Shown here in pieces: positions 1 through 64,000 of a stretch of DNA of 64,000 bases. The notes beneath the pieces are model-generated. The model saw only the letters and a list, made by a program, of their open reading frames with translations, searched no databases and was not told the DNA's origin. Positions within the stretch are counted from its first letter, which is position 1. The number at the start of each line of letters is the position of its first letter. The position numbers were made by a program, and so were the translations under genes. The DNA comes from Crossiella sp. CA-258035. GTDB lineage: Bacteria; Actinomycetota; Actinomycetes; Mycobacteriales; Pseudonocardiaceae. Location of the stretch: assembly GCF_030064675.1 (NCBI RefSeq), contig NZ_CP116413.1:8585501-8649500 (forward strand). The letters run 5' to 3'.

Positions 1-955
1 AGTGCGCGATCGAGGTGTAGGTGACGAACCGCTTCATGTCGGTCTGTCCCGCGGCCAGGATCGCGCCGTAGATCACGCCGATCACCGCCAGCGTCAGCAC
101 CCAGGGCGCCAGGATCCGGCTGGCGTCGGGGAACAGCGACAGGCCGTAGCGCATCAACCCGAAGGTGCCGACCTTGTCCAGCACGCCGACCAGCAGCACG
201 CCCACGCCCACCGGGGCCTCGCCACCGGCGTCCGGCAGCCAGGTGTGCAGCGGCACCAGCGGCGCCTTGATCGCGAAGGCGATCAGGAAGCCGAGGAACA
301 GCCAGATCTGCACGCCCTGCGGGATGTCCTTGGCGATGCCGACCAGGGTGGCCCAGTCGAAGGTGCCCTTGCCCAGGCGGCCGCTGGCCACCACGTACAC
401 GCCGATCACCGAGGCCAGCATGACCAGGCCGCCGAAGAGCGAGTACAGGAAGAACTTCACCGCCGCGTACTGCCTGCGCGGCCCGCCGAAGCGGCCGATC
501 AGGAAGTAGGCGGGCACCAGCATCGCCTCGAAGAAGACGTAGAACAGGAACACGTCGGTGGCCGCGAAGACGCCGATCATGAAGGTCTGCATGACCAGCA
601 GCAGGGAGAAGAACCCGGCGACCGTGCGGCCCTCCGGCAGCTTCTCCTCCCAGGCCGCGCCGATCACGATCGGCACCAGCACCGCGATCAGCGCGATCAT
701 CACCAGCGCGATGCCGTCCACGCCGAGGGCGAAGCGCACGCCGAAGGCCGGGATCCAGTCCACCCCGAAGGCCAGCTGGATCCGGTCCCCGCCGGGGGTG
801 AACCCGGCCCAGGCCACCGCGGCGAGCGCGAGCTCGGCCAGGGCGAAGCCCAGCGCGGTCAGCTTCGCCGCGCGGTCGTTGCCGCGCAGGAACGCCACCA
901 CCAGGCCGCCGAGCAGCGGCAGCAGCAGTAGTGCGAGCAGCACGAGGCCGTTCAT
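1..955 (-). CDS. nuoM: NADH-quinone oxidoreductase subunit M, partial (C-terminus outside window)
   Basis: Proton-pumping antiporter-like membrane subunit of complex I. Reading down from the ATG at 953-955 gives 318 residues without a stop up to the window edge. They are almost entirely membrane helices and include the [20 protein letters not shown] region and [14 protein letters not shown], typical of NuoM (TM7-TM9 area with the conserved lysine). The start overlaps the nuoL TGA (ATGA), so it is the next gene of the nuo operon. Roughly the last third of the protein and nuoN should lie beyond position 1. Identity is sure; only completeness is lacking. Confidence 0.95.
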
Positions 956-2922
956 CCCGCCAACCTCACCATCAGCAGGGCGGCGATCAGGAGGACCGAA
1001 CCGCCCAGCATGCTCAGCGCGTAGGAGCGCACGAAACCGGTCTGGAGCCGGCGGACCCGGCTCGAGACGCCCCGGAGCAGCACGGCCGTGCCGTTGACCA
1101 CCCCGTCGACGCCCTTGTTGTCGAAGAAGAGCAGGAACCGCGTGAGCAGGAAGCCCGGGTTCGCGATCAGCCCCTCGTTGATCGAGTTGGCGTAGAGGTC
1201 CTTGCGGGCGGCGCGCACCAGGAAGGAGACCTTCTCCGGGCGTTCCACCGGGACCGGCTTGCGGCCGAAGATCAGCCAGGCGGTGAGCGCGCCGAGCGCG
1301 GCCAGCGCCACGGTGAGGATCGGCACCAGCGCGTGCGGGAGCACCCCGTGCTCAGCCACTTCCAGCTTGCCCAGCGCGGGTTCCAGCCAGGTGGCGAGCC
1401 TGCCGCCACTGGCGAAGAAGAAGCCCGCGCCCACCGAGCCGACCGCCAGCACGATCATCGGCACGGTCATGCTGGCCGGGGACTCGTGCGGGTGGTACTC
1501 GCGGCCGTCCGCGGACTTGAGGTTCTTCCACCGCTTCTCGCCGAAGAACACCAGCAGCATCAGGCGGGTCATGTAGAACGCGGTCAGCCCGGCGCCCAGC
1601 AGGGCCGCGCCGCCGAAGACCCAGCCGCGCCAGCCGCCCTGGCCCAGCGCCGCCTCGATGATGGCGTCCTTGGAGTAGAAGCCGGACAGCAGCGGGAAGC
1701 CGATCAGCGCCAGGTAGCCCAGGCCCCAGGTGACGAAGGTGACCGGCATGTGCCTGGCCAGCCCGCCCATCCGGCGGATGTTGCCCTCGTCGTTCATGCC
1801 GTGCATCACCGAACCGGCGCCGAGGAAGAGCCCGGCCTTGAAGAAGCCGTGGGTGAGCAGGTGCATGATGCCGATCGCGTACCCGGCCGGGCCGAGGCCG
1901 ACGGCCAGGATCATGTAGCCGATCTGGCTGACCGTGGAGTAGGCCAGCACCTTCTTGAAGTCGTCGTAGGCGCAGCCGATGATGCACCCGATCACCAGCG
2001 TGATCGCGCCGATGATGACCACGACCAGGCGGCCGTCCTCGGTGAGGTTGTAGATCGGGTTGGCCCGCGCCACCAGGTACACACCGGCGGTGACCATGGT
2101 CGCGGCGTGGATGAGCGCGGAGACCGGGGTCGGGCCCTCCATCGCATCCGGCAACCAGGCCTGCAGCGGGAACTGGCCGGACTTGCCACAGGCGCCCAGC
2201 AGGAGCAGCACCGCGATCGCGGTGACCACGCCCGGCGAGAGGTCACCCGCGCGGGCGAAGACCTCGGTGTACTGGGTGGTGCCCAGGTCCCGGAACATCA
2301 GGAAGATGGCCAGCGCCAGGCCGACGTCACCGACCCGGTTCATCAGGAACGCCTTCTTCGCCGCGGTGGCCGCGGCCGGCTTGTGCTGCCAGAAGGCGAT
2401 CAGCAGGTAGGAGGCCAGGCCGACGCCCTCCCAGCCCAGGTACAGCGTCACGAAGCTGTTGCCCAGCACCAGGACCAGCATCGCCGCCACGAACAGGTTC
2501 AGGTAGGCGAAGAACTTCCGCCGGTCCGCGTCGTGGCTCATGTAGCCGACCGAGTAGATGTGGATCAGTGAGCCCACACCGGTGATCAGCAGCACGAAGG
2601 TCATCGACAGCGGGTCGATGCGCAGGCCGAACTCGACCTTGAGCGCGGCCACGCTGAACCACTCGAACACCGGCAGCTCGGCGACCCTGGAGCCCGCGTC
2701 CTTGCCGATGGTCTGCACGAACAGCACCGCGCCGTAGACGAAGGACAGGATCGCCATCGCGCTGCCGAGCAGGTGGCCCCAGCCGTTGGTGTGCTTGCCG
2801 CCGACCAGCAGCACGGTCGCGCCGACCAACGGCAGCAGGATCAGCAGCCAGGCGTACTGGGCCGCGCCGGTGGCCTCCACCACCTCGGTGGCGGCCAGAA
2901 TGTTTCCCTTCACCGTCTGCAC
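952..2922 (-). CDS. nuoL: NADH-quinone oxidoreductase subunit L
   Basis: Distal proton-pumping membrane subunit of complex I. The 656 residues are full length for the family and hold many membrane helices. The central part carries the antiporter signatures ([36 protein letters not shown], then STVSQIGYM). The C-terminus forms the extended lateral-helix region. It sits between nuoK (1 base upstream) and nuoM (4-base overlap) in the polycistronic operon. The ATG at 2922 is preceded within a few bases by the nuoK stop. Confidence 0.97.
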
Positions 2923-2923
2923 C

Positions 2924-3223
2924 TCAGTACTTGAGCAGGTTGGCGTCGTCGACCGAGGCCGAACGGCGGGTGCGGAAGATCGACATGATGATCGCGAGTC
3001 CGACGACCACCTCGGCCGCCGCGACGACCATCACGAAGAAGGCCATCACCTGGCCGTCCAGCGCGCCGTTGATCCGGGCGAAGGTCACCAGGGTCAGGTT
3101 CACCGCGTTGAGCATCAGCTCGATGCACATGAACACCACGATGGCGTTGCGCCGGATCAGCACGCCCACCGCGCCGATGGAGAACAGCAGCGCGGACAGC
3201 AGCAGGTAGTAGGTGGGGGTCAT
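2924..3223 (-). CDS. nuoK: NADH-quinone oxidoreductase subunit K
   Basis: Small membrane subunit of complex I with three helices, 99 residues, the usual family length. The helix-borne acidic residues of the proton path are visible in [15 protein letters not shown]. The start overlaps the nuoJ stop by four bases, so it is translationally coupled. The C-terminus ends in a short polar tail (DDANLLKY). Confidence 0.97.
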
Positions 3224-4101
3224 GCCTTCCCCTCCTCAGCGCCGGACTTCTTGTCCTTGCTGGACGGTCCGGTGAGCGCGTGCGCGTCCGGCTGCGGGCC
3301 GGCGCCCTTGACCTCGGTGATGTCGTCGGCCAGGCGCTCGCGCGAGGTGGACTCGATGATCTTGGACAGCGACTCCGGGGCGACCGAGCCGTCCGGCAGC
3401 AGCGCCGGGGTGGCCACCGAGTTGGCGGTGGCGAACACACCGGGGCCGGGCAGCGGCGATGGCCGGTCGTGCTCGCCGCGCAGGCGGGCCTCGACCAGCT
3501 CGCGCTGGCTGCGCTTGGTGGAGTGTTCCTTGTCCACGAAGGCCAGCAGCATCGCGCCGAGCGCGGCGGTGATCAGCAGCGCCGAGGTCAGCTCGAAGGC
3601 GAAGACGTACTCGCGGAAGATCAGCTGCCCGAGGCCGAGCACGTTGCCCGGCCCCTCGCTGCCGTTGACCTTGGCCAGCCCGGTCGAGGGCACGTCGGTG
3701 AACGCGCGGGACAGCGCGGCCACCAGCAGGGCGGCCAGGCCGAGGCCGAGGAAGGTGGCCGTGAGCCGCTGGCCGCGCAGCACCTCCACCACCGAGTCCG
3801 AGCTGTCCCTGCCGACCAGCATCAGCACGAACAGGAACAGCATCATGATCGCGCCGGTGTAGACGATGATCTGCACCACGCCCAGGAAGGGCGCCTGCTG
3901 CACGATGTAGAGCACGCCGAGGCTGAGCATGGTGAGCACCAGCCACAGCGCCGAGTGCACCGCGTTGCGGGCGAAGAGCATGCCCATGGCGCCGATCAGC
4001 GACACCGGGCCGAGCACCCAGAACATGATCTGCTCGCCGAGTTTGATCACCTCGGGGGCGTTCGGCGGCGCCTGGGCGAGGATGGCGATGACGGAGCTCA
4101 A
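3220..4101 (-). CDS. nuoJ: NADH-quinone oxidoreductase subunit J
   Basis: Membrane subunit of complex I. Five hydrophobic segments fill residues 20-185, with the NuoJ signature [20 protein letters not shown] near residue 75. The protein is 293 residues, about 100 longer than enterobacterial NuoJ. The extra part is a hydrophilic tail rich in Arg, Glu, Ser and Pro after the last helix, as is common in actinomycetes. Four-base overlaps link it to nuoI upstream and nuoK downstream. Confidence 0.96.
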
Positions 4102-4637
4102 CGCACGGCCCCCTCGGCGGGCTTCTCGCCACGGGCCAACTGCGGTCCGTTGACGTAGTAGTCCTGCTCGTTCTCACCGAGGCGCATCGGGTGCGGCGGC
4201 TGCTCCATGCCTTCCAGCAGCGGCGCCAGCAGCTGTTCCTTGGTGTAGATCAGGTTCTGCCGGTTGTCATCGGCCAGCTCGAACTCGTTCGTCATGGTCA
4301 GCGAACGGGTCGGGCAGGCCTCGATGCAGAGACCGCAGCCGATGCAGCGCAGGTAGTTGATCTGGTAGTCCGCGCCGTAGCGCTCGCCGGGCGAGTAGCG
4401 GGCGTCCTCGGTGTTGTCACCGCCCTCGACGAAGATCGCGTCCGCCGGACAGGCCCAGGCGCACAGCTCGCAGCCGACGCACTTCTCCAGCCCGTCCGGG
4501 TGCCGGTTCAGCTGGTGGCGACCGTGGTACCGCGGCGCGGTGACCTTCATGACCTCGGGATATTCCTCGGTGACGACCTTCCGGAACATCGTCGAGAAGG
4601 TGACGCCGAAGCCCTTGATGGGATCAAGAAGTCCCAT
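4098..4637 (-). CDS. nuoI: NADH-quinone oxidoreductase subunit I (two 4Fe-4S clusters)
   Basis: Electron-transfer subunit of the peripheral arm that passes electrons to NuoB. Two ferredoxin motifs are intact: C53-x2-C56-x2-C59-x3-C63P and C98-x2-C101-x2-C104-x3-C108P. This is the ligand set for clusters N6a and N6b. The 179 residues fit the family. Its start lies inside the end of nuoH (14-base overlap). Confidence 0.98.
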
Positions 4638-5955
4638 CGCCAGCCTCCTTTCCGCCTTCGGTGCCGATCGCGGCCGGCGTGGAACTCTGCTGCGCGGCGG
4701 CCACGGGGGTCCGGCGCTTGGGGGGCTTGGGCACGGCCAGGTCCAGCGGCGGGATCGGGTAGCCGCTGCCTGCCACCTGCACCCGCTCCTCCCGGATCTC
4801 GCGCTCCGGGATCAGGAACACCAGCAGGATCAGCACGGCCAGCGCGGCCCCGCCGAAGATCAGGATCTGGGTGGAGCTGATCGTGTTCCAGTTCTCCCGG
4901 ATGTACTTGACCACGGTGACCGCGACGAACCAGACCAGCGCGACCGGGACCAGGACCTTCCAGCCCAGCTGCATGAACTGGTCGTAGCGCAGCCGGGGCA
5001 GGGTGGCGCGCAGCCACACGAAGAAGAACAGGAAGGCCAGCATCTTGCCGATGAACCACAGCACCGGCCACCAGCCGGTGTTGAACATGCCGTCGGCGAT
5101 GTAGCTCAGGCCGAAGGGCGCCCGCCAGCCGCCCAGGAACAGCGTGGTGGCCAGTGCGGAGACGGTGGCCATGTTGATGTACTCGGCGAGGAAGAACATG
5201 GCGAACTTCAGCGAGGTCGAGTACTCGGTGTGGAAGCCACCGACCAGCTCCGACTCGGCCTCGGGGAGGTCGAACGGGGCGCGGTTGGTCTCACCGACCA
5301 TGGAGATCACGTAGATCACGAAGCTGGGCAGCAGGGTGAAGACGAACCAGACACCCGACTGCGCGTTCACGATGTCGCCGGTGGACAGCGACCCGGCGAA
5401 CAGGATCACCGAGACGATGGCCAGGCCCATCGCGATCTCGTAGGAGATCACCTGCGCGGCCGAGCGGAGCGAGCCGAGCAGCGGGTACGGCGAGCCGGAG
5501 GACCAGCCGGAGAGCACGATGCCGTAGACGCCGACCGAGGCGCAGGCCAGCACCACCAGCACGCCCACCGGCACGTCCGCGATCTGCAGCGCGGTCTGGT
5601 AACCGAACATCTGGACCTCGCCGCCGAACGGGATCACCGAGAAGGCGAGGAAGGCGGGCACCGCGGAGATGATCGGGGCCAGGAAGTAGACCCACTTGTC
5701 CGCCATGACCGGCCGGATGTCCTCCTTGAAGGCCATCTTGAGCGCGTCGGCCAGCGACTGCAGCATGCCGAAGGGGCCTGCCCGGTTGGGGCCGGGCCGC
5801 TGCTGCATGAACCCGACGATCCGGCGCTCGCCCCAGACCAGGCCGATCACCAGAACCACCAGGAAGGCGAAGACGGCGACGACCTTGATCAGGCTCAGCC
5901 ACCACGGGTCGTCGGCGAGCAGAGCGCCGATCTCCCCGGCTGCGAGGGGCTTCAT
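4624..5955 (-). CDS. nuoH: NADH-quinone oxidoreductase subunit H
   Basis: Membrane subunit that forms much of the quinone chamber at the junction of the two arms. Family landmarks are [21 protein letters not shown] near residue 50 and the loop [20 protein letters not shown] near residue 220. At 443 residues it is longer than E. coli NuoH (about 325). The extra length is a C-terminal cytoplasmic extension rich in Pro, Lys, Ala and Thr. The start overlaps the nuoG stop by four bases. Confidence 0.97.
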
Positions 5956-8393
5956 GCGTTTCCTCCGTCGGTGACGGTGACGAGGGCGCCGTGCCCGGCG
6001 CCCAGGGTGCGGCGCACGGTGGACGCGCCCGAGTTGCCCGGCAGCCAGACCACCTGCTCCGGCAGATCGGCCAGCTCCAGCGGGAGCGTGATCGCACCGG
6101 CCTCGGTGGCCACGCTGACCGGCTCGCCCTCAGCCAGGCCGAGCTTGGCCGCGGTGGCCGGGGCCAGCCTGGCCACCGCCGGGCGGGCGGTGCCTGCCAG
6201 GTTGGGCTCGCCGTCCTGCAGCGAGCCGTTGCCCAGCATCTGCGGCCAGCTGGCCAGCACCAGGTGGCCGTTGGTCAGCGCGGGCGCGCCGGCCTCGGCG
6301 GCCGGGGTGAACTGCGGCCGGGCGCCGCGGTGGGCGCCGAGCCTGGCCAGGTCCGCGGCCGCGGCGGCCGGGGTCTGGGTGAACAGGTCGGAGTCCATCT
6401 CGATCGCCAGGGTGTCCAGCACCCGGCAGTCCGGGACCACGCCCGCGACGTCCAGCGCGGCCTTGAACTCGCGGCGGCGGCCCTCCCAGTTGAGGTAGCT
6501 GCCCGCGCGCTCCACCGAGGCGGCCACCGGCAGCACCACGTCGGCGTGCTCGGTCACCGCGGAGTGCCGAAGCTCAAGGGAGACAATGAAACCAGCCGCC
6601 TTGACACCGGCCAGCGCGGCGGCCGGGTCGCCGAAGTCGCCGGGGTCCACCCCGCCGACCAGCAGCGCGTCCAGCTCGCCTGCCGCGGCCGCGGCCAGGA
6701 TGCCAGCGGCGTCCCGGCCCGGGGTCGCGGGCAGCGAGCCCGCTGCCACACCCCAGGCCAGCTCGATCTCGGCGCGGGCCTCCGCGTCGGTGACCGGGCG
6801 GCCGCCGGGCAGCAGCGTGGGCAGCGCACCGGCCTCGACCGCGCCGCGCTCACCGGCGCGGCGGGGGATCCAGGCCAGGGTGGCTCCGGTGCTGGTGGCC
6901 AGCTCGACCGCGGCCGAGATCAGGCCGGGCACCTCCACCGCGCGGGCGCCGAGCAGCAGCACCGCGCCCGGGTTGCGCAGCGAGGTGTCCACGTCCTCGG
7001 GCAGCGCGCGCAGTGCGGCCGGCTCGCCGCCGGGCACCGCGGGGATCAGCGTGCCGTAGGTCTTGCGCACCGCCGGGGTCGTGTACTGGCCGAGGTGGAA
7101 GACCTTGGTCCGGCCCTTGCGCGCCGCCTTGCGCAGGCGCAGGAACAGGATGCCCGCCTCTTCCTCCGGCTCCAGGCCGACGCAGAGCACCGAGGGCGCG
7201 GCCTCGACCACGCCGTAGGTGACCCCGGTCTCCGGGGTGACGCCCACGATCGAGGAGGACAGCAGCGCCAGCTCCTCGTCGGAGTGCGGGCGGGACCGGA
7301 AGTCGATGTCGTTGGTGCGCGCGGCGACCCTGGCGAACTTGCTGTAGGCGTAGGCGTCCTCGACGGTCAGCCGGCCACCGGGCAGCACGCCGACGCCCTT
7401 GCCGTCCCTGGCCTTGGCCAGGCCCTCGGCCGCGACGCGCAGCGCCTCGGTCCAGGACGCCTCGACCAGCTCGCCCTGCTCGTTGCGCACCAGCGGGCGG
7501 CGGATCCGGTCGGGCAGGGTCGGGTAGACGAAGGCGAAGCGACCCTTGTCGCACAGCCATTCCTCGTTGACCTCGGGGTCATCGCCCGCCAGGCGGCGCA
7601 TCACCTTGCCACGCCTGGTGTCGACGCGGGTCGCGCAGCCGCCGGCGCAGTGCTCGCACACGCCGGGGGTGGAGACCAGGTCGAACGGCCGGGAGCGGAA
7701 CCGGTAGGCCGCGCTGGTGAGCGCGCCGACCGGGCAGATCTGGATGGTGTTGCCGGAGAAGTAGCTCTGGAACGGCTTGCCCTCGGCGATGCCGATCTGC
7801 TGCTGCGCCCCGCGTTCCAGCAGCTCGATGAACGGGTCACCGGCGATCTGGTCGGAGAAGCGGGTGCAGCGCTGGCAGAGCACGCAGCGCTCGCGGTCCA
7901 GCAGCACCTGGGTGGAGATCGGGATCGGCTTCGGGAAGGTCCGCTTGGTCTCGACGAACCGGGACTCGGTGCGGCCGTGCTTGAGCGCCTGGTTCTGCAG
8001 CGGGCACTCGCCGCCCTTGTCGCAGATCGGGCAGTCCAGCGGGTGGTTGATGAGCAGCAGCTCCATCACGCCCTGCTGCGCCTTGTCCGCCACCGGCGAG
8101 GTGTGCTGGGTGCGCACGACCATGCCGTCGGCCACCGTGAGCGTGCAGGAGGCCTGCGGCTTCGGCATCGGCCGGCCGCCCATCTCCACGTCCACCAGGC
8201 ACTGGCGGCAGGCGCCAGCCGGTTCGAGCAGCGGGTGGTCGCAGAAGCGCGGCACCACGATGCCCAGCCGCTCGGCGGCGCGGATGACCAGCTCGCCCTT
8301 GGGCGCGATGACCTCGCGTTCGTCGATGGTCAGCCGGACATGGCCCGCGGGCACCGGGGTGCTCTCGGTGTTCTTCTCGGGTGCGACGGTCAT
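5952..8393 (-). CDS. nuoG: NADH-quinone oxidoreductase subunit G (multi-cluster Fe-S subunit)
   Basis: Large Fe-S subunit of the peripheral arm. The N-terminus (start [12 protein letters not shown] at 8393) has a 2Fe-2S ferredoxin fold with [15 protein letters not shown]. Next comes the His/Cys N5-type site [17 protein letters not shown], then CVLCQRC, then CEHCAGGC opening the molybdopterin-oxidoreductase-like domain. 813 residues. An upstream in-frame ATG at 8516 would intrude 41 codons into nuoF and lacks family homology, so I rejected it. One base separates this start from the nuoF stop. Confidence 0.96.
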
Positions 8394-8394
8394 G

Positions 8395-9690
8395 TCAGTG
8401 CGCTCCTGCTCCGGCCAGTTCGGCCTGCGCGTTCCCGGCGTTCTTCGCGCACAGCTCGAGGAACTCGTGCTTGAAGTACTTGATGGCACTGGTGATCGGG
8501 CTGGTCGCGCCGTCACCGAGGGCGCAGAACGAGCGGCCGAGGATGTTGTCGCAGACGTCCAGCAAGGTCTCGATGTCGGCGGGGGTGCCCTCGCCGCGCA
8601 CCATCCGCTGCAGGATCTGCACCAGCCAGTAGGTGCCCTCCCGGCAGGGGGTGCACTTGCCGCAGGACTCGTGCTTGTAGAACTCGGTCCACTTCATCAC
8701 GGCCCACGGCACGGACACGGTCTCGTTGAAGATCTGCAGCGCCTTGGTGCCCAGCATCGAACCGGCCTCGGCCGCGCCCTCGAAGTCCAGCGGCACGTCC
8801 AGGTGGTCGGCGGTGAACAGCGGGGTGGAGGAACCGCCCGGCGTCCAGAACTTCAGCGGGATGCCGTCCTTCATGCCACCGGCCAGCTCCAGCAGCTCGC
8901 GCAGCGTGGTGCCCATCGGCGCCTCGTACTGGCCGGGGTTGGTCACGTGCCCGGACAGCGAGTAGATCGTCGGGCCGGGCGACTTCTCCCGGCCCATCTC
9001 GCGGAACCAGCCGGAACCGCCGTTGACGATGTAGGGAACCGAGGCGATGGTCTCGACGTTGTTCACCACAGTGGGAGAGGCGTACAGACCCGCGGTGGCC
9101 GGGAAGGGCGGCTTGAGCCGGGGCTGGCCGCGCTTGCCCTCCAGCGAGTCCAGCAGCGCGGTCTCCTCACCGCAGATGTACGCGCCGGCGCCGGCGTGCA
9201 CCACGATGTCGAGGTCGAAGCCGCTGCCCAGGATGTTCTTGCCCAGGTACCCGGCGGCGTAGGCCTCCTGGACCGCGGCGTTGAGCCTGCGGATGCAGTG
9301 CAGGACCTCGCCGCGCACGTAGATCGCGCAGAAGTTGGCCCTGATCGCGTAGGAGGTGATGATGCAGCCCTCGATCAGCGAGTGCGGATCGGCCATCATC
9401 AGCGGGATGTCCTTGCAGGTGCCCGGTTCGCCCTCGTCGGCGTTGATCACCAGGTAGTGCGGCTTGCCGTCGCCCTGCGGGATGAAGCCCCACTTCAGGC
9501 CGGTCGGGAAGCCCGCGCCGCCGCGACCGCGGAGACCGGAGTCCTTGCACAGCTGGATGAGCTGGTCCGGGTGCGCGCCGAAGGCCTTGCGCAGCGCGCT
9601 GTAGCCCTCCAGCTGCTCGTAGGTGCGCAGCGTCCAGGAGTTCGGGGAGAGCCAGCGCTTGGTGAGCACCGGCGTCAACGGCTCGGGCAT
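8395..9690 (-). CDS. nuoF: NADH-quinone oxidoreductase subunit F (NADH/FMN site)
   Basis: NADH-binding flavoprotein, the electron entry point of complex I. The nucleotide/FMN motif [13 protein letters not shown] starts near residue 54. The 4Fe-4S ligands of cluster N3 are C343-x2-C346-x2-C349 plus C389. 431 residues, standard length. It sits between nuoE (7 bases upstream) and nuoG. Confidence 0.98.
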
Positions 9691-9697
9691 GCCAGCC

Positions 9698-10420
9698 TCA
9701 CTTCTTCTCGGGGACGGCCGGGAGCGGGACGTCCTCCGGCATGACCGGGGCGGTCCAGCCGCGCTCGTTGGCCATCTTGGCTCCGCGCAGGGTCTCCACC
9801 GCGGCCGAGGGTCCGGCCACGTCCTGCTCGCGGCCCTCGAAGAAACCGGCGAGCTGGAGCTCGGCCTGCTTGAAGTCGGTCAGCGGGGCGCCGCGGGTGG
9901 GGTTCGGCTTCTCCCCCCGCTGCAACGCCTTGACCAGCTCCAGCGCCGACTCGGGCGTCTGGTTGTCGTAGAACTCGTAGTTGACCTGGAGCACCGGGCC
10001 GAGGTCGCAGGCGGCCAGGCACTCGGCGTGCTCGATGGTGACCGACCCGGGAGTGCCGGGCTCACCGGCGGTCTCCTCGTGGCCGACGCCGAGGTGCTCG
10101 CGCAGCTTGCCGTAGATCGCGTCCCCGCCCAGGGCCGCGCACAGCGTGTTGGTGCAGACGCTGACCAGGTGTTCGCCGCAGGGCTTGCGCTTGTACATGG
10201 TGTAGAAGGTGGCGACCGCGCTGACCTCGGCGGTGGCCAGGTCGAGCTGCTCGGCGCAGAAGGCGATGCCGGCCTGGCTGACGTGGCCCTCAACCGATTG
10301 CACCAGGTGCAGCATGGGCAGCAGCGCGGAGCGGCTCACCGGGTAGCGCGCGATGATCTGCCGCGCCTTGTCAACGATGTCCGCGAACTGCGAGGTGTCC
10401 ACGCTGTCCACTTCGGACAT
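9698..10420 (-). CDS. nuoE: NADH-quinone oxidoreductase subunit E (2Fe-2S)
   Basis: Thioredoxin-like 2Fe-2S subunit, partner of NuoF. The cluster N1a ligands are C89-x4-C94 and C134-x3-C138 when counted from the ATG at 10420. I chose that start because AAGGA lies 11 bases upstream. A second ATG at 10441 overlaps the nuoD stop (ATGA), would add seven residues (MTRTPER) and cannot be excluded. The C-terminus is about 70 residues longer than E. coli NuoE. Confidence 0.95.
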   Translation of the reverse strand: MSEVDSVDTSQFADIVDKARQIIARYPVSRSALLPMLHLVQSVEGHVSQAGIAFCAEQLDLATAEVSAVATFYTMYKRKPCGEHLVSVCTNTLCAALGGDAIYGKLREHLGVGHEETAGEPGTPGSVTIEHAECLAACDLGPVLQVNYEFYDNQTPESALELVKALQRGEKPNPTRGAPLTDFKQAELQLAGFFEGREQDVAGPSAAVETLRGAKMANERGWTAPVMPEDVPLPAVPEKK

Positions 10421-10437
10421 TCGCTCTGGGGTCCTTG

Positions 10438-11841
10438 TCATCGGTCCACACCACCCATCACCGGGTCGATCGAGGCCACCGCGGCGATCACGTCGGCGAC
10501 CAGGCTGCCCTCGCTCATCGCGGGCATCGACTGCAGGTTCACGAAGCTGGGTTCGCGCACGTGCACGCGCAGCGGGCGGGTGCCGCCGTCGGAGACCAGG
10601 TGGTAGCCCAGCTCGCCGCGCGGGGACTCCACCGGCACGTACACCTGCCCGGCAGGCACGTCGAAGCCCTCGGTCACCAGCTTGAAGTGGTGGATGAGGG
10701 ACTCCATGGACTGGCCCATGATCTTGCGGACGTGCTCCAGCGAGTTGCCCATGCCGTCGGAGCCGATGGTCAGCTGCGCGGGCCAGGCGATCTTGCCGTC
10801 CTCGACCATCACCGGGCCGGGCTCCAGCTTCGCCAGGCACTGCTTGACGATCTTGAGCGACTGGTGGATCTCCTCCACCCGCAGCAGGTAGCGGGCGAAG
10901 CAGTCCGCCTCGGTGGAGGTGGGGACCTCGAAGTCGTACTCCTCGTACCCGCAGTACGGCTCGACCTTGCGCAGGTCCCAGGGCAGGCCGGCCGAGCGCA
11001 GGATCGGGCCGGTGATGCCCAGCTGCATGCAGCCGTCCAGCGGCAGGTAGCCCACGCCCTCCAGGCGGCGGCGCCAGATCGGCTGGCCGGTGAGCAGCTT
11101 GTCGTACTGCGGCAGCCGGGAGTGCATCACCTTGAGGAAGTCGGTGATCTTCTCGTGGTAGTCCTCCGGCAGGTCCTGGGCGAGCCCGCCCGGCCGGATG
11201 AACGCGTGGTTCATCCGCAGGCCGGTCAGGTGCTCCAGCAGGTGCAGGACCTCTTCGCGCTCGCGGAAGCCCGCGGTCATCGCGGTCAGCGCGCCCAGCT
11301 CCATGCCGCCGGTGGCCAGCGCCACCAGGTGCGAGCTGATCCGGTTGAGCTCCATCAGCAGCACCCGGATCACCTGGGCGCGGCGCGGCGCGGTGACGCC
11401 GAGCAGCTTCTCCACCGCGAGGCAGTAGGCGGCCTCGTTGTGCAGCGGCGCCAGGTAGTCCATCCGGGTCACGAAGGTGACGCCCTGGGTCCAGTTGCGG
11501 TACTCGACGTTCTTCTCGATGCCGGTGTGCAGGTAGCCGATCACCGAGCGGGCCTGGGTGACGGTCTCGCCCTCCAGCTCCAGCACCAGGCGGAGCACGC
11601 CGTGCGTGGAGGGGTGCTGCGGACCCAGGTTGATGACGATGCGCTCGTCGTGGGTGGCGTCCTCCAGCACCGCGTCCCAGTCACCGCCGCTGACGGTGTA
11701 GACCGGGCCCTCGGTGGTCTGCCGGGAGTCCGCGGCATACGGGTCGCGCGGGCCGGTGGCGCCGTCGGCGACCGTGCTGTCGCTGCCCACGGCGCTGGTG
11801 TCGGTGCCGTCGGTGACGTCGGCGAGACGTTCGTGGCTCAT
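10438..11841 (-). CDS. nuoD: NADH-quinone oxidoreductase subunit D (49 kDa)
   Basis: Quinone-site subunit related to the large subunit of NiFe hydrogenases but lacking the metal ligands. The family hallmark [15 protein letters not shown] is near residue 70, followed by GYLHTGIEK. The true start is ATG at 11841 (MSHERLADV), overlapping the nuoC stop as ATGA. It gives 467 residues with a roughly 45-residue low-complexity N-terminal leader before the conserved fold. Confidence 0.97.
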
Positions 11842-12590
11842 GAGTAAGACCGCCTCTGGTCCGGCGGAGGAATTTCCGCGCCCTTGTACTCGACCGGGAT
11901 CCCGCCGAGCGGGTAGTCCTTGCGCTGGGGGTGGCCGTCCCAGTCGTCCGGCATGAGGATCCGGGTCAGCGCGGGGTGGCCGTCGTAGACGATGCCGAAC
12001 ATGTCCCAGGCCTCCCGCTCCTGCCAGTCCGCGGTCGGGTAGACCTCGACCACGCTGGGCACGTGCGGGTCCTCGATGTCCATGGCGACCTCGAGCCGGA
12101 TCCGGCGGCGGTAGGTCATCGAGGTCAGGTGGTAGACCGAGTGCAGGCGCTGCGGCACGTCCACGCCGTAGTCCACGCCGGAGACCGAGCTGCACAGCTC
12201 GAAGCGCAGGGCCTGGTCGTCGCGGAGCAGCCGGCACAGTTCGAGCAGGTGCTCGCGGCGGACGTAGAAGGTGATCTCGCCGCGGTCCACGGTGATCTGC
12301 TGGACCGCCTCGGCCGGGATGCCCTTCTCCGCCATGGCCATGGACAGCTCGTCGACGAACTCGTCGAACCAGCCGCCGTAGGGGCGCTCGCTGGGCGCGG
12401 GCGCGTAGGCGGGCAGGCGCAGGCCGCCGAAACCGGAGGTGTCGCCGGAGCCGGAGACGTTGAACATGCCCTTGCGGTTCTTGCCGGCCACGACACCGCC
12501 AGCGGCGAGGTGCTCCTCGTGCTGGGCCTCGGTCATGTCCGCCGAGCTGTGGGCTTCGCCCTTGGGCTCGGGGAGGTTCGCGTCAGTCAC
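11838..12590 (-). CDS. nuoC: NADH-quinone oxidoreductase subunit C (30 kDa)
   Basis: Peripheral-arm subunit that packs against NuoD. The signature region [23 protein letters not shown] is near the C-terminus, followed by the [19 protein letters not shown] motif. 250 residues, with an N-terminal extension of about 60 residues (acidic, Gly-rich) before the fold. It starts 6 bases after nuoB and overlaps nuoD by four bases. Confidence 0.97.
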
Positions 12591-12596
12591 AGCCGA

Positions 12597-13148
12597 TCAC
12601 TTCTTCTTGGCGTACCGGACGGAGGACGGGATCATCTCGGTGCGCGCGCCGCTGGCGGCCCGCAGCGCGGCCCGCTTGGGCCCGAGCGGCTCGTCCATGA
12701 TCTTGGCGTGGATCTTCAGGATCGCGTCCAGCAGCATCTCCGGCCGCGGCGGACAGCCGGGCAGGTACATGTCCACCGGCACGACGTGGTCGACGCCCTG
12801 GACCACCGCGTAGTTGTTGAACATGCCGCCGGAGGAGGCGCACACGCCCATCGCGAGCACCCAGCGCGGCTCGGGCATCTGGTCGTAGATCTGGCGCAGC
12901 ACCGGGGCCATCTTGTTGGTCACCCGGCCGGCCACGATCATCAGGTCGGCCTGGCGCGGGGAGGCGCGGAAGGCCTCCATGCCGAAGCGGCCGAGGTCGT
13001 AGCGCGGCGCGCCGGTGGTCATCATCTCGATCGCGCAGCAGGCCAGCCCGAAGGTGGCGGGCCACAGCGAGGACTTGCGCGACCAGTTGACCAGTTTCTC
13101 CACGCTGGCCAACAGAATCCCGTTGGGCAGCTTCTCCTCAAGACCCAT
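12597..13148 (-). CDS. nuoB: NADH-quinone oxidoreductase subunit B (N2 cluster)
   Basis: Carries the terminal 4Fe-4S cluster N2 that reduces quinone. Ligands are the tandem cysteines C37-C38 (LACCAIEMM), C103 (GVCASSGG) and C132 (PGCPPRPE). 183 residues, standard. It starts three bases after nuoA. Confidence 0.98.
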
Positions 13149-13151
13149 GAC

Positions 13152-13517
13152 TCAGCTCCAGTCCAGGCCGCCGCGCCGCCACACGTAGACGTAGGCGAAG
13201 CCGACCGTGCCGATGAAGAGGGCGATCTCTACCAGTCCGAACAGGCCGAGCTGGCCCGCGGTCACCGCGAAGGGGTAGAGGAACACCATTTCGATGTCGA
13301 ACAGGATGAACAGCATCGCCGTCAGGTAGTAGGCGACCGGCATCCGCCCACCGCCGACCACCGGCTGGGGCGAGGGCTCGATTCCGCACTCGTACGCGTC
13401 GAGCTTGGCCTTGTTGTACCGCCGGGGCCCGATGTAGGGCGCGACCGCGACCGAGCCCAGGGCGAACACCAAGGCCAGCAAGAACATCAGCACGAGGGGG
13501 AGGTAAGAGTGGAGCAC
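13152..13517 (-). CDS. nuoA: NADH-quinone oxidoreductase subunit A, first gene of nuo operon
   Basis: Three-helix membrane subunit at the arm junction. Conserved YECGIEP (residues 41-47) and MLFILFDIEMVFLYPFA are present. 121 residues. The start is GTG at 13517 (MLHSYLPLV). It heads the operon; the region upstream holds a Rex-type operator and a conserved TACACT box. Confidence 0.97.
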   Translation of the reverse strand: MLHSYLPLVLMFLLALVFALGSVAVAPYIGPRRYNKAKLDAYECGIEPSPQPVVGGGRMPVAYYLTAMLFILFDIEMVFLYPFAVTAGQLGLFGLVEIALFIGTVGFAYVYVWRRGGLDWS

Positions 13518-13615
13518 TGTCCCGCCGCCGTCCTTTCCTCATCCGCGCTCGTCAACGGCCGTGACAGCCGCCGTCCGATGGGCACCCTAGGCATTCGGGC
13601 GATCCAGCCATGCAG

Positions 13616-13634
13616 TAAGGTTCACCTAACTTGC
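13616..13634. promoter_or_regulatory. Possible DtxR/IdeR-type iron box
   Basis: TAAGGTTCACCTAACTTGC matches the actinobacterial iron-box consensus TWAGGTWAGSCTWACCTWA at 14 of 19 positions by hand count. It lies 99 bases before nuoA, downstream of the Rex-type site. The score is marginal, so this is a weak candidate. Confidence 0.25.
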
Positions 13635-13653
13635 CGGTGAGGTGCGCCAGAGC

Positions 13654-13672
13654 TTGTGAACTTGTTCACGAA
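13654..13672 (-). promoter_or_regulatory. Rex-type operator upstream of nuoA
   Basis: TTGTGAACTTGTTCACGAA contains TGTGAAC-N3-TTCACg, matching 12 of 13 fixed positions of the Streptomyces Rex operator TGTGAACNNNTTCACA. The inner hexamers GTGAAC and GTTCAC form a perfect inverted repeat. It lies 136 bases before the nuoA start. Rex is an NADH/NAD+-sensing repressor known to act on nuo in Streptomyces. The rex gene itself is not in this window. Confidence 0.8.
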
Positions 13673-13684
13673 CTCCAACTCCGA

Positions 13685-13690
13685 AGTGTA
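13685..13690 (-). promoter_or_regulatory. Probable -10 box of nuo promoter (TACACT)
   Basis: TACACT on the minus strand lies exactly 12 bases upstream of the Rex-type operator, the same spacing as before menJ. It fits the actinobacterial TANNNT -10. Transcription would start just before the operator, so a bound repressor would block it. No convincing -35 was found; TGA-N8-TACACT is shared with the menJ site. Confidence 0.5.
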
Positions 13691-13946
13691 TGACCCGCTC
13701 AACGACTCGCGCGCGCCGGGACACCCTTGGGCCACCCCTTCGAAGCTGGACCGCCGAATGGCCCAACACGCTAGGCCGTCCGCCCGGTGCTCGCCAGGCG
13801 GCGCGCACCGGGCCGTAAGCGTGAACCTCTCTCATACCGCGCTCCGGATTCACCGAGCACCTTGCTTCCATTCTTGTCTGCCAATAACCTCGCCTCCGCA
13901 AAGGGGGGCCTTTGCGAACATGATTCGATAGCCAGGGGGGCAATCG

Positions 13947-15158
13947 ATGTGGTTTCGCTTATCCATAATTGCAGTAGCGCTGATCTCTGGCGCGATATTG
14001 GCACCACCAACCGCGCTGGCTTCCGGCAACCAGGCGAGCGATCGCGACAAGCAGTGGGTCGCCGACGCGAGTCTGCGCTACCTCCAAGAACGAGCTGATC
14101 GCCTGATCCTCGGCTCGGCAAGATCAAACCAGCGCATGACCTCCGTACGACTCGGGTGGGAACTCGATCAGCGGCTCAGCCTGGAGTCGGCCCGGCTCGA
14201 CCAGCGACGTGTCGAATACCAGAACCTCACCGGCGGGAAGCGGGCGGCCGAGGTCACTCTGACTGATCAACATTGGCGGCCGGGCTCCGCCGACCGGATT
14301 GTTCTGGAAGCCACCGAACACACCAAGCTGTGGTTCGCCAAGGTTTTTCCGGACTCGCCCACCCACGAGCAGTTCCGGCTGCGCCACACGTTCGAGTTCC
14401 GCCGGGACGCCGCCGGGTGGACCATGGTTGACACGGTGCCCCATCTGGTGAGCAGTCTGCCGCCACCCACGCAGTTCGGCCGGGGCCCCGGTGGCAGGTC
14501 CGCTGGCGCCGAGCCGGGCACTGCCCGGTTGAAGGGGGTCGTTCGGTCAAGTACCGACCGAACGACGGCCGACTCTCCCCTGCGAACTGTTCCCGGCAAG
14601 TTCTCCGCTGACGCCGCGCGCCGGCCCGCCTACGACTATGGCGCGATGGTCGCCTACGCCCATCGCCATGCCAAGACCTACAATCCCAACTATCGCGCGT
14701 ACTCCGACACTGACTGCACCAACTTCATCTCGCAGATCATGGAAGCGGGCGGCTGGCAGTACGTCGGATCCACCGTTTTCGAGCGCGATGACCCCACCAA
14801 ATGGTTCTACGGGCCATTCCCCTGGACCACCAGCTACACCTGGTCGGCAGCGCACAACTGGGCCTATTTTGCCCAGATCCACTCACGCCGCACCGCCGGA
14901 CTGGAGAACGTGTGGTTGATGGATCTCGCGGATGTGCTCCAAGTCGATTGGGATCATCCACATGAGGATCCGAATGAACCCGCTGACAACATCGACCACA
15001 CCATGTTGGTCACGGGCCGCGCCGGTGTCAGCGGAAATCCGTACGCCACTCACCTGTGGATGACCTATCACAGCAACGACACCGTGGATCGACCGCTCAT
15101 CGAGATCCTCAAGGAGAACGAGGATCCTGCTAACAAGTGGTATGCGCACCGAACGTGA
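13947..15158 (+). CDS. Secreted protein with C-terminal putative amidase domain (Amidase_6 type)
   Basis: 403 residues. Residues 1-25 form a Sec signal peptide ending in TALA. Residues 30-190 form a poorly conserved region, then an Arg/Ser/Thr linker. From about 228 there is an amidase-like domain: DYGAMVAYAHRHAKTYNPNYR, then DTDCTNFISQIMEAGGW with probable nucleophile C257 and probable H351 in DHTMLVTG. This resembles the putative amidase (Amidase_6, NlpC/P60-like) domains of secreted Gram-positive proteins. The substrate is unknown; peptidoglycan is a guess. The ATG is preceded by AGGGGGG. GC is clearly lower than in neighbouring nuo and men genes, suggesting transfer. It overlaps the next gene by 17 bases. 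Confidence 0.8.
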   Translation: MWFRLSIIAVALISGAILAPPTALASGNQASDRDKQWVADASLRYLQERADRLILGSARSNQRMTSVRLGWELDQRLSLESARLDQRRVEYQNLTGGKRAAEVTLTDQHWRPGSADRIVLEATEHTKLWFAKVFPDSPTHEQFRLRHTFEFRRDAAGWTMVDTVPHLVSSLPPPTQFGRGPGGRSAGAEPGTARLKGVVRSSTDRTTADSPLRTVPGKFSADAARRPAYDYGAMVAYAHRHAKTYNPNYRAYSDTDCTNFISQIMEAGGWQYVGSTVFERDDPTKWFYGPFPWTTSYTWSAAHNWAYFAQIHSRRTAGLENVWLMDLADVLQVDWDHPHEDPNEPADNIDHTMLVTGRAGVSGNPYATHLWMTYHSNDTVDRPLIEILKENEDPANKWYAHRT

Positions 15159-15660
15159 CGTGCCACCGGCCAGACGGCACCGGCTGCCTGCGTGGCTGTT
15201 CGCCGCGCAGGCAGCCGCAGTCCTGCTGGCCGGTTGCGCACTGGAGAAGGTCAGCTATCCGGAGACCGCGCGGCCCTGCGGCAAGCACAACCGCGAGGCG
15301 GCTACCCAGGCTTACCTCGACGCCCTCAACCGCAACGATCGCGAGCAGGTGAAGGCGGTCACCGAAGGGAACGGTCCTGAACTGGAGACGGCGATCGACG
15401 TCCGGATGCGCGCATTCGGCGGCCGCGGGATCGTCGTCGATCGGGTGCGGTTCGCCGACACCGTCCCCTACGTCGACATGGCGCACCTGACCGGGAAGAT
15501 GACCGGCGGCGTCTACCAGGAGGCGGTGCCGCTGGCTCGCCGGGCCAGCGGTTGGTGCGTCAGTATCCACGGGCGGCCGGTACTCACCGAGGTCTACTAC
15601 CCAGCCAACTACCCGACCAGCACGCCGCTGGTGATCCCGCCGCCGTCCAGCACTCGTTAG
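15142..15660 (+). CDS. Predicted lipoprotein, unknown function
   Basis: 172 residues with a basic N-terminus, a hydrophobic stretch and lipobox LLAGC (lipidated C32). The remainder is an alpha+beta domain of about 130 residues (NREAATQAYLDALNRNDREQVK opening) that looks like a small NTF2-like or lipoprotein-type fold; I do not recognise a family. It overlaps the 3' end of the amidase-like gene by 17 bases, so the two are probably cotranscribed. It ends 27 bases before the convergent menJ. Confidence 0.75.
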   Translation: MRTERDVPPARRHRLPAWLFAAQAAAVLLAGCALEKVSYPETARPCGKHNREAATQAYLDALNRNDREQVKAVTEGNGPELETAIDVRMRAFGGRGIVVDRVRFADTVPYVDMAHLTGKMTGGVYQEAVPLARRASGWCVSIHGRPVLTEVYYPANYPTSTPLVIPPPSSTR

Positions 15661-15687
15661 GCCAGGCCGGACGGCCGCGGAACCGGG

Positions 15688-16986
15688 TCAGGCGGTCGGG
15701 GCCAGCTTGGTGGCGGCGGTGATCACGCGGTCCATCGCGTCGCCGTCCTTGGGGTCGTACAGGCCAGCCAGCAGCTTGAGCACGAAGCGCATCAGCGGCT
15801 TGATCGGCATGCCGTACTTGGTGGCGGTGCGCATGATCGTCGGGTTGCCGATCAGCTTGCTGAAGATGTTGCCGAGCCGGTAGTAGCCGCCGAGGGCCTC
15901 GGAGACGGCCACCGGGTAGCGGTGCAGGGCGCGCTCGCGGCTGAGGCCCTCCGGGCGGGCCAGGGCGTGCACCACGCATTCGGCGGCCAGCCGGGCGCTT
16001 TCCATGGCGTAGCCGATGCCCTCGCCGTTGAACGGGTTGACCATGCCGCCCGCGTCGCCGACCAGCAGCAGGCCGTTGCGGTAGTGCGGGGTGCGGTTGA
16101 AGCCCATCGGCAGCGCGGCGCCGCCGACCTTGCCGATCGCGTTGGGCTCGCGCAGGCCCCACTCCTCCGGCGTGCCGTCCAGCCAGGAGCGCAGCAGCTG
16201 CCGGTAGTCGACCTTGCCGTAGGCCTTGGAGGTGGACAGGATGCCCAGCCCCACGTTCACCGTGCCATCGCCCATGCCGAAGATCCAGCCGTAGCCGGGC
16301 AGCAGCTTGGGCTCACCGGCGTTGGACCTGTCCCACAGCTCCAGGTGCGACTCGAGGTAGTCGTCCTTGCTGCGCGGGGACTCGTAGTAGCGGCGCACCG
16401 CGATGCCCATCGGGCGGTCGTCGCGCTTCTCCAGGCCGACCGAGAGGGCCAGCCGGGCGGAGACGCCGTCGCAGGCCAGCACCAGCGGGGCGCGGTAGGT
16501 GACCGGGGTCTTCTCCTTGCCCGCGTTGGCCGTCACGCCGATCACCCGGCCGGTCCGGTCGTCGGTGACCGCGCCGGTGACGTGCGTGTTCTGCAGCAGC
16601 CGGGCCCCGGCCAGCTGCGCGTTCTGGGCCAGCATCTCGTCGAAGTCCTGGCGCGGGCGGACCACGCCGTAGGGCGGGAAGGTGGCCAGATCCGGCCAGT
16701 CCAGCTCCAGGGTGACGCCGCCGCCGACCACGCGCAGGCCGCGGTTGTGCAGCCAGCCCGCCTCTTCCCTGGTGTCGATGCCCAGGTCGATCAGCTGCTT
16801 CACCCCGCGCGGGGTGAGGCCGTCGCCGCAGACCTTCTCCCGCGGGAACTCGCTCTTCTCCAGCAGCAGCACGTCCAGGCCGGCGCGGGCCAGGTAGGTG
16901 GCCGCGGTGGAGCCGGCCGGACCGGCGCCGACCACGATGACCTCGGCGTCCTCGTGCGGCTGACGTCGGCTGGTCGGGGTGGTCAT
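15688..16986 (-). CDS. menJ: Geranylgeranyl reductase family flavoprotein, likely menaquinone saturase MenJ
   Basis: FAD-dependent reductase of 432 residues. The N-terminal dinucleotide motif is VIVVGAGPAGSTAA (G20xG22xxG25); KVCGDGLTPRGV follows, and GDAGGMVNPFNGEGIGYAMES lies near residue 295. The family saturates isoprenoid chains. Beside menG, and with an M. tuberculosis MenJ-like setting, reduction of one menaquinone isoprene unit is the likely role. GAGGAG sits 5 bases before the ATG. A Rex-type operator lies 28 bases upstream, so it is probably NADH/NAD+-regulated along with complex I. Confidence 0.87.
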   Translation of the reverse strand: MTTPTSRRQPHEDAEVIVVGAGPAGSTAATYLARAGLDVLLLEKSEFPREKVCGDGLTPRGVKQLIDLGIDTREEAGWLHNRGLRVVGGGVTLELDWPDLATFPPYGVVRPRQDFDEMLAQNAQLAGARLLQNTHVTGAVTDDRTGRVIGVTANAGKEKTPVTYRAPLVLACDGVSARLALSVGLEKRDDRPMGIAVRRYYESPRSKDDYLESHLELWDRSNAGEPKLLPGYGWIFGMGDGTVNVGLGILSTSKAYGKVDYRQLLRSWLDGTPEEWGLREPNAIGKVGGAALPMGFNRTPHYRNGLLLVGDAGGMVNPFNGEGIGYAMESARLAAECVVHALARPEGLSRERALHRYPVAVSEALGGYYRLGNIFSKLIGNPTIMRTATKYGMPIKPLMRFVLKLLAGLYDPKDGDAMDRVITAATKLAPTA

Positions 16987-17014
16987 CGAGGCTCCTCAGT
17001 CGATCGGGGCGAGC

Positions 17015-17033
17015 TTGTGAACTTCTTCACGAA
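17015..17033 (-). promoter_or_regulatory. Rex-type operator upstream of menJ
   Basis: TTGTGAACTTCTTCACGAA is a one-base variant of the nuo operator and again matches 12 of 13 fixed positions of the Rex consensus. The surrounding 40 bases (17012-17051) align with 13651-13690 at 33 positions without gaps. It lies between the menG stop and the menJ start. Confidence 0.78.
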
Positions 17034-17045
17034 GTCCCAAGTCGG

Positions 17046-17051
17046 AGTGTA
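17046..17051 (-). promoter_or_regulatory. Probable -10 box of menJ promoter (TACACT)
   Basis: TACACT on the minus strand, 12 bases before the Rex-type operator, at the same position as in the nuo promoter. It lies just past the menG stop, which gives menJ its own promoter although menG is transcribed toward it. Confidence 0.5.
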
Positions 17052-17059
17052 GTCGGTGG

Positions 17060-17743
17060 TCAGGGCTTGACCGCGCGGTGCAGCGCGACCACGCCACCGG
17101 TGAGGTTGCGCCAGGCCACGTCCTCCCAGCCAGCGCCCGCGATCAGCTCGGCCAGCTCGCGCTGGTCCGGCCAGGCCTTGATCGACTCGGCCAGGTAGGC
17201 GTAGGCGTCGGTGTTGGAGGAGAACCGGCGCGCGATGACCGGGAAGGCGCGCAGGTAGGTGTGGTAGCCCAGCCGCATCGGGCCCCAGGTCGGCCGGGAG
17301 AACTCGCAGATCACCAGGCGCCCGCCGGAGCGGGTGACCCTGGCCAGCTCGCTCAGCGCGAGGCTGGTCTCCTGCATGTTGCGCAGCCCGAAGGACACGG
17401 TGACCGCGTCGAAGACCTCGTCGGCGAAGGGCAGCCGCAGGCCGTCGGCGGCCACCATGGGCAGCCCGCGCCGCTTGCCGCGCTGCAGCATGCCGAAGGA
17501 GAAGTCCGCGGCCACGCACCAGGCCCCGGTGCTGGCCAGGTCCGCGGTGGAGGTCGCGGTGCCCGCCGCGAGGTCCAGCACCCGGTCGCCCGGCCGCAGG
17601 TCCAGCGCGCGGGTGGTCTTGGCCCGCCAGCGCCGGTCCATGCCCATCGCGAGCACCGTGTTGGTGAAGTCGTAGCGCCGCGCGACGCCGTCGAACATCT
17701 CGGCTACTTCGCGCGGGTTCTTGTCCAAACCAGCCCTGACCAT
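17060..17743 (-). CDS. menG: Demethylmenaquinone methyltransferase
   Basis: SAM-dependent C-methyltransferase for the last ring step of menaquinone synthesis. 227 residues. The N-terminus ([20 protein letters not shown]) is typical of MenG/UbiE. The SAM loop is [16 protein letters not shown] (residues 55-70). [11 protein letters not shown] and [17 protein letters not shown] complete the family signature. A TAGGCT -10 lies 6 bases before the ATG, so a leaderless transcript is likely. The upstream promoter region is occupied by a long palindrome. Confidence 0.95.
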
Positions 17744-17754
17744 GGGGGCAGCCT

Positions 17755-17916
17755 AGGGCCTGCCTGCGGAGCACCGCCTGTGAGAGTCATGATCGAGGCG
17801 GTTCCTGGTGGCGCAGCCGGACCGCCCTCATACCGGGCGTATTCGGGTGGTCCGGCTGTGTCACCAGGGACCGCCTCGGCGCGGCTATCGCGGGCGGTGC
17901 TCCGCAGGCAGGCCCT
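17755..17916. repeat. Nested long palindrome (outer 24-bp perfect arms, inner 29-bp arms)
   Basis: The outer arms 17755-17778 and 17893-17916 are perfect 24-base inverted repeats. The inner arms 17795-17823 and 17849-17877 match at 26 of 29 positions. All three differences become G-U wobble pairs in the plus-strand RNA. A 25-base loop (17824-17848) starts with GCCC-N7-GGGC. It fills the gap between menG and a glycosyltransferase gene, touches the menG -10 box, and has no open frame. It could be a MITE-like element, a transcriptional barrier or a structured RNA. Confidence 0.85.
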
Positions 17917-17919
17917 CGC

Positions 17920-19032
17920 TTATCGGCTGACTTGCAGCGCGTCCAGCATCCCGTCCACCGCGCGCGGCCACGGGAACTGCTCGGCGCGGGCGCGGGCGGC
18001 GGCGCGGCGGCCGACCTCCGGCTTGTCCAGCAGCGCGGTGACCGCGCCGGCGAAGGCGCGGGCGTAGTCGGGCACGGCGGCGCCGCAGTTCGGGCGGACG
18101 ATCTCGCGCAGCGCGGAGGACTGGGAGACCACCACCGGGGTGCCGGAGGCCAGCGCCTCCAGCGCGGCCAGGCCGAAGGTCTCGTGCGGGCCGGGGGCCA
18201 GCGAGACGTCCGAGGTGGCCAGCAGGTTCGCCACGTCGTTGCGGGAGTTGACGAAGCCGAGGAAGGTCACCGGCAGCCCGGCGGCCCTGCGTTCCAGCGC
18301 CTCCCGGCGCGGGCCATCACCGGCGATCACCAGGCGCACGTCGTGGCCGGACTCGTGCAGCTCGGCCAGGGTGTCCACGCTGCGCTCCACGTGCTTCTCC
18401 ACCGACAACCGTCCACAGTGGACAAGCAGGTTCTCCGCGCCGGCGGCCAGCTCCGCGCGCAGGGCGGGGTCGTGCCTGGCCGGGGTGAAGGTGTCCAGGT
18501 CGACCCCGAGCGGCACCCGCAGCACGTTGTCCGCGCCGATCCGGTCGAACTCCTCGCGGGCGAACTCGGTGGTGCACACCACGGTCTCGTACCCGGCGGC
18601 CATCCGGGTGTTCGCCCAGTCGGCGACCCGGCGGGCGGCGGGCGCCGGCAGGAAGAACTGCTCCAGCAGCCGGTCGAAGCGCTCGTGCGAGATCACCACG
18701 TTGGGCACCCCGCGCTTGCTGGCCCAGCGGCCCATGCCGCGCAGGGTGATCCGGTCGGAGACCTCCAGCCGGTCCGGCCGCAGCCTGCTCAGCAGCGACT
18801 GCACCCGCACCGGGTCGACCACCCGGTAGCCGCCCATGAACGGCACTTTCGGCGCGGGCAGGGTGATCCGCCGCACGCCGGAGGGCAGCAGCTCGTCGTC
18901 CCGGCGCGGGCCGGGCACGATCAGCACCACCTCGTGCCCCGCGGCCACGTACCCGGCGCCCAGGTGGTTCAGCGCGGTGCGCAGGCCGCCCGAACGCGGG
19001 CCGTAGAAGTTCGCCAGCTGCACGATCCGCAT
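17920..19032 (-). CDS. GT4-type glycosyltransferase
   Basis: 370 residues, two Rossmann halves (GT-B). The N-terminus MRIVQLANFYGPRSGGLRTAL and the donor-site block PHETFGLAALEALASGTPVV are typical of GT4 enzymes using nucleotide-sugar donors. Likely role: a mannosyltransferase for phosphatidylinositol mannosides, glycolipids or polysaccharide, inferred from the neighbouring MgtA-like gene. Cytoplasmic or membrane-peripheral; no membrane helices. It lies downstream of the MgtA-like gene on the same strand, 47 bases away, with no clear ribosome site. Confidence 0.85.
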   Translation of the reverse strand: MRIVQLANFYGPRSGGLRTALNHLGAGYVAAGHEVVLIVPGPRRDDELLPSGVRRITLPAPKVPFMGGYRVVDPVRVQSLLSRLRPDRLEVSDRITLRGMGRWASKRGVPNVVISHERFDRLLEQFFLPAPAARRVADWANTRMAAGYETVVCTTEFAREEFDRIGADNVLRVPLGVDLDTFTPARHDPALRAELAAGAENLLVHCGRLSVEKHVERSVDTLAELHESGHDVRLVIAGDGPRREALERRAAGLPVTFLGFVNSRNDVANLLATSDVSLAPGPHETFGLAALEALASGTPVVVSQSSALREIVRPNCGAAVPDYARAFAGAVTALLDKPEVGRRAAARARAEQFPWPRAVDGMLDALQVSR

Positions 19033-19079
19033 CGGGGCACCGGTCCTTGGTAGTCGGGCTAGAGCCCTTCCAGAGTGCC

Positions 19080-20219
19080 CTACGCGGCGTGGCTGTCCGC
19101 TTCGGGCAGGGATGTGACCTCGGCGTAGTGACCGAGGAGTTCGTCACACACGGCCGGCCAGGTGCGGCGGAGCACCGATTTCCGGGCCTCCGCGCCGTAC
19201 TTGGCCCGCAGCACCGGGTCACGCAGCGTGTTGACCGCGGCACAGAGCGCCTCGGCGTGCGCGTCCGCGTCGAAGGGCGGCAGCAGGAAGCCGGTGCGGC
19301 CGGGGGTGACCAGGTCACGCGGGCCGCCCGCGTCCGGGGCCAGCGCGGGCACGCCGGAGGACAGCGCCTCCTGCACCGCCTGGCAGAAGGTCTCGTACGG
19401 CCCGGTGTGCACGAACACGTCCAGGCTGGCGTAGGCGGTGGCCAGCTCGTCACCGCCGCGGAAGCCGAGGAAGTGCGCGTCCGGCAGCAGCTTGCGCATG
19501 TGGCCCAGCTCGGGACCGTCGCCGACCACCACGACCTGCACCCCCGGCATGTCGTGCAGTGGGGCCAGCCGGTCCACGCACTTCTCCAGCGCGACCCGGC
19601 CGACGTAGCCGACCAGCAGCTCGCCGTTGGGCGCCAGCCTGGCGCGCAGGGCCTCGTCCCGCTTGCCGGGGTTGAAGCGGACCGTGTCCACACCCCGCGC
19701 CCAGCGGTGCACCCTCGGGATGCCGTGCTCCTCCAAGGCCTGCACGGCCCAGGTGGAGGGGGCCAGGGTGCGGTCGGCCATGGTGTGCAGCCACTTCGTC
19801 CACTTCCAGGCGGCGCGGGCGGTCAGCCCGAGGCCGTAGGAGGTGGCGAAACCGGCCACGTCGGTCTGGTAGACCGCCACCGTCGGGATGCCCAGCTTGC
19901 GCGCGGCCACCAGGCCGCGGGCGCCGACCACGAACGGCGAGGCCAGGTGCACCACGTCCGGCCGGAAGTCCTGCAGGGCCTTGAGGATCTTGCGGCTGGG
20001 CCAGCCGATGGGCTGGGCCTTCAGCACGGGCAGCTGGAGCTCCGGCACCCGGACCACCGGGTAGCCGCAGTACTCGTTGACGCCGTTGCCGGGCGCGATG
20101 ACCAGCGCCTCATGCCCCGACCTGCGCAGGTGTTCGAGCACTCGCATGACGGAGTTCGTCACGCCGTTCACCTGCGGAAGGAAGCTCTCGGTCACGATCG
20201 CGACTCGCACGGCACTCAC
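19080..20219 (-). CDS. mgtA: GDP-mannose-dependent alpha-mannosyltransferase, MgtA-like
   Basis: GT4 enzyme close in sequence pattern to mycobacterial MgtA: VRVAIVTESFLPQVNGVTNSV at the start, VAVYQTDVAGFATSYG, IPRVHRWARGVDTVRF, and the donor block ETFCQAVQEALSSGVPALAPDAGGPRDL. MgtA mannosylates a glucuronosyl-diacylglycerol or PI-mannoside anchor in lipomannan-type synthesis. I start it at GTG 20219, giving 379 residues, the family length. In-frame upstream starts at 20303 (GTG) and 20462 add unconserved residues. In M. tuberculosis mgtA also neighbours menG and menD. Confidence 0.85.
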   Translation of the reverse strand: MSAVRVAIVTESFLPQVNGVTNSVMRVLEHLRRSGHEALVIAPGNGVNEYCGYPVVRVPELQLPVLKAQPIGWPSRKILKALQDFRPDVVHLASPFVVGARGLVAARKLGIPTVAVYQTDVAGFATSYGLGLTARAAWKWTKWLHTMADRTLAPSTWAVQALEEHGIPRVHRWARGVDTVRFNPGKRDEALRARLAPNGELLVGYVGRVALEKCVDRLAPLHDMPGVQVVVVGDGPELGHMRKLLPDAHFLGFRGGDELATAYASLDVFVHTGPYETFCQAVQEALSSGVPALAPDAGGPRDLVTPGRTGFLLPPFDADAHAEALCAAVNTLRDPVLRAKYGAEARKSVLRRTWPAVCDELLGHYAEVTSLPEADSHAA

Positions 20220-20486
20220 GGTGCCGTCACTCGCGGCCCGTGGGTCGACACGGGCGTGACGCGCCGCGTAACTGTTGTCGAACTCCTCGTTGTCCTGCTT
20301 CACGACCGCCGCACCTCGCCTGCTCAGCTCCTTCCCGACTACCCCGGCAGACGGATGTTCACCCCCATCGCGGGTGCCCGCCACTCCGGCGCGCCGTGGG
20401 CCGAACCGCAGTCTTGACCTGGTGATCCCCGACACGTCACCTTCGCTTCGCGTCACTGACACCGTACGCGGTCAGGCTAGGTCGGC

Positions 20487-21329
20487 ATGACCGTCGTGCC
20501 CCCAGCGCCTCCGCACCCCGTCGAACCAGGGCTTTTGTCCAGGGCGCTGGAGGTGGCGGGCCGGCTGGCCAACGACGCCGCCGACGTGATCACCGCCACC
20601 GCGGGCCGCGGCGCGCACCCGGAGGCCGGGGACAATCCCTTCGACTGGGTGACCGACACCGACCACACCCTGGAGCGGCACACCCGCCGGGTGCTGGCCA
20701 GGGAGTTCCCCGGCATCCCGGTGATCGCCGAGGAGTTCGGCGCCGAGGCGCACCCGCCGGGCGCGGAGTACCGCTGGCTGGTCGACCCGGTGGACGGCAC
20801 CGCCAACTACGTGGCCGGCATCCCCTGGTGCGCCTACAGCCTGGCCCTGATGGACAGCGCGGGCCCGGTGGTCGGCGTGGTCGCCGACCCCTACCGCGGC
20901 CAGATCTACGCCGCCGCCCGCGGCCGGGGCATCCGGGCCAACGGCGCCCCGGTCCGGCTGGACCCGCACGCCGGCGTCTCCGGCGGCATCGTCTGCGCGG
21001 AGCTGACCAGGGCCGGGCCCTGGCCGGGCATGGGCGAGTTCATCACCGCCGCGGCCCTGGCGCACACCGGGGTGCGGGTGCTGGGCTCGGCGGCGCTGGC
21101 GGTGGCCCAGGTGGCGCTGGGGCACGCGGTGGCCGCGGTGCTGGACAGCTACCGGGAGTGGGACGTGGCCGGGTCGATCGCGCTGGCCCTGGAGTCCGGC
21201 GCGGTGATCCTGGACCGGGAGGGCCGCCGGCGGTCGCTGCCCGCGGACGGGATGCTGGTGGCCACCCCGGCCGCGGCCGCCGACGTGCTGTCCTGGTGGC
21301 AGGCCGGGACTACTTCCCGTCCTGGCTGA
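20487..21329 (+). CDS. Inositol monophosphatase family protein
   Basis: Mg-dependent sugar phosphatase of the IMPase/FBPase/HisN superfamily, 280 residues. Metal-site motifs: E82-E83, WLVDPVDGTANY (97-108, the DPxDGT signature) and EWDVAGS near 225. The substrate could be inositol-1-phosphate or histidinol phosphate. The first would suit the adjacent mannosyl-lipid genes, but the sequence does not decide. It is divergent from mgtA, and its end overlaps the convergent next gene by 20 bases. Confidence 0.88.
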   Translation: MTVVPPAPPHPVEPGLLSRALEVAGRLANDAADVITATAGRGAHPEAGDNPFDWVTDTDHTLERHTRRVLAREFPGIPVIAEEFGAEAHPPGAEYRWLVDPVDGTANYVAGIPWCAYSLALMDSAGPVVGVVADPYRGQIYAAARGRGIRANGAPVRLDPHAGVSGGIVCAELTRAGPWPGMGEFITAAALAHTGVRVLGSAALAVAQVALGHAVAAVLDSYREWDVAGSIALALESGAVILDREGRRRSLPADGMLVATPAAAADVLSWWQAGTTSRPG

Positions 21330-23025
21330 TCCCGCCGCTGACGCTGCCCGCCTGCACCGAGCTGTCCATGTTGCCGCCGACGAAGTTCAGCCTGCCGCCG
21401 GTGTTGTCGATGTGATTGTTGATCACCTGGTTGGCCCGGGCCTGGAACTCGACCACGGAGATGCCGCGGGCGGTGAGGAACTCGCCGATGGCCCGGAACG
21501 CCCTGGCCTCCAGCAGCTGGAGGTAGCGCTCCAGGTCCTTGCGCTGGAAGTAGTTGGCCACGTCCTCGTCGGCGGTCAGCTCGCGCAGGCTGGCGGCCGC
21601 GCCGTACTTGTCCGGCACCAGCATGCCGTGCGGCTGCGGGATCGGCCGCAGGGTGCGGAACAGGGCCTGGATCCGGCGGGGTGCGGTGACCGGCAGGCTG
21701 AGCAGGCTGCCGAAGGCGTGCCGGATCGGCGCCCAGGGAGTGGCCGGGCGGCGGTCGGCGACCCGGTAGTGCTCGGCCACCGGGCGCAGCACACACGGGG
21801 TCCACTCCAGGTAGAGCATCTTGTCGTCCGCGGCCAGGTGCAGGTAGGTGGAGACCACCAGGTTGCGGTCCCAGGTCTCCACCTGGAAGCAGCGGTAGTA
21901 GCGCATCCACTCCAGCGGCCGCTCGCGCAGCTCGGCGACGATCTCCGCGGGCAGGGTGCGCACCGGCGGCCGGTCCACGTCCGGCAGCACCCAGCCGGCC
22001 CGCTCGTCGTGCAGGTGGTCCAGCAGGGTCTCCGCGGCCACCACGACCTGGTGCCGCGGGGTCAGGCCGCCCAGCCGGCGTTCCGGGGTCAGCGAGGCGG
22101 AACCGCCCAGCTTGGCCAGCTCGGTGCTGATGTGGTCGTACAGCTCGGTGAGGGTGAACTCCGCGGGCTTGCTCGGCCCGGCCGGATCCAGCGGCAGTGC
22201 GATGGACCAGGGCTGGAACGGCACCCCGCTGCCGACGAAGGGGTGGTAGTCCCGGTAGACCAGCACGTCGGTGTCCTGCTCGATCTCCTCGAACCGGCCC
22301 AGCGCGCGGCGCAGCCGGGGGAAGCCGAGGTTGCGGACCAGGCGTTCGCCGCGCCAGGCGCCCTCGGTGGGCGCGGCCTGGAAACCGGGGCCGGGTCGGA
22401 AGCTCCGGCTCAGCAGCGCGGCCAGCAGGAACTCGTCCACCAGCACCACCAGCAACGCGATCAGCACGAACACCCAGGGCAGCAGACCGATGTCGGTCGG
22501 GTCCGGGGCGCGGCGGGAGCCGGTGACCTCCCGTGGCGCGAACTGGTTGGCCGCGACCAGCACCGCCAGCACCAGGAACAGGATCAGCGCCCAGCGCCGG
22601 ATCCGGCGCACCACCTGGAGCTTGACCACCCCGCTCCACTCGCGCAGCAGGGTGGAGCGCTGGCCCGCGGCGTGCCGGGGGGAGAGGTAGCTCCAGGCGA
22701 TGGCGTAGAGCAGCCACAGCATGAACAGGTAGCCGCCGGTGTAGAGCACGCCGAGCAGGCACACCAGCAGGATCGCGTCCCGGATCCGGCGGCGGGTGCG
22801 GGCGGCCACCGCCTCGCGCAGCACCGCGCCCACGTTCACCCCCGGCATCGGCGGGGCCGCGCGCAGCGGCTCGACCAGCGTCTCCCTGATCGCCTGGTCG
22901 GCGAACTCCTGGTCCAGATGAGCGGCCGCGCACAGGTAGCGGGTGGTCTCGTCCTCCTGCCGCCACGGCGCCCTGGCCGCGTGGCGGGCCCCGGTCCTGG
23001 CCCAGGGCAACACGATGTCGGTCAC
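21310..23025 (-). CDS. Membrane protein of unknown function with RHIM-like C-terminal tail
   Basis: 571 residues. Cytoplasmic N-terminal region to about residue 75, then hydrophobic segments near 80-115 (one or two helices), 150-170 and 185-210, then a roughly 360-residue soluble domain. The latter has conserved-looking motifs YRDYHPFVGSGVPFQPW and RYYRCFQVETWDRNLVVSTY. I recognise no enzyme family. The last 40 residues switch to Asn/Gly/Ser-rich sequence ending SSVQAGSVSGGISQDGK, with V557-Q-A-G560 resembling the core of RHIM-like bacterial amyloid signalling motifs. It overlaps the 99-residue gene upstream by four bases. Confidence 0.75.
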   Translation of the reverse strand: MTDIVLPWARTGARHAARAPWRQEDETTRYLCAAAHLDQEFADQAIRETLVEPLRAAPPMPGVNVGAVLREAVAARTRRRIRDAILLVCLLGVLYTGGYLFMLWLLYAIAWSYLSPRHAAGQRSTLLREWSGVVKLQVVRRIRRWALILFLVLAVLVAANQFAPREVTGSRRAPDPTDIGLLPWVFVLIALLVVLVDEFLLAALLSRSFRPGPGFQAAPTEGAWRGERLVRNLGFPRLRRALGRFEEIEQDTDVLVYRDYHPFVGSGVPFQPWSIALPLDPAGPSKPAEFTLTELYDHISTELAKLGGSASLTPERRLGGLTPRHQVVVAAETLLDHLHDERAGWVLPDVDRPPVRTLPAEIVAELRERPLEWMRYYRCFQVETWDRNLVVSTYLHLAADDKMLYLEWTPCVLRPVAEHYRVADRRPATPWAPIRHAFGSLLSLPVTAPRRIQALFRTLRPIPQPHGMLVPDKYGAAASLRELTADEDVANYFQRKDLERYLQLLEARAFRAIGEFLTARGISVVEFQARANQVINNHIDNTGGRLNFVGGNMDSSVQAGSVSGGISQDGK

Positions 23026-23321
23026 CGTTGTCCTCCGAATCCGCCGAACGGGCCGGTCGTGGTGGTCTCGCCGGTGGTCGTCGCCGTGGTGCGGCGGGTG
23101 GTGGGCCGGGTCGTGCGGGTGGTCGGGCGGGCGGTGGGGAAGTAGGTCGGGAAGTAGGTGTCGGTGGGCTCGAAGCTCGGTTCGACGGGATATTCCTGGT
23201 AACTGTCGCCGGTCAGCGTGACCAGCGCGATCGCCCCACCGCTGACGGTGAGCCAGCCGAGCGCGAGCACCGCGCCCAGCGCCAAGGAACTCAGTTGCCT
23301 GGGGGTTCCGTTCGGAGGCAC
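23022..23321 (-). CDS. Small membrane-anchored Thr-rich protein
   Basis: 99 residues: one N-terminal membrane helix (residues 12-34) followed by an extracytoplasmic tail that is Tyr/Pro-rich, then Thr/Arg-rich, and ends in GFGG. No family recognised. GTG start at 23321 with TAGCTT 6 bases upstream on the minus strand (leaderless pattern). Four-base overlap with the 571-residue membrane protein implies joint expression and probably joint function. Confidence 0.65.
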   Translation of the reverse strand: MPPNGTPRQLSSLALGAVLALGWLTVSGGAIALVTLTGDSYQEYPVEPSFEPTDTYFPTYFPTARPTTRTTRPTTRRTTATTTGETTTTGPFGGFGGQR

Positions 23322-23402
23322 TCGAGGAAGCTAGCCCCGGCGGAGCAGCCCCACTGCGTCATAGGTCACAGAAGATTCGACCGTTATCGCCAGACTTCAT
23401 CC

Positions 23403-24125
23403 ATGACCACCGAAGTCCAGACGGACCGGCTGCGCACCATCGTGCGGGCCAAGTGGGGACTGCGGACCCCCGGCTCCTCCCCGGCCGACGAACAGGTGCT
23501 GGCCGCCGACGAACTGGCGCTGGCGCAGGACCACGAGGGCGCGCTGACCGGCTACCGCACCGCGCTCGCCCAGGACCCGGCCAACGAGGTCGCCGCGCTG
23601 GGCGAGGTGGTCGCGCTGCTGGCCACCGGCGCCACCCAGCCGGCCTTATCGATCATGGAGACCCGGTTCGCCCAGCACCAGGGCGATCCGGTGACCCGCT
23701 TCCACCTCGGCCTCGCGCTGTACGCGCACAGCCTGGAGGTCAGGGCGCACACCAGGGGCGGCGCGCCGATGATCATCTCGCGGCGGCAGGCGGAGACCTG
23801 CCGGTCGCTGGCCGACCGGATCACCGCGCTGGGCCTGGACGATCCGCTGCTCAACCAGGCCGCGGCGGACCTGCGCGCGGAGACCGAGGCGGACCAGGCG
23901 TGGGTGTGGAGTCCCGGCACCCGGTACCTGCCGGTGGTCATCGGGCTCGGCCTGAGCCTGCTGTTGCTGGCGCTGGGCGCGGCGGCCGAGGACGGCACGC
24001 CGATGGTCATCGGCGGACTGCTCGGCGCGGTGACCCTGTTCCTGCACGTGGTGCTGAACCGGCGGCAGCGCCTGGACCTGCGCTCCCGCCGGTACGCCCG
24101 GCTACTGACCCATCGCGGGGCCTAG
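23403..24125 (+). CDS. TPR-like protein with two C-terminal membrane helices
   Basis: 240 residues. Residues 30-110 read as TPR-like helical pairs (DELALAQDHEGALTGYRTALAQDPANEVAALGEV). Two helices at about 175-195 and 200-220 anchor the C-terminus. No enzyme motif, so probably a scaffold. Start ATG at 23403 (MTTEVQTDR). It is divergent from the 99/571-residue pair and converges with the DUF3558-like gene, with a four-base overlap at the ends. Confidence 0.7.
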   Translation: MTTEVQTDRLRTIVRAKWGLRTPGSSPADEQVLAADELALAQDHEGALTGYRTALAQDPANEVAALGEVVALLATGATQPALSIMETRFAQHQGDPVTRFHLGLALYAHSLEVRAHTRGGAPMIISRRQAETCRSLADRITALGLDDPLLNQAAADLRAETEADQAWVWSPGTRYLPVVIGLGLSLLLLALGAAAEDGTPMVIGGLLGAVTLFLHVVLNRRQRLDLRSRRYARLLTHRGA

Positions 24126-25219
24126 AGCCCGGCGAGCACCTGCTCGGTGGCCTGGTTCACCGTGCCGCAGTCGGCGGGCGGCACCTGCTTGCCGTTCGGC
24201 GGCTTGCTGAAGTCGATCGAGACGTCGGCCTCCACCTTGACCAGGTGGGCGCTGAACTTCACGTCCTTCTGCCCCGGCTTCACCGTGATCGAGTTCATGC
24301 AACGGCCACCCTTGCCCTGGTCCACGCTCATCACCCGGACCCCCGGCAGGTCGGCCATGGTGATCTTCTCGGCGCGCAGGCCGCCGCTGGAGTTGGCCTC
24401 GGGCTCGTCGTCGAGGTCCCAGCTGACGCTGACCAGCAGCTTGAGCGGCTCGGTCGGGCTGGTCAGGTAGATCCGGCAGTCGTACGGGCTGACGTAGTCC
24501 ACCCGCTGGAGCTGGTAGTTCGGGTACAGCGCGGTGAGCTGGTCCTTCTTGGCGCACGGGTCCTTGCCGAGCAGGCGGCTGTCCGCGGCCGCGGTGCGCA
24601 CGGGCGGCGACTCCAGCTTCGGCGCGAGCTGGGCCAGGTAGGCGCCTGCCTGCTGGCAGCGCTCGGGCCAGGGCGCGGGCTTGCCGGTGTTGGGCACCAT
24701 CCGGGCGCGCAGGGTGGCGGAGAAGTCGGTCTGGCCGAGCTGGATCTTGGCGTGGCAGGTGTCGTCCTTGTCGCCGCTGCTGAAGGTCGGGAAGTAGACC
24801 TTGCGGCCGCCGACGTCCTCGGCCTTGTCCTTGGCCTTGTCCTTCGGCTCGTACGGCGCGCCCACCTTGAGCTCGAAGAGCCAGAAGTGCTCGGCGTTGG
24901 GCGTGCCGCCGATCCCGGTGCAGCCGTGGAAGCCCGGCCCGGGGGTGACGATCACCTTGGGCCCGAACTTCTTCAGGAACTCCTGGTCGTGCAGCGCGCA
25001 GATGTCGGCTTCCTGGATCTTCTTCATCAGCGCGACCGCGGTCTCGGAGGACTTGTCCGACTCCACGGGCGCGCCCGGCCGGGCGGTGCTGGTGGGCCGG
25101 GCGGCGCCGCTGGGCGTGGGCCCGGCCTGCGGGGTGCCGGGAACGGCGGTGGTGCAGCCCGCCGCGATCACCGCGACAAGGCCGACGACTCCGGGGAGGA
25201 GACGGGACATGGCTGACAT
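24122..25219 (-). CDS. DUF3558-type lipoprotein
   Basis: 365 residues. Signal peptide with lipobox VIAAGC (C22), then a Pro/Thr/Ala linker to about residue 55. The remaining domain has the spaced cysteines and tryptophan/acidic pattern of actinobacterial DUF3558 lipoproteins (DICALHDQEFLKKFG and DPCAKKDQLTALYPN as paired half-domains). Function unknown. AGAGGA precedes the GTG/ATG start region; an internal ATG nine bases later is an alternative. Confidence 0.75.
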   Translation of the reverse strand: MSAMSRLLPGVVGLVAVIAAGCTTAVPGTPQAGPTPSGAARPTSTARPGAPVESDKSSETAVALMKKIQEADICALHDQEFLKKFGPKVIVTPGPGFHGCTGIGGTPNAEHFWLFELKVGAPYEPKDKAKDKAEDVGGRKVYFPTFSSGDKDDTCHAKIQLGQTDFSATLRARMVPNTGKPAPWPERCQQAGAYLAQLAPKLESPPVRTAAADSRLLGKDPCAKKDQLTALYPNYQLQRVDYVSPYDCRIYLTSPTEPLKLLVSVSWDLDDEPEANSSGGLRAEKITMADLPGVRVMSVDQGKGGRCMNSITVKPGQKDVKFSAHLVKVEADVSIDFSKPPNGKQVPPADCGTVNQATEQVLAGL

Positions 25220-25321
25220 GGGGTCCTCTGGCGCACTCGGTCTGGTCCTTCCCCCCGTTCGGCGGAACGGTAACAGCGGGACCAGCCCCGCCGCCGGGAA
25301 ACGAACTGATCAGGCGATGCC

Positions 25322-25993
25322 TCAGTCCGCCTGGCGCAGGTGCGGCAGCTGCTGTTCGAGCAGCTGGAGCTGACTGTCCACCCGCTTGAGGTCGGGCTGG
25401 GCCATCAGCTGGGTGATCAGCTCGCCGATCCGGCGCTCGGTGGCGGAGAACTCCGCGGCCGCGGCCACCAGCCGCCGGTACAGCGGGTGCTCGGTGAGCC
25501 GGGGCTGCCGGGGCGGGTGCAGGCGGCGGCCGGTCTCGGCCAGCGAGCGCGCGGTGGGCAGCTCGGCCCGCATGGTGGCCACGATCTGGCCGAGCCAGTC
25601 CCGCGCGGGCGAGGGCGGCACCTGGGCCAGGGCCTGGTCGCAGCGCCACACCGGCCCCTCGCAGTCGGCCAGCAGCCGGGACCAGGCGTCGTTGACCGGC
25701 GGCAGCGGCGGCAGCGGCCGGTGTGCGGGCATCGGCGGCGGCAGCGCCGGGCGGCGGCGCTCCCCCACCGTGCTGACCGCCATCACCACGCCGCCGATGA
25801 CCAGTCCGGGCAGCCCGCCCACGATGGCCGGGCCGAACAGCAGGGCGAACACCGAGATCACCGCGGTGCCGCCGACGAAGGACCCGCTGATGATCAGCAG
25901 CAGCAGGAAGGGCAGGAAGACCACGCCGTAGCCGATCAGGAACCCGGTCAGCACCGGGTTGTGCTGGCGGCCGCGCGGATCCCGGTCAGTCAT
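25322..25993 (-). CDS. Membrane protein, paralogue of upstream neighbour
   Basis: 223 residues: two hydrophobic segments (residues 12-40 and 45-70) followed by a cytoplasmic alpha-helical domain with SPARDWLGQIVATMRAELPTARSLAETGRRLH and a heptad-like C-terminus (LQLLEQQLPHLRQ). The domain repeats in the gene upstream, so the two are tandem duplicates that overlap by eight bases. Unknown function. Start ATG at 25993. Confidence 0.7.
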   Translation of the reverse strand: MTDRDPRGRQHNPVLTGFLIGYGVVFLPFLLLLIISGSFVGGTAVISVFALLFGPAIVGGLPGLVIGGVVMAVSTVGERRRPALPPPMPAHRPLPPLPPVNDAWSRLLADCEGPVWRCDQALAQVPPSPARDWLGQIVATMRAELPTARSLAETGRRLHPPRQPRLTEHPLYRRLVAAAAEFSATERRIGELITQLMAQPDLKRVDSQLQLLEQQLPHLRQAD

Positions 25994-26702
25994 GGTTGAT
26001 CTGACGCAACAGGGACAGCTGCTGTTCCAGCATGCGCAGTTCGTCACCCGCTCGATGCAGCCCCGGCGCGCCGGCCAGCCGCACGATGATCTCGCCGAGG
26101 TGCCGTTCGGCCGCGGCGAACTCGGCCACCGCCGCGGCCAGCCGCACCCGCGCCGGGTGCTCGGGCCCGGCGTGCAGCCGCCGCCCGGTCTCGGCCAGCG
26201 CCCGCGCCGCGTCCAGCTCCGTGCGCATGGTCCGCAGGATCCGGACCAGCCAGTCCCTGGCCGGGGACGCGGGCACCGCCTCGGCCGCGTGCCCGACCCG
26301 GCGCAGCGAACCCGCGCACTCCTCGTACATCGCGGTCCAGACATCCGGCGGTGGCGCGCGGAACTCGGCGGGCCTGGCCATCGAGGGCCGCGGCGGCGCG
26401 ACCGGCTCCGGCGCGGGTTCCGGGAGCGCCTCGGCGGCCGGGCCGACGCCGCGCAGCAGTCCGAGCGTGGCGCCGCCCAGCGCGCCGAGCCCGCCGCCGA
26501 CCAGGCTGATCAGCACCAGCACCGGGAGCAGCGGCACATCGGGGTCCACCGGCACCAGCAGCTTGCCGCCGAGAAAGGTCGCCACCGCCCCGGCCAGCGA
26601 GCCCAGCGCCGTCGAGGTGGACAGCCGGGGGGCCCGCACGCGGGCCAGCGGCGCGCGCGGCCCTCGCTCGGGCAGGCCCGGGATGCCAGGCAGGGTGGTC
26701 AC
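25986..26702 (-). CDS. Membrane protein, paralogue of downstream neighbour
   Basis: 238 residues. Two hydrophobic segments (about 30-50 and 55-82), a Pro-rich linker, then the same helical domain as the next gene: SPARDWLVRILRTMRTELDAARALAETGRRLH and terminal LRMLEQQLSLLRQ. I start at GTG 26702 because TAAATT lies seven bases upstream on the minus strand, fitting the leaderless pattern; a TTG at 26711 is the alternative. Unknown function. Confidence 0.68.
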   Translation of the reverse strand: MTTLPGIPGLPERGPRAPLARVRAPRLSTSTALGSLAGAVATFLGGKLLVPVDPDVPLLPVLVLISLVGGGLGALGGATLGLLRGVGPAAEALPEPAPEPVAPPRPSMARPAEFRAPPPDVWTAMYEECAGSLRRVGHAAEAVPASPARDWLVRILRTMRTELDAARALAETGRRLHAGPEHPARVRLAAAVAEFAAAERHLGEIIVRLAGAPGLHRAGDELRMLEQQLSLLRQINHD

Positions 26703-26730
26703 CCACCCCAATTTACGGCCCGCCGCAAGC

Positions 26731-27816
26731 TCAGGCGTCGAAGTCCACCGTCACGGTGTCGGTCACCGGCAGGGCCTGGCAGGTCAGCACGAACCCGGCC
26801 TCGACCTCGTGCGGCTCCAGCGCGAAGTTGCGCCGCATCCGCACCTCGCCCTCGGTGACCTTGGCCCGGCAGGTGCCGCAGACCCCGCCCTTGCAGGCGA
26901 AGGGCAGGTCGGCGCGGACCTTCTGCGCGGCGTCCAGGATCGGGGTGTCCCTGGGCAGCGCGAGCACGGTCTCCCGGCCGTCCAGCAGCACCACCACCTC
27001 GGCCGCGTCACCGTCCACAATGGACTCTTCTTCGCGGAGGAGCTCGGGCGGCGGCTCGTCGACGTAGAACAGCTCCTGGTGCACCCGCTCGATGGGCACC
27101 GCCCTGGCCAGCAGCACGTCCTGGGCCGCGGTGACCATGCCGTAGGGCCCGCACAGCCACCAGTGCGCGACATCCCGCACCGGGACCAGCAGGTCCAGCA
27201 GCTTGCCGATCCGCCCGGCGTCCAGCCGCCCGGCGAACAGCTCCACGTCGCCGCGTTCCCGGCTGAGCACGTGCACCAGTTGCAGGCGGCCGCGGTAGGC
27301 GTCCTTGAGGTCGGCCAGCTCCTCGGCGAACATCACCGTGTCGCTGCGCCGGTTGCCGTAGAACAGGGTGACCCGGCTGTCCGGGCAGTCGGCGAGCAGG
27401 GTGGCCGCGATGGACAGCACCGGGGTGATGCCAGAGCCCGCGGCCAGCAGCACGTGGTGGCCGCCCAGCTCGGTCGGGCTGAACCCGCCGGAGGGCGGCA
27501 GCACGTCGATCTTCTCGCCCGCGCGGACCTCGTCCACCAGCCAGGAGGAGAACAGGCCGCCGTCCACCCTGCGCACGCCGATCTGCGGGGCCCGCCCGCG
27601 CGGGGCGCAGATCGAGTAGGACCGCCGCTCCTCCACACCGTCGGGGGTGAGCCTGCGCAGGGTCAGGTACTGGCCAGGGCGGAAGGCGAACTCCGCGCTC
27701 AGCTCCTCGGGCACCGCGAAGGTGACCGCGACCGCGTCCGCGCACAACTGGTCGACCCTGGCCACCTCCAGGGTGTGGAAGGCCGCGCGGGGGCGCGACA
27801 TCGCCGGAGCGGCCAT
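26731..27816 (-). CDS. paaE: Phenylacetyl-CoA epoxidase reductase subunit PaaE
   Basis: Supplies electrons from NAD(P)H to the PaaA di-iron site. Order: ferredoxin-reductase FAD domain (RPGQYLTLRR, RRSYSICAP), NAD(P)-binding domain (LLAAGSGITPVLSIAATLL), then a plant-type 2Fe-2S domain at the C-terminus with CKGGVCGTCRAKV and a later Cys (VLTCQALP). 361 residues from ATG 27816, which overlaps the paaD stop (ATGA). Last gene of the operon. Confidence 0.95.
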   Translation of the reverse strand: MAAPAMSRPRAAFHTLEVARVDQLCADAVAVTFAVPEELSAEFAFRPGQYLTLRRLTPDGVEERRSYSICAPRGRAPQIGVRRVDGGLFSSWLVDEVRAGEKIDVLPPSGGFSPTELGGHHVLLAAGSGITPVLSIAATLLADCPDSRVTLFYGNRRSDTVMFAEELADLKDAYRGRLQLVHVLSRERGDVELFAGRLDAGRIGKLLDLLVPVRDVAHWWLCGPYGMVTAAQDVLLARAVPIERVHQELFYVDEPPPELLREEESIVDGDAAEVVVLLDGRETVLALPRDTPILDAAQKVRADLPFACKGGVCGTCRAKVTEGEVRMRRNFALEPHEVEAGFVLTCQALPVTDTVTVDFDA

Positions 27817-28322
27817 CAGATCTCCTTGACGTGCTCGAAGGGTTCGGCGCAGGCCGAGCAGCTGCGCAGGGCCTTGCACGCGGTGGAGGAGAACCGGGAC
27901 AGCTCGACGGTGTCCCGTGATCCGCAGCGCGGGCAGGGCACCACCGCGCTGGGCGGGTCCAGCCGCAGCGGCACCGGTCCGGCCAGCCGGGGCCCGATCC
28001 GCTGGGGCGGCGCGATGCCGTGCTCGGTGAGCTTGCGGCGGCCGTCCTCGCTGATCCAGTCGGTGGTCCAGGCCGGGCTGAGCACGGTGCGCACCTCGAC
28101 GTGCTCGAACCCGGCTTCGCGCAGGCCCTTGCGCAGGTCGGCGCGCATCTCATCCAGGGCCGGGCAGCCGGAGTAGGTGGGCGTGATGGTGACCAGCACG
28201 GCGTCGCCGCTGACCGCGACCTCGCGCAGCACGCCGAGGTCGGCCAGGGTGAGCACGGGCAGCTCGGGGTCGAGCACCGCCTCGGCCGCCGCGCGCGCTC
28301 GCTCCACTGTGGACAGTGCCAT
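27816..28322 (-). CDS. paaD: Phenylacetyl-CoA epoxidase maturation factor PaaD
   Basis: MIP18/DUF59-type Fe-S assembly protein. The N-terminal half has VLDPELPVLTLADLGVLREV and TPTYSGCPALDEM; the C-terminal half has a four-cysteine zinc-ribbon-like element (CPRCGSRDT, CSACAEPF). 168 residues from ATG 28322. A GTG at 28331 that overlaps the paaC stop would add three residues. Confidence 0.93.
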   Translation of the reverse strand: MALSTVERARAAAEAVLDPELPVLTLADLGVLREVAVSGDAVLVTITPTYSGCPALDEMRADLRKGLREAGFEHVEVRTVLSPAWTTDWISEDGRRKLTEHGIAPPQRIGPRLAGPVPLRLDPPSAVVPCPRCGSRDTVELSRFSSTACKALRSCSACAEPFEHVKEI

Positions 28323-28327
28323 GGCGG

Positions 28328-29212
28328 TCACCACACCGCGTCCGGCTGGGAGCGGGCGATGTGCTGCATCTCGGCCAGCAGGTAGCCCATCGGCTTGGAG
28401 TGCACGCCGTCCCGCCCGGCCCGGCCGCCCACGGTGGCCAGCGGGAGGACCTCGGGGCGGGTCAGCGTGGCCGCCGACAGCACCTGGTCCAGCACCGCGT
28501 CCACCTCCGCGCGCAGTTCGCCGGGGTCCACCGCGACCCCGGCCTCGGCCAGCCGCAGCTCCACCGGGTGCGCGGTGCACAGCTCTTCGAGGTAGGGCCA
28601 CATCCGGTCCAGCCCGTCCTGCATCCGCCGGTGCGACTCCTCGGTGCCGTCGCCGAGCCGGACGGTCCACTGCGCCGCGTGGTCGCGGTGGTAGGCCAGC
28701 TCCTTGACGCCCTTGGCCGCGACCGCGGCGAGCACCGGGTCGGCCGAGGCGGACAGCCTGGTGAACAGCGCCAGCCGGGCGGAGGAGAACAGCAGCAGCC
28801 GGGCGATGGTCTGGGCGAAGTCGCCGTTGGGCTGCTCGACCAGCCGGACGTTGCGGAACTCGGTCTCGTCCCGGAAGTAGGCCAGCCGGTCCTCATCACG
28901 GCCCGCGCCCTCGGCCTCGCCCGCGCGGGTCAGCAGCAGCCGGGCCTGGCCGAGCAGGTCGAGCGCGATGTTGGCCAGCGCCACGTCCTCCTCCAGCTCG
29001 GGCGCGTTCGAGCACCACTCGGCGGTGCGCTGGGACAGCACCAGCGCGTCGTCGCCGAGCATCAGCGCGTACGCGAACAGGTCCTGACGGTCCACTGTGG
29101 ACGGAAACTCTCTGTCCACTGTGGACATCTCGTCGTGGAAGCCGGAACCGTAGGCCCACCGGGCGTCGTCGTGCTCCTCGGCGAGTGCCTGGTAGGCGTT
29201 GTCGAAGGACAT
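28328..29212 (-). CDS. paaC: Phenylacetyl-CoA epoxidase structural subunit PaaC
   Basis: Ferritin-like partner of PaaA without an active di-iron site. 294 residues. Family motifs LGDDALVLSQRTAEWCSNAPELEEDVALANIALDLLGQAR and VKELAYHRDHAAQW are seen. It lies 7 bases after paaB. The N-terminus has an insert (EMSTVDREFPSTVDRQ) between DDARWAYG and the first core helix. Confidence 0.94.
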   Translation of the reverse strand: MSFDNAYQALAEEHDDARWAYGSGFHDEMSTVDREFPSTVDRQDLFAYALMLGDDALVLSQRTAEWCSNAPELEEDVALANIALDLLGQARLLLTRAGEAEGAGRDEDRLAYFRDETEFRNVRLVEQPNGDFAQTIARLLLFSSARLALFTRLSASADPVLAAVAAKGVKELAYHRDHAAQWTVRLGDGTEESHRRMQDGLDRMWPYLEELCTAHPVELRLAEAGVAVDPGELRAEVDAVLDQVLSAATLTRPEVLPLATVGGRAGRDGVHSKPMGYLLAEMQHIARSQPDAVW

Positions 29213-29219
29213 CAGTGCC

Positions 29220-29513
29220 TCACAGGTGCGGGACGCCGTCGGGGATGTCGTAGAAGGTCGGGTGCCGGTAGACCTTGTCCCCGGCGGGCGCGAAGAACGG
29301 GTCCTTCTCGTCCGGGCTGGAGGCGGTGATCGCCTCGGCGGGCACCACCCAGATGCTCACACCCTCGTTGCGCCGGGTGTAGAGGTCGCGCGCGTTGCGC
29401 ACGGCCATCTCCGCGTCCGGGGCGTGCAGCGAGCCGACGTGCACGTGGTTGAGCCCGCGCCGGCCACGCACGAAGACCTCCCACAGCGGCCAGGAGGAAC
29501 GCACCTCTGCCAT
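29220..29513 (-). CDS. paaB: Phenylacetyl-CoA epoxidase subunit PaaB
   Basis: Small bridging subunit of the PaaABCE complex: 97 residues with WPLWEVFVRGRRGLNHVHVGSLHAPD and ARDLYTRRNEGVSIWVVP, the standard fold. ATG 29513 overlaps the paaA stop. Essential for complex assembly in characterised systems. Confidence 0.95.
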   Translation of the reverse strand: MAEVRSSWPLWEVFVRGRRGLNHVHVGSLHAPDAEMAVRNARDLYTRRNEGVSIWVVPAEAITASSPDEKDPFFAPAGDKVYRHPTFYDIPDGVPHL

Positions 29514-30496
29514 CACGCGACTCCCTTCGCCCGTTCCGCCCGCTTGGCCGCGTAGGCCGCGGCCGCCTCCCGCACCCAGGCCCCGTCCTCGTGCGCCCGC
29601 CGCCGGTGCTCGATCCGCTCGGCGTTGCACGGCCCGTCGCCCTTGACCACCCGCATCAGCTCGGCGAAGTCCGGCGTGCCGAAGTCGTAGTGCCCGCGGG
29701 CTTCGTTCCAGCGCAGCTCCGGGTCGGGGAAGGTGACGCCGAGCGCCTCGGCCTGCGGCACCGACATGTCCACGAACTTCTGCCGCAGCTCGTCGTTGGT
29801 GTGCCGCTTGATCCGCCAGGCCATGGACCGCTCGGTGTTCGGCGAGCTGTCATCCGGCGGCCCGAACATCATCAGCGACGGCCACCACCAGCGGTCCACC
29901 GCCTCCTGCACCATCCGCCGCTGGTTCTCGCTGCCCCGCATCATGGTCATCAGCAGCTCGTAGCCCTGCCGCTGGTGGAAGGACTCCTCCTTGCAGACCC
30001 TGATCATCGCGCGGGCGTACGGCCCGTAGCTGGTGCGGCACAACGGCACCTGGTTGCAGATCGCCGCCCCGTCCACCAGCCAGCCGATCACGCCCACGTC
30101 GGCGAAGGTCAGCGTGGGGTAGTTGAAGATCGAGGAGTACTTCTGCCGCCCGCTGATCAGCTTCTCGGTCAGGTCGGTCCGGTCCGCGCCCAGCGTGGCC
30201 GCCGCCGCGTACAGGTACAGCCCGTGGCCGGCCTCGTCCTGCACCTTGGCCAACAGGATCGCCTTGCGCCGCAGGCTGGGCGCCCGGCTGATCCAGTTGC
30301 CCTCCGGCTGCATCCCGATGATCTCCGAATGCGCGTGCTGGGCGATCTGGCGGATCAGGGTGGCCCGGTAGGCCTCCGGCATCCAGTCCCTCGGCTCGAT
30401 CCGCCCGTCCGCGGTGACCGTGGCGGTGAACTCGGCTTCCAGCTCTGGCGGTTCGGTTTCGAGCACGGCAGGCACCTCCGGCCGGTTCGGGAACAC
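29513..30496 (-). CDS. paaA: Phenylacetyl-CoA 1,2-epoxidase catalytic subunit PaaA
   Basis: Di-iron monooxygenase that epoxidises phenylacetyl-CoA, the committed aerobic step of phenylacetate breakdown. 327 residues. Motifs: [29 protein letters not shown] and [13 protein letters not shown], giving Glu/His iron ligands. First gene of paaABCDE. GTG start at 30496 with TAACAT five bases upstream. An inverted repeat with 9-base arms straddles this promoter. Later-pathway genes (paaF, G, J, Z, K) are not in the window. Confidence 0.94.
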
Positions 30497-30501
30497 GCTC
30501 G

Positions 30502-30542
30502 ATGTTACACCGAATCGCCGGAGTTGGAAGAAAGTGTCACAT
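30502..30542. promoter_or_regulatory. Inverted repeat straddling the paa promoter
   Basis: ATGTTACAC (30502-30510) and GTGTCACAT (30534-30542) are 8-of-9 inverted repeats 23 bases apart. The left arm contains the putative paaA -10 (TAACAT on the minus strand); the right arm lies just beyond the expected -35. It could be an operator for a phenylacetate-responsive regulator, but no known site is matched. Confidence 0.4.
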
Positions 30543-30579
30543 CAGGTTTGGGTGACCGTCCACCCGGACGAACTGACGG

Positions 30580-30610
30580 TTGCCAACCACTCACAGCCAG
30601 CTGCTAGCTT
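30580..30610 (+). promoter_or_regulatory. Candidate promoter of the truncated gene
   Basis: TTGCCA at 30580-30585 and TAGCTT at 30605-30610 with a 19-base spacer, about 75 bases before the AGGAGGGG ribosome site of the truncated frame at 30687. Plausible but only by match to general -35/-10 patterns. Confidence 0.35.
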
Positions 30611-30686
30611 GAGATCACCTGGGGGAACCGCCGGGCGCGATCGCGCCCAGGGCGGCAGGGGTGCAGCCATGCACAGGAGGGGACCG

Positions 30687-30758
30687 ATGACCACGGGGGA
30701 TGGACCGCCGTCACCGGCACGGAGACGGGCACAGGTCGAAGTTCACAGCGGAATGTAG
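30687..30758 (+). pseudogene. Truncated start of an EspC/WXG-module third-gene homologue
   Basis: A 23-codon frame with a near-perfect ribosome site (AGGAGGGG, four bases before ATG). The product MTTGDGPPSPARRRAQVEV aligns with the N-terminus of the locus B third protein, MTTPEQDWRTPEVRRAEAEL: shared MTT, S/T-P-x-x-RRA, E-hydrophobic. It runs into the 3' end of the oppositely oriented small membrane gene and stops at 30758. GC falls sharply at this point. It looks like the stub left when a lower-GC segment replaced the rest of the gene. Confidence 0.55.
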
Positions 30759-31009
30759 GCGAAACACATTCCAGCGATCACGAGAGCCCCTACTGCGCCG
30801 ACAACGGACCAGGCGGATCCACGTTTGGTCGGCGCACGCCAGGAAATCACCGCGAGGACTGTGGCCACCAGGCATACTCCAAGCGTCACGAAGCTCTTCG
30901 TAATCGGATAGAAGTAGACCAGAATCGCAGCGCAGGTCGTGATCGCAACCACGGCCCAGCACACACGATCGCGGAGTGGTTGCCAAGGATCGTAGGTTTC
31001 ATAGGCCAC
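30743..31009 (-). CDS. Small membrane protein, unknown function
   Basis: 88 residues with three hydrophobic segments and short loops (VCWAVVAITTCAAILVYF, VTLGVCLVATVLAVISW, VVGAVGALVIAGMCFAYIPL). GTG start at 31009 with TAGCAT seven bases upstream on the minus strand, the leaderless pattern; a start at 31066 is also open. GC is about 58%, well below the flanks. Divergent from the EspC/WXG module. Its 3' end overlaps the truncated frame on the other strand. Confidence 0.6.
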   Translation of the reverse strand: MAYETYDPWQPLRDRVCWAVVAITTCAAILVYFYPITKSFVTLGVCLVATVLAVISWRAPTKRGSAWSVVGAVGALVIAGMCFAYIPL

Positions 31010-31055
31010 GTTTGAGATGCTACCGCAGCAGCGGACTAAGACGGAGGGGATGCGG

Positions 31056-31403
31056 ATGGGTTTCAAAGCCGACTATCGGGTGATCGATGGCTACCGACAG
31101 CTTGTCCGACGAGCCTGGGACGACACTCAGGAGGCTCAAGGGTATGCGAACAAGTACTGCGATGTGCCGCGAGCAGATCAGGGGTGGCTGCAACTACTCG
31201 GCGATGCCAACGAAGCAGTCTCGAACAGCGTGCAGGACCTGCTAGGCAGGATCCACAGTGTGGTCAACTCAGCTCACGGTGAGCTGAGTGGAGTCGTGGA
31301 GCACTACAAGCTCACCGACACCGGAGCCGCCGCACGTGTCGACCAGACCTATCCGAAGGTCGACCGGATCACCGAGGGCAAGCTGGACAACGGAGGCAGG
31401 TGA
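31056..31403 (+). CDS. EspC-like / type VII secretion target family protein (locus A, gene 1)
   Basis: 115 residues, two long helices: KADYRVIDGYRQLVRRAWDDTQEAQGYANKYCD and an amphipathic second half (AVSNSVQDLLGRIHSVVNSAHGELSGVVEHYKLTDTGAA). This matches the layout of small EspC-type (DUF2580-like) partners that pair with WXG100 proteins. GGAGGG lies about seven bases before ATG 31056. The next gene starts inside or just after its stop. Confidence 0.7.
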   Translation: MGFKADYRVIDGYRQLVRRAWDDTQEAQGYANKYCDVPRADQGWLQLLGDANEAVSNSVQDLLGRIHSVVNSAHGELSGVVEHYKLTDTGAAARVDQTYPKVDRITEGKLDNGGR

Positions 31404-31405
31404 CC

Positions 31406-32146
31406 ATGTCCGTCCCGAGTGTCAGCATGGCAAGTGCCGCTACGCACCTGGTCCCTCCAGGAAAACCGGCCGAGTTCCAAGACCCCCTGGCCATCCTCAA
31501 CGCGATCTCGGACGGACTGAGCCCTTCCTGGTGGCTGAACGAGGTTTTCGCAGCCACTATCGGCTTCAATCCCATCCAGGAAGTCACCCAATGGGTCATC
31601 GGCGATTGGGAAAGTTTCGCACGCTGCGCGAAGGCTTACGAGTCACTCGGCAAATGCCTGAATTCAGTTGGAGACAGCCTGAAAGGCGGTCTCGGCACTC
31701 TTGATTCTGGTTGGCAGGGAAATGCCGCCGATGCCGCGCACGTCTACTTCCAAGACCTCGCCAAGGCCATCGGCGACAAGCAGCAGGATCTGCAGGAGCT
31801 GCACGACGAGTACATGAAGGCCGCCCGGGGGATCTGGGAGTTCGCCAAGGGGGCCGGCGACCTGATCAAAGAGATCCTTGACATGGCGATCATCGCCGCT
31901 GTCGAGATCGCGGCCGGAGCTGCGCTCAGCTGGACCGGAGTGGGCATGGCCATCGCATGGGCGCTGGCCGCGTTGGAGTGCGTTGCCATCGTCAAAGCAT
32001 GGGCCTCTGTGGTGGGGCTGATCAACAAAACTCAGATGATCGTGTACATGGCACACGGGTTCGGGATGCGGGTCGCCGGGACGCTCGGAAACCCGACGAG
32101 CATTCCGTTCCCGGAAACGACCTACAGCCACCCCGCCGTGAAGTGA
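31406..32146 (+). CDS. WXG100-like protein with C-terminal membrane-like region (locus A, gene 2)
   Basis: 246 residues. Residues 60-145 form a WXG100-type helical hairpin: WESFARCAKAYESLGKCLNSVGDSLK, turn GTLDSGWQGNAADAAHVYF (W-x-G), second helix. After about 150 come hydrophobic and Ala-rich helices (MAIIAAVEIAAGAAL, VGMAIAWALAALECVAIVKAW). GGAGG is nine bases before ATG 31406. A secreted or membrane-inserted type VII substrate is likely; no toxin domain is visible. Confidence 0.7.
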   Translation: MSVPSVSMASAATHLVPPGKPAEFQDPLAILNAISDGLSPSWWLNEVFAATIGFNPIQEVTQWVIGDWESFARCAKAYESLGKCLNSVGDSLKGGLGTLDSGWQGNAADAAHVYFQDLAKAIGDKQQDLQELHDEYMKAARGIWEFAKGAGDLIKEILDMAIIAAVEIAAGAALSWTGVGMAIAWALAALECVAIVKAWASVVGLINKTQMIVYMAHGFGMRVAGTLGNPTSIPFPETTYSHPAVK

Positions 32147-32160
32147 GACAAGGACATTTC

Positions 32161-32556
32161 ATGCCCGCCGAAGACGACCCGCTGCTCGACATCGCCAAGG
32201 ACCCGGCTCGCGCCAAGGCGTTGCGCCAGTCACTCGAACGGCTGGCCGCCGGGGCGGGAGGCTCAGCCCTGGCCGAGATGGCCAACGACGTGCTCACCGG
32301 CCGCAGCGACCTGCGCACCGCGGTCCTGTCTGGTACCTACGCGGAAGCGTTGAATTCCCGCGTGCAGCAGTTCAGCACGTGGTACCAGGGCCTGTCCGAG
32401 CAGGAGAAAGAGGAACAGACCGAGCGTGCCAGGGCTCACCTCGACCAACTGCGGAACGAGGATCAGCCACCTCCACCGCCAAGCCGGAACCGGACCCGCC
32501 CAGCGGATGACGGTGACGATGAACCGCCGAACAGCTTCCTCAGGGACGCCTGGTAG
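32161..32556 (+). CDS. Small acidic-tailed protein (locus A, gene 3)
   Basis: 131 residues. A helical core (PLLDIAKDPARAKALRQSLERLA to residue 105), a Pro stretch, an acidic linker, and the terminus DDGDDEPPNSFLRDAW. The locus B third protein ends DDDDDGGENIVLRHDSW, so both finish with acidic run, N-x-hydrophobic-L-R and a final W. The core may act as chaperone or adaptor for the WXG partner; this is inference. 14 bases separate it from gene 2. Coding GC returns toward the genome average. Confidence 0.7.
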   Translation: MPAEDDPLLDIAKDPARAKALRQSLERLAAGAGGSALAEMANDVLTGRSDLRTAVLSGTYAEALNSRVQQFSTWYQGLSEQEKEEQTERARAHLDQLRNEDQPPPPPSRNRTRPADDGDDEPPNSFLRDAW

Positions 32557-32562
32557 GCAGCG

Positions 32563-33030
32563 TCAACTGCGACGCTTCTCCAGCCAACGGACCAGCGGAT
32601 ACGCGATCACCCACACGCCGGCGATCACCGCGATGATCGGCCAGATGCCCATCCAGGCGTGCCGCCCGGCGACCCGGACCAGGTCGTCGGGGGCGTTGAG
32701 GTCGTACTCGACCTGGACCATGTTGCCCTCGGCCAGGCCCTGCGGGTACAGGATGCCGCGGCTGGGGCTGTGGATGGCGCCGTCGGGGGTGTTGTAGCGG
32801 ACGATGGTGCGGCCGAAGGTGACCGCCTGGACCTCGGCCACGGCGGTGCCGGTGCGCTTGCCGATCTTGTAGTCGTTGACCAGCATCGCGCCGAAGAGCA
32901 CCACGCACATCAGGGTGAGCAGGCTCGCGGCCGCCAGCACCGCGACCGAGGTGCGGCGCAGCCTGCGCGGCTTGGGCAGTGTCGCCACGCGACGGCGCAG
33001 CCGGTCCAGTAGTCCTGCGTTCTCCGCCAC
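32563..33030 (-). CDS. DUF3592-type membrane protein
   Basis: 155 residues. One membrane helix near residues 27-55, an extracytoplasmic beta domain (TGTAVAEVQAVTFGRTIVRYNTPDG, VQVEYDLNAPDDLVRV) and a second helix close to the C-terminus: the DUF3592 pattern. Function unknown. GTG 33030 is favoured because TACAGT lies seven bases upstream; an ATG at 33072 would overlap the menF promoter. An M. tuberculosis gene of similar size and topology lies between menD and mgtA, so this may be a conserved men-cluster companion. Confidence 0.7.
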   Translation of the reverse strand: MAENAGLLDRLRRRVATLPKPRRLRRTSVAVLAAASLLTLMCVVLFGAMLVNDYKIGKRTGTAVAEVQAVTFGRTIVRYNTPDGAIHSPSRGILYPQGLAEGNMVQVEYDLNAPDDLVRVAGRHAWMGIWPIIAVIAGVWVIAYPLVRWLEKRRS

Positions 33031-33071
33031 AGCACGAACTGTAGTGCGCGCGGCCGGGCGGGCGCGGGCCA

Positions 33072-33077
33072 TACGCT
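33072..33077 (+). promoter_or_regulatory. -10 box of menF (leaderless)
   Basis: TACGCT, six bases before the GTG at 33084. It is placed so that transcription would start at or next to the start codon. Confidence 0.55.
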
Positions 33078-33083
33078 GCTGGG

Positions 33084-34319
33084 GTGACCTTCGCTCCGTC
33101 TCGCCACAGCGCGCGCGCCGTGCGGGTGCGCACCCGGGAGCTGCCCGCCGGGGTTGACCTGCTCGGACAGCTGCCCGACGCCGACGACGTGCTCGCCTGG
33201 GTGCGGGCAGGGGACGGTCTGGTCGGCTGGGGAGTCGCGGCCGAGTTCCGCTGCTCCGGGCCGGACCGGTTCGCCGCGGCGGATGACTGGTGGCGGGAGC
33301 TGCGCGCCTCGCTGGAAGTCGAGGACGAGGTGGGACTGCCCGGGACCGGGGCGGTGGCCTTTGTCAGCGTGACGTTCGCGGACGGGCCTGAGGAGTCAGT
33401 GCTGGTGGTGCCGCGGGTGATCGTCGGGCAACGCGATGGGCGGGCCTGGCGGACCGAGATCGGCGAGGTGGCCGGGGACCCGGTGCGGCCGGTGCGCGGG
33501 CCGGGACTGGTGCGCTACGCCGAGGGCCAGCTGCCGGTGACCCGGTACCGGGAGGCGGTGCGGGCCGCGGTGGCCCGGATGCGGGCCGGGGAGCTGGCCA
33601 AGGTGGCGCTCGCGCACGACCTGCTGGCCACCGCGGCCGAGCCGTTCGACCCCCGGTTCCTGCTGGCCGGGCTGGCCCGCCGGTACCCGAGCTGCTGGGC
33701 CTACTCGGTGGCCGGGCTGGTCGGCGCGACCCCGGAGTTGTTGTTGCGGCGCAACGGGTCCGAGTTCTCCTCCCGGGTGCTGGCCGGGACCACCTGGCCG
33801 CGCGAGGGCGCTACCGAGGACGAGCTGGCCGCGGAGCTGCTGGCCTCGGCGAAGAACCGGGAGGAGCACGAGTACGCGGTGCGCTCCTTCGTGGACTGCC
33901 TCGGCCCGCTGTGCGCCGAGCTGGATGCCCCGCCCACACCGGAGGTGCTGCGGCTGCGCAACGTGCTGCACCTGTCCACCGACGTGCGCGGCCGGCTGCA
34001 CGACGACGGGTCGCTGCTGCGGCTGGCCCAGGCGGTGCACCCGACCGCGGCGGTGGGCGGCACGCCGACGCCGGACGCGGTGGCGCTGATCGCCGAACTG
34101 GAGGGCATGGACCGGGGCCGCTACGCCGGTCCGGTGGGCTGGATCGACGGCGCGGGCGACGGCGAGCTGGGCATCGCGCTGCGGTGCGCGCAGCTGGACG
34201 GCAACACCGCGCGGCTGTTCGCCGGGTGCGGGATCGTGGCCGACTCGGATCCGGACACCGAGGTGGCCGAGGCGCGGGCGAAGATGATCCCGGTGCGGGA
34301 CGCGCTCGAAGGCGCATAG
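33084..34319 (+). CDS. menF: Isochorismate synthase
   Basis: Converts chorismate to isochorismate, the first menaquinone step. 411 residues with the chorismate-binding fold: [63 protein letters not shown] and [21 protein letters not shown] near the C-terminus. A siderophore-type EntC is possible by family alone, but the men neighbours decide for MenF. GTG start, leaderless pattern. A strong hairpin follows its stop. Confidence 0.92.
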
Positions 34320-34323
34320 GAAA

Positions 34324-34360
34324 CGGCGGGATCCCCTTCGCGGAGCAGGGGATCCCGCCG
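34324..34360. terminator. Bidirectional terminator between menF and the aminopeptidase
   Basis: Perfect 14-bp stem (34324-34337 with 34347-34360) around a nine-base loop, starting five bases after the menF stop. It also serves the convergent aminopeptidase gene. TCCTTT follows on the plus strand. Confidence 0.85.
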
Positions 34361-34372
34361 TCCTTTGTGGAC

Positions 34373-35896
34373 CTACTTGCCCGCGCGGGCGGACAGGTCG
34401 TGCAGGATCTGCTGGTTCTCGATCGCCTTCTTGGCGTTCTTCGGCTCCTTCACCTTGGGCGCGCGCTCGGTGCCCTGGGTGGAGACCTCGGGGTTGAGCT
34501 TCGGCTTGCCCTTGGTGAACAGCCAGGTGTTGAAGACCTCGTCCAGCTTCTTGCCGGAGAGCACCTCGGCCAGCGCCTTGAACTCCTCGATGGTGGCGTT
34601 GCCGTACTTCTTGTTCTCGGTCCAGGTCTTCACCGTCTGGAAGAAGACCTGGTCGCCGACGGTCTTGCGGATCGCGTGCAGGGCCATCGCGCCGCGGTCG
34701 TACACCGCGCCGTGGAACTCGTTGCCCGAGCCCGGCTCGCCGATGACGACCTGCCAGAACGGGTCGTTCTCGGCGTAGCGCGCGTAGGTGAAGTCGAACC
34801 ACTCCTGCGCGGTGCCCTCACCCTTGTGCTCCGACCACAGCCAGGGCGCGTAGGTGGCGAAGCCCTCGTTCAGCCAGATGTTGCGCCACTTGGCCACCGA
34901 CACCGAGTCGCCGAACCACTGGTGCGCCAGCTCGTGCACCACCACGTTGACGTTGGTGCCGTTGCGGAAGAAGCCGGTCGCGTAGGTCGGCCGGGTCTGG
35001 TTCTCCAGCGCGAAGGTCAGGCCCTCCTTGGGCACCACCCCGCCCTGCGCCTCGAACGGCCACTCGCCGAAGACGGTCTCCAGGAACTCGATCACCTCGG
35101 GCGTGCGCTCCAGCGAGGCCTTGGCCGCGCCCTCGAACTCGCCGAGGCCCTCGGAGTAGGCCGTGATGAACGGCTGGCCCTTGTGCCCGGTGCTCTGGTG
35201 GATCTCGAACTGGCCGATGGTCAGGAAGGCCAGGTAGGTCGCCATCGGCTTGGTGGAGCGCCAGTTCCAGCGGGTCCAGCCGCCCGGCTGCACCGCCCGG
35301 CTCTTCAGTGAGCCGTTGGAGAGCACCTCCACCCCGGTGGGCACCGCGACGCTGATGTCGAAGGTCGCCTTGTCCGTGGGGTGGTCGTTGCTCGGGTACC
35401 ACCAGCGCGCGATGTGCGGCTCGTTGATCGCGGTCGCGCCGTCGGAGGTGCGCTTCCACAGCGTCTGGCCGTTGATCTTGACCGTGGAGGGCACGCCCTC
35501 GTACTCCACCACCACGGTCAGCAGCGAGCCCTTGGCCGCCAGCCGGCCCGGGGTCACCACCAGCTCGGCCTCGGGGGTCTGGGTGAAGCTCGCCTTGGCC
35601 CCGTTGACCCGCACCGACTTCACCGGCAGCGCGAAGTCCAGGTTGAACCGGGTCAGGTCCTGGGTCGCCGCGGCCACGATGGTCGTGGTGCCGGTCAGCG
35701 TGTCGCTGGCCGGTTGGTACTTCAGGCGGATGTCGTAGTGCGAGACGTCGTATCCGCCGTTGCCGTCGTTCGGGTGGTACTCGTCACCGATGCCGGGAGT
35801 ACCGACCGAATCGATGCCAGCCGACGCCGGCCACGCGAGCAGCGCGACGGCCGCTGCCGTCGCCGCCGCCACGCGGAGGCTGTGTCGTCGAAGCAT
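34373..35896 (-). CDS. Secreted M1-family metallo-aminopeptidase
   Basis: 507 residues. Signal peptide (residues 1-27, cleavage near PASAG), a beta-rich N-terminal domain, then the gluzincin catalytic domain with H321-E-L-A-H325 and E344 in WLNEGFA: zinc ligands and catalytic Glu are all present. [16 protein letters not shown] stands in the substrate-binding GxMEN position as a variant. The C-terminal superhelical domain of large M1 enzymes is missing, as in the short bacterial subgroup. AGGAGGGG precedes ATG 35896. Exported protein turnover is likely. Confidence 0.92.
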
Positions 35897-36029
35897 GGTT
35901 GCCCCTCCTGAGTGCGATCGTGCAGGTAATCGCGCAGGCTGGAACATAGCCAGATGCGCAGGTCAGCACCAGGCTGTTACCGGTATGTCCAGGACATGGG
36001 ATCAGGTGAAACGGAAAAACTGAACGAGA

Positions 36030-37811
36030 TCAGGACGCGGTGATCACAGCGCGCACCCTGGTCCGCAACAGCTCGTGCACGGCGCGCAGCCGTTGCCGGT
36101 CCGCGCGCACCTCCACCACCTGGATGCCCGGCGCCGGTCGCAGCGCCGCCCGGAAGTCCGCCCCGTCGGTCGCCAGCCGGTACCGGATGCCGTAACCGGC
36201 GCACAGCGCGCCGAGGTCGGAGCCGTGCGGGGTGCCGAAGACCCGCTCGAAGGAGTCCGAGTGGTCCGGCGAACCCTGCTCCAGCAAGGAGAAGATGCCG
36301 CCACCGTCGTCGTTGAGCACCACGATGGTCAGGTCCGGCCGCTGCTCCAGCGGGCCGAGCAGCAGGCCGTTGAGGTCGTGCAGGAAGGTCAGGTCGCCGA
36401 GCAGCGCGTAGCCGTGGCCGATCCGGCTGTCCGCGCTGACCGCGCCGAGCACCGCGCCGATCGCGCTGGAGATGCTGCCGTCGATACCGGCCACGCCGCG
36501 GTTGGAGATCACCACCGGGCCGAGCCTGCGCGCGCCGACCAGGTCGATGTCGCGCACCGGGTTGGAGCTGCCCAGGAACAGCACCGCGTCCTCGGGCAGC
36601 TCGCTCATCAGCGCGCGGGCCACGTGCAGCCCGGTGGGCCACTGCTCACCGGCGAGCAGCTCCTCCACCACCGAGGAGGCCAGCGCGTCGGCCTGCTGCC
36701 AGTCGGTCAGCCAGTCCGGGTCGCCGGGATAGGTCTCCACCCAGTTGCGGCTGCCCTGCTCGATGTCCATGGCCGCGTAGTTGAGGTCGTCCAGGCCGAG
36801 GTAGCCGGTCACGTGCGTGGCCACGTGCTGCGGGTCGGCCCAGGACTCGCCGTTGCGCACCACGTGCACCACCGGCACCGTCTTGAGCAGCTTCTGCACG
36901 CCACGGGACAGGGTGGGCCGCCCGATCACCACCACCGAGTCCGGCCGCAGCCGCTCGGGCAGCTCGCCCGCGTTGAGCAGCAGCGAACCGTGTTGCAGCA
37001 CCACCGCGCCGGAGGCCACCGGCCCGCCCATCGCGGTCGGTTCGGTGATCACCGGCCAGCCCAGCTTGGCCGCCACCTCGCAGGCGGAGTGCGCGGCGTT
37101 GAGGTCGGCATCGCCCACCACGACCAGGGTGCGCGGCCGCAGGTGGAAGATCGGGCCGCCGCCGACCGGGTCGGTGCCGACGAAGCCGGGGCTGACCGAG
37201 GTCCAGCGCTCGGACTCCGGCCGCCCGTCCAGCGGCTCCGGCCAGTCGGCGAGGTCCCCGTCCGGCACCAGCGGCTCCCGGAACGGGATGTTCACGTGCA
37301 CCGGGGTGCCGGTGTCGGCCTGCACCACCGCGCGGCAGACCAGCCCGCGCCACACCGCGTTCTGCCCGGCCCGCCGCTCGGCCACCGGGAAGTCGATGGT
37401 GGTCGCCGCGCCGCCGTAGACGCCGTTCTGCTGGATGGTCTGGTTCGCCCCGGTGCCGTAGACCTCCGGCGGCCGGTCCGCGGTGACCACCAGTAGCGCG
37501 GCGCCCGAGTGGTACGCCTCCAGCACCGCCGGGTGCAGGTTCGCAACCGCGGTGCCGGAGGTGCACACCACGGCGGCGAACCCGCGCCGGTGCGGCCGGT
37601 GCGCCAGTCCCTTGGCCAGGCCGAGGGCGAGGAAGCCCGCGGTGCGCTCGTCGATGCGCACGTGCAGGGTGAGCCTGCCTGCCGTCGCGGCCTCGTAGAG
37701 GGCGAAGGACAGCGGAGCGTTGCGCGAGCCGGGGCAGAGCACGACCTGACGCACGTCGTTGCGGATCAGCTCGTCAACGACGACCCTGGCTTGCGCTGTG
37801 GAAGGGTTCAC
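36030..37811 (-). CDS. menD: SEPHCHC synthase (2-succinyl-5-enolpyruvyl-6-hydroxy-3-cyclohexene-1-carboxylate synthase)
   Basis: TPP-dependent enzyme joining isochorismate and 2-oxoglutarate. 593 residues in three alpha/beta domains: the N-terminal Pyr domain ([33 protein letters not shown]) and the C-terminal PP domain with [13 protein letters not shown] and [14 protein letters not shown]...[14 protein letters not shown] (TPP/Mg site). It starts inside the menB stop (four-base overlap). Confidence 0.96.
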
Positions 37812-38677
37812 GGTCGCTTCGGGAACTTCCCGAAGTCGGGCTTGCGCCGCTCGGTGTAGGCGTTGCGGCCTTCCTGCGCCTCTTCGGACATGTAGAAGAG
37901 CAGGGTGGCATCACCCGCGAGCTGCTGGATGCCGGCCAGGCCGTCGTCGGCGGCGTTGTGCGAGGCCTTGAGCATGCGCAGGGCCAGCGGCGAGTGCTGG
38001 AGCATCTCGCGGCACCACTGCACGGTTTCCTTCTCCAGGTCCTTCAGCGGCACCACCGTGTTGACCAGGCCCATGGCCTCGGCCTGCTGGGCGTCGTACT
38101 GGCGGCACAGGTACCAGATCTCGCGGGCCTTCTTCTGCCCGACCATCCTGGCCAGCAGACCGGAGCCGTAGCCACCGTCGAAGGAACCGACCTTGGGGCC
38201 GGTCTGGCCGAACCTGGCGTTGTCCGCGGCGATGGTCAGGTCGCAGACGATGTGCAGCACGTGGCCGCCGCCGATGGCGTACCCGGCGACCATGGCGATC
38301 ACCGGCTTGGGCGTGCGGCGGATCTGGATCTGGAGGTCGAGCACGTTCAGGCGGCCGATGCCCTTCTGGGCCACCTCGTCCTCGCCGATGTAGCCGTCGT
38401 TGCCGCGGATGCGCTGGTCACCGCCGGAGCAGAAGGCCAGGTCACCCTGCCCGGTGAGGATGATGACGCCGACCTGGTCGTCGTCGCGCGCCCGGTTGAA
38501 GGCGTCGGAGAGCTCGAAGAGGGTCTGCGGCCGGAACGCGTTGCGCACCTCTGGCCGGTTGATCGTGATCTTGGCGATGCCCTCCGCGGTCTCGTACCGG
38601 ATGTCCCGGTAGTCGCCATCCGACTTCCAGTCGGCAGCGAGCTCGATCGAGGAGTGGGCGGGGTCGGTCGCGGTCAC
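37808..38677 (-). CDS. menB: 1,4-Dihydroxy-2-naphthoyl-CoA synthase
   Basis: Crotonase-fold ring-closing enzyme of menaquinone synthesis. 289 residues. CoA/oxyanion motif [49 protein letters not shown], and the C-terminal [16 protein letters not shown] characteristic of MenB. GTG start at 38677 with TAGCCT six bases upstream. The -10 overlaps that of menE on the other strand. Confidence 0.97.
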
Positions 38678-38681
38678 AAGA

Positions 38682-38690
38682 TTAGGCTAA
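38682..38690. promoter_or_regulatory. Overlapping divergent -10 boxes of menB and menE
   Basis: The near-palindrome TTAGGCTAA gives TAGGCT rightward (seven bases before menE ATG 38696) and TAGCCT leftward (six bases before menB GTG 38677). One nine-base element thus appears to drive two divergent leaderless genes, whose starts are only 19 bases apart. Confidence 0.6.
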
Positions 38691-38695
38691 CCCCG

Positions 38696-39868
38696 ATGCG
38701 CCGCCGTCCGATTCTGACCCTGACCTGCGACAACACCGCAGGCTCGGCTAGTGATGCTCACCACGCCCTGCGCGCCGCGCTGGACGGCGGTCCGGCGCTG
38801 TTGCCGCTGGCCCCGGGCCTGGCCGGAGCGCGGGTGGCCGCCGCCCTCAGACCGGAAGAGGGTGAGCAAGACCTCGGTGTGGCACTGATCGTGCCCACCT
38901 CCGGCTCGACCGGGACGCCCAAGGGCGTGCTGCTCACCGAGGCCGCGCTGCGCGCCTCGGCGGCCGCCACGCACGAGCGGCTGGGCGGTCCCGGCCGCTG
39001 GCTGCTCGCGCTGCCGGTGCACCACATCGCCGGACTCCAGGTGCTCACTCGGTCCCTACTGGCCGGTTTCGACCCCTGCGTGCTCGACTCCGCCACCGGC
39101 TTCCGCCCGGCCGCCTTCGCCGCGGCCGCCGAGCCGCTGCTGGCGCAGGGGCGGGCCTACACCGCGCTGGTGCCGACCCAGCTCTCCCGTCTGGTCGCCG
39201 AGGGCGGCGCGGCGCTGGCCGCGCTGCGCGGGTTCGCCGCGGTGATCGTCGGCGGCGCGGCCACCCCGCCCGCGCTGCTGCGCGCGGCCAGGGCCGCGGG
39301 GGTGGCGGTGACCACCACCTACGGCATGAGCGAGACCGCGGGCGGCTGTGTCTACGACGGCTTGCCGCTGACCGGGGCCAGGGTCCGGCTGGCCGAGGGC
39401 GGCGCGGTGGAGCTGGGCGGTCCGATGCTGGCCAATGGCTACCGGCTGGCCCCGGACTCCACCGCGGCGGTGTTCGCCGACGGCTGGTTCCGCACCGGCG
39501 ACCTGGGCCGCTTCACCGGGGACGGGCGGCTGGAGATCCTCGGCCGGGCCGACGACGTGATCATCACCGGTGGCGAGAAGGTGCCACCGGCGCTGGTCGA
39601 GCGCGCGCTCACGGACTGCCCCGGCGTGCTGGAGGCCTGCGTGGTCGGCGTGCCCGATCCGGAGTGGGGGCAGGCGGTCGCGGCCGCGGTGGTGCCTGCC
39701 GACTGGACCGAGCCGCCCGCGCCGGAGCGGTTGCGCGAGGCGGTCCGGGAGGTCGCGGGCCGGGCCTGCGCGCCGCGCCGGGTGCTGTTCCTGCCGGAGC
39801 TGCCCCTGCGCGGACCAGGCAAGATCGACCGGCGCGCGGTCGGCGAGCTGTTGGCCGAACCCGACTAG
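38696..39868 (+). CDS. menE: o-Succinylbenzoate-CoA ligase
   Basis: Adenylate-forming ligase activating o-succinylbenzoate. 390 residues, shorter than the usual ~450 because the N-terminal half is compact. P-loop VPTSGSTGTPKGVLLTEAAL near 65, TTYGMSETAGGCVYDG, GWFRTGDLGRF, and K in GPGKIDRRAVGELL at the C-terminus. Leaderless -10 upstream. Divergent from menB and close to menD and menF, which settles specificity. Confidence 0.93.
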   Translation: MRRRPILTLTCDNTAGSASDAHHALRAALDGGPALLPLAPGLAGARVAAALRPEEGEQDLGVALIVPTSGSTGTPKGVLLTEAALRASAAATHERLGGPGRWLLALPVHHIAGLQVLTRSLLAGFDPCVLDSATGFRPAAFAAAAEPLLAQGRAYTALVPTQLSRLVAEGGAALAALRGFAAVIVGGAATPPALLRAARAAGVAVTTTYGMSETAGGCVYDGLPLTGARVRLAEGGAVELGGPMLANGYRLAPDSTAAVFADGWFRTGDLGRFTGDGRLEILGRADDVIITGGEKVPPALVERALTDCPGVLEACVVGVPDPEWGQAVAAAVVPADWTEPPAPERLREAVREVAGRACAPRRVLFLPELPLRGPGKIDRRAVGELLAEPD

Positions 39869-40011
39869 GCCAAACTGGTTACCAACTTTCAACTAGTTCA
39901 TACGATCCGTTGACAGATCACCACTGGTCCGGTTTCCCTGTCTGGGCGATCCGGACATGCGGCCCCTGCTGCGGTTGATCCGCTCCGCGTGCTCCGGGGA
40001 ACGGAGCAGTC

Positions 40012-41265
40012 ATGCGCGTCCCGAACAAGGCCCGGACGCGATTACTGGGCCTCGCAATGCCAACGATTGCCCTGCTCGCCCTGCTAACCGCACCAGCTGT
40101 CGCGACGCCAACCGGTCCCCCTGAGACACGGTCGGCCCTGACCGAGCAGGCCTCCGCCTGGACCCCTGACCTCACCGTGATCGACGAGGACGACAGCAAC
40201 GTCAGCACCACCGGCGGCGCGGTCACCCTCGGCACCACCGCGGCCGAGCACGCCAGCGCCCGCACCGGCCTGGCCACCGGCTTCCTCCAGCTCACCCCGC
40301 ACCAGCTCGACCAGCCGGTCAACCGCGTCGCGGCCGCCGTCCGCAGCGAGGTCCCGGCGGGCGCGGAACTGGCCATCGACGTCCGCGGCAGGCTCGGCGA
40401 GGACGAGTGGACCGAGTGGGCGGAAGCCAGGCCCGGCGAGCCCGCCGAGATCTCCGCGCCATCAAAGGTGATCCAGATCCGGGTGGCGCTCACCGCGCCC
40501 AAGGGCCAGACCCCCAAGCTCACCGCGCTCACCCTCACCGCAGAGCTCGCGCCCAGCGCTCCGTCGGCACAGGGCGTGCAGGGCCTGAGCTACCGGGTGT
40601 TCGCCACCAGGGAGGGCCTGGTCGGCGGCACCACCGCGAACGGTCACGTGATCGTGGCCAGGGACCACTTCGTCGCGCTGCCGTCCCGGCGCGGCCTGGC
40701 CAGCAAGGGCACCGGCACCTACAGCGTGAAGGTGTGCGCGGCCAACGGTCGCTGCGAATGGGCCCCGGTCTGGGACGTCGGTCCGTGGAACATCAAGGAC
40801 GACTACTGGAACCCCTCGGCCACCAGGGAGATGTGGAAGAACCTGCCGCAGGGCAAGCCGCAGGCCCAGGCCGCCTACCAGGACGGCTACAACGGCGGCA
40901 AGGACGGTTTCGGTCGCACGGTGGCCAACCCGGCCGGGATCGACCTGGCCGACGGCACCTTCTGGGACGGCCTGAAGCTGACCGACAACTCCTGGGTGAC
41001 CGTGGAGTACCTGTGGACCGGCGGCGGCACCTTCGGCACCGTGCGCACCGCGGGCGACACGCTCAACGTGCGCACCGGGGCCAGCTCGGCCAACGCCCAG
41101 GTCGGCCTGGCCGCGAACTTCGCCAGGGTCAAGGTGGAGTGCCAGGTGACCGGGGAGAACGTGACCGGCACCCAGGGCACCAGCAACGTCTGGTTCCGGA
41201 TCAGCGCCGGGAAGTTCGTCTCGAAGGCATACATCGCCGGGGTGGGCACGGTCGGCCGCTGCTGA
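40012..41265 (+). CDS. Secreted protein with C-terminal SH3-like region, unknown function
   Basis: 417 residues. Signal peptide (1-31, ending AVA). Residues 50-180 are beta-rich, GlyGly/Thr-rich; residues 190-300 hold a Trp/Asp-rich module (YSVKVCAANGRCEWAPVWDVGPWNIKDDYW). Residues 345-417 resemble a bacterial SH3 domain (DTLNVRTGASSANAQVGLA, WFRISAGKFVSKAYI). Cell-wall binding is a reasonable guess. It interrupts the menE-menA pair. Confidence 0.72.
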   Translation: MRVPNKARTRLLGLAMPTIALLALLTAPAVATPTGPPETRSALTEQASAWTPDLTVIDEDDSNVSTTGGAVTLGTTAAEHASARTGLATGFLQLTPHQLDQPVNRVAAAVRSEVPAGAELAIDVRGRLGEDEWTEWAEARPGEPAEISAPSKVIQIRVALTAPKGQTPKLTALTLTAELAPSAPSAQGVQGLSYRVFATREGLVGGTTANGHVIVARDHFVALPSRRGLASKGTGTYSVKVCAANGRCEWAPVWDVGPWNIKDDYWNPSATREMWKNLPQGKPQAQAAYQDGYNGGKDGFGRTVANPAGIDLADGTFWDGLKLTDNSWVTVEYLWTGGGTFGTVRTAGDTLNVRTGASSANAQVGLAANFARVKVECQVTGENVTGTQGTSNVWFRISAGKFVSKAYIAGVGTVGRC

Positions 41266-41271
41266 CCGTGG

Positions 41272-41303
41272 CGCGTGCCCGCCCGCGCGGGGGCGGGCAC
41301 GCG
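41272..41303. terminator. Terminator after the secreted SH3-like protein gene
   Basis: Perfect 12-bp GC stem (41272-41283 with 41292-41303), eight-base loop, four bases after the stop at 41265. A weak T tract follows. It separates the secreted protein gene from menA. Confidence 0.75.
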
Positions 41304-41333
41304 TTCCCACCAGCCGTGTTGCAGGATGACGGC

Positions 41334-42206
41334 ATGCCGACAGTCGCCCAGTGGGTTGAAGGTGCTCGTCTGCGGACCCTGCCGAACGCGGTGGCCCCGG
41401 TGGTGGTCGGCTCGGGCGCGGCCGCCGCGGTGGAGGGCTTCAACGCCCTGCAGGCCGTGCTGTGCCTGGTGGTCGCGCTCAGCCTGGTCATCGGGGTGAA
41501 CTTCGCCAACGACTACTCCGACGGCATCCGCGGCACCGACGACAACCGGGTCGGCCCGCTCCGCCTGGTCGGCTCCGGCACCGCCCCGCCGAAGACGGTG
41601 CTGCGCGCCGCCCTCGTCTGCTTCACGCTGTCCGCGGTGGCCGGCGCGGTGATCGCGCTGACCTCCGGCCACTGGTGGTTCATCCCGCTGGGCGCGGTGT
41701 GCATCGCGGCCGCCTGGTTCTACACCGGCGGCAAGAAGCCGTACGGCTACGCGGCCCTCGGCGAGATCGCGGTCTTCCTCTTCTTCGGCCCGGTCGCGGT
41801 GCTCGGCACGCTCTACATCCAGTCCAGCGAGCTCACCGGCGCGGGCATCGGCGGCGCGGTCGGCGCCGGCCTGTTCTCCGCCTCGGTGCTGGTGTCGAAC
41901 AACCTGCGCGACATCCCCTCGGACCGGGAGACCGGCAAGCGCACCCTGGCCGTGCTGCTCGGCGACCGGGACACCCGAGGGCTGTACACCGCGCTGGTGG
42001 TGGTGCCGTTCCTGCTGACCACGCTGATCGGCTTCCGGGAACCGTGGGCGCTGCTCGGGTTCCTGGCCGCGCCGCTGGTGTTCTTCTCGCTGCGGCGGGT
42101 GCTGCGCGGGGACGCCGGACTCAAGCTGATCCCGGTGCTCAAGGACACCGCACTGGCGATGCTGGTGTGGTCCCTCGGCACCGGGATCGGGCTCGCGATC
42201 AGCTAG
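41334..42206 (+). CDS. menA: 1,4-Dihydroxy-2-naphthoate polyprenyltransferase
   Basis: UbiA-family integral membrane enzyme that attaches the polyprenyl tail and decarboxylates. 290 residues, eight or nine helices. The two Asp-rich Mg/diphosphate motifs are NFANDYSDGIRGTDD and NNLRDIPSDRETGKRTLAV. ATG 41334; no ribosome site, and CAGGAT six bases upstream may be a degenerate -10. The product goes to MenG and then MenJ. Confidence 0.95.
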   Translation: MPTVAQWVEGARLRTLPNAVAPVVVGSGAAAAVEGFNALQAVLCLVVALSLVIGVNFANDYSDGIRGTDDNRVGPLRLVGSGTAPPKTVLRAALVCFTLSAVAGAVIALTSGHWWFIPLGAVCIAAAWFYTGGKKPYGYAALGEIAVFLFFGPVAVLGTLYIQSSELTGAGIGGAVGAGLFSASVLVSNNLRDIPSDRETGKRTLAVLLGDRDTRGLYTALVVVPFLLTTLIGFREPWALLGFLAAPLVFFSLRRVLRGDAGLKLIPVLKDTALAMLVWSLGTGIGLAIS

Positions 42207-42209
42207 TCG

Positions 42210-42674
42210 TCACCAGGAGTCGTGCCGCAGCACGATGTTCTCGCCGCCGTCGTCGTCATCGTCGTTGCGGCGCTGCTGGGACTGGCGGTGCGCCTCGACC
42301 ACCTCGTCCAGCGTGTGGCCCTCCTGGAACAGCTGGTAGGTCGTGCCCATCCGGCTCAGGTTCGGCTCCAGCGCCGCGCGCACGTCCGGGTCCGCGTACG
42401 CCCTGCCCTCCAGCACGTCCCGCCAGCTGAGCTCCCCGGCCTCGACTTTCCGTTGCAGCGCACGGAGTTCCGCGGGCGCGTCGGGCTTGGCGGCCTCGCG
42501 CTCGATGGCGCGGACGTCCTCCTCCGAGGCCACGGGCTCTTCGGCGGGGCGCAGGCTGTCCTGGAGCTCCTGGGCCGAGCGCAGCACCTCCTCCATGGCG
42601 TCCATGGAGGCGTCCAGCTCGGCCTCGGCGCGCCGGACCTCCGGGGTGCGCCAGTCCTGTTCGGGAGTGGTCAT
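42210..42674 (-). CDS. Small acidic-tailed protein (locus B, gene 3)
   Basis: 154 residues. Helical, charged (TPEVRRAEAELDASMDAMEEVLRSAQELQDSL), with a middle segment ELSWRDVLEGRAYADPDVRAALEPN, then a DDDDD run and the terminus GGENIVLRHDSW. The tail resembles that of the locus A third protein; the N-terminus resembles the truncated frame at 30687. Cytoplasmic, function unknown. Four-base overlap with gene 2. It ends three bases from the convergent menA stop. Confidence 0.72.
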   Translation of the reverse strand: MTTPEQDWRTPEVRRAEAELDASMDAMEEVLRSAQELQDSLRPAEEPVASEEDVRAIEREAAKPDAPAELRALQRKVEAGELSWRDVLEGRAYADPDVRAALEPNLSRMGTTYQLFQEGHTLDEVVEAHRQSQQRRNDDDDDGGENIVLRHDSW

Positions 42675-43546
42675 CGCGGGCTCGCTCCAGCCGGTTTGCG
42701 CAGGTGGTCGTTGAGGGCCTTGGCGTCCTTGCCGGTTTCCCGGCCGGCCGCCTGGGCTTCCTTGGCCGAGTCACCGATGCCCTTGGCGTCGTCGCGGATG
42801 CTGGTGGCCCCGTCCTTGATGTCGGTGGCGGACTGCTTGAGCTCCTTGCCCACCTCGATCGCGTCGCCCACGCTGCGCACGTCCTTGATCTTGGACAGCT
42901 GGGACGGCACCTGGGAGACGGTGTCGTGCAGCTGCTTGGCGGTCTCGATGATCCGCTTCACCGCCTCCACGATCTCGATGATCTTGCGGTAGATCTGGTA
43001 GGCGTCCCAGACCAGCTCGGCGGCCTTGATCCAGCCGTAGGCGGGGACCCAGGCCTTCTTGATCGCGTCGATGAGCTTGTTGACCAGGAACTTGATCAGG
43101 TCCAGTGCCTTCTGGCACAGCTTCTTCGCGCCCTCGGCGACCTTGTCGAAGCCCTTGGCGATCAGCTTGGCGACCTGGGCCTCGGCCAGCAGCCCGGCCT
43201 TCCACACCGCCTTGACGAAGACCTCGTGCGCCACCGCGGCCGCGCCCTCCCAGGTCTCCCGGACCTGGTCGACGTTGGCATTGAGGTTGGCGGACATGGC
43301 GTTCATCGCCTCGGCGCCACTGCGCCAGGCGTCACCGTTGTTCTGGATGCGCGTGTAGTCACCGGTGATCGGCATGATCACCTTCTGCACGATGCTCTCG
43401 CCGGTGACCTTGGTGAAGGCCCAGTCCACGGCCTGCACCTGCCAGCCCTGCTCCTTGATCAGCTCCTCGATCTTGGCCCCGGAGCTGTCCTCGGGCGCCT
43501 TGAGCAGGCCGCCGAGATCGGTCTTGTCCGCGTACCCGGTAGCCAT
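42671..43546 (-). CDS. WXG100-like protein with long helical C-terminus (locus B, gene 2)
   Basis: 291 residues. Residues 60-120 carry the WXG-like hairpin (NNGDAWRSGAEAMNAMSANLNANVDQVRETWEGAAAVAHEVF, W-x-G as WEG). Residues 130-200 are Lys/Ala helices including VNKLIDAIKKAWVPAYGWIKAAELVWDAYQIY; residues 210-291 are a charged coiled-coil-like tail (ATDIKDGATSIRDDAKGIGDSAKEA). The start ATG 43546 overlaps gene 1. Probably a type VII substrate or pore-like partner; no catalytic motif. Confidence 0.72.
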   Translation of the reverse strand: MATGYADKTDLGGLLKAPEDSSGAKIEELIKEQGWQVQAVDWAFTKVTGESIVQKVIMPITGDYTRIQNNGDAWRSGAEAMNAMSANLNANVDQVRETWEGAAAVAHEVFVKAVWKAGLLAEAQVAKLIAKGFDKVAEGAKKLCQKALDLIKFLVNKLIDAIKKAWVPAYGWIKAAELVWDAYQIYRKIIEIVEAVKRIIETAKQLHDTVSQVPSQLSKIKDVRSVGDAIEVGKELKQSATDIKDGATSIRDDAKGIGDSAKEAQAAGRETGKDAKALNDHLRKPAGASPR

Positions 43547-43869
43547 CAGGCGCGCACCTGCCCGACCTGGTCGTTGAGCCGGGCGAAGGTCAGCGCGACC
43601 TTCTGGTCGGTCTTCTCGTAGTCGGCGGCGATCTGGGCCATCCGCTCGGCCGAGCCGTGCATCCGGTCCTGCCCGAAGTCCAGCGCCAGGTCGTAGGCGC
43701 CGCGCACCAGGTCCACCCCCGGCTGCAGGATGGTGAGCAGGCCGGTGAAGCCGCTCTTGTCGCAGCCGTGCTCGTGCAGGTACTTCTTGACCTGGTCGAA
43801 CTGACCGGCCACGGTGCCGAGGTAGGCCGCGTAGGCCTTCAGCTCCTCGGTGTTGTGCCGCTGGACCAT
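43546..43869 (-). CDS. EspC-like / type VII secretion target family protein (locus B, gene 1)
   Basis: 107 residues, two-helix protein: NTEELKAYAAYLGTVAGQFDQVKKYL and a second long helix (AERMAQIAADYEKTDQKVALTFARLNDQV), the EspC/DUF2580-like layout. First gene of the locus B operon, followed by an ATGA overlap. No ecc core secretion genes lie nearby, so export would depend on a system elsewhere in the genome. Confidence 0.72.
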   Translation of the reverse strand: MVQRHNTEELKAYAAYLGTVAGQFDQVKKYLHEHGCDKSGFTGLLTILQPGVDLVRGAYDLALDFGQDRMHGSAERMAQIAADYEKTDQKVALTFARLNDQVGQVRA

Positions 43870-43938
43870 GTGGTGGACCCCCGATGCGCGCCGTCACTGA
43901 CCGCGGTTGGACGGCGCGAGGCTATCGGGGGTTCCCGA

Positions 43939-45036
43939 TCACTGTGCGCCGGGCCACTGCCCTGACCGGTGGAACTCGGTCACGGTCGCGGTCGGTCCGG
44001 TCAGGTCCAGCTGCTGCCCGCCCACCCACTCGTCGTCGTAGTAGGTGTTGGCGTAGCGCTCGCCGCCATCACACAGCAGGGTGACCACGCTGCCCTGCCG
44101 CCCCTGCGCGCGCATCTCCGCGACCAGCTGGAACGCGCCCCACAGGTTGGTGCCGGTGGACCCGCCGACCCGGCGGCCGAGCACCGCCTCGGCGTGCCGG
44201 ATCACCGCGACCGAGGCCGCGTCCGGCACCTTGATCATCCGGTCGATCACCTGGCCGACGAAGGAAGGCTCCACCCTGGGCCGCCCGATGCCCTCGATCC
44301 GCGAGCCCCTGGTGCCGGTCAGCTCGGGGTCGGCGTCCCGCCAGGCGTCGTAGAACACCGAGAACTCCGGGTCCACCACGGCCAGCTTGGTGCGCAGCTG
44401 CCGGTACCGCACGTACCGGCCGATGGTCGCCCCGGTGCCGCCGGTGCCCGCGCCGACCACCACCCACTCCGGCTCGGGGTGCCGCTCCAGCCGCATCTGC
44501 TCGAAGATCGACTCGGCGATGTTGTTGTTGCCGCGCCAGTCGGTGGCCCGCTCGGCGTGGGTGAACTGGTCCATGAAGTGCCCGCCGAGCTCGGCGGCCA
44601 GCCGCCGGGACTCGTCGTAGATCGCCCCTGGCGAGTCCACGAAGTGGCAGCGCCCGCCCTCCCGCTCGATCAGCGCGATCTTCTCCGGCGAGGTCGAGCG
44701 GGGCATGACCGCGATGAACGGCAGGCCGAGCAGCCGGGCGAAGTAGGCCTCGGAGACCGCGGTGGAGCCGGAGGAGGCCTCGATCACCGGGGTGCCGCCG
44801 ACGATCCAGCCGTTGCAGATGGCGTAGAGGAACAGCGAGCGGGCCAGCCGGTGCTTCAGCGAGCCGGTCGGGTGGGTGGACTCGTCCTTGAGGTAGAGGT
44901 CGATGCCCCACTCCGTCGGCAACGGGTAGGACAGCAGATGGGTGTCCGCGCTGCGGTTGGCATCCGCCTCGATGATCCGGACAGCCTCGTTGACCCAGCT
45001 CCGGGTCTTGTCACAACAACGATCGAGCACGGCCAT
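43939..45036 (-). CDS. cds1: PLP-dependent L-cysteine desulfhydrase, Cds1 type
   Basis: Fold-type II PLP enzyme, 365 residues. Schiff-base lysine K61 in [15 protein letters not shown], substrate loop [13 protein letters not shown], phosphate-binding [14 protein letters not shown]. The pattern matches mycobacterial Cds1 (Rv3684), which makes H2S, pyruvate and ammonia from cysteine, more than the CysK/CysM synthases. Start at ATG 45036: TAGAGT is seven bases upstream (leaderless); a GTG at 45045 would overlap that -10. Confidence 0.82.
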
Positions 45037-45043
45037 GGGCCGC

Positions 45044-45049
45044 ACTCTA
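45044..45049 (-). promoter_or_regulatory. -10 box of cds1-like gene (leaderless)
   Basis: TAGAGT on the minus strand, seven bases before ATG 45036. Confidence 0.55.
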
Positions 45050-45068
45050 ACTGTGGGGCTGGTGTGGC

Positions 45069-45362
45069 TCAGCTCTCGCCGCGCAGCTGCGCGCGCAGCC
45101 GGGCGCGCTCGGTCCGGCGCTGCTCGCCGCGCTCGGCCAGGCCGCGGGCCACCCGCTGGCGCAGGCCGCTGAACAGCACGAAGGACAGCGGCAGCGCGAC
45201 CACGAAGCCGACCGCCAGTGCGACCAGCAGCGGGACGCCCACCGTGGCCAGGATGGCGGCGAAGAGCACGACCATGCCGAGCCGGCCCGCGGTGTACAGC
45301 GCCAGGTCGCGGTTGAGGTTGTTGTCCGGCGTGCCGGTGTTCGAGGTGTCGGTGGCCTCCAC
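45069..45362 (-). CDS. DUF4229 family membrane protein
   Basis: 97 residues: two closely spaced helices ([43 protein letters not shown]) and a basic, Arg/Glu-rich tail, the DUF4229 pattern of actinobacteria. Often found near menaquinone genes; function unknown. GTG start at 45362 with TAGCCT seven bases upstream. Confidence 0.8.
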
Positions 45363-45372
45363 GGGTGTGAGG

Positions 45373-45864
45373 CTACGCGCCGCCGCCGGGGGTGTCGCCG
45401 GGAGCCGGGTCGGCGATGGAGCCCGGGGTGTTCGGCCTGCCCTCGAACCGGGTGCTGAGCACCACCGTGGTGCGGGTGCGGGCCACCCCGTCGATGCGGC
45501 GCAGCCGGACCAGTGAGCGCTCCAGGTCGTCCACGGTGGCCACCCTGATCTTGACCACGAACGCCTCGTCGCCCGCCACCGCGTAGCAGGACTCGACCTC
45601 TTGCAGCGCGGCCAGGCTGGCCGCGATCTTGTCCTCGTCGCCGGTGTCCGAGGGGTGGATGCCGACCAGCGCGGTCACCCCGAGGCCGACCGCCATCGGG
45701 TCCACCATGGCGTGGTAGCCGGTGATCACGCCGGAGTTCTCCAGCTTGCCCACCCGCTCGTGCACCGCGGAGGCCGACAGCCCCACCTGCCGGCCCAGGT
45801 CGGCGTAGGTCGCCCGCCCGTTGGCCCGAAGCGCCGCGATGATCTGCCGATCCACGAGATCCAT
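45373..45864 (-). CDS. Lrp/AsnC family transcriptional regulator
   Basis: 163 residues. N-terminal winged helix-turn-helix (LVDRQIIAALRANGRATYADLGRQVGLSASAVHERVGKLENSGVI) and C-terminal RAM ligand domain, then a Gly/Pro tail. ATG 45864, with TAGGGT eight bases upstream on the minus strand. Amino-acid-responsive regulators of this type often control nearby genes; the adjacent cysteine desulfhydrase gene is a natural candidate target, but that is inference. Confidence 0.93.
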   Translation of the reverse strand: MDLVDRQIIAALRANGRATYADLGRQVGLSASAVHERVGKLENSGVITGYHAMVDPMAVGLGVTALVGIHPSDTGDEDKIAASLAALQEVESCYAVAGDEAFVVKIRVATVDDLERSLVRLRRIDGVARTRTTVVLSTRFEGRPNTPGSIADPAPGDTPGGGA

Positions 45865-45872
45865 GGCAGCAG

Positions 45873-45878
45873 ACCCTA
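45873..45878 (-). promoter_or_regulatory. -10 box of lrp/asnC-like gene
   Basis: TAGGGT on the minus strand, eight bases before ATG 45864. Confidence 0.45.
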
Positions 45879-45960
45879 GAGCGTGCCCAGATGCTCCCAT
45901 GATGGGCCGTTCGAGTGACCGATTCGTCCCTTACCTGCCCATTACCTACGGACAAACGTT

Positions 45961-46002
45961 CGAGTACCTGACGGGTGAAATGCCACCATTTCACCGAGTA
46001 CG
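45961..46002. promoter_or_regulatory. Inverted and direct repeats upstream of bldC
   Basis: GGTGAAAT (45974-45981) and ATTTCACC (45988-45995) form a perfect 8-bp inverted repeat with a six-base spacer. The direct repeat CGAGTAC flanks it at 45961-45967 and 45995-46001. It lies 45 bases before the bldC GTG, so it is a good operator candidate. Confidence 0.5.
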
Positions 46003-46039
46003 GACCCGAGGACCTCGGGCCCGTGGTGAGGAGGGAAAA

Positions 46040-46264
46040 GTGACCACCATGCGTCCAGCGCCCCGTCCCGCGGGAGCGGAGCGGCTGCTCACGCCAGGTG
46101 AGGTCGCCGGCCTGTTCCGGGTCGACCCGAAGACGGTGACCCGGTGGGCCACCGCGGGCCGCATCGGGTCGATCCGCACGCCAGGCGGGCACCGGCGGTT
46201 CCGGGAGTCCGAGGTCAACGCGCTGCTGGCCGAACTCACCACCCCTGGTCCCGCGCTCGCCTGA
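46040..46264 (+). CDS. bldC: BldC-type MerR-like developmental regulator
   Basis: 74 residues, a single DNA-binding domain without an effector domain: LLTPGEVAGLFRVDPKTVTRWATAGRIGSIRTPGGHRRFRESEVNALL, nearly the Streptomyces BldC pattern. BldC controls the onset of development in Streptomyces, which fits a mycelial organism. GAGGAGGG ribosome site before GTG 46040. A strong terminator follows. Confidence 0.92.
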   Translation: MTTMRPAPRPAGAERLLTPGEVAGLFRVDPKTVTRWATAGRIGSIRTPGGHRRFRESEVNALLAELTTPGPALA

Positions 46265-46290
46265 CCAGGAAAGAGTGACCGAGATCACCT

Positions 46291-46325
46291 CGGCGAGAAC
46301 GGCCGGAAACGGCCCGTTCTCGCCG
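46291..46325 (+). terminator. Terminator of bldC
   Basis: Perfect 12-bp stem (46291-46302 with 46314-46325) followed by TTCGGCTTTT, the best T tract among the hairpins in the window. It also lies at the end of the convergent LysR gene. Confidence 0.88.
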
Positions 46326-46333
46326 TTCGGCTT

Positions 46334-47305
46334 TTACCTCTCTTTACCTTTCGGGTGCACCTCGGGGTGGGCAGCCCACCAGGCGGCATAGCTCGGGTTC
46401 GAGGTCACCAGGCCCAGGTAGGCATCGGCGGCGGCCTCCAGCGCCAGCTCCTCGCCCACCGGCCCGGACTCGTTCCAGGCCACGTCCAGCCGCCGCACCA
46501 GCGGGTCCCCGCGCAGCGGCCGGATCACCAGGCCGAGCCCCTCCCGCGCGGTGGCCTGCGCCAGGCTCACCGCCAGGCCGCTGGAGACCGCGCCGCGGGC
46601 CGCGCTGGTCTCGGTGGCGTGGTGCCTGATCAGCGGCTCGAACCCGGCCTCCTGGCAGCGGCGGCGCAGGTGCGCGGTCTCGCCGGAGTCCATCAGCGGG
46701 TCCACGATCCAGGGTTCCTCGGCCAGCTCGGCCAGGTCGATCACCGCCTTCGCGGCCAGCGGGTGGGTCTCGGCGACCGCCACGAACACCGGTTCCACCG
46801 GCACCAGCGGGGCCCGCCGCACCCCGGCCACCGAGGGCAGTTCGTGCCCGCGGAACTCCTCCACCACCGCCACGTCCATCCGCCGCCCGCCGAGCAGGCC
46901 GAGCATGGCGAAGGAGGACTGCTCGGCCAGGCTGTGCACCTCGATCTCGCCCGGGTAAAGGCGTTGCAAAGACAGCGCGAGCCGGGAGGCGATCGGACCG
47001 GGCACGCTGCCCACCTGGATCTTGGTCGCGCCGCCCGCGCCACCGGCCTGCCCGGCCCAGGACCGCAGCTCGTCCAGCTCGGCGAGCACGGTACGCGCCT
47101 TGGCCAGCACGAACCGGCCGACCGAGGTGGGCTGCACGCCCTCGGCCGAGCGGTCGAACAGCGGCGCGCCCATGCTCGTCTCGATCCGCCGTAGCTGGGC
47201 GGACAGGCTGGGCTGGGACAGTCCGAGGGTGCTGGCGGCCTTCGAGACGCTGCCCGCGTCGGCGACCGCGAGCAGCACCCGGAGGTGGCGTACCTCCAGT
47301 TCCAT
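46334..47305 (-). CDS. LysR family transcriptional regulator
   Basis: 323 residues. N-terminal HTH (LEVRHLRVLLAVADAGSVSKAASTLGLSQPSLSAQLRRIETSMGAPLFDRS), then the periplasmic-binding-protein-like effector domain from about residue 95. ATG 47305 is chosen: TAGCAT lies seven bases upstream (leaderless) and the HTH starts at once. A target gene is not evident; the nearest divergent gene is the 64-residue membrane protein. Confidence 0.93.
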   Translation of the reverse strand: MELEVRHLRVLLAVADAGSVSKAASTLGLSQPSLSAQLRRIETSMGAPLFDRSAEGVQPTSVGRFVLAKARTVLAELDELRSWAGQAGGAGGATKIQVGSVPGPIASRLALSLQRLYPGEIEVHSLAEQSSFAMLGLLGGRRMDVAVVEEFRGHELPSVAGVRRAPLVPVEPVFVAVAETHPLAAKAVIDLAELAEEPWIVDPLMDSGETAHLRRRCQEAGFEPLIRHHATETSAARGAVSSGLAVSLAQATAREGLGLVIRPLRGDPLVRRLDVAWNESGPVGEELALEAAADAYLGLVTSNPSYAAWWAAHPEVHPKGKER

Positions 47306-47312
47306 AACCCGC

Positions 47313-47318
47313 ATGCTA
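47313..47318 (-). promoter_or_regulatory. -10 box of lysR-type gene (leaderless)
   Basis: TAGCAT on the minus strand, seven bases before ATG 47305. Confidence 0.55.
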
Positions 47319-47588
47319 TGGCCAGCCGGGATGTGTGCAAGGTCATTCCGGCTGCCAGAGTTGAAACCACAGCGGCAGGCATAACGACAAGAGCAGCCCG
47401 GGAACCAAGGTGGCCTGGAACCCGAGGCGCCCCTGCCGCAGGACCCCGGCGGGGCCGGTTGGATCACGTAGAGCGATCCGCCGGCTCCACCGGGGTCTTC
47501 TTCTTGTTGTTACGCCGCTCTTTCGGCGCCGACCCGCTCCGGTCAGCTTCGGTTAACCTCGGGTGTGGGTCTGTGAGAGGAGGCAGCG

Positions 47589-47783
47589 TTGCTGTACCTG
47601 TACCTGCTCGCGGTCATCGGGGCGGTCACCGTTGGCGCGCTGATGTGGCGGGCGTTCGGTCCGGAACGGCCGAAGAGCTACCGCGCGGCCGGTGGCCCGG
47701 TGGCCCCGGACGACGACCCGGACTTCCTGCGCCGCCTGGACGAGAACCGTCGCAGGCAGAACCGCAAGGACTCCGACGAGTGA
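47589..47783 (+). CDS. Small membrane protein, unknown
   Basis: 64 residues: one N-terminal helix (LYLYLLAVIGAVTVGALMW) and an acidic/basic cytoplasmic tail (DDDPDFLRRLDENRRRQNRKDSDE). The start is an unusual TTG at 47589, supported by AGGAGG six bases upstream. Resembles the short single-helix proteins common in actinobacteria; no function assigned. Confidence 0.7.
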   Translation: MLYLYLLAVIGAVTVGALMWRAFGPERPKSYRAAGGPVAPDDDPDFLRRLDENRRRQNRKDSDE

Positions 47784-47793
47784 GCTGAGACCC

Positions 47794-47820
47794 GCCGGGA
47801 CGGCCACTGGCCGCCCCGGC
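47794..47820. terminator. Terminator between convergent genes
   Basis: GCCGGGACGGCC and GGCCGCCCCGGC pair at 11 of 12 positions around a three-base loop, between the stops of the 64-residue gene and the ParA-like gene. Confidence 0.65.
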
Positions 47821-47828
47821 TGGCAAAA

Positions 47829-49274
47829 CTAACGAGCCCGGGAGCGGGCGACCGCGTGCGGGAAGTCGTCGGCCACGGTGGCCGCGAGGTCCAGCATGGC
47901 CAGCCGGGTGTTCGGCGCCAGGCGCTCCAGCTCGATCTCCGCGCCCTCTTCCAGGTGCGGGTCGAACGGGATCCGGCAGACCGCGCGGCAGCGGGCCGCG
48001 AAGTGCTCGCTGAGCCGGTCCAGGTCCACCTTGCCGGAGCCCGGCCGGACCGAGTTGATCACTGCCACGGACCGGGCGACCAGGTCGCGGTAGCCGTGCG
48101 CGTCCAGCCAGTCCAGGGTGGCCGAGGCGCTGCGCGCGCCGTCCACCGAGCCGGAGGAGACGATCACCAGCGAGTCGGCGAGCTCCAGCACGCCCTTCAT
48201 CGCCGAGTGCATCAGGCCGGTGCCGCAGTCGGTGAGCACGATGTTGTAGAAGACCTCCAGCAGCGCCACCGTGCGGCGGTAGTCGTCCTCGCTGAATGCC
48301 TCGGACACGGCCGGGTCCTGCTCGCTGGCCAGCACTTCCAGGCGGCTGGGCCCCTGGGAGGTGTAGGCGCGCACGTCGCTGTACCGGCGGATCCGCTGCG
48401 CGTCCCGCAGCAGGTGCCGGACGGTGGCGGTGGTCTCCAGCGGGATCTTCTGCGCCAGCGTGCCGCGGTCGGGGTTGGCGTCCACCGCGACCACCCGGTC
48501 CCCGCGCAGCGAGGAGAAGGTGGAGCCGAGGCTGGCCGTGGTGGTGGTCTTGCCGACCCCGCCCTTGAGGCTCAGCATGGCGATCTTGTAGCAGCCGTGC
48601 ACCGGCTGGTTGACCCTGGCGATCAGGTCCCGCCGCTGCACGTCGGCCGGGCTCTCGCCCAGGTTGAGCAGGTGGCCGGAGGCCTTGTAGACCGCGCGCC
48701 GCCAGCCGGTGGACGGCGGCCGCTTGGTCTGCCGGAGCAGCTGCTGGGAGGACAGGTCCGGCGGGCCGGACTGCGGCTGGCGCGGCTGGGCGTGCGCCTG
48801 CTGCGGGTAGCCGGGCGGCGGGGCCTGCTGCTGGAACTGCGGCTGGTAGTGCTGCTGCGGCTGCGAGCCGGAGGCGGTCTGCTCGACGTAGTAGGCGCCG
48901 GAGCTGTTCGGGTCCACCTGGTGCGGGCCGGAGGGGCCGCCGCTGACCGGGTGCGGACCGGACGGGCCACCGCTGACCGGGTAGGGACCGGAGGGACCGC
49001 CGCTGACCGAGTATGGGCCGGAAGGTCCGCCGCTGACCGAGTAGGCGCCGGACTGGCCGCCGCCGACCTGGTTGGGTCCGGAGGGACCGCCGCCGACCTG
49101 GTACGGGCCGGAGGTCGACGGGTCCACCCGATAGGGGCCGGACTGGCCGCCACCCACCTGGTGCGCGCCCGAGGTGTTCGGGTCGACGTAGAGCGGTTCA
49201 GGTTGCTGCTGCTGCTTTTCCGGCGGCACCCAGTGCACGTTCTGGGTCTCGGGCTCCTCGTACCGTCCGGTCAC
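47829..49274 (-). CDS. ParA/MinD-like ATPase with decapeptide-repeat N-terminus
   Basis: 481 residues. Residues 35-134 are ten tandem decapeptides of the form SGPxxVxGGP; residues 135-185 are Gln/Pro-rich. From about 228 there is a deviant-Walker ATPase: LSLKGGVGKTTTTASLG (near 235), VVAVDANPDRGTLAQ, LTDCGTGLMHSAMKGVLELADSLVIV. This build resembles EspI and related type VII-associated MinD-like ATPases, where the disordered arm binds partners. GTG 49274 has GGAGGA eight bases upstream. No ecc genes are adjacent. Confidence 0.88.
   Translation of the reverse strand: MTGRYEEPETQNVHWVPPEKQQQQPEPLYVDPNTSGAHQVGGGQSGPYRVDPSTSGPYQVGGGPSGPNQVGGGQSGAYSVSGGPSGPYSVSGGPSGPYPVSGGPSGPHPVSGGPSGPHQVDPNSSGAYYVEQTASGSQPQQHYQPQFQQQAPPPGYPQQAHAQPRQPQSGPPDLSSQQLLRQTKRPPSTGWRRAVYKASGHLLNLGESPADVQRRDLIARVNQPVHGCYKIAMLSLKGGVGKTTTTASLGSTFSSLRGDRVVAVDANPDRGTLAQKIPLETTATVRHLLRDAQRIRRYSDVRAYTSQGPSRLEVLASEQDPAVSEAFSEDDYRRTVALLEVFYNIVLTDCGTGLMHSAMKGVLELADSLVIVSSGSVDGARSASATLDWLDAHGYRDLVARSVAVINSVRPGSGKVDLDRLSEHFAARCRAVCRIPFDPHLEEGAEIELERLAPNTRLAMLDLAATVADDFPHAVARSRAR
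48873..49172. repeat. Ten tandem 30-bp units inside the ParA-like gene
   Basis: The region encodes ten in-frame decapeptides (SGAHQVGGGQ through SGAYYVEQTA). The middle units encoding SGPYSVSGGP and SGPYPVSGGP are nearly identical at DNA level, suggesting recent expansion by slippage or recombination. Confidence 0.85.
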
Positions 49275-49372
49275 CGTTGGAGTCCTCCATCACCGGCGTA
49301 GCGTCAAGTCAACGCCTGCGACGGTAGCCGCCAGTGCGGGGAGCGTGCGAGTCGGGGTCGCGGTGTGTCGGA

Positions 49373-50332
49373 TCAAACTCCGGCGTAGGAGTGCAGTCCG
49401 GCGACCACCATGTTGATGAAGAACAGGTTGAACACCACGCTGGCCCAGCCGAAGATGTTGATCCAGGCGGCGGGCTTGCCGCGCCAGCCGGCGGTGGCCC
49501 TGGCGTGCAGGTAGGCGGCGTAGATCACCCAGGAGACGAAGGCGACGATCTCCTTCGGGTCCCAGCCCCAGTACCGGCCCCAGGCGGACTCGGCCCAGAT
49601 CGCGCCGGCGATGATGCCGAAGGTGAACAGCGGGAAGCAGAACACGGTCACCCGGTAGGCGATCCGGTCCAGGGTGTCGGTGTCCGGCAGCTTGCTGGCG
49701 AAGCTGGCCAGCCGGGCCGGGTTGTCCTCGTTGGCCCTGCGCACCAGGTACAGCATGCTGGCCACGCCCGGCAGCAGGAACAGCCCGCTGGCCACCACGA
49801 TCACCGAGACGTGGATGACGATCCAGTACGAGCGCAGCGCGGGCACCAGCGGCGCGGCCTTGGCGTAGAGCACGGACCAGGCCAGGAACAGCAGGATCAC
49901 CATGGGCAGCAGCACGAACATGCCCAGCCTGCGCACGTTGTGCTTGCGCAGCAGCACCAGCCAGGCCACCACCGCGACCAGCACCACCGCGGAGACGTAC
50001 TCGTACATGTTGCCCAGCGGCCACCGGCTGGTGGCCAGCCCGCGCAGCAGCAGCGAGCCGAAGTGGAACAGCGCGCCCAGCCCGGTCAGCAGCACCGCGA
50101 TCCGGCCCGCGCGCTCGGGCACGGTGGCCCTCGGCGGCTCGGCGATCCGGCCCGGCTGCACCGGCTCCGGCGCCGGCGCCCCCGCGCCGACCAGCGCGGA
50201 AGCCTTGGCCTGCTCGGGCTTGCGGCCGAAGGCGTACTCCGCGGCGTAGGCGGCCATGGCCAGCACGTAGACGGCCAGCCCGCTGGTGTAGGACCAGTCG
50301 CTGTAGGTGGACAGGGTCTCGTTGACCGCCAT
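49373..50332 (-). CDS. ccsB: System II cytochrome c biogenesis protein CcsB (CcsA/ResC type)
   Basis: Heme-handling membrane partner of ResB. 319 residues, about eight helices with a Pro/Ala-rich cytoplasmic loop near residues 40-70. The heme-binding WGRYWGWDPKE (tryptophan-rich motif) is near 245 and conserved periplasmic histidines are present (SYWIVIHVSV). ATG 50332 overlaps the resB stop. It forms the heme export and ligation complex with ResB. Confidence 0.93.
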   Translation of the reverse strand: MAVNETLSTYSDWSYTSGLAVYVLAMAAYAAEYAFGRKPEQAKASALVGAGAPAPEPVQPGRIAEPPRATVPERAGRIAVLLTGLGALFHFGSLLLRGLATSRWPLGNMYEYVSAVVLVAVVAWLVLLRKHNVRRLGMFVLLPMVILLFLAWSVLYAKAAPLVPALRSYWIVIHVSVIVVASGLFLLPGVASMLYLVRRANEDNPARLASFASKLPDTDTLDRIAYRVTVFCFPLFTFGIIAGAIWAESAWGRYWGWDPKEIVAFVSWVIYAAYLHARATAGWRGKPAAWINIFGWASVVFNLFFINMVVAGLHSYAGV

Positions 50333-51900
50333 CACTTGTCCCTTCTCGCGAAAAGCTGGTTGGCCACGCGGGTGAACTCCTCGCCATAACCGGCTTGATC
50401 AGTGCGAGCCAAGCCGCCGACCTCGACCAAGGTACGGCCGTCCTCGGCTGGCGAGATCCGCACCCACAGCCGCCGCCGCTTCACGATCAGCGACAGCGCG
50501 ATGCCGATCATCACCGCCAGCCCGGCCAGCAGCACGGCCACCTGCGCCGGGTCGCTGGAGACCTGCAGCGAGACCCAGGGCACCACGCCGTCGAAGCGGA
50601 CCTTGGTGCCGTCGTCCAGGCTGACCTCCTCGCCGAGCGCGAGGTTCTTGCGCAGCACCTTGGTCAGCCGCCCCGACTCGACCATCGACTTGTCGACCTC
50701 GAAGATCGACTGACCGCGGCCGGAGTCCAGGCCCAGGTCGCCGCGGTAGATGTCCACCGCGACCGCGGGGTCGTCGGCCGCGGGGAAGACCGAGGTGAGC
50801 ACCGAGCCGTGGTAGCCCGCGGTCGGCGCGAACAGCCCGGTGATGGCCAGCTGCTTGCGGCGGCGCTCGTCCGGGTCGGTGACCCCCGGCGGGTCGAACT
50901 TGGTCGCGCCCTCCGACAGCAGGGTGGCCTGGTCCATCGGCTTCCACTGGATCAGGCCGGTGCGCTGCTCCCCGCCGGGGAAGGTGACCACGAAGCGGGG
51001 CGCGTAGCCGGTGCCGAGCAGGTAGACCCGGTCGCCGGAGAGGCGCAGCGGGTGGTTGACCTCCACGTCGGCGGCGCGCCAGCCGGCGCCGTCCAGCTCG
51101 TGCGCGTCCTGGTAGGAGACCTTGGCCCGGTAGAGGTCGGGCTGCAGGTTGTCGAAGTAGCGGCTTTCGAAGCCGTCCACCCGCACGCAGAACGGGTTCA
51201 GCTCGGTGCCGTCCACGGTCAGGCCCGGCCGGAAGGAGTCGTAGGCGTAGATGCCCGCGTTGCAGAACTGGGAGCCGTTGGCCAGCACGATGACCTGGCC
51301 CTCGTAGCCGAACAGCTTGCCAGCCGCCATCCCCAGCAGCAGCGCGACCAGCGCGAAGTGGAAGACCAGGTTGCCCGCCTCGCGGGTGAAGCCGCGCTCG
51401 GCGCTGACCGTGGCCACGCCGCCGTCCTCGGTGCGCTCGACCTTGCGCCAGCCGCGCAGCGTGCTCTTGGTGCTGGCCAGCACCTCCGCCACCGAACCGT
51501 CCACGGTGCCGTGGACGTGGTGCGGCATCCTGGCCAGCTTGCGCGGCACCAGCACCGGCTGCTGGCGCAGCTGCCTGGCGAACTCCACGGTGCGCGGCAG
51601 CAGGCAGCCGATCAGCGAGACGAACAGCAGCACGTAGATCGCGGCGAACCAGGGCGCGCCGTAGACGGCGAAGAAGCCGAGGTCGTCCAGGATCGGGCCG
51701 AGGGTGGGGTACTGCTTGAGGTAGTCGGCGACCTTGGCCGCGTTCAGCGCGTACTGCGGCAGCAGCGCGCCGGGCATCGCGGCCAGCGCGAGCAGGAACA
51801 GCAGGATCAGCGCGGTGCGCATGCTGGTCAGCCCGCGCCAGGTGTTGCGCAGGAAGGCGAGGGCGGCGCGCGGGGCGCTCTGCCGGACCGGCGCGCTCAC
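50332..51900 (-). CDS. resB: Cytochrome c biogenesis protein ResB/Ccs1
   Basis: 522 residues. Three N-terminal helices (about 25-45, 80-105 and 165-185), a large extracytoplasmic domain, and a fourth helix near 465, followed by a basic cytoplasmic end: ResB topology. GAPWFAAIYVLLFVSLIGCLLPRT is the family block. GTG 51900 overlaps the ccdA stop (GTGA). Confidence 0.93.
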   Translation of the reverse strand: MSAPVRQSAPRAALAFLRNTWRGLTSMRTALILLFLLALAAMPGALLPQYALNAAKVADYLKQYPTLGPILDDLGFFAVYGAPWFAAIYVLLFVSLIGCLLPRTVEFARQLRQQPVLVPRKLARMPHHVHGTVDGSVAEVLASTKSTLRGWRKVERTEDGGVATVSAERGFTREAGNLVFHFALVALLLGMAAGKLFGYEGQVIVLANGSQFCNAGIYAYDSFRPGLTVDGTELNPFCVRVDGFESRYFDNLQPDLYRAKVSYQDAHELDGAGWRAADVEVNHPLRLSGDRVYLLGTGYAPRFVVTFPGGEQRTGLIQWKPMDQATLLSEGATKFDPPGVTDPDERRRKQLAITGLFAPTAGYHGSVLTSVFPAADDPAVAVDIYRGDLGLDSGRGQSIFEVDKSMVESGRLTKVLRKNLALGEEVSLDDGTKVRFDGVVPWVSLQVSSDPAQVAVLLAGLAVMIGIALSLIVKRRRLWVRISPAEDGRTLVEVGGLARTDQAGYGEEFTRVANQLFARRDK

Positions 51901-52676
51901 AGCGGCAGCCTGAAGTCGGCGACCAGGCTGATCTGGATCCAGGACACCAGCTGCCCCCACAGCCCGGTGACCAGCAGCACGCCCACCAGCACCAGCATGC
52001 CGCCGCCGAAGAGCTGCACGCCGCGGGTGTGCCGCCGCAACCAGCCGGTGGCCCGCACCGCCCAGCGCGCGCCCAGCGCGAGCACCAGGAACGGCAGGCC
52101 GAGACCGAGGCAGTAGGCCAGGATCAGCACGATCCCGCGCAGGCTGCCGCCACCGGTGCCCGCGGCCACGGTGACCACGCCGGTGAGCATCGGGCCCATG
52201 CACGGCACCCAGCCCAGCCCGAACAGCGCGCCCAGCACCGGCGCGCCGGCCAGGCCCAGCCTGGGCACGTGGTGCGAGCGGACATCGCGCTGGAGCAGCG
52301 GCACCAGGCCCATGAAGACCAGGCCCATGAAGATGGTGACGACGCCGCCGATGCGTTGCAGCAGCGGGCCGTTCTCGATCAGCGCGTCGGCCACCCCGAG
52401 CACGCCGAGCATGCCGATGGCGAAGACCACGGTGAACCCGGCCACGAACAGCAGCGCCGCCCCGGCCACCCGCCAGCGGCCCTTGCGCGCCTGCGCCGCC
52501 TCGTCGCTGGTGATCGGCGGCTGCTCCGCCCCGACCAGTCCGGCCAGGTAGGAGAGGTAGCCGGGGACCAGCGGCACCACGCACGGGGAGGCGAAGGACA
52601 GCGTCCCGGCGAGCACGGCCACCAGGGCCGCGAGGATGAGCGGCCCCGAGATGGCGAGCTGGGTGGCGGGGTCCAC
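51897..52676 (-). CDS. ccdA: Thiol-disulfide transporter CcdA
   Basis: Moves reducing equivalents across the membrane to ResA for apocytochrome c reduction. 259 residues, six helices. Redox cysteines sit in the first helix (SFASPCVVPLVPGYLSYLAG) and in GLGWVPCMGPMLTG. GTG 52676 with TACTCT eight bases upstream; no ribosome site, so possibly leaderless. First gene of the ccdA-resB-ccsB unit. Confidence 0.93.
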   Translation of the reverse strand: MDPATQLAISGPLILAALVAVLAGTLSFASPCVVPLVPGYLSYLAGLVGAEQPPITSDEAAQARKGRWRVAGAALLFVAGFTVVFAIGMLGVLGVADALIENGPLLQRIGGVVTIFMGLVFMGLVPLLQRDVRSHHVPRLGLAGAPVLGALFGLGWVPCMGPMLTGVVTVAAGTGGGSLRGIVLILAYCLGLGLPFLVLALGARWAVRATGWLRRHTRGVQLFGGGMLVLVGVLLVTGLWGQLVSWIQISLVADFRLPL

Positions 52677-52836
52677 GAGTAGCCAGAGTACGTAACTCGA
52701 CCGGAGACATGCTCGTCAGGGTCGACCAACGTCACAGCGATCAGCTTTTCGGGGTTGCGTCGTGGGCTCGGCCACACTGTCCAGTTGGGACGAACGGAGG
52801 CTGGTCCGCGAGCCCCGTGGCACCTAGCGTCTAGCC

Positions 52837-53856
52837 GTGCTTCGCCCCTTCGCCGCACTCGCCGGCGCGCTTTCCTGCACCGCACTCGTGCTCTCGCTGT
52901 CCCAGCCGGTGGCCGACGCCGCCCCGCAGCAGTTCGAGCTGCGCGAGGTCTTCGCGCCGGACGGCACCATCAGCAAGGTCAAGGTGCCGGTGCTGCCGGA
53001 CCTGCCCAAGGCCGCCGACGAGATCCTGGCCCAGATCGGCATCGTGCACGAGACCGGGCCGTCCACCGAGCGCTTCGACCTGGTCTTCGTCGGCGACGGC
53101 TACACCGCGGCCGACCTGCCCGCCTACGAGCGGCACGTGCGGGAGAAGTGGGCCGAGCTGGCCCAGGTGGAGCCGTTCAAGTCGCTCACCGGCCACCTCA
53201 ACGTGTGGCGGGTGGACGTGGTGTCCACCGACTCCGGCGTCGACCACGACCCGGCGCGGGGCGTGCTCAGGGACACCGCGCTGGACATGGGCTTCTGGTG
53301 CCAGGGCAGCAGCGGCACCGAGCGGCTGCTGTGCGTGAACGAGACCGCGGCCAGGCAGTACGCCGCGCTGGCCCCGCAGGCCGACCAGGTGATCGCGCTG
53401 GGCAACACGGCCAAGTACGGCGGCGCGGGCGGCCCGGTGGCCACCGCGGCCGGTGGCAACGCCCAGGCCGGGCAGATCGCCATCCACGAGCTGGGCCACT
53501 CCATGGGCGGGCTGGCCGACGAGTACTTCTCCCCCGGCGACCCCTACACTGGTCCGGAGCTGGCCGAGCCGAACGCCTCCGTGCTGACCGAGGCGCAGAT
53601 GCGCGAGCAGCGGGTCAAGTGGCACTCGCTGATCGGCCAGCCGACCCCGGACGGCGGCGTGATCGGCGTCTTCGAGGGCGGCCGGTACCAGGAGCGCGGC
53701 ATCTTCCGGCCCAGCCAGGACTCGATCATGCGCACGCTCGGCCGGGAGTTCAACCTGATCGGCCGCAAGGCGATGACCGACGCGATCCTGGCGAAGTCGC
53801 AGCCGCCGGCGGACCCGGTGGCCCTGCTCCGGCAGCTGCGACTGCTGCCCAGCTAG
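52837..53856 (+). CDS. Secreted M64-family metallopeptidase (IgA-peptidase-like fold)
   Basis: 339 residues. Signal peptide (1-29, ending ADA-AP). RFDLVFVGDGYTAADLPAYERHV and the zinc motif H217-E-L-G-H221 with SMGGLADEY (D228, E229) match peptidase M64. The family contains a clostridial IgA protease, but most members are uncharacterised. GTG 52837 with TAGCGT six bases upstream. It sits on the opposite strand between resA and ccdA, which are neighbours in M. tuberculosis. Its stop overlaps the resA stop by three bases. Confidence 0.88.
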   Translation: MLRPFAALAGALSCTALVLSLSQPVADAAPQQFELREVFAPDGTISKVKVPVLPDLPKAADEILAQIGIVHETGPSTERFDLVFVGDGYTAADLPAYERHVREKWAELAQVEPFKSLTGHLNVWRVDVVSTDSGVDHDPARGVLRDTALDMGFWCQGSSGTERLLCVNETAARQYAALAPQADQVIALGNTAKYGGAGGPVATAAGGNAQAGQIAIHELGHSMGGLADEYFSPGDPYTGPELAEPNASVLTEAQMREQRVKWHSLIGQPTPDGGVIGVFEGGRYQERGIFRPSQDSIMRTLGREFNLIGRKAMTDAILAKSQPPADPVALLRQLRLLPS

Positions 53857-54431
53857 CTCTTTTCCGCGGCCAGTTCCTGAACCACCGGCAACAGCTCGCT
53901 GTCGGTGAGCTTGCTCAGGAACACCGCGGCCACCCGGTGCTGCCGGTCCAGCAGGATGGTGGAGGGCACCGCGTTGCGCGGGTAACCGCGCAGGCCCAGC
54001 AACGACCGGCCGGGCGGGTCGTAGATGGACGGGTAGGTCTGCTTGTGGTCGCGCACGAAGTCGGCCGCGGCGCTGCGGATCTCGTCCCGCAGGTCGATGC
54101 CGAGGAACTGCACGCCGGAGTCCTTGGTCTGCTCGAAGACCCGCTCCAGGTCGTCCACCTCGTCCCGGCAGGGCGGGCACCAGCTGCCCCACAGGTTGAG
54201 CACCACGACCTTGCCCGGGTAGTCCGAGGTCTTGATCGTCTTGCCCTCTTCGAGCAGGTTGTCCCCGCTGAGCACCGGCGACTTCTGCCGCTTGGCCGGC
54301 TCGTACCGGATCCGGGTCTGGCCGCCGGGGGCGACGAACTCGAAGTCGCCGCCGGTGGCCACCGCGTCGGTGCCGGTGGCGCAGCCGGTCAGCACCAGCG
54401 CGGCCAGCAGCGCGGGCAGCAGTCGCCTCAT
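53853..54431 (-). CDS. resA: Membrane-anchored thioredoxin-like protein ResA
   Basis: 192 residues. Lipobox LTGC (C17), then a TlpA/ResA-like thioredoxin fold with W84-C85-P-P-C88 and cis-Pro region GYPRNAVPSTILLD. It reduces apocytochrome c cysteines before heme attachment. The ATG overlaps the upstream phosphatase stop (ATGA). Confidence 0.93.
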   Translation of the reverse strand: MRRLLPALLAALVLTGCATGTDAVATGGDFEFVAPGGQTRIRYEPAKRQKSPVLSGDNLLEEGKTIKTSDYPGKVVVLNLWGSWCPPCRDEVDDLERVFEQTKDSGVQFLGIDLRDEIRSAAADFVRDHKQTYPSIYDPPGRSLLGLRGYPRNAVPSTILLDRQHRVAAVFLSKLTDSELLPVVQELAAEKS

Positions 54432-55057
54432 GCCCCGGTCACCCTCGGGTCGGTGCGGCCGACCGGCTCGCGGTAAACGATCCGGACCAGCTCCTCGTCC
54501 TGGAAGACCAGGCTGGTCAGCGAGGCCAGCGAGCACTGGCGGCGGCGCGGGTCGTGCCACATCCGGCGGCCCTCCAGGAACCGGCGCACGGTCCAGATCG
54601 GCAACTGGTGGGACACGCAGACCGCCTCGTGCCCGGCCGCGGCCACCCTGGCCCGGTGCACCGCGCCCAGCATCCGGTGCGCGATGTGCAGGTAGGGCTC
54701 GCCCCAGGACGGGCGGAACGGGTTGTACAGCTTGGCCCAGTGCCGGGGCGAGCGCAGCGCGCCGTCGCCGACGGAGACCTTGAGGCCCTCGAACTTGTTC
54801 GCCGACTCGATCAGCCGGTCGTCCACCGCGACCTCCAGCTGGTGCGAGTCGGCCAGCGGCCGGGCGGTCTGCTGCGCGCGCTCCAGCGGCGAGGCCACCA
54901 CGTGCGTGATGTCCCGCTCGTTGAGGTGCTCGGCGACCAGCTTCGCCTGCTGCTGACCCGCGCCGGAGAGCCGGAACCCGGGCAGGCGGCCGTAGAGGAT
55001 GCCGTTGGGGTTGTAGACCTCGCCGTGCCGGAGCAGGTGGACCACGGTGCGCGTCAC
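54428..55057 (-). CDS. Histidine phosphatase (phosphoglycerate mutase-like) family protein
   Basis: 209 residues. RHG motif [33 protein letters not shown] and the second catalytic histidine in [19 protein letters not shown]. Substrate unknown. The position between hemL and resA is conserved in M. tuberculosis (Rv0525 context). GTG 55057 overlaps the hemL stop. Confidence 0.9.
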
Positions 55058-56391
55058 GAGTTCTCCTTGGCTGCCGCCGCGGCCGCCGCGGCGTGCGGCA
55101 GGGCCTCGGTGATCCGCTCGAAGGCCCGCTCGTCCAGCGCCGCGGAGACGAACCACGCCTCGAACGCGCTGGGCGGCGGGTACACGCCACGAGCCAGCAG
55201 CTCGTGGAAGAACGGGGCGAACCGCCAGGTCTGGGCCGCCTTGGCGCCCTCGTAGTCGCGCACCGGGTCCTCGGTGAAGAACACGCTGACCAGGTTGCCC
55301 GCGTACTGCACCCGGTGCGCCACGCCCTCGGCGGTGAGCGCGTCGGCCAGCAGCGAGCCCAGCTTGCGCGCGTTGGTGTCCAGCGCGGTGTAGACCTCGG
55401 CGGTGGCGTTGCGCAGCGTGGCCAGGCCCGCGGCCACCGCCACCGGGTTCCCGGACAGCGTGCCCGCCTGGTAGACCGGCCCGGCCGGGGCCAGCCGCGC
55501 CATCACGTCGGCCCGCCCGCCGAAGGCCGCCGCGGGCAGCCCGCCGGACATCACCTTGCCGAAGGTGTAGAGGTCGCCCGCGACCCCCTCCACGCCGTAC
55601 CAACCGGCCGGGGAGACCCGGAACCCGGTCATCACCTCGTCCATCACCAGCAGCGCCCCGTTGGCCGAGCACAGCTCCTTGAGCCCGGCGTTGAAACCGG
55701 CCTCCGGCGCCACCGCGCCCATGTTGCCCGCGGCCGCCTCGGTGATCACGCAGGCGATGTCACCGCCGTGCTCGGCGAAGGCCGCGCGCACCGCGTCCAG
55801 GTCGTTGTAGGGCAGCACCAGGGTGTCCTCGGCCTGCGCGCCGGTCACGCCGGGCGTGGTGGGCAGTCCCAGCGTGGCCACACCTGACCCGGCCTGGGCG
55901 AGCAGCGCGTCCACGTGCCCGTGGTAGCAGCCGGCGAACTTGACCACCTTGCGGCGCCCGGTGAACCCGCGGGCCAGCCGGATCGCGCTCATGGTCGCCT
56001 CGGTGCCGGAGTTGACCAGCCGCACCTGCTCCACCGGGGCCACCCGGGAGATGATCTCCTCGGCCAGCTCGATCTCGCCCTCGGTCGGCGTGCCGAAGGA
56101 CAGCCCGCTGCTCGCGGCCCGCTGCACCGCCTCGACCACCGCGGGATGCGCGTGCCCGAGGATCATCGGCCCCCAGGACGCGACCAGGTCCACGTATTCG
56201 TTGCCGTCGGCGTCGGTGAGGTACGCGCCCTGTCCCTTGACCATGAACCGCGGCGTGCCACCCACCGCCTGGAAGGCCCGGACCGGGGAGTTCACTCCAC
56301 CCGGTGTGGCCTTGGCCGCCCGGTCGAACAGGGCACGGGAGGTGGCGACGGAGGCTTCGTCACTGCGGTTGCTCACTGGCGTCGACGTCAC
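55054..56391 (-). CDS. hemL: Glutamate-1-semialdehyde 2,1-aminomutase
   Basis: PLP enzyme making 5-aminolevulinate in the C5 heme pathway. 445 residues. Catalytic lysine K279 in [31 protein letters not shown] near the start; [18 protein letters not shown] 56391 is chosen ([14 protein letters not shown]); an upstream start at 56475 falls in the terminator. The C-terminal [11 protein letters not shown] run is unusual. It feeds the same pathway as hemB at the window end. Confidence 0.95.
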
Positions 56392-56431
56392 TGCTCCAGT
56401 GTCGCAACACCCGAGCTGGTGGTGTCGTGGG

Positions 56432-56473
56432 GGCTGGTGTGCCCGAGCGATAAACCGCTCGGGCACACCAGCC
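56432..56473. terminator. Strong hairpin terminator upstream of hemL
   Basis: Perfect 18-bp stem (56432-56449 with 56456-56473) and six-base loop ATAAAC. It follows the small secreted protein gene on the minus strand and insulates hemL. No U tract; GC-rich actinomycete type. Confidence 0.85.
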
Positions 56474-56539
56474 ACCTGGGAGATCCACGAAACTGCTTCG
56501 CAATTACCGCGAAAATGGCGGAATGCGCTGAGCAGCTAC

Positions 56540-56818
56540 TCAGTTCTCCGAAGCGCTCTCCATCTCGGCTTCGATGCACGCGCCGTCGTACTTCTTGTTC
56601 AGCGCGTCGACCGGCACCAGGCCGACCTCGGGGTCGTCCAGGCACACGGGCAGCTGGATGTTCGTGTTGTTCAGGACCTCGATGACGGCGTCATCGTTCT
56701 TGAAGAACTGGGACGCCGGGTGGCGGTCGCTCTTCGTGTCCTCGTCCGCCATGGCCGTGGCAGTGCCACCCAGCATCGCACCGGCAGCGGCCAGCAACGC
56801 AACAGTCTGCTTGATCAC
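56540..56818 (-). CDS. Small secreted protein with two cysteines
   Basis: 92 residues: signal peptide of 24 residues (ending AMA) and a mature acidic domain with NDDAVIEVLNNTNIQLPVCLDDPEVGLVPVDALNKKYDGAC. The two cysteines may form a disulfide. The Asn/hydrophobic pattern recalls small surface proteins of sporulating actinomycetes (rodlin- or chaplin-like), but no clear family match. GTG start at 56818 with GAGAGG 11 bases upstream; isolated gene with its own terminator. GC is lower than in its neighbours. Confidence 0.65.
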   Translation of the reverse strand: MIKQTVALLAAAGAMLGGTATAMADEDTKSDRHPASQFFKNDDAVIEVLNNTNIQLPVCLDDPEVGLVPVDALNKKYDGACIEAEMESASEN

Positions 56819-57212
56819 TTGAGACTAACCTCTCGGATTGTTGCTTGTCACCCGGCAAGAAGCCGGATGCGCAGAAGCTAGCGGATCTCAACTTGTCGAT
56901 TGCCCCGCATCACCCATCCAACGAATGAACCGCCCGGGAAACTCGCAGGTCACGCCGCAGGCGCGGCGGATGCCAATTCACACTTTCCGGTTCCGTCATT
57001 CTTTTGGTACGCCGACACGCCCGGATCGCCAGGCAGCCGGGGCGGCGGAATAACCCGAAAGAAGAGGTTTCAGCCGCCCGCACCGCGTCGAGCTGCACTG
57101 ATGGCGGCCGTCGTCACACCCGACTCGGGGCACGCCAAGTCACACTGCGTCACGGAAGGTGATGTTCGCCGAGGTGTCGCCAGGCCCGGCGCCGGGGCCT
57201 GGCGACCTCCGC
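56819..57212. other. Intergenic region between the small secreted gene and the ABC permease
   Basis: Nearly 400 bases. The first 80 hold the likely promoter of the small secreted protein; the last 40 hold the terminator of the ABC operon (57176-57206). Between about 56900 and 57170 I see mixed-composition sequence with short open frames on both strands, no ribosome sites and no conserved domain. Nothing else recognisable. Confidence 0.6.
57176..57206 (-). terminator. Terminator of the MacAB-like operon
   Basis: Perfect 12-bp stem (57176-57187 with 57195-57206), seven-base loop, just past the permease stop at 57213. Confidence 0.8.
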
Positions 57213-58412
57213 TCACTCGTGCCGCAGCGCCTGGATCGGGTGCAGCTTGCTGGCCCGGTTCGCCGGCAGCGCGCCGAAGAACAGCCCGATCAGCGCCGAG
57301 ACGCCGAAGGCCAGCAGCACCGAGGAGGGCACCACGGTCAGTTGCAGGCCACGGATGCTGAACTGCCCGGCGACCAGCCCGACCACCACGCCGAGGAAGC
57401 CGCCGAACATGCTCAGCATGGTGGCCTCGGCCAGGAACTGGCCCATGATCGCGCCCCTGGTGGCCCCGATGGCCTTGCGGATGCCGATCTCGCGGGTCCG
57501 CTCGGTCACCGTGACCAGCATGATGTTGGTGATGCCGACGCCGCCGATGAGCAGCGCGATGCCGCCGATGGCCAGGATCAGGTAGGTCAGCACGGTGTCG
57601 ATCTGCCTGCTGCTGCGGGTCAGCTCCCTGGGGTCGCTGATCTCGAAGTCGGCGGGCTTGTCCGCGTCGATGCGGTGCTTGGCCCGCAGCACCTGGTCGA
57701 TGGCGGCCCTGGCCTGGTCCATCTTCTCCACCGAGTGCGCCTGCACGGAGAACTGGCTCAGCGGCTGCTGCCCGGTCAGGGTGTTCTGCAGGGTGGACAG
57801 CGGCATGGCCAGCATCTCGTCGGTGGAGCGGCCGCGACCGCCCTCACCGGCCTCCTCCAGCACGCCGACCACCACGAACTGCATGCCGCTGATGATCACC
57901 TGCCGGTTCACCGGGTCCTGCCCGTTGAACAGCTCGCCGGCCAGCTTGCCGCCCATCACGATGACCTTGCGGGACTCGGTGACGTCGGCCTTGCTGAAGT
58001 AGGTGCCCCGCGCCAGCAGGGCGTTGTTCAGCTGGAAGAAGTCCGGGTGGGTGCCCAGCACCTGCGCGTTGTCCTTGGTGCGCACCCCGTCGTTGACCGA
58101 GCCCTGGCTCCACACCCCCGGCACCACCGCCTTGATCCGGTCGGCCAGCTCCGGCGCGGCCAGCGCCTCGGCGTCCTCCAGGGTCAGCGCGCGGCCAGGG
58201 CCGGACTCGGAGTACTTCTGGTAGACGCTCAGGGTGTGCGCGCCCAGGCTGTTGATGCTGTTCATGATCATGTTGGACGCGCCCTGGCCGACCGCGACGA
58301 TCACGATCACCGAGGCCACCCCGATCAGGATGCCCAGCGTGGTCAGGATCGAGCGGAGCTTGTTGGCCAGCAGGCCGCGCACCGCGGAGAAGAGGATCTC
58401 GCCCATCCTCAT
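57213..58412 (-). CDS. MacB-like ABC transporter permease
   Basis: 399 residues. N-terminal helix (LRSILTTLGILIGVASVIVIVAVG), large periplasmic MacB_PCD-type domain (about 45-270), then three C-terminal helices of the FtsX domain (LAIGGIALLIGGVGITNIMLVTVTERTREIGIRKAIGATRGAI). ATG 58412 overlaps the ATPase stop. Forms a mechanotransmission-type exporter with the two genes upstream; substrate unknown. Confidence 0.92.
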   Translation of the reverse strand: MRMGEILFSAVRGLLANKLRSILTTLGILIGVASVIVIVAVGQGASNMIMNSINSLGAHTLSVYQKYSESGPGRALTLEDAEALAAPELADRIKAVVPGVWSQGSVNDGVRTKDNAQVLGTHPDFFQLNNALLARGTYFSKADVTESRKVIVMGGKLAGELFNGQDPVNRQVIISGMQFVVVGVLEEAGEGGRGRSTDEMLAMPLSTLQNTLTGQQPLSQFSVQAHSVEKMDQARAAIDQVLRAKHRIDADKPADFEISDPRELTRSSRQIDTVLTYLILAIGGIALLIGGVGITNIMLVTVTERTREIGIRKAIGATRGAIMGQFLAEATMLSMFGGFLGVVVGLVAGQFSIRGLQLTVVPSSVLLAFGVSALIGLFFGALPANRASKLHPIQALRHE

Positions 58413-59146
58413 CGGGCCACCCCCACCGCGTGCCGGTTCGGCTGCTTGCGCTCCTCGTGCACGACCTTGCCGTCCACCATGTGCAGGATCCGGTGCGCGT
58501 GCTCGGCCACGTCCCGCTCGTGCGTGATCATCACGACCGTGCGGCCGGTGGCGTTGAGGCGGTCCAGGATGGCCAGCACCTCCGCGGTGCTCTTGGAGTC
58601 CAGGTTGCCGGTGGGCTCGTCGGCCAGCAGCAGCGCCGGTTCGGTGACCAGCGCGCGGGCGATGGCCACCCGCTGCTGCTGCCCGCCGGAGAGCTCGGTG
58701 GGCAGGTGCCCGACCCGGTCGGCCAGGCCGACGGTGTCCAGCGCGGCCAGCGCCCTGCGGCGGCGTTCGGCCTTGCGCAGCCCCGCGTAGCTCATCGGAA
58801 GCTCCACATTGGACAGTGCGTTGAACCTGGGGATCAGGTTGAAGGACTGGAACACGAACCCGATCTTCTGGTTGCGCACCCTGGCCAGCTGCCTCGGCTT
58901 CTGCTCGGCCACGTCGACCCCGTCGAGGAAGTACTCGCCCTCGGTGGCCGGGTCCAGGCAGCCGACGATGTTGAGCAGGGTGGACTTGCCGGAACCGGAG
59001 GCGCCCATGATCGCCACGTAGTCGCCGGTGGGCACCACGAGGTCGACCCCGGCCAGCGCGTGCACGGTGGCCTCGCCCATGCCGTAGGTCTTGCGCACCC
59101 CGCGCAGCTCGATGACCGGGTGGTTCCCGGGCGCGGGCTGGCTCAC
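58409..59146 (-). CDS. MacB-type ABC transporter ATP-binding protein
   Basis: 245 residues. Walker A GASGSGKST (48-56), Q-loop, signature LSGGQQQRVAIARAL, Walker B LLLADEPTGNLD and switch ITHERD, in the LolD/MacB class. GTG 59146 overlaps the adaptor-gene stop (GTGA). The C-terminal 20 residues are basic and unconserved. Confidence 0.95.
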   Translation of the reverse strand: MSQPAPGNHPVIELRGVRKTYGMGEATVHALAGVDLVVPTGDYVAIMGASGSGKSTLLNIVGCLDPATEGEYFLDGVDVAEQKPRQLARVRNQKIGFVFQSFNLIPRFNALSNVELPMSYAGLRKAERRRRALAALDTVGLADRVGHLPTELSGGQQQRVAIARALVTEPALLLADEPTGNLDSKSTAEVLAILDRLNATGRTVVMITHERDVAEHAHRILHMVDGKVVHEERKQPNRHAVGVAR

Positions 59147-60351
59147 CGGCCCACCCGGACCGGCGCGGACTTGCCGGGGAAGCCACCCTCCGGGAACCGG
59201 CCGGGGCCGCCGGAGTCCGACAGCAGCACCACGTCGCCCTCGCGCAGGCCGGAGGTGATCTCGATGATGTGGTCGCTGCGCACGCCCAGCTGCACCGGGG
59301 TCTGCTTGGGCTGGCCGTTCTCCAGCACCGTCACCGTGCTCTTGCCGTCCACCGTGCGCACCGCGCCGGAGGGCACCTGGAGCACCGCGTCCGCCTTGGC
59401 GGTGGTGACCACCACGTTGGCCGACTGGCCGGGCTTGAGCTCGGCCGAGGCCTCGTCCAGCTCCAGCAGCACGCCGTACTGGACCACGCCGGAGGAGCTG
59501 GCCGGCATCAGGTCCACCTGCACCACCTTGGCCGGGAACTTCTTGCCGCCCAAGGCGTTCACCGCGACCTGGGCGGTCTGACCGACCTTGACCTTGACGA
59601 TGTCGATCTCGGAGAAGGTGGCCGCGATCTGGTAGCCGGACAGGTCGGTGACGGTGAGGAAACCGCTGCCGGCGGAGGAACCGCCGCTGGGCGGCTGCGG
59701 GACGTCCGGGATGCCGCTGGGGCCGCCCCGGCCACCGCCGCCGCCCGGCCCGCCCTGGCCGCCGGTCGAACCGCCCGCGCCGCCGGTGTTGCCCGCGGAG
59801 GTGCCGCCACCGCCGGAGCGCTGGCCGACCGCGCCGTTCATCGCGGTGACCGTGCCGGCGAAGGGCGCGTAGATGGTGGTGGAGCGCACGGCGTCCTGGG
59901 CCTGCTCGACCTGGAGCTCGGCCTGCTTGACCTGGGCGTTGGGCCCGGTGACCGGCTGCTTGGCCTCCTTGGCCGCGGTCACCGCGGCCTTGGCGGACTC
60001 CAACTGGGCCTTGGCCGCCTCCAGCTGCGCCTTGGCCTGCCGGTCGTCCACGGTGGCCAGCTTCTGGTTCTTGCTGACCTTGTCGCCGAGCTTGACGAAG
60101 ACCTTGTTGACGATCGCGCTGGTGCCGAAGTCGACGTTGGCCGACCGGGAGGCGCGCAGGCTGGCCGCCGCCGACACGGTGTCGATGACCGAACCCTTGC
60201 TGACCGTGGCGGTGGGCGGACCGGTCGGACCGCGTTCGGCGGCCGAGGTCGGCGCCCACCAGCGGTACCCCAGGTATCCGCCACCGGCAACTACGACGAG
60301 AGCGACGACGCCGACAATGATCCACCTACGGCGTCGAGGACGTGGTGACAT
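59143..60351 (-). CDS. MacA/HlyD-like periplasmic adaptor with Gly-rich insertion
   Basis: 402 residues. One N-terminal helix (10-30), a lipoyl/barrel-sandwich half, an alpha-hairpin (QAKAQLEAAKAQLESAKAAVTAAKEA), a Gly/Ser-rich insertion at residues 177-230, then the second lipoyl half and beta-barrel. Adaptor of the operon, bridging the ABC exporter to the envelope. ATG 60351; TAGGGT lies six bases upstream and a palindromic operator overlaps the expected -35. Confidence 0.9.
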   Translation of the reverse strand: MSPRPRRRRWIIVGVVALVVVAGGGYLGYRWWAPTSAAERGPTGPPTATVSKGSVIDTVSAAASLRASRSANVDFGTSAIVNKVFVKLGDKVSKNQKLATVDDRQAKAQLEAAKAQLESAKAAVTAAKEAKQPVTGPNAQVKQAELQVEQAQDAVRSTTIYAPFAGTVTAMNGAVGQRSGGGGTSAGNTGGAGGSTGGQGGPGGGGGRGGPSGIPDVPQPPSGGSSAGSGFLTVTDLSGYQIAATFSEIDIVKVKVGQTAQVAVNALGGKKFPAKVVQVDLMPASSSGVVQYGVLLELDEASAELKPGQSANVVVTTAKADAVLQVPSGAVRTVDGKSTVTVLENGQPKQTPVQLGVRSDHIIEITSGLREGDVVLLSDSGGPGRFPEGGFPGKSAPVRVGR

Positions 60352-60383
60352 TTCGCCACCCTATCCACCCAGTGCATAGCTAG

Positions 60384-60402
60384 ATCAGGGGAATACCCTG
60401 AT
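60384..60402. promoter_or_regulatory. Palindromic operator before the MacAB-like operon
   Basis: ATCAGGG-GAATA-CCCTGAT, a perfect 7-5-7 inverted repeat 32 bases before ATG 60351. It covers the position expected for the -35 relative to the -10 TAGGGT at 60358-60363 (minus strand). Typical geometry for a repressor or response regulator site; the regulator is not in the window. Confidence 0.6.
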
Positions 60403-60447
60403 TTCCGGCGACTGTGACAGGGCTATTACACAGCAGGCGGCATCCGC

Positions 60448-60774
60448 TCAGGCGCGACGACGGCCCCGGGCCCTGGCGGCCAGCATGACCTGCCGGATGG
60501 CGTCCACCACGGCCAGCAGCGCGCACAGCGCGAGCAGCGTGGCCAGGCCGAGCCAGGGCCCGGCGTACCTGGTCAGCTCATACGGCGGCCCGCCCGGCTT
60601 GGCGTTGGGCAGGGTCATCGGGACCAGCCCGCGCTGCCAGGCCCAGCACGCGCCGAGCACCAGCAGCACCGCGAGCACCAGTTCCGCCAGTGCGACCAGC
60701 GCCCGCCATGGCTGGTGCAGCCGGGGCTGCGCGGGCGCCGCGGGCAACGGGCTCTCGGTCTGCGGGGAACTCAC
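60448..60774 (-). CDS. Small two-helix membrane protein
   Basis: 108 residues: helices at about 25-45 and 70-90, short loops, basic tail (ARARGRRRA). No family recognised. GTG 60774 is chosen as the start. Last gene of the hemB-led series. Confidence 0.6.
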   Translation of the reverse strand: MSSPQTESPLPAAPAQPRLHQPWRALVALAELVLAVLLVLGACWAWQRGLVPMTLPNAKPGGPPYELTRYAGPWLGLATLLALCALLAVVDAIRQVMLAARARGRRRA

Positions 60775-60787
60775 GCCGGACAGCTTC

Positions 60788-61246
60788 TCACGACCGCGCG
60801 TCCAACCGCCGTCGCAGTGCGTCACGCAGGCCCTCGGCGTCCCGCGCCCAGGCGAGCACCACCGAGTCGTCGGTCAGCCGCACCGGCAGCTCGTCGCAGC
60901 CCTTGGGCACGCTCCAGCCGCCGCCGAGCACCCTGGCCCCCACCGGCGCGCCCACCGCCTCGCCGACCTCGGCGATCCGCTCCACCGGCAGCTGCTCGCG
61001 ACCGCAGCGCAGGTGGTACGGGGTCAGCGCGACCGAGCACACCCGGCGCCGCGCCTGCACCCAGACCAGCGCGGCCACCCCGAACCCGCCGCCGATGAGC
61101 AGCCACGGCACCCAGTTCACCCGGCCGCCGGTGATCAGCTCGACCAGCAGCGCGACCGCGGCGAACCCCGGTCCCCACAGCACCGGCCACCAGCTGGAGC
61201 CGGGTTCGCCGTGCAGGACCGGGGCCGGTTCGTCGGGCTGGGTCAC
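60788..61246 (-). CDS. DUF3093-like membrane protein
   Basis: 152 residues. Two N-terminal helices (about 20-38 and 44-62) then a soluble domain: YHLRCGREQLPVERIAEVGEAV, a Gly-rich turn and VPKGCDELPVRLTDDSVVLAWARDAEGLRDAL. This agrees with actinobacterial DUF3093. Function unknown. GTG 61246 overlaps the stop of the gene before (GTGA). Confidence 0.72.
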   Translation of the reverse strand: MTQPDEPAPVLHGEPGSSWWPVLWGPGFAAVALLVELITGGRVNWVPWLLIGGGFGVAALVWVQARRRVCSVALTPYHLRCGREQLPVERIAEVGEAVGAPVGARVLGGGWSVPKGCDELPVRLTDDSVVLAWARDAEGLRDALRRRLDARS

Positions 61247-61668
61247 CGCGCGGTCTTCACCGCGATGAGCCAGTCGGTGCTGTTCCGCCACCAGGAGGTG
61301 AGCAGCGCCCCGGTGAGCAGGACCGCGATCAGCAGACCCTCCGCGGTCAGCCCCTGCCGCAGCATGAACACCAGCTGGAGCACCGCGGCGATGGTCAGCG
61401 CCAGCCGCGCCCAGCTGAAGCCGCGGCGCAGCAGCAGCCCGAAGCCCACGTAGATGATCCCGAAGAACACCATGGTGACGCTGTGGAAGGTCAGCAGGGT
61501 GGTGGCGACCTTCTCCGGGTCCGGCACCTTCTGCTGGGTCAGCGCGTCCCGCACGGTGCCGTACTGGGTCCAGTAGAAGATCGTGTTCAGCACGCCGAAG
61601 GTCGCGGTGGCCAGCCAGAGGCCAACCGCGATCCTGATCGAACCCGGGTGCGGCGAACCTGCCGCCAT
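61243..61668 (-). CDS. Four-helix membrane protein, unknown
   Basis: 141 residues, four hydrophobic segments (IRIAVGLWLATATFGVLNTIFYW, LLTFHSVTMVFFGIIYVGFGLLL, LALTIAAVLQLVFML, LLIAVLLTGALLTSWW). GFSWARLALTIAAVLQ resembles the [12 protein letters not shown] segment of the next two upstream proteins, so all three belong to one family. The ATG overlaps the upstream stop by one base. Confidence 0.7.
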   Translation of the reverse strand: MAAGSPHPGSIRIAVGLWLATATFGVLNTIFYWTQYGTVRDALTQQKVPDPEKVATTLLTFHSVTMVFFGIIYVGFGLLLRRGFSWARLALTIAAVLQLVFMLRQGLTAEGLLIAVLLTGALLTSWWRNSTDWLIAVKTAR

Positions 61669-62399
61669 CAGGCCTGCTTGAAGTAGAAGTTGGCGTTGCG
61701 GTGGAACATCAGCACGATGCCCGCGATGGCCAGCAGCGGCGGCAGGAAGCCCAGGTACATCGCGATCGAGGACATCGCCGGGACCTGGATCGGACCGTCG
61801 GCGGGCATGCTGGCCAGGATGCCGACACCGGCCAGGCCCAGCAGCCCGCTGAGGATGCCCAGGCCACCGAGCACGGTGAGCACGACCCGCGCCCAGTTCC
61901 GGCCGTTGCGCATGAACACCGCGAACATCACGAACAGCCCGGCCATGATGATGCCGAACACCATGCCGACGATGAGCGCGGTGCCGCCCGCGGACTCCAT
62001 GGTCTGCGCGAACCGCTCCTGCAGCTCCGGCGGCAGGTTGTTGACCTGCGAGCGCTGGAACTCCTGCAGTCCGGCCAGCTGCTCCTTGCTGCCGAGGTAG
62101 CCGAGCACGGAGCCGATCACGTAGATGACCGCGCCGGCCACCCAGACCCAGAAGGCCAGCTCGACCTGCTGCGGACGGGCGATCGCGCCACCGCCACCGG
62201 GCATGCCGGGGGGCAGGTGCTGGCCCTGCTGGCCGTACTGGCCGGGCTGTGCGTACTGCGGCTGCTGCCCGTACTGGGGCTGGCCGTAGCCGGGCTGCTG
62301 CTGCGGGTGCCCCTGCTGCGGGAAGCCCTGCGGGGTGGAGGGGTACCCCTGCTGGGGGTACTGCGGTTGACCCTGGTTGGGGTCGTACGGGTTGCTCAC
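61668..62399 (-). CDS. Pro/Gln/Gly-rich membrane protein, unknown
   Basis: 243 residues. Residues 1-75 are a low-complexity arm of repeated GYPQQ/YGQPQ-type units; after that come four membrane helices. [28 protein letters not shown] and terminal MFHRNANFYFKQA match the upstream paralogue. Such arms often mediate protein contacts at the cytoplasmic face. GTG start at 62399. Confidence 0.72.
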   Translation of the reverse strand: MSNPYDPNQGQPQYPQQGYPSTPQGFPQQGHPQQQPGYGQPQYGQQPQYAQPGQYGQQGQHLPPGMPGGGGAIARPQQVELAFWVWVAGAVIYVIGSVLGYLGSKEQLAGLQEFQRSQVNNLPPELQERFAQTMESAGGTALIVGMVFGIIMAGLFVMFAVFMRNGRNWARVVLTVLGGLGILSGLLGLAGVGILASMPADGPIQVPAMSSIAMYLGFLPPLLAIAGIVLMFHRNANFYFKQA

Positions 62400-62438
62400 G
62401 CGCTCACGCTAGGGCCGACCACCGACGCTGTCCAACGG

Positions 62439-62945
62439 CTATGCCGGTGTGTTACCTGGTCGGGTCCTGCGCACGCCGGTGAAGTAGGCCCGGGAGGTCG
62501 GGTGGAACATCATCACCAGCGCCCCGACGTCCAGCGCGAAGATCACCACGGACAGCGTGACCTGGATGAACCCGAGCTGGGCCAGCGCCGCCGAGGCCCC
62601 GCCCAGCAGGCCGAGCACACCGATCAGCCCGAGGCCGACGCTCATCCCGCCGAGCACGGTCAGCACCACCCTTGGCGCCTCCGCGCCCTGCACCATCCGG
62701 GTGGCCAGCCACCAGAACAGCGCGATGAGGCCGAGCCGGAACAGCACCGCCATCACCACCGCGAGGCTCACCGCGCCGTCCACCTGGGCCATGGTCAGCT
62801 GCGGGGCGAACTGGCCGAGCATGTCGCTGATGCCGCGCCGGTCGAGCAGCCGCAGCACCACCGCGACCAGCCCGACCACACTGCTGGCCACCCACAGCTG
62901 CCGGGACCGCAGCAGCTGCGGCGGCGGGGTCAGCGCCTCGCTCAT
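62439..62945 (-). CDS. Four-helix membrane protein, paralogue of downstream neighbour
   Basis: 168 residues, four helices. [34 protein letters not shown] and terminal [16 protein letters not shown] correspond to the gene downstream. ATG 62945 overlaps the hemB stop, so it is cotranscribed and probably translationally coupled with hemB. Confidence 0.72.
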
Positions 62946-63919
62946 CCGCGGTCCAGCCACTGCGCGGCCTCGGTGGCCCAGTAGGTCAGCACGATGTCCG
63001 CGCCGGCCCGCCGGATCGAGGTGAGGGTCTCCAGCACGGTGCGCTCCCGGTCGATCCAGCCGTTGGCCGAGGCCGCCTCGACCATCGCGTACTCCCCGGA
63101 GATCTGGTACGCCGCGACCGGCACGTCACTGGCTTTGGCCACTTCGCTGAGCACGTCCAGGTAGGGCAGCGCGGGCTTGACCATGACCAGGTCCGCCCCC
63201 TCGGCCAGGTCCAGCGCCAGCTCGCGCAGCGACTCCCGCACGTTGGGCGGGTCCTGCTGGTAGGTCTTGCGGTCCCCGCGCAGCTGGGAGTCCACCGCCT
63301 CGCGGAAGGGCCCGTAGAGCGCGGAGGCGTACTTGACGGTGTAGGCCAGGATGCCGGTGTCAGTGAGCCCCGCGGCGTCCAGCGCCTCCCGGATGAACCC
63401 GACCTGCCCGTCCATCATGCCGCTGGGCCCCACCAGGTGCGCCCCGGCCTCGGCCTGCGCCACCGCCATCTCGCCGTAGAGGGTCAGGGTGGCGTCGTTG
63501 TCCACCGACCCGTCCGCGGCCAGCACCCCGCAGTGCCCGTGGTCGGTGAACTCGTCCAGGCAGCAGTCCGACATCAGCACGGTCGAGTCGCCGAGCTCAC
63601 TGCGCAGCTCGCGCAACGCCACGTTGAGGATGCCGTCCGGATCAATCCCACCGGAACCGGTGGCATCCCGGGTCTCCGGCACCCCGAACAGCATGATCCC
63701 GCCAACCCCGGCCTGCACGGCTGCCACGGCGGCCTTGCGCAGCGAGTCCATCGAGTGCTGCACCACCCCGGGCATCGACCGGATCGCGATCGGCTCGGCA
63801 GCGCCTTCCTTGACGAACATGGGCAGCACCAGGTGCTGCGGACGCACCGTGGTCTCGGCGACCAGACGGCGCAACGCGGGGGTGGTGCGCAGTCTGCGGG
63901 GGCGGTGGGACGGGAACAC
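62942..63919 (-). CDS. hemB: Porphobilinogen synthase (delta-aminolevulinate dehydratase)
   Basis: Condenses two 5-aminolevulinate molecules. 325 residues. The zinc-site cysteines are all present: C119-C120 and C130 ([16 protein letters not shown]). Active-site lysines K196 ([16 protein letters not shown]) and K248 ([10 protein letters not shown]). GTG 63919 with AGGGAG about seven bases upstream. Upstream hem genes would lie beyond the window end. Confidence 0.96.
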
Positions 63920-64000
63920 TGCGGAACTCCCTGGGAACGTGGCCGAGGTACAGAACCACGCTACGCGCCCCCCACCACCGCTTCACGGGAAGGCAACCCA

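What the first reader, a model, noticed from the sequence alone, without database searches (positions are those of the whole stretch)
31056..32556. Locus A: EspC-like + WXG100-like + acidic LR-x-W-tailed protein
Three genes in tight order encode a small two-helix EspC-like protein, a WXG-like protein with hydrophobic C-terminal helices, and a small protein with a Pro and acidic linker ending NSFLRDAW. The order and tail recur at 42210-43869 although overall sequences differ widely. The shared tail suggests a docking signal for a common partner, possibly the type VII machinery. I know of no named system with this composition.
Basis: partly seen in the sequence, partly recalled or inferred. Interest (0 to 1): 0.8.

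Follow-up and report, generated by a model that had tools for sequence, protein, structure and literature searches.

The report
Shared tail on type VII adaptors
Two small gene trios in this actinobacterium look like cargo sets for a protein export machine (type VII secretion), each with a helper protein whose tail (an acidic stretch, then a short greasy end) also occurs on unrelated helper proteins in relatives, which suggests one common docking tag.

Summary
Locus A (31056-32556 +) and locus B (42210-43869 -) are both EspC-like / WXG100 / acidic-tailed trios. The tailed proteins form one divergent family without a Pfam or NCBIfam name, seen mainly in Pseudonocardiaceae. 33 of 39 family genes lie downstream of an EspC-like frame. 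In two relatives the WXG slot holds RHS-nuclease toxins. In one distant genome the gene overlaps eccB in an ESX locus.

The tail is modular. It also ends YbaB-family proteins placed before EspC, and a small protein beside an EccC-type ATPase. A 12-column motif trained on 66 tails, thresholded at 1% of 321 random genes, recovers 18 of 25 held-out YbaB proteins (16 of 23 without near-duplicates) and 7 of 7 of the third family, but 0 of 27 canonical and 0 of 7 EccD-adjacent YbaB. My first regex caught only 7 of those 25.

Best reading: dedicated cytosolic chaperone-adaptors for ESX cargo, counterparts of mycobacterial EspH/EspD, whose tail docks to a shared partner. Docking is untested and the partner unknown (EccC or EspG; EccA was not found here).

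The parts
31056..31403 (+). Locus A, EspC-like small protein (P0001, 115 aa)
   Evidence: Translation; matches the EspC-like profile (E 6.7e-5; 1.5e-5 in six frames), not a seed of it; no Pfam hit of its own at E<=1
31305..31319 (+). YKLTD, a YxxxD/E type VII export motif in the EspC-like protein
   Evidence: the motif is in 30 of 40 EspC-like proteins within the last 40 residues against 2 of 21 random small genes
31400..32146 (+). Locus A, WXG100-type partner with hydrophobic C-terminal stretches (P0002, 248 aa)
   Evidence: Pfam WXG100 27.6 bits, E 3.5e-6, cut-off 27.3
31712..31720 (+). WQG (WXG motif) of P0002
   Evidence: Sequence
32161..32556 (+). Locus A, tailed protein (P0003, 131 aa; family A)
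   Evidence: Translation; matches in 10 of 60 genomes, own included, of which three (G027 a YbaB protein, G045, G047) are not family members
32506..32553 (+). Acidic-hydrophobic C-terminal tail DDGDDEPPNSFLRDAW
43546..43869 (-). Locus B, EspC-like protein (P0006, 107 aa)
   Evidence: EspC-like profile 7.7e-32
43606..43620 (-). YEKTD, YxxxD/E motif of P0006
42671..43546 (-). Locus B, WXG100-type partner (P0005)
   Evidence: Pfam WXG100 27.3 bits, E 4.6e-6, cut-off 27.3
42210..42674 (-). Locus B, tailed protein (P0004, 154 aa; family B)
   Evidence: matches in 25 of 60 genomes, own included, of which at least three (G009, G039, G050) look like chance; also in named genomes of Crossiella, Actinoalloteichus, Goodfellowiella, Amycolatopsis, Actinokineospora and Actinosynnema
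42213..42263 (-). Acidic-hydrophobic C-terminal tail DDDDDGGENIVLRHDSW

Best explanation
Each trio encodes an ESX (type VIIa) cargo pair plus its dedicated cytosolic chaperone-adaptor. The EspC-like protein (YxxxD/E motif) and the WXG partner form the exported heterodimer; where the partner carries a toxin domain, the dimer carries the toxin. The third protein binds and stabilises the pair with its core. It then delivers it to the export machine by its flexible C-terminal tail: a linker, an acidic run and a short hydrophobic-Arg/Trp tip, read by one shared partner. The same tail is found on YbaB-family proteins, and on a third protein in an ESX core locus, which would do the same job for other cargo. 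Shown here: gene order, family, tail conservation, modularity, linkage to ESX genes. Inferred: complex formation, docking, export, and the identity of the partner.
For: Order EspC/WXG/tailed: 33 of 39 family genes have an EspC-like frame upstream (14 of the 33 loci supplied seeds of that profile). EspC and WXG parts lie in one reading frame in at least 7 loci, which predicts that they pair. The WXG slot holds RHS + Tox-HNH-EHHH toxins in L081 and L082, with a small gene between toxin and tailed gene. YxxxD/E in 30 of 40 EspC-like proteins; 19 of 28 match Pfam EspC at E<=0.01. One distant family gene lies between a WXG-like gene and eccB, followed by a mycosin-type protease. The tail ends three sequence-unrelated families in ESX-cargo or ESX-core loci; the A/B and YbaB families are unrelated without tails. 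A/B and YbaB genes alternate: 1 of 39 A/B genes has a YbaB gene on the same strand within 7 kb, 5.7 kb downstream. The genome has three EccC-type ATPases and two EccD genes in the stretches I read. EspH binds EspE and is needed for EspE/EspF export (PMC6107294, passages); EspD stabilises EspA and EspC, and EspL binds EspD (PMC6319747, passages).
Against: No interaction, secretion or structure evidence; structure prediction was off. The core fold is unknown and it is not YbaB by profile comparison, so the EspH analogy rests on position. Tailed genes without an EspC-like frame upstream exist (6 of 39), among them L051, L052, L054 beside menA-like genes. Three members outside the family Pseudonocardiaceae, one of them in an ESX locus, score below the tail threshold, so the core works without the tail there. 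On held-out YbaB proteins the original regex caught only 7 of 25, with 1 of 7 among those lacking EspC (P 0.65), and 0 of 5 new weak A/B matches. The motif also passes 4 of 7 held-out YbaB genes without EspC next, so the tie is to ESX-type YbaB in general rather than to EspC strictly. In four Crossiella copies of P0004 the tail is no better conserved than the rest.
Confidence: 0.55

Rival explanations
1. The tailed protein is a third exported subunit, and the tail is an export signal read directly by EccC, as the C-terminal tail of EsxB-like substrates is (recalled).
For: The tail is C-terminal and common to different cores. EspD, a functional counterpart, is found outside the cell (PMC6319747, passages).
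Against: The pair already carries WXG and YxxxD/E signals. YxxxD/E occurs in the last 45 residues of only 3 of 39 A/B and 1 of 25 operon YbaB proteins. EspH was seen to bind its substrate in the cytosol (PMC6107294, passages).
Confidence: 0.17
2. The tail acts in cis: it covers a sticky surface of the cognate WXG/EspC pair and has no shared receptor.
For: Most tailed genes are operon-linked to their pair.
Against: The acidic run and tip stay alike while partners and cores differ widely. Six of 39 tailed genes have no EspC-like frame upstream. In the third family the tail is 78% identical and the linker 31% over nine sequences.
Confidence: 0.15
3. The tail is a degradation tag or a generic solubility tail with no specific partner.
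For: Acidic composition alone lifts the motif score: shuffled held-out tails pass in 8.0 of 25 on average.
Against: 18 of 25 observed against a shuffled maximum of 13 in 300 rounds. 2 of 321 random genes have the acidic cluster and 0 have cluster and tip. Canonical and EccD-adjacent YbaB lack it (0 of 27, 0 of 7).
Confidence: 0.12
4. The third protein is an immunity protein or regulator, with the acidic tail as DNA mimic.
For: Small protein next to toxin-like genes in some loci; YbaB family members can bind DNA (PMC6107294, passages).
Against: In L081 and L082 another small gene lies between toxin and tailed gene, the usual immunity position (that gene has no Pfam match). The same family sits beside toxin and non-toxin WXG proteins alike. 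espE mRNA was not specifically changed by espH deletion (PMC6107294, passages).
Confidence: 0.08

Closest known systems
Mycobacterial ESX-1 EspE-EspF-EspH and EspA-EspC-EspD sets, with EspL
   Same: EspC-like protein + larger substrate + small chaperone; EspH binds EspE and is needed for EspE/EspF export; EspH (in part) and EspL are predicted YbaB-like (PMC6107294, PMC6319747, passages)
   Different: P0003 and P0004 match neither Pfam YbaB nor another family over its cut-off; the word acidic does not occur in either paper's main text; whether EspH, EspD or EspL carry such a tail was not examined
EspG (T7SSa) and EsaE (T7SSb) targeting chaperones
   Same: Cytosolic protein that binds the cargo's transport region and targets it to the machine (PMC10653861, passages)
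   Different: No Pfam match of P0003 or P0004 to EspG; EspG is about twice as long and can lie beside a tailed gene (directly before 4 of 55 tailed YbaB genes by a profile made from few sequences)
Lap1/Lap2 targeting factors of LXG toxins (T7SSb)
   Same: Small partners encoded beside a polymorphic toxin, one family with an FxxxD motif (PMC9600955, abstract)
   Different: Laps resemble the EspC-like partner here, not the tailed protein
SSB C-terminal acidic tip (recalled)
   Same: Disordered linker, acidic run, hydrophobic end, one tip for many partners
   Different: No homology claimed; a way-of-working comparison only

Membership tests
WXG100 (PF06013) | Profile match at the curated cut-off and a WXG motif | tested here: met
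   P0002 27.6 and P0005 27.3 bits against 27.3, borderline; WQG and WEG present
EspC (PF10824) | Pfam match of P0001 or P0006 themselves | tested here: not met
   No EspC match at E<=1; among 28 EspC-like proteins 19 match at E<=0.01
EspC-like ESX substrate | C-terminal YxxxD/E | tested here: met
   YKLTD and YEKTD; 30 of 40 relatives within the last 40 residues
EspC-like ESX substrate | EccC-dependent export | not testable with these tools
   Needs a mutant
YbaB/EbfC (PF02575), as for EspH/EspL | Profile similarity of the tailed A/B core | tested here: not met
   No YbaB match in Pfam; hhalign with A/B tails removed: pooled set 0.02-0.57, family A 0.13-0.42, family B 0.0017 over 35 residues to operon YbaB and 0.18-0.22 to the others
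EspD/EspH family (DUF2694; name and accession recalled) | Profile match | tested here: not met
   Not among Pfam hits at E<=1 for P0003 and P0004 or E<=0.05 for 19 members
EspD/EspH-type chaperone (function) | Binds and stabilises the cognate WXG substrate | not testable with these tools
   No interaction data
ESX operon component | Genetic linkage to ESX core genes | tested here: met
   One distant member lies between a WXG-like gene and eccB, with a mycosin-type protease and EccD nearby (no EccC was called in that 19.9-kb stretch); in the window itself no core gene is adjacent

The most novel reading that the evidence does not exclude
A single receptor in the Pseudonocardiaceae ESX machinery (EccC or the expanded EspG set) reads a portable C-terminal tag, acidic run plus hydrophobic-Arg/Trp tip. 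The tag has been attached to at least three unrelated chaperone families, so that any cargo operon, toxin operons included, can plug into type VII export by carrying a tagged adaptor. This would be a general adaptor code for type VIIa secretion.
Probability: 0.35. Interest if true: 0.82.

Novelty: new variant of a known kind. Interest (0 to 1): 0.62.

Why it matters
How a type VIIa machine picks its substrates is, to my knowledge, an open question: the YxxxD/E motif alone does not explain it (recalled). If the tail is a docking tag, it gives a short peptide that can be synthesised, pulled down and deleted, so the receptor step becomes directly testable. It would also let unannotated ESX cargo sets and toxins be found by the tail of their adaptor, and it connects the YbaB-like chaperones of ESX-1 with a family that has a different core.

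Tried and rejected
EccA, whose TPR domain seemed a good reader of an acidic C-terminus (recalled), was rejected as general receptor: no match in this genome at E<=1e-20, and 1 of 37 genomes over the cut-off. EspG as receptor is kept only as a candidate. Ten non-canonical YbaB genes from order-level genomes with 0-1 EspG had no tail, nor had L274 of G007 (no EspG) or L162 and L253 of G017 (2 EspG); but L273 and L289 of G005 (3 EspG) have it, the pattern is confounded with lineage, and an EspG gene lies directly before only 4 of 55 tailed YbaB genes (a lower bound, the profile came from two seeds and eight hits). PDB searches with P0003 and P0004 gave nothing credible. Pfam and NCBIfam scans of 19 family members gave scattered weak hits, each in one member. 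I did not fetch EspD, EspH or EspL of M. tuberculosis to compare tails.

Rows set aside before counts: five loci (L053, L057, L082 with broken or misplaced frames, L063 a 79-aa weak match, L075 a YbaB protein) were left out of the 39-member set. The EccD-adjacent YbaB set of 7 was in part assigned by hand. L094 and L111 were not analysed. 3 of 30 canonical YbaB loci had no called gene. L209 was not analysed, and the near-identical L201 and L202 were left out of the 7. Of the eight second-batch A/B loci, L257 (not a real match) and L263 (same gene as in the first set) were dropped; of the other six, 5 pass the motif, and of the five put to the regex none passes. In the WXG count (32 of 34) six rows are not the partner gene (L051, L052, L054, L063, L075, L080); the other 28 all have W-x-G.

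Full report
WHAT IS THERE. The window belongs to a 9.17-Mb single-contig genome. A genome of the same genus (G001) shares its contig length with Crossiella sp. S99.2, so the genus is most likely Crossiella, family Pseudonocardiaceae. Locus A is three genes on the plus strand with a 4-base overlap and a 14-base gap. Locus B, on the minus strand, has the same three-gene order. Both WXG-like proteins just reach the Pfam WXG100 cut-off; the EspC-like and tailed proteins have no Pfam or NCBIfam match beyond chance level.

A FAMILY, NOT A COINCIDENCE. P0003 has matches in 10 of 60 genomes and P0004 in 25 of 60, own genome included; three of the first and at least three of the second look like non-members. 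The convincing ones are in the same family of bacteria. Across the class, a profile of the B type matches 4 of 197 genomes, own included (only the 20 best candidates per genome were scored, and it does not find P0003). Profile comparison with the last 34 residues removed joins family A to B (E 7e-5), B to C (1e-17) and B to D (2e-14), while none of them joins YbaB convincingly (B against operon YbaB gives 0.0017 over 35 residues). Scans of 19 members found no shared Pfam or NCBIfam family.

GENE CONTEXT. Of 39 family genes, 33 have an EspC-like reading frame upstream (14 of these loci had supplied seeds of the profile). In at least seven loci the EspC-like part and the WXG part lie in one reading frame. 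In L081 and L082 the WXG protein is a toxin of 1,497 and 1,475 residues with RHS repeats and a Tox-HNH-EHHH nuclease domain, and a small gene separates it from the tailed gene. L080 has a 1,069-residue protein that by eye resembles P0005 at its start, with no Pfam match, in the same neighbourhood as locus B. In a distant actinobacterium (L233) the family gene lies in an ESX locus: EccD, EspC-like, WXG-like, family gene, EccB (overlapping it), mycosin-type protease; no EccC was called in that stretch. The EspC-like proteins carry YxxxD/E within the last 40 residues in 30 of 40 cases against 2 of 21 random small genes, and 19 of 28 match Pfam EspC, though P0001 and P0006 do not. In the stretches read, this genome has three EccC-type FtsK/SpoIIIE ATPases (the name EccC is my reading) and two EccD genes. 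So the trio is an ESX cargo set by position, motif and family.

THE TAIL IS MODULAR. A DNA pattern for D[DE]PPxxFLR, taken from family members and one YbaB-like hit, gave 29 matches in 26 of 200 family genomes; the same pattern read backwards gave 3. Of 27 matches analysed, 16 fall at a protein's C-terminus, and by eye all 16 lie beside EspC-like or WXG genes. Ten are A/B proteins (one, L113, the end of an interrupted frame) and six are the gene before EspC, YbaB-type (L093 by position only). Six of the 16 were already known; ten were new. The other 11 are internal or antisense matches. PF02575 (YbaB) has 15 matches in this genome. Of 40 non-canonical ones fetched from relatives and this genome, those placed before an EspC-like gene mostly end in the same kind of tail, while those beside EccD do not. 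A third protein, beside an EccC-type ATPase, an Hsp70-like gene and a WXG pair, ends in DFSQxxI[LM] plus one to three residues. It is found in 9 of 37 genomes, own included; all nine sequences compared have this ending, with the tail 78% identical, the linker 31% and the N-terminal part 51%. In the P0003 pair the tail is 79% identical, the linker 50%, the core 81%; in four P0004 copies there is no contrast.

STATISTICS, INCLUDING WHAT WENT AGAINST. With a criterion written after seeing the first tails (acidic cluster plus tip): A/B 24 of 39, YbaB before a small gene 15 of 25, YbaB elsewhere 4 of 8, YbaB beside EccD 0 of 7, canonical YbaB 0 of 27, other genes in the loci 4 of 825 (two of them really carriers), random genes 0 of 321. 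Frozen and applied to new YbaB loci it caught only 7 of 25 with EspC next and 1 of 7 without, not different, and 0 of 5 new weak A/B matches. A motif trained on the 66 non-redundant first-batch tails, with the threshold set at 1% of random genes, caught 18 of 25 of the held-out set (shuffled tails: mean 8.0, maximum 13 in 300), 4 of 7 YbaB without EspC next, 5 of 6 new A/B matches, 0 of 27 canonical, 0 of 7 EccD-adjacent, 7 of 7 of the third family, and 17 of 823 other genes. Dropping two held-out tails close to training ones leaves 16 of 23; the held-out genes come from the same genomes and are not fully independent. So the tail is real and ordered, but loose, and acidity contributes. In order-level genomes outside the family it was absent from 10 of 10 non-canonical YbaB genes, three of them with an EspC-like gene next; inside the family a further 4 of 6 had it.

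HOW IT MOST LIKELY WORKS. In Mycobacterium marinum EspH binds EspE and is needed for export of EspE and EspF, and part of EspH is predicted to resemble YbaB. In M. tuberculosis EspL, also predicted YbaB-like, binds EspD, which stabilises EspA and EspC (PMC6107294 and PMC6319747, passages). [quoted passage not shown] By position the tailed proteins are the counterparts. A/B and YbaB genes alternate in this role: within 7 kb on the same strand, only 1 of 39 A/B genes has a YbaB gene, 5.7 kb away. A tail shared by three unrelated families and set off by a variable linker is best read as a docking peptide for a common partner. Which partner is open. EccC is universal to such machines. EspG is abundant (11 in this genome) and co-varies with the tail, but this is confounded with lineage. 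EccA was not found here at the threshold used.

KNOWN OR NEW. Full-text searches for type VII secretion with YbaB and chaperone (3 papers), with WXG100 and Pseudonocardiaceae (1 paper), and with acidic, C-terminal tail, chaperone and EccC (2 papers) listed no paper whose title or abstract start describes this tail or these trios; other searches were for background. I read passages of three papers and the abstract of a fourth; the library lacks most subscription journals. The composition is a variant of a known kind; the family and the portable tail look undescribed within those limits.

Noticed in passing
L197:7704-8120 (-), own genome G000:C1:8472706-8473119: 138-aa protein beside an EccC-type ATPase, an Hsp70-like gene and a WXG pair, ending GDDEDFSQEQILY; third carrier of the tail, no Pfam family.
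   Followed up: yes
L066 (G011:C9) and L074 (G011:C11): Family A members with two tail-like stretches in one protein (for example DDEPPANVLRRG followed by DEDEDVQRSFVKRG).
   Followed up: no
L051, L052, L054 and second copies in L078 and L080: Solo or duplicated tailed genes; L051, L052 and L054 lie in the same menA-like / cysteine-synthase-like neighbourhood as locus B with no EspC-like frame found upstream.
   Followed up: partly
L192:12918-14015 (-) and 12540-12896 (-): WXG100 protein with a bacterial toxin 44 domain, followed by a tail-less YbaB gene and EccD, in this genome; by gene starts and lengths the same order recurs in L152-L154 (EccD not called in L152).
   Followed up: partly
L196:6955-15001 (own genome, G000:C1 from about 8511954): Tailed YbaB + EspC-like + a WXG protein of at least 2,389 residues running off the fetched stretch; possibly a very large ESX effector.
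   Followed up: no
window 31056-32556: Locus A has low coding scores in my gene caller compared with locus B, and P0003 has a match in only one of three same-genus genomes; it may be a recent arrival between the paa and men genes.
   Followed up: no
L082 tailed gene and L053: Family genes that look interrupted by a stop or frame change; described only, left out of the counts.
   Followed up: no
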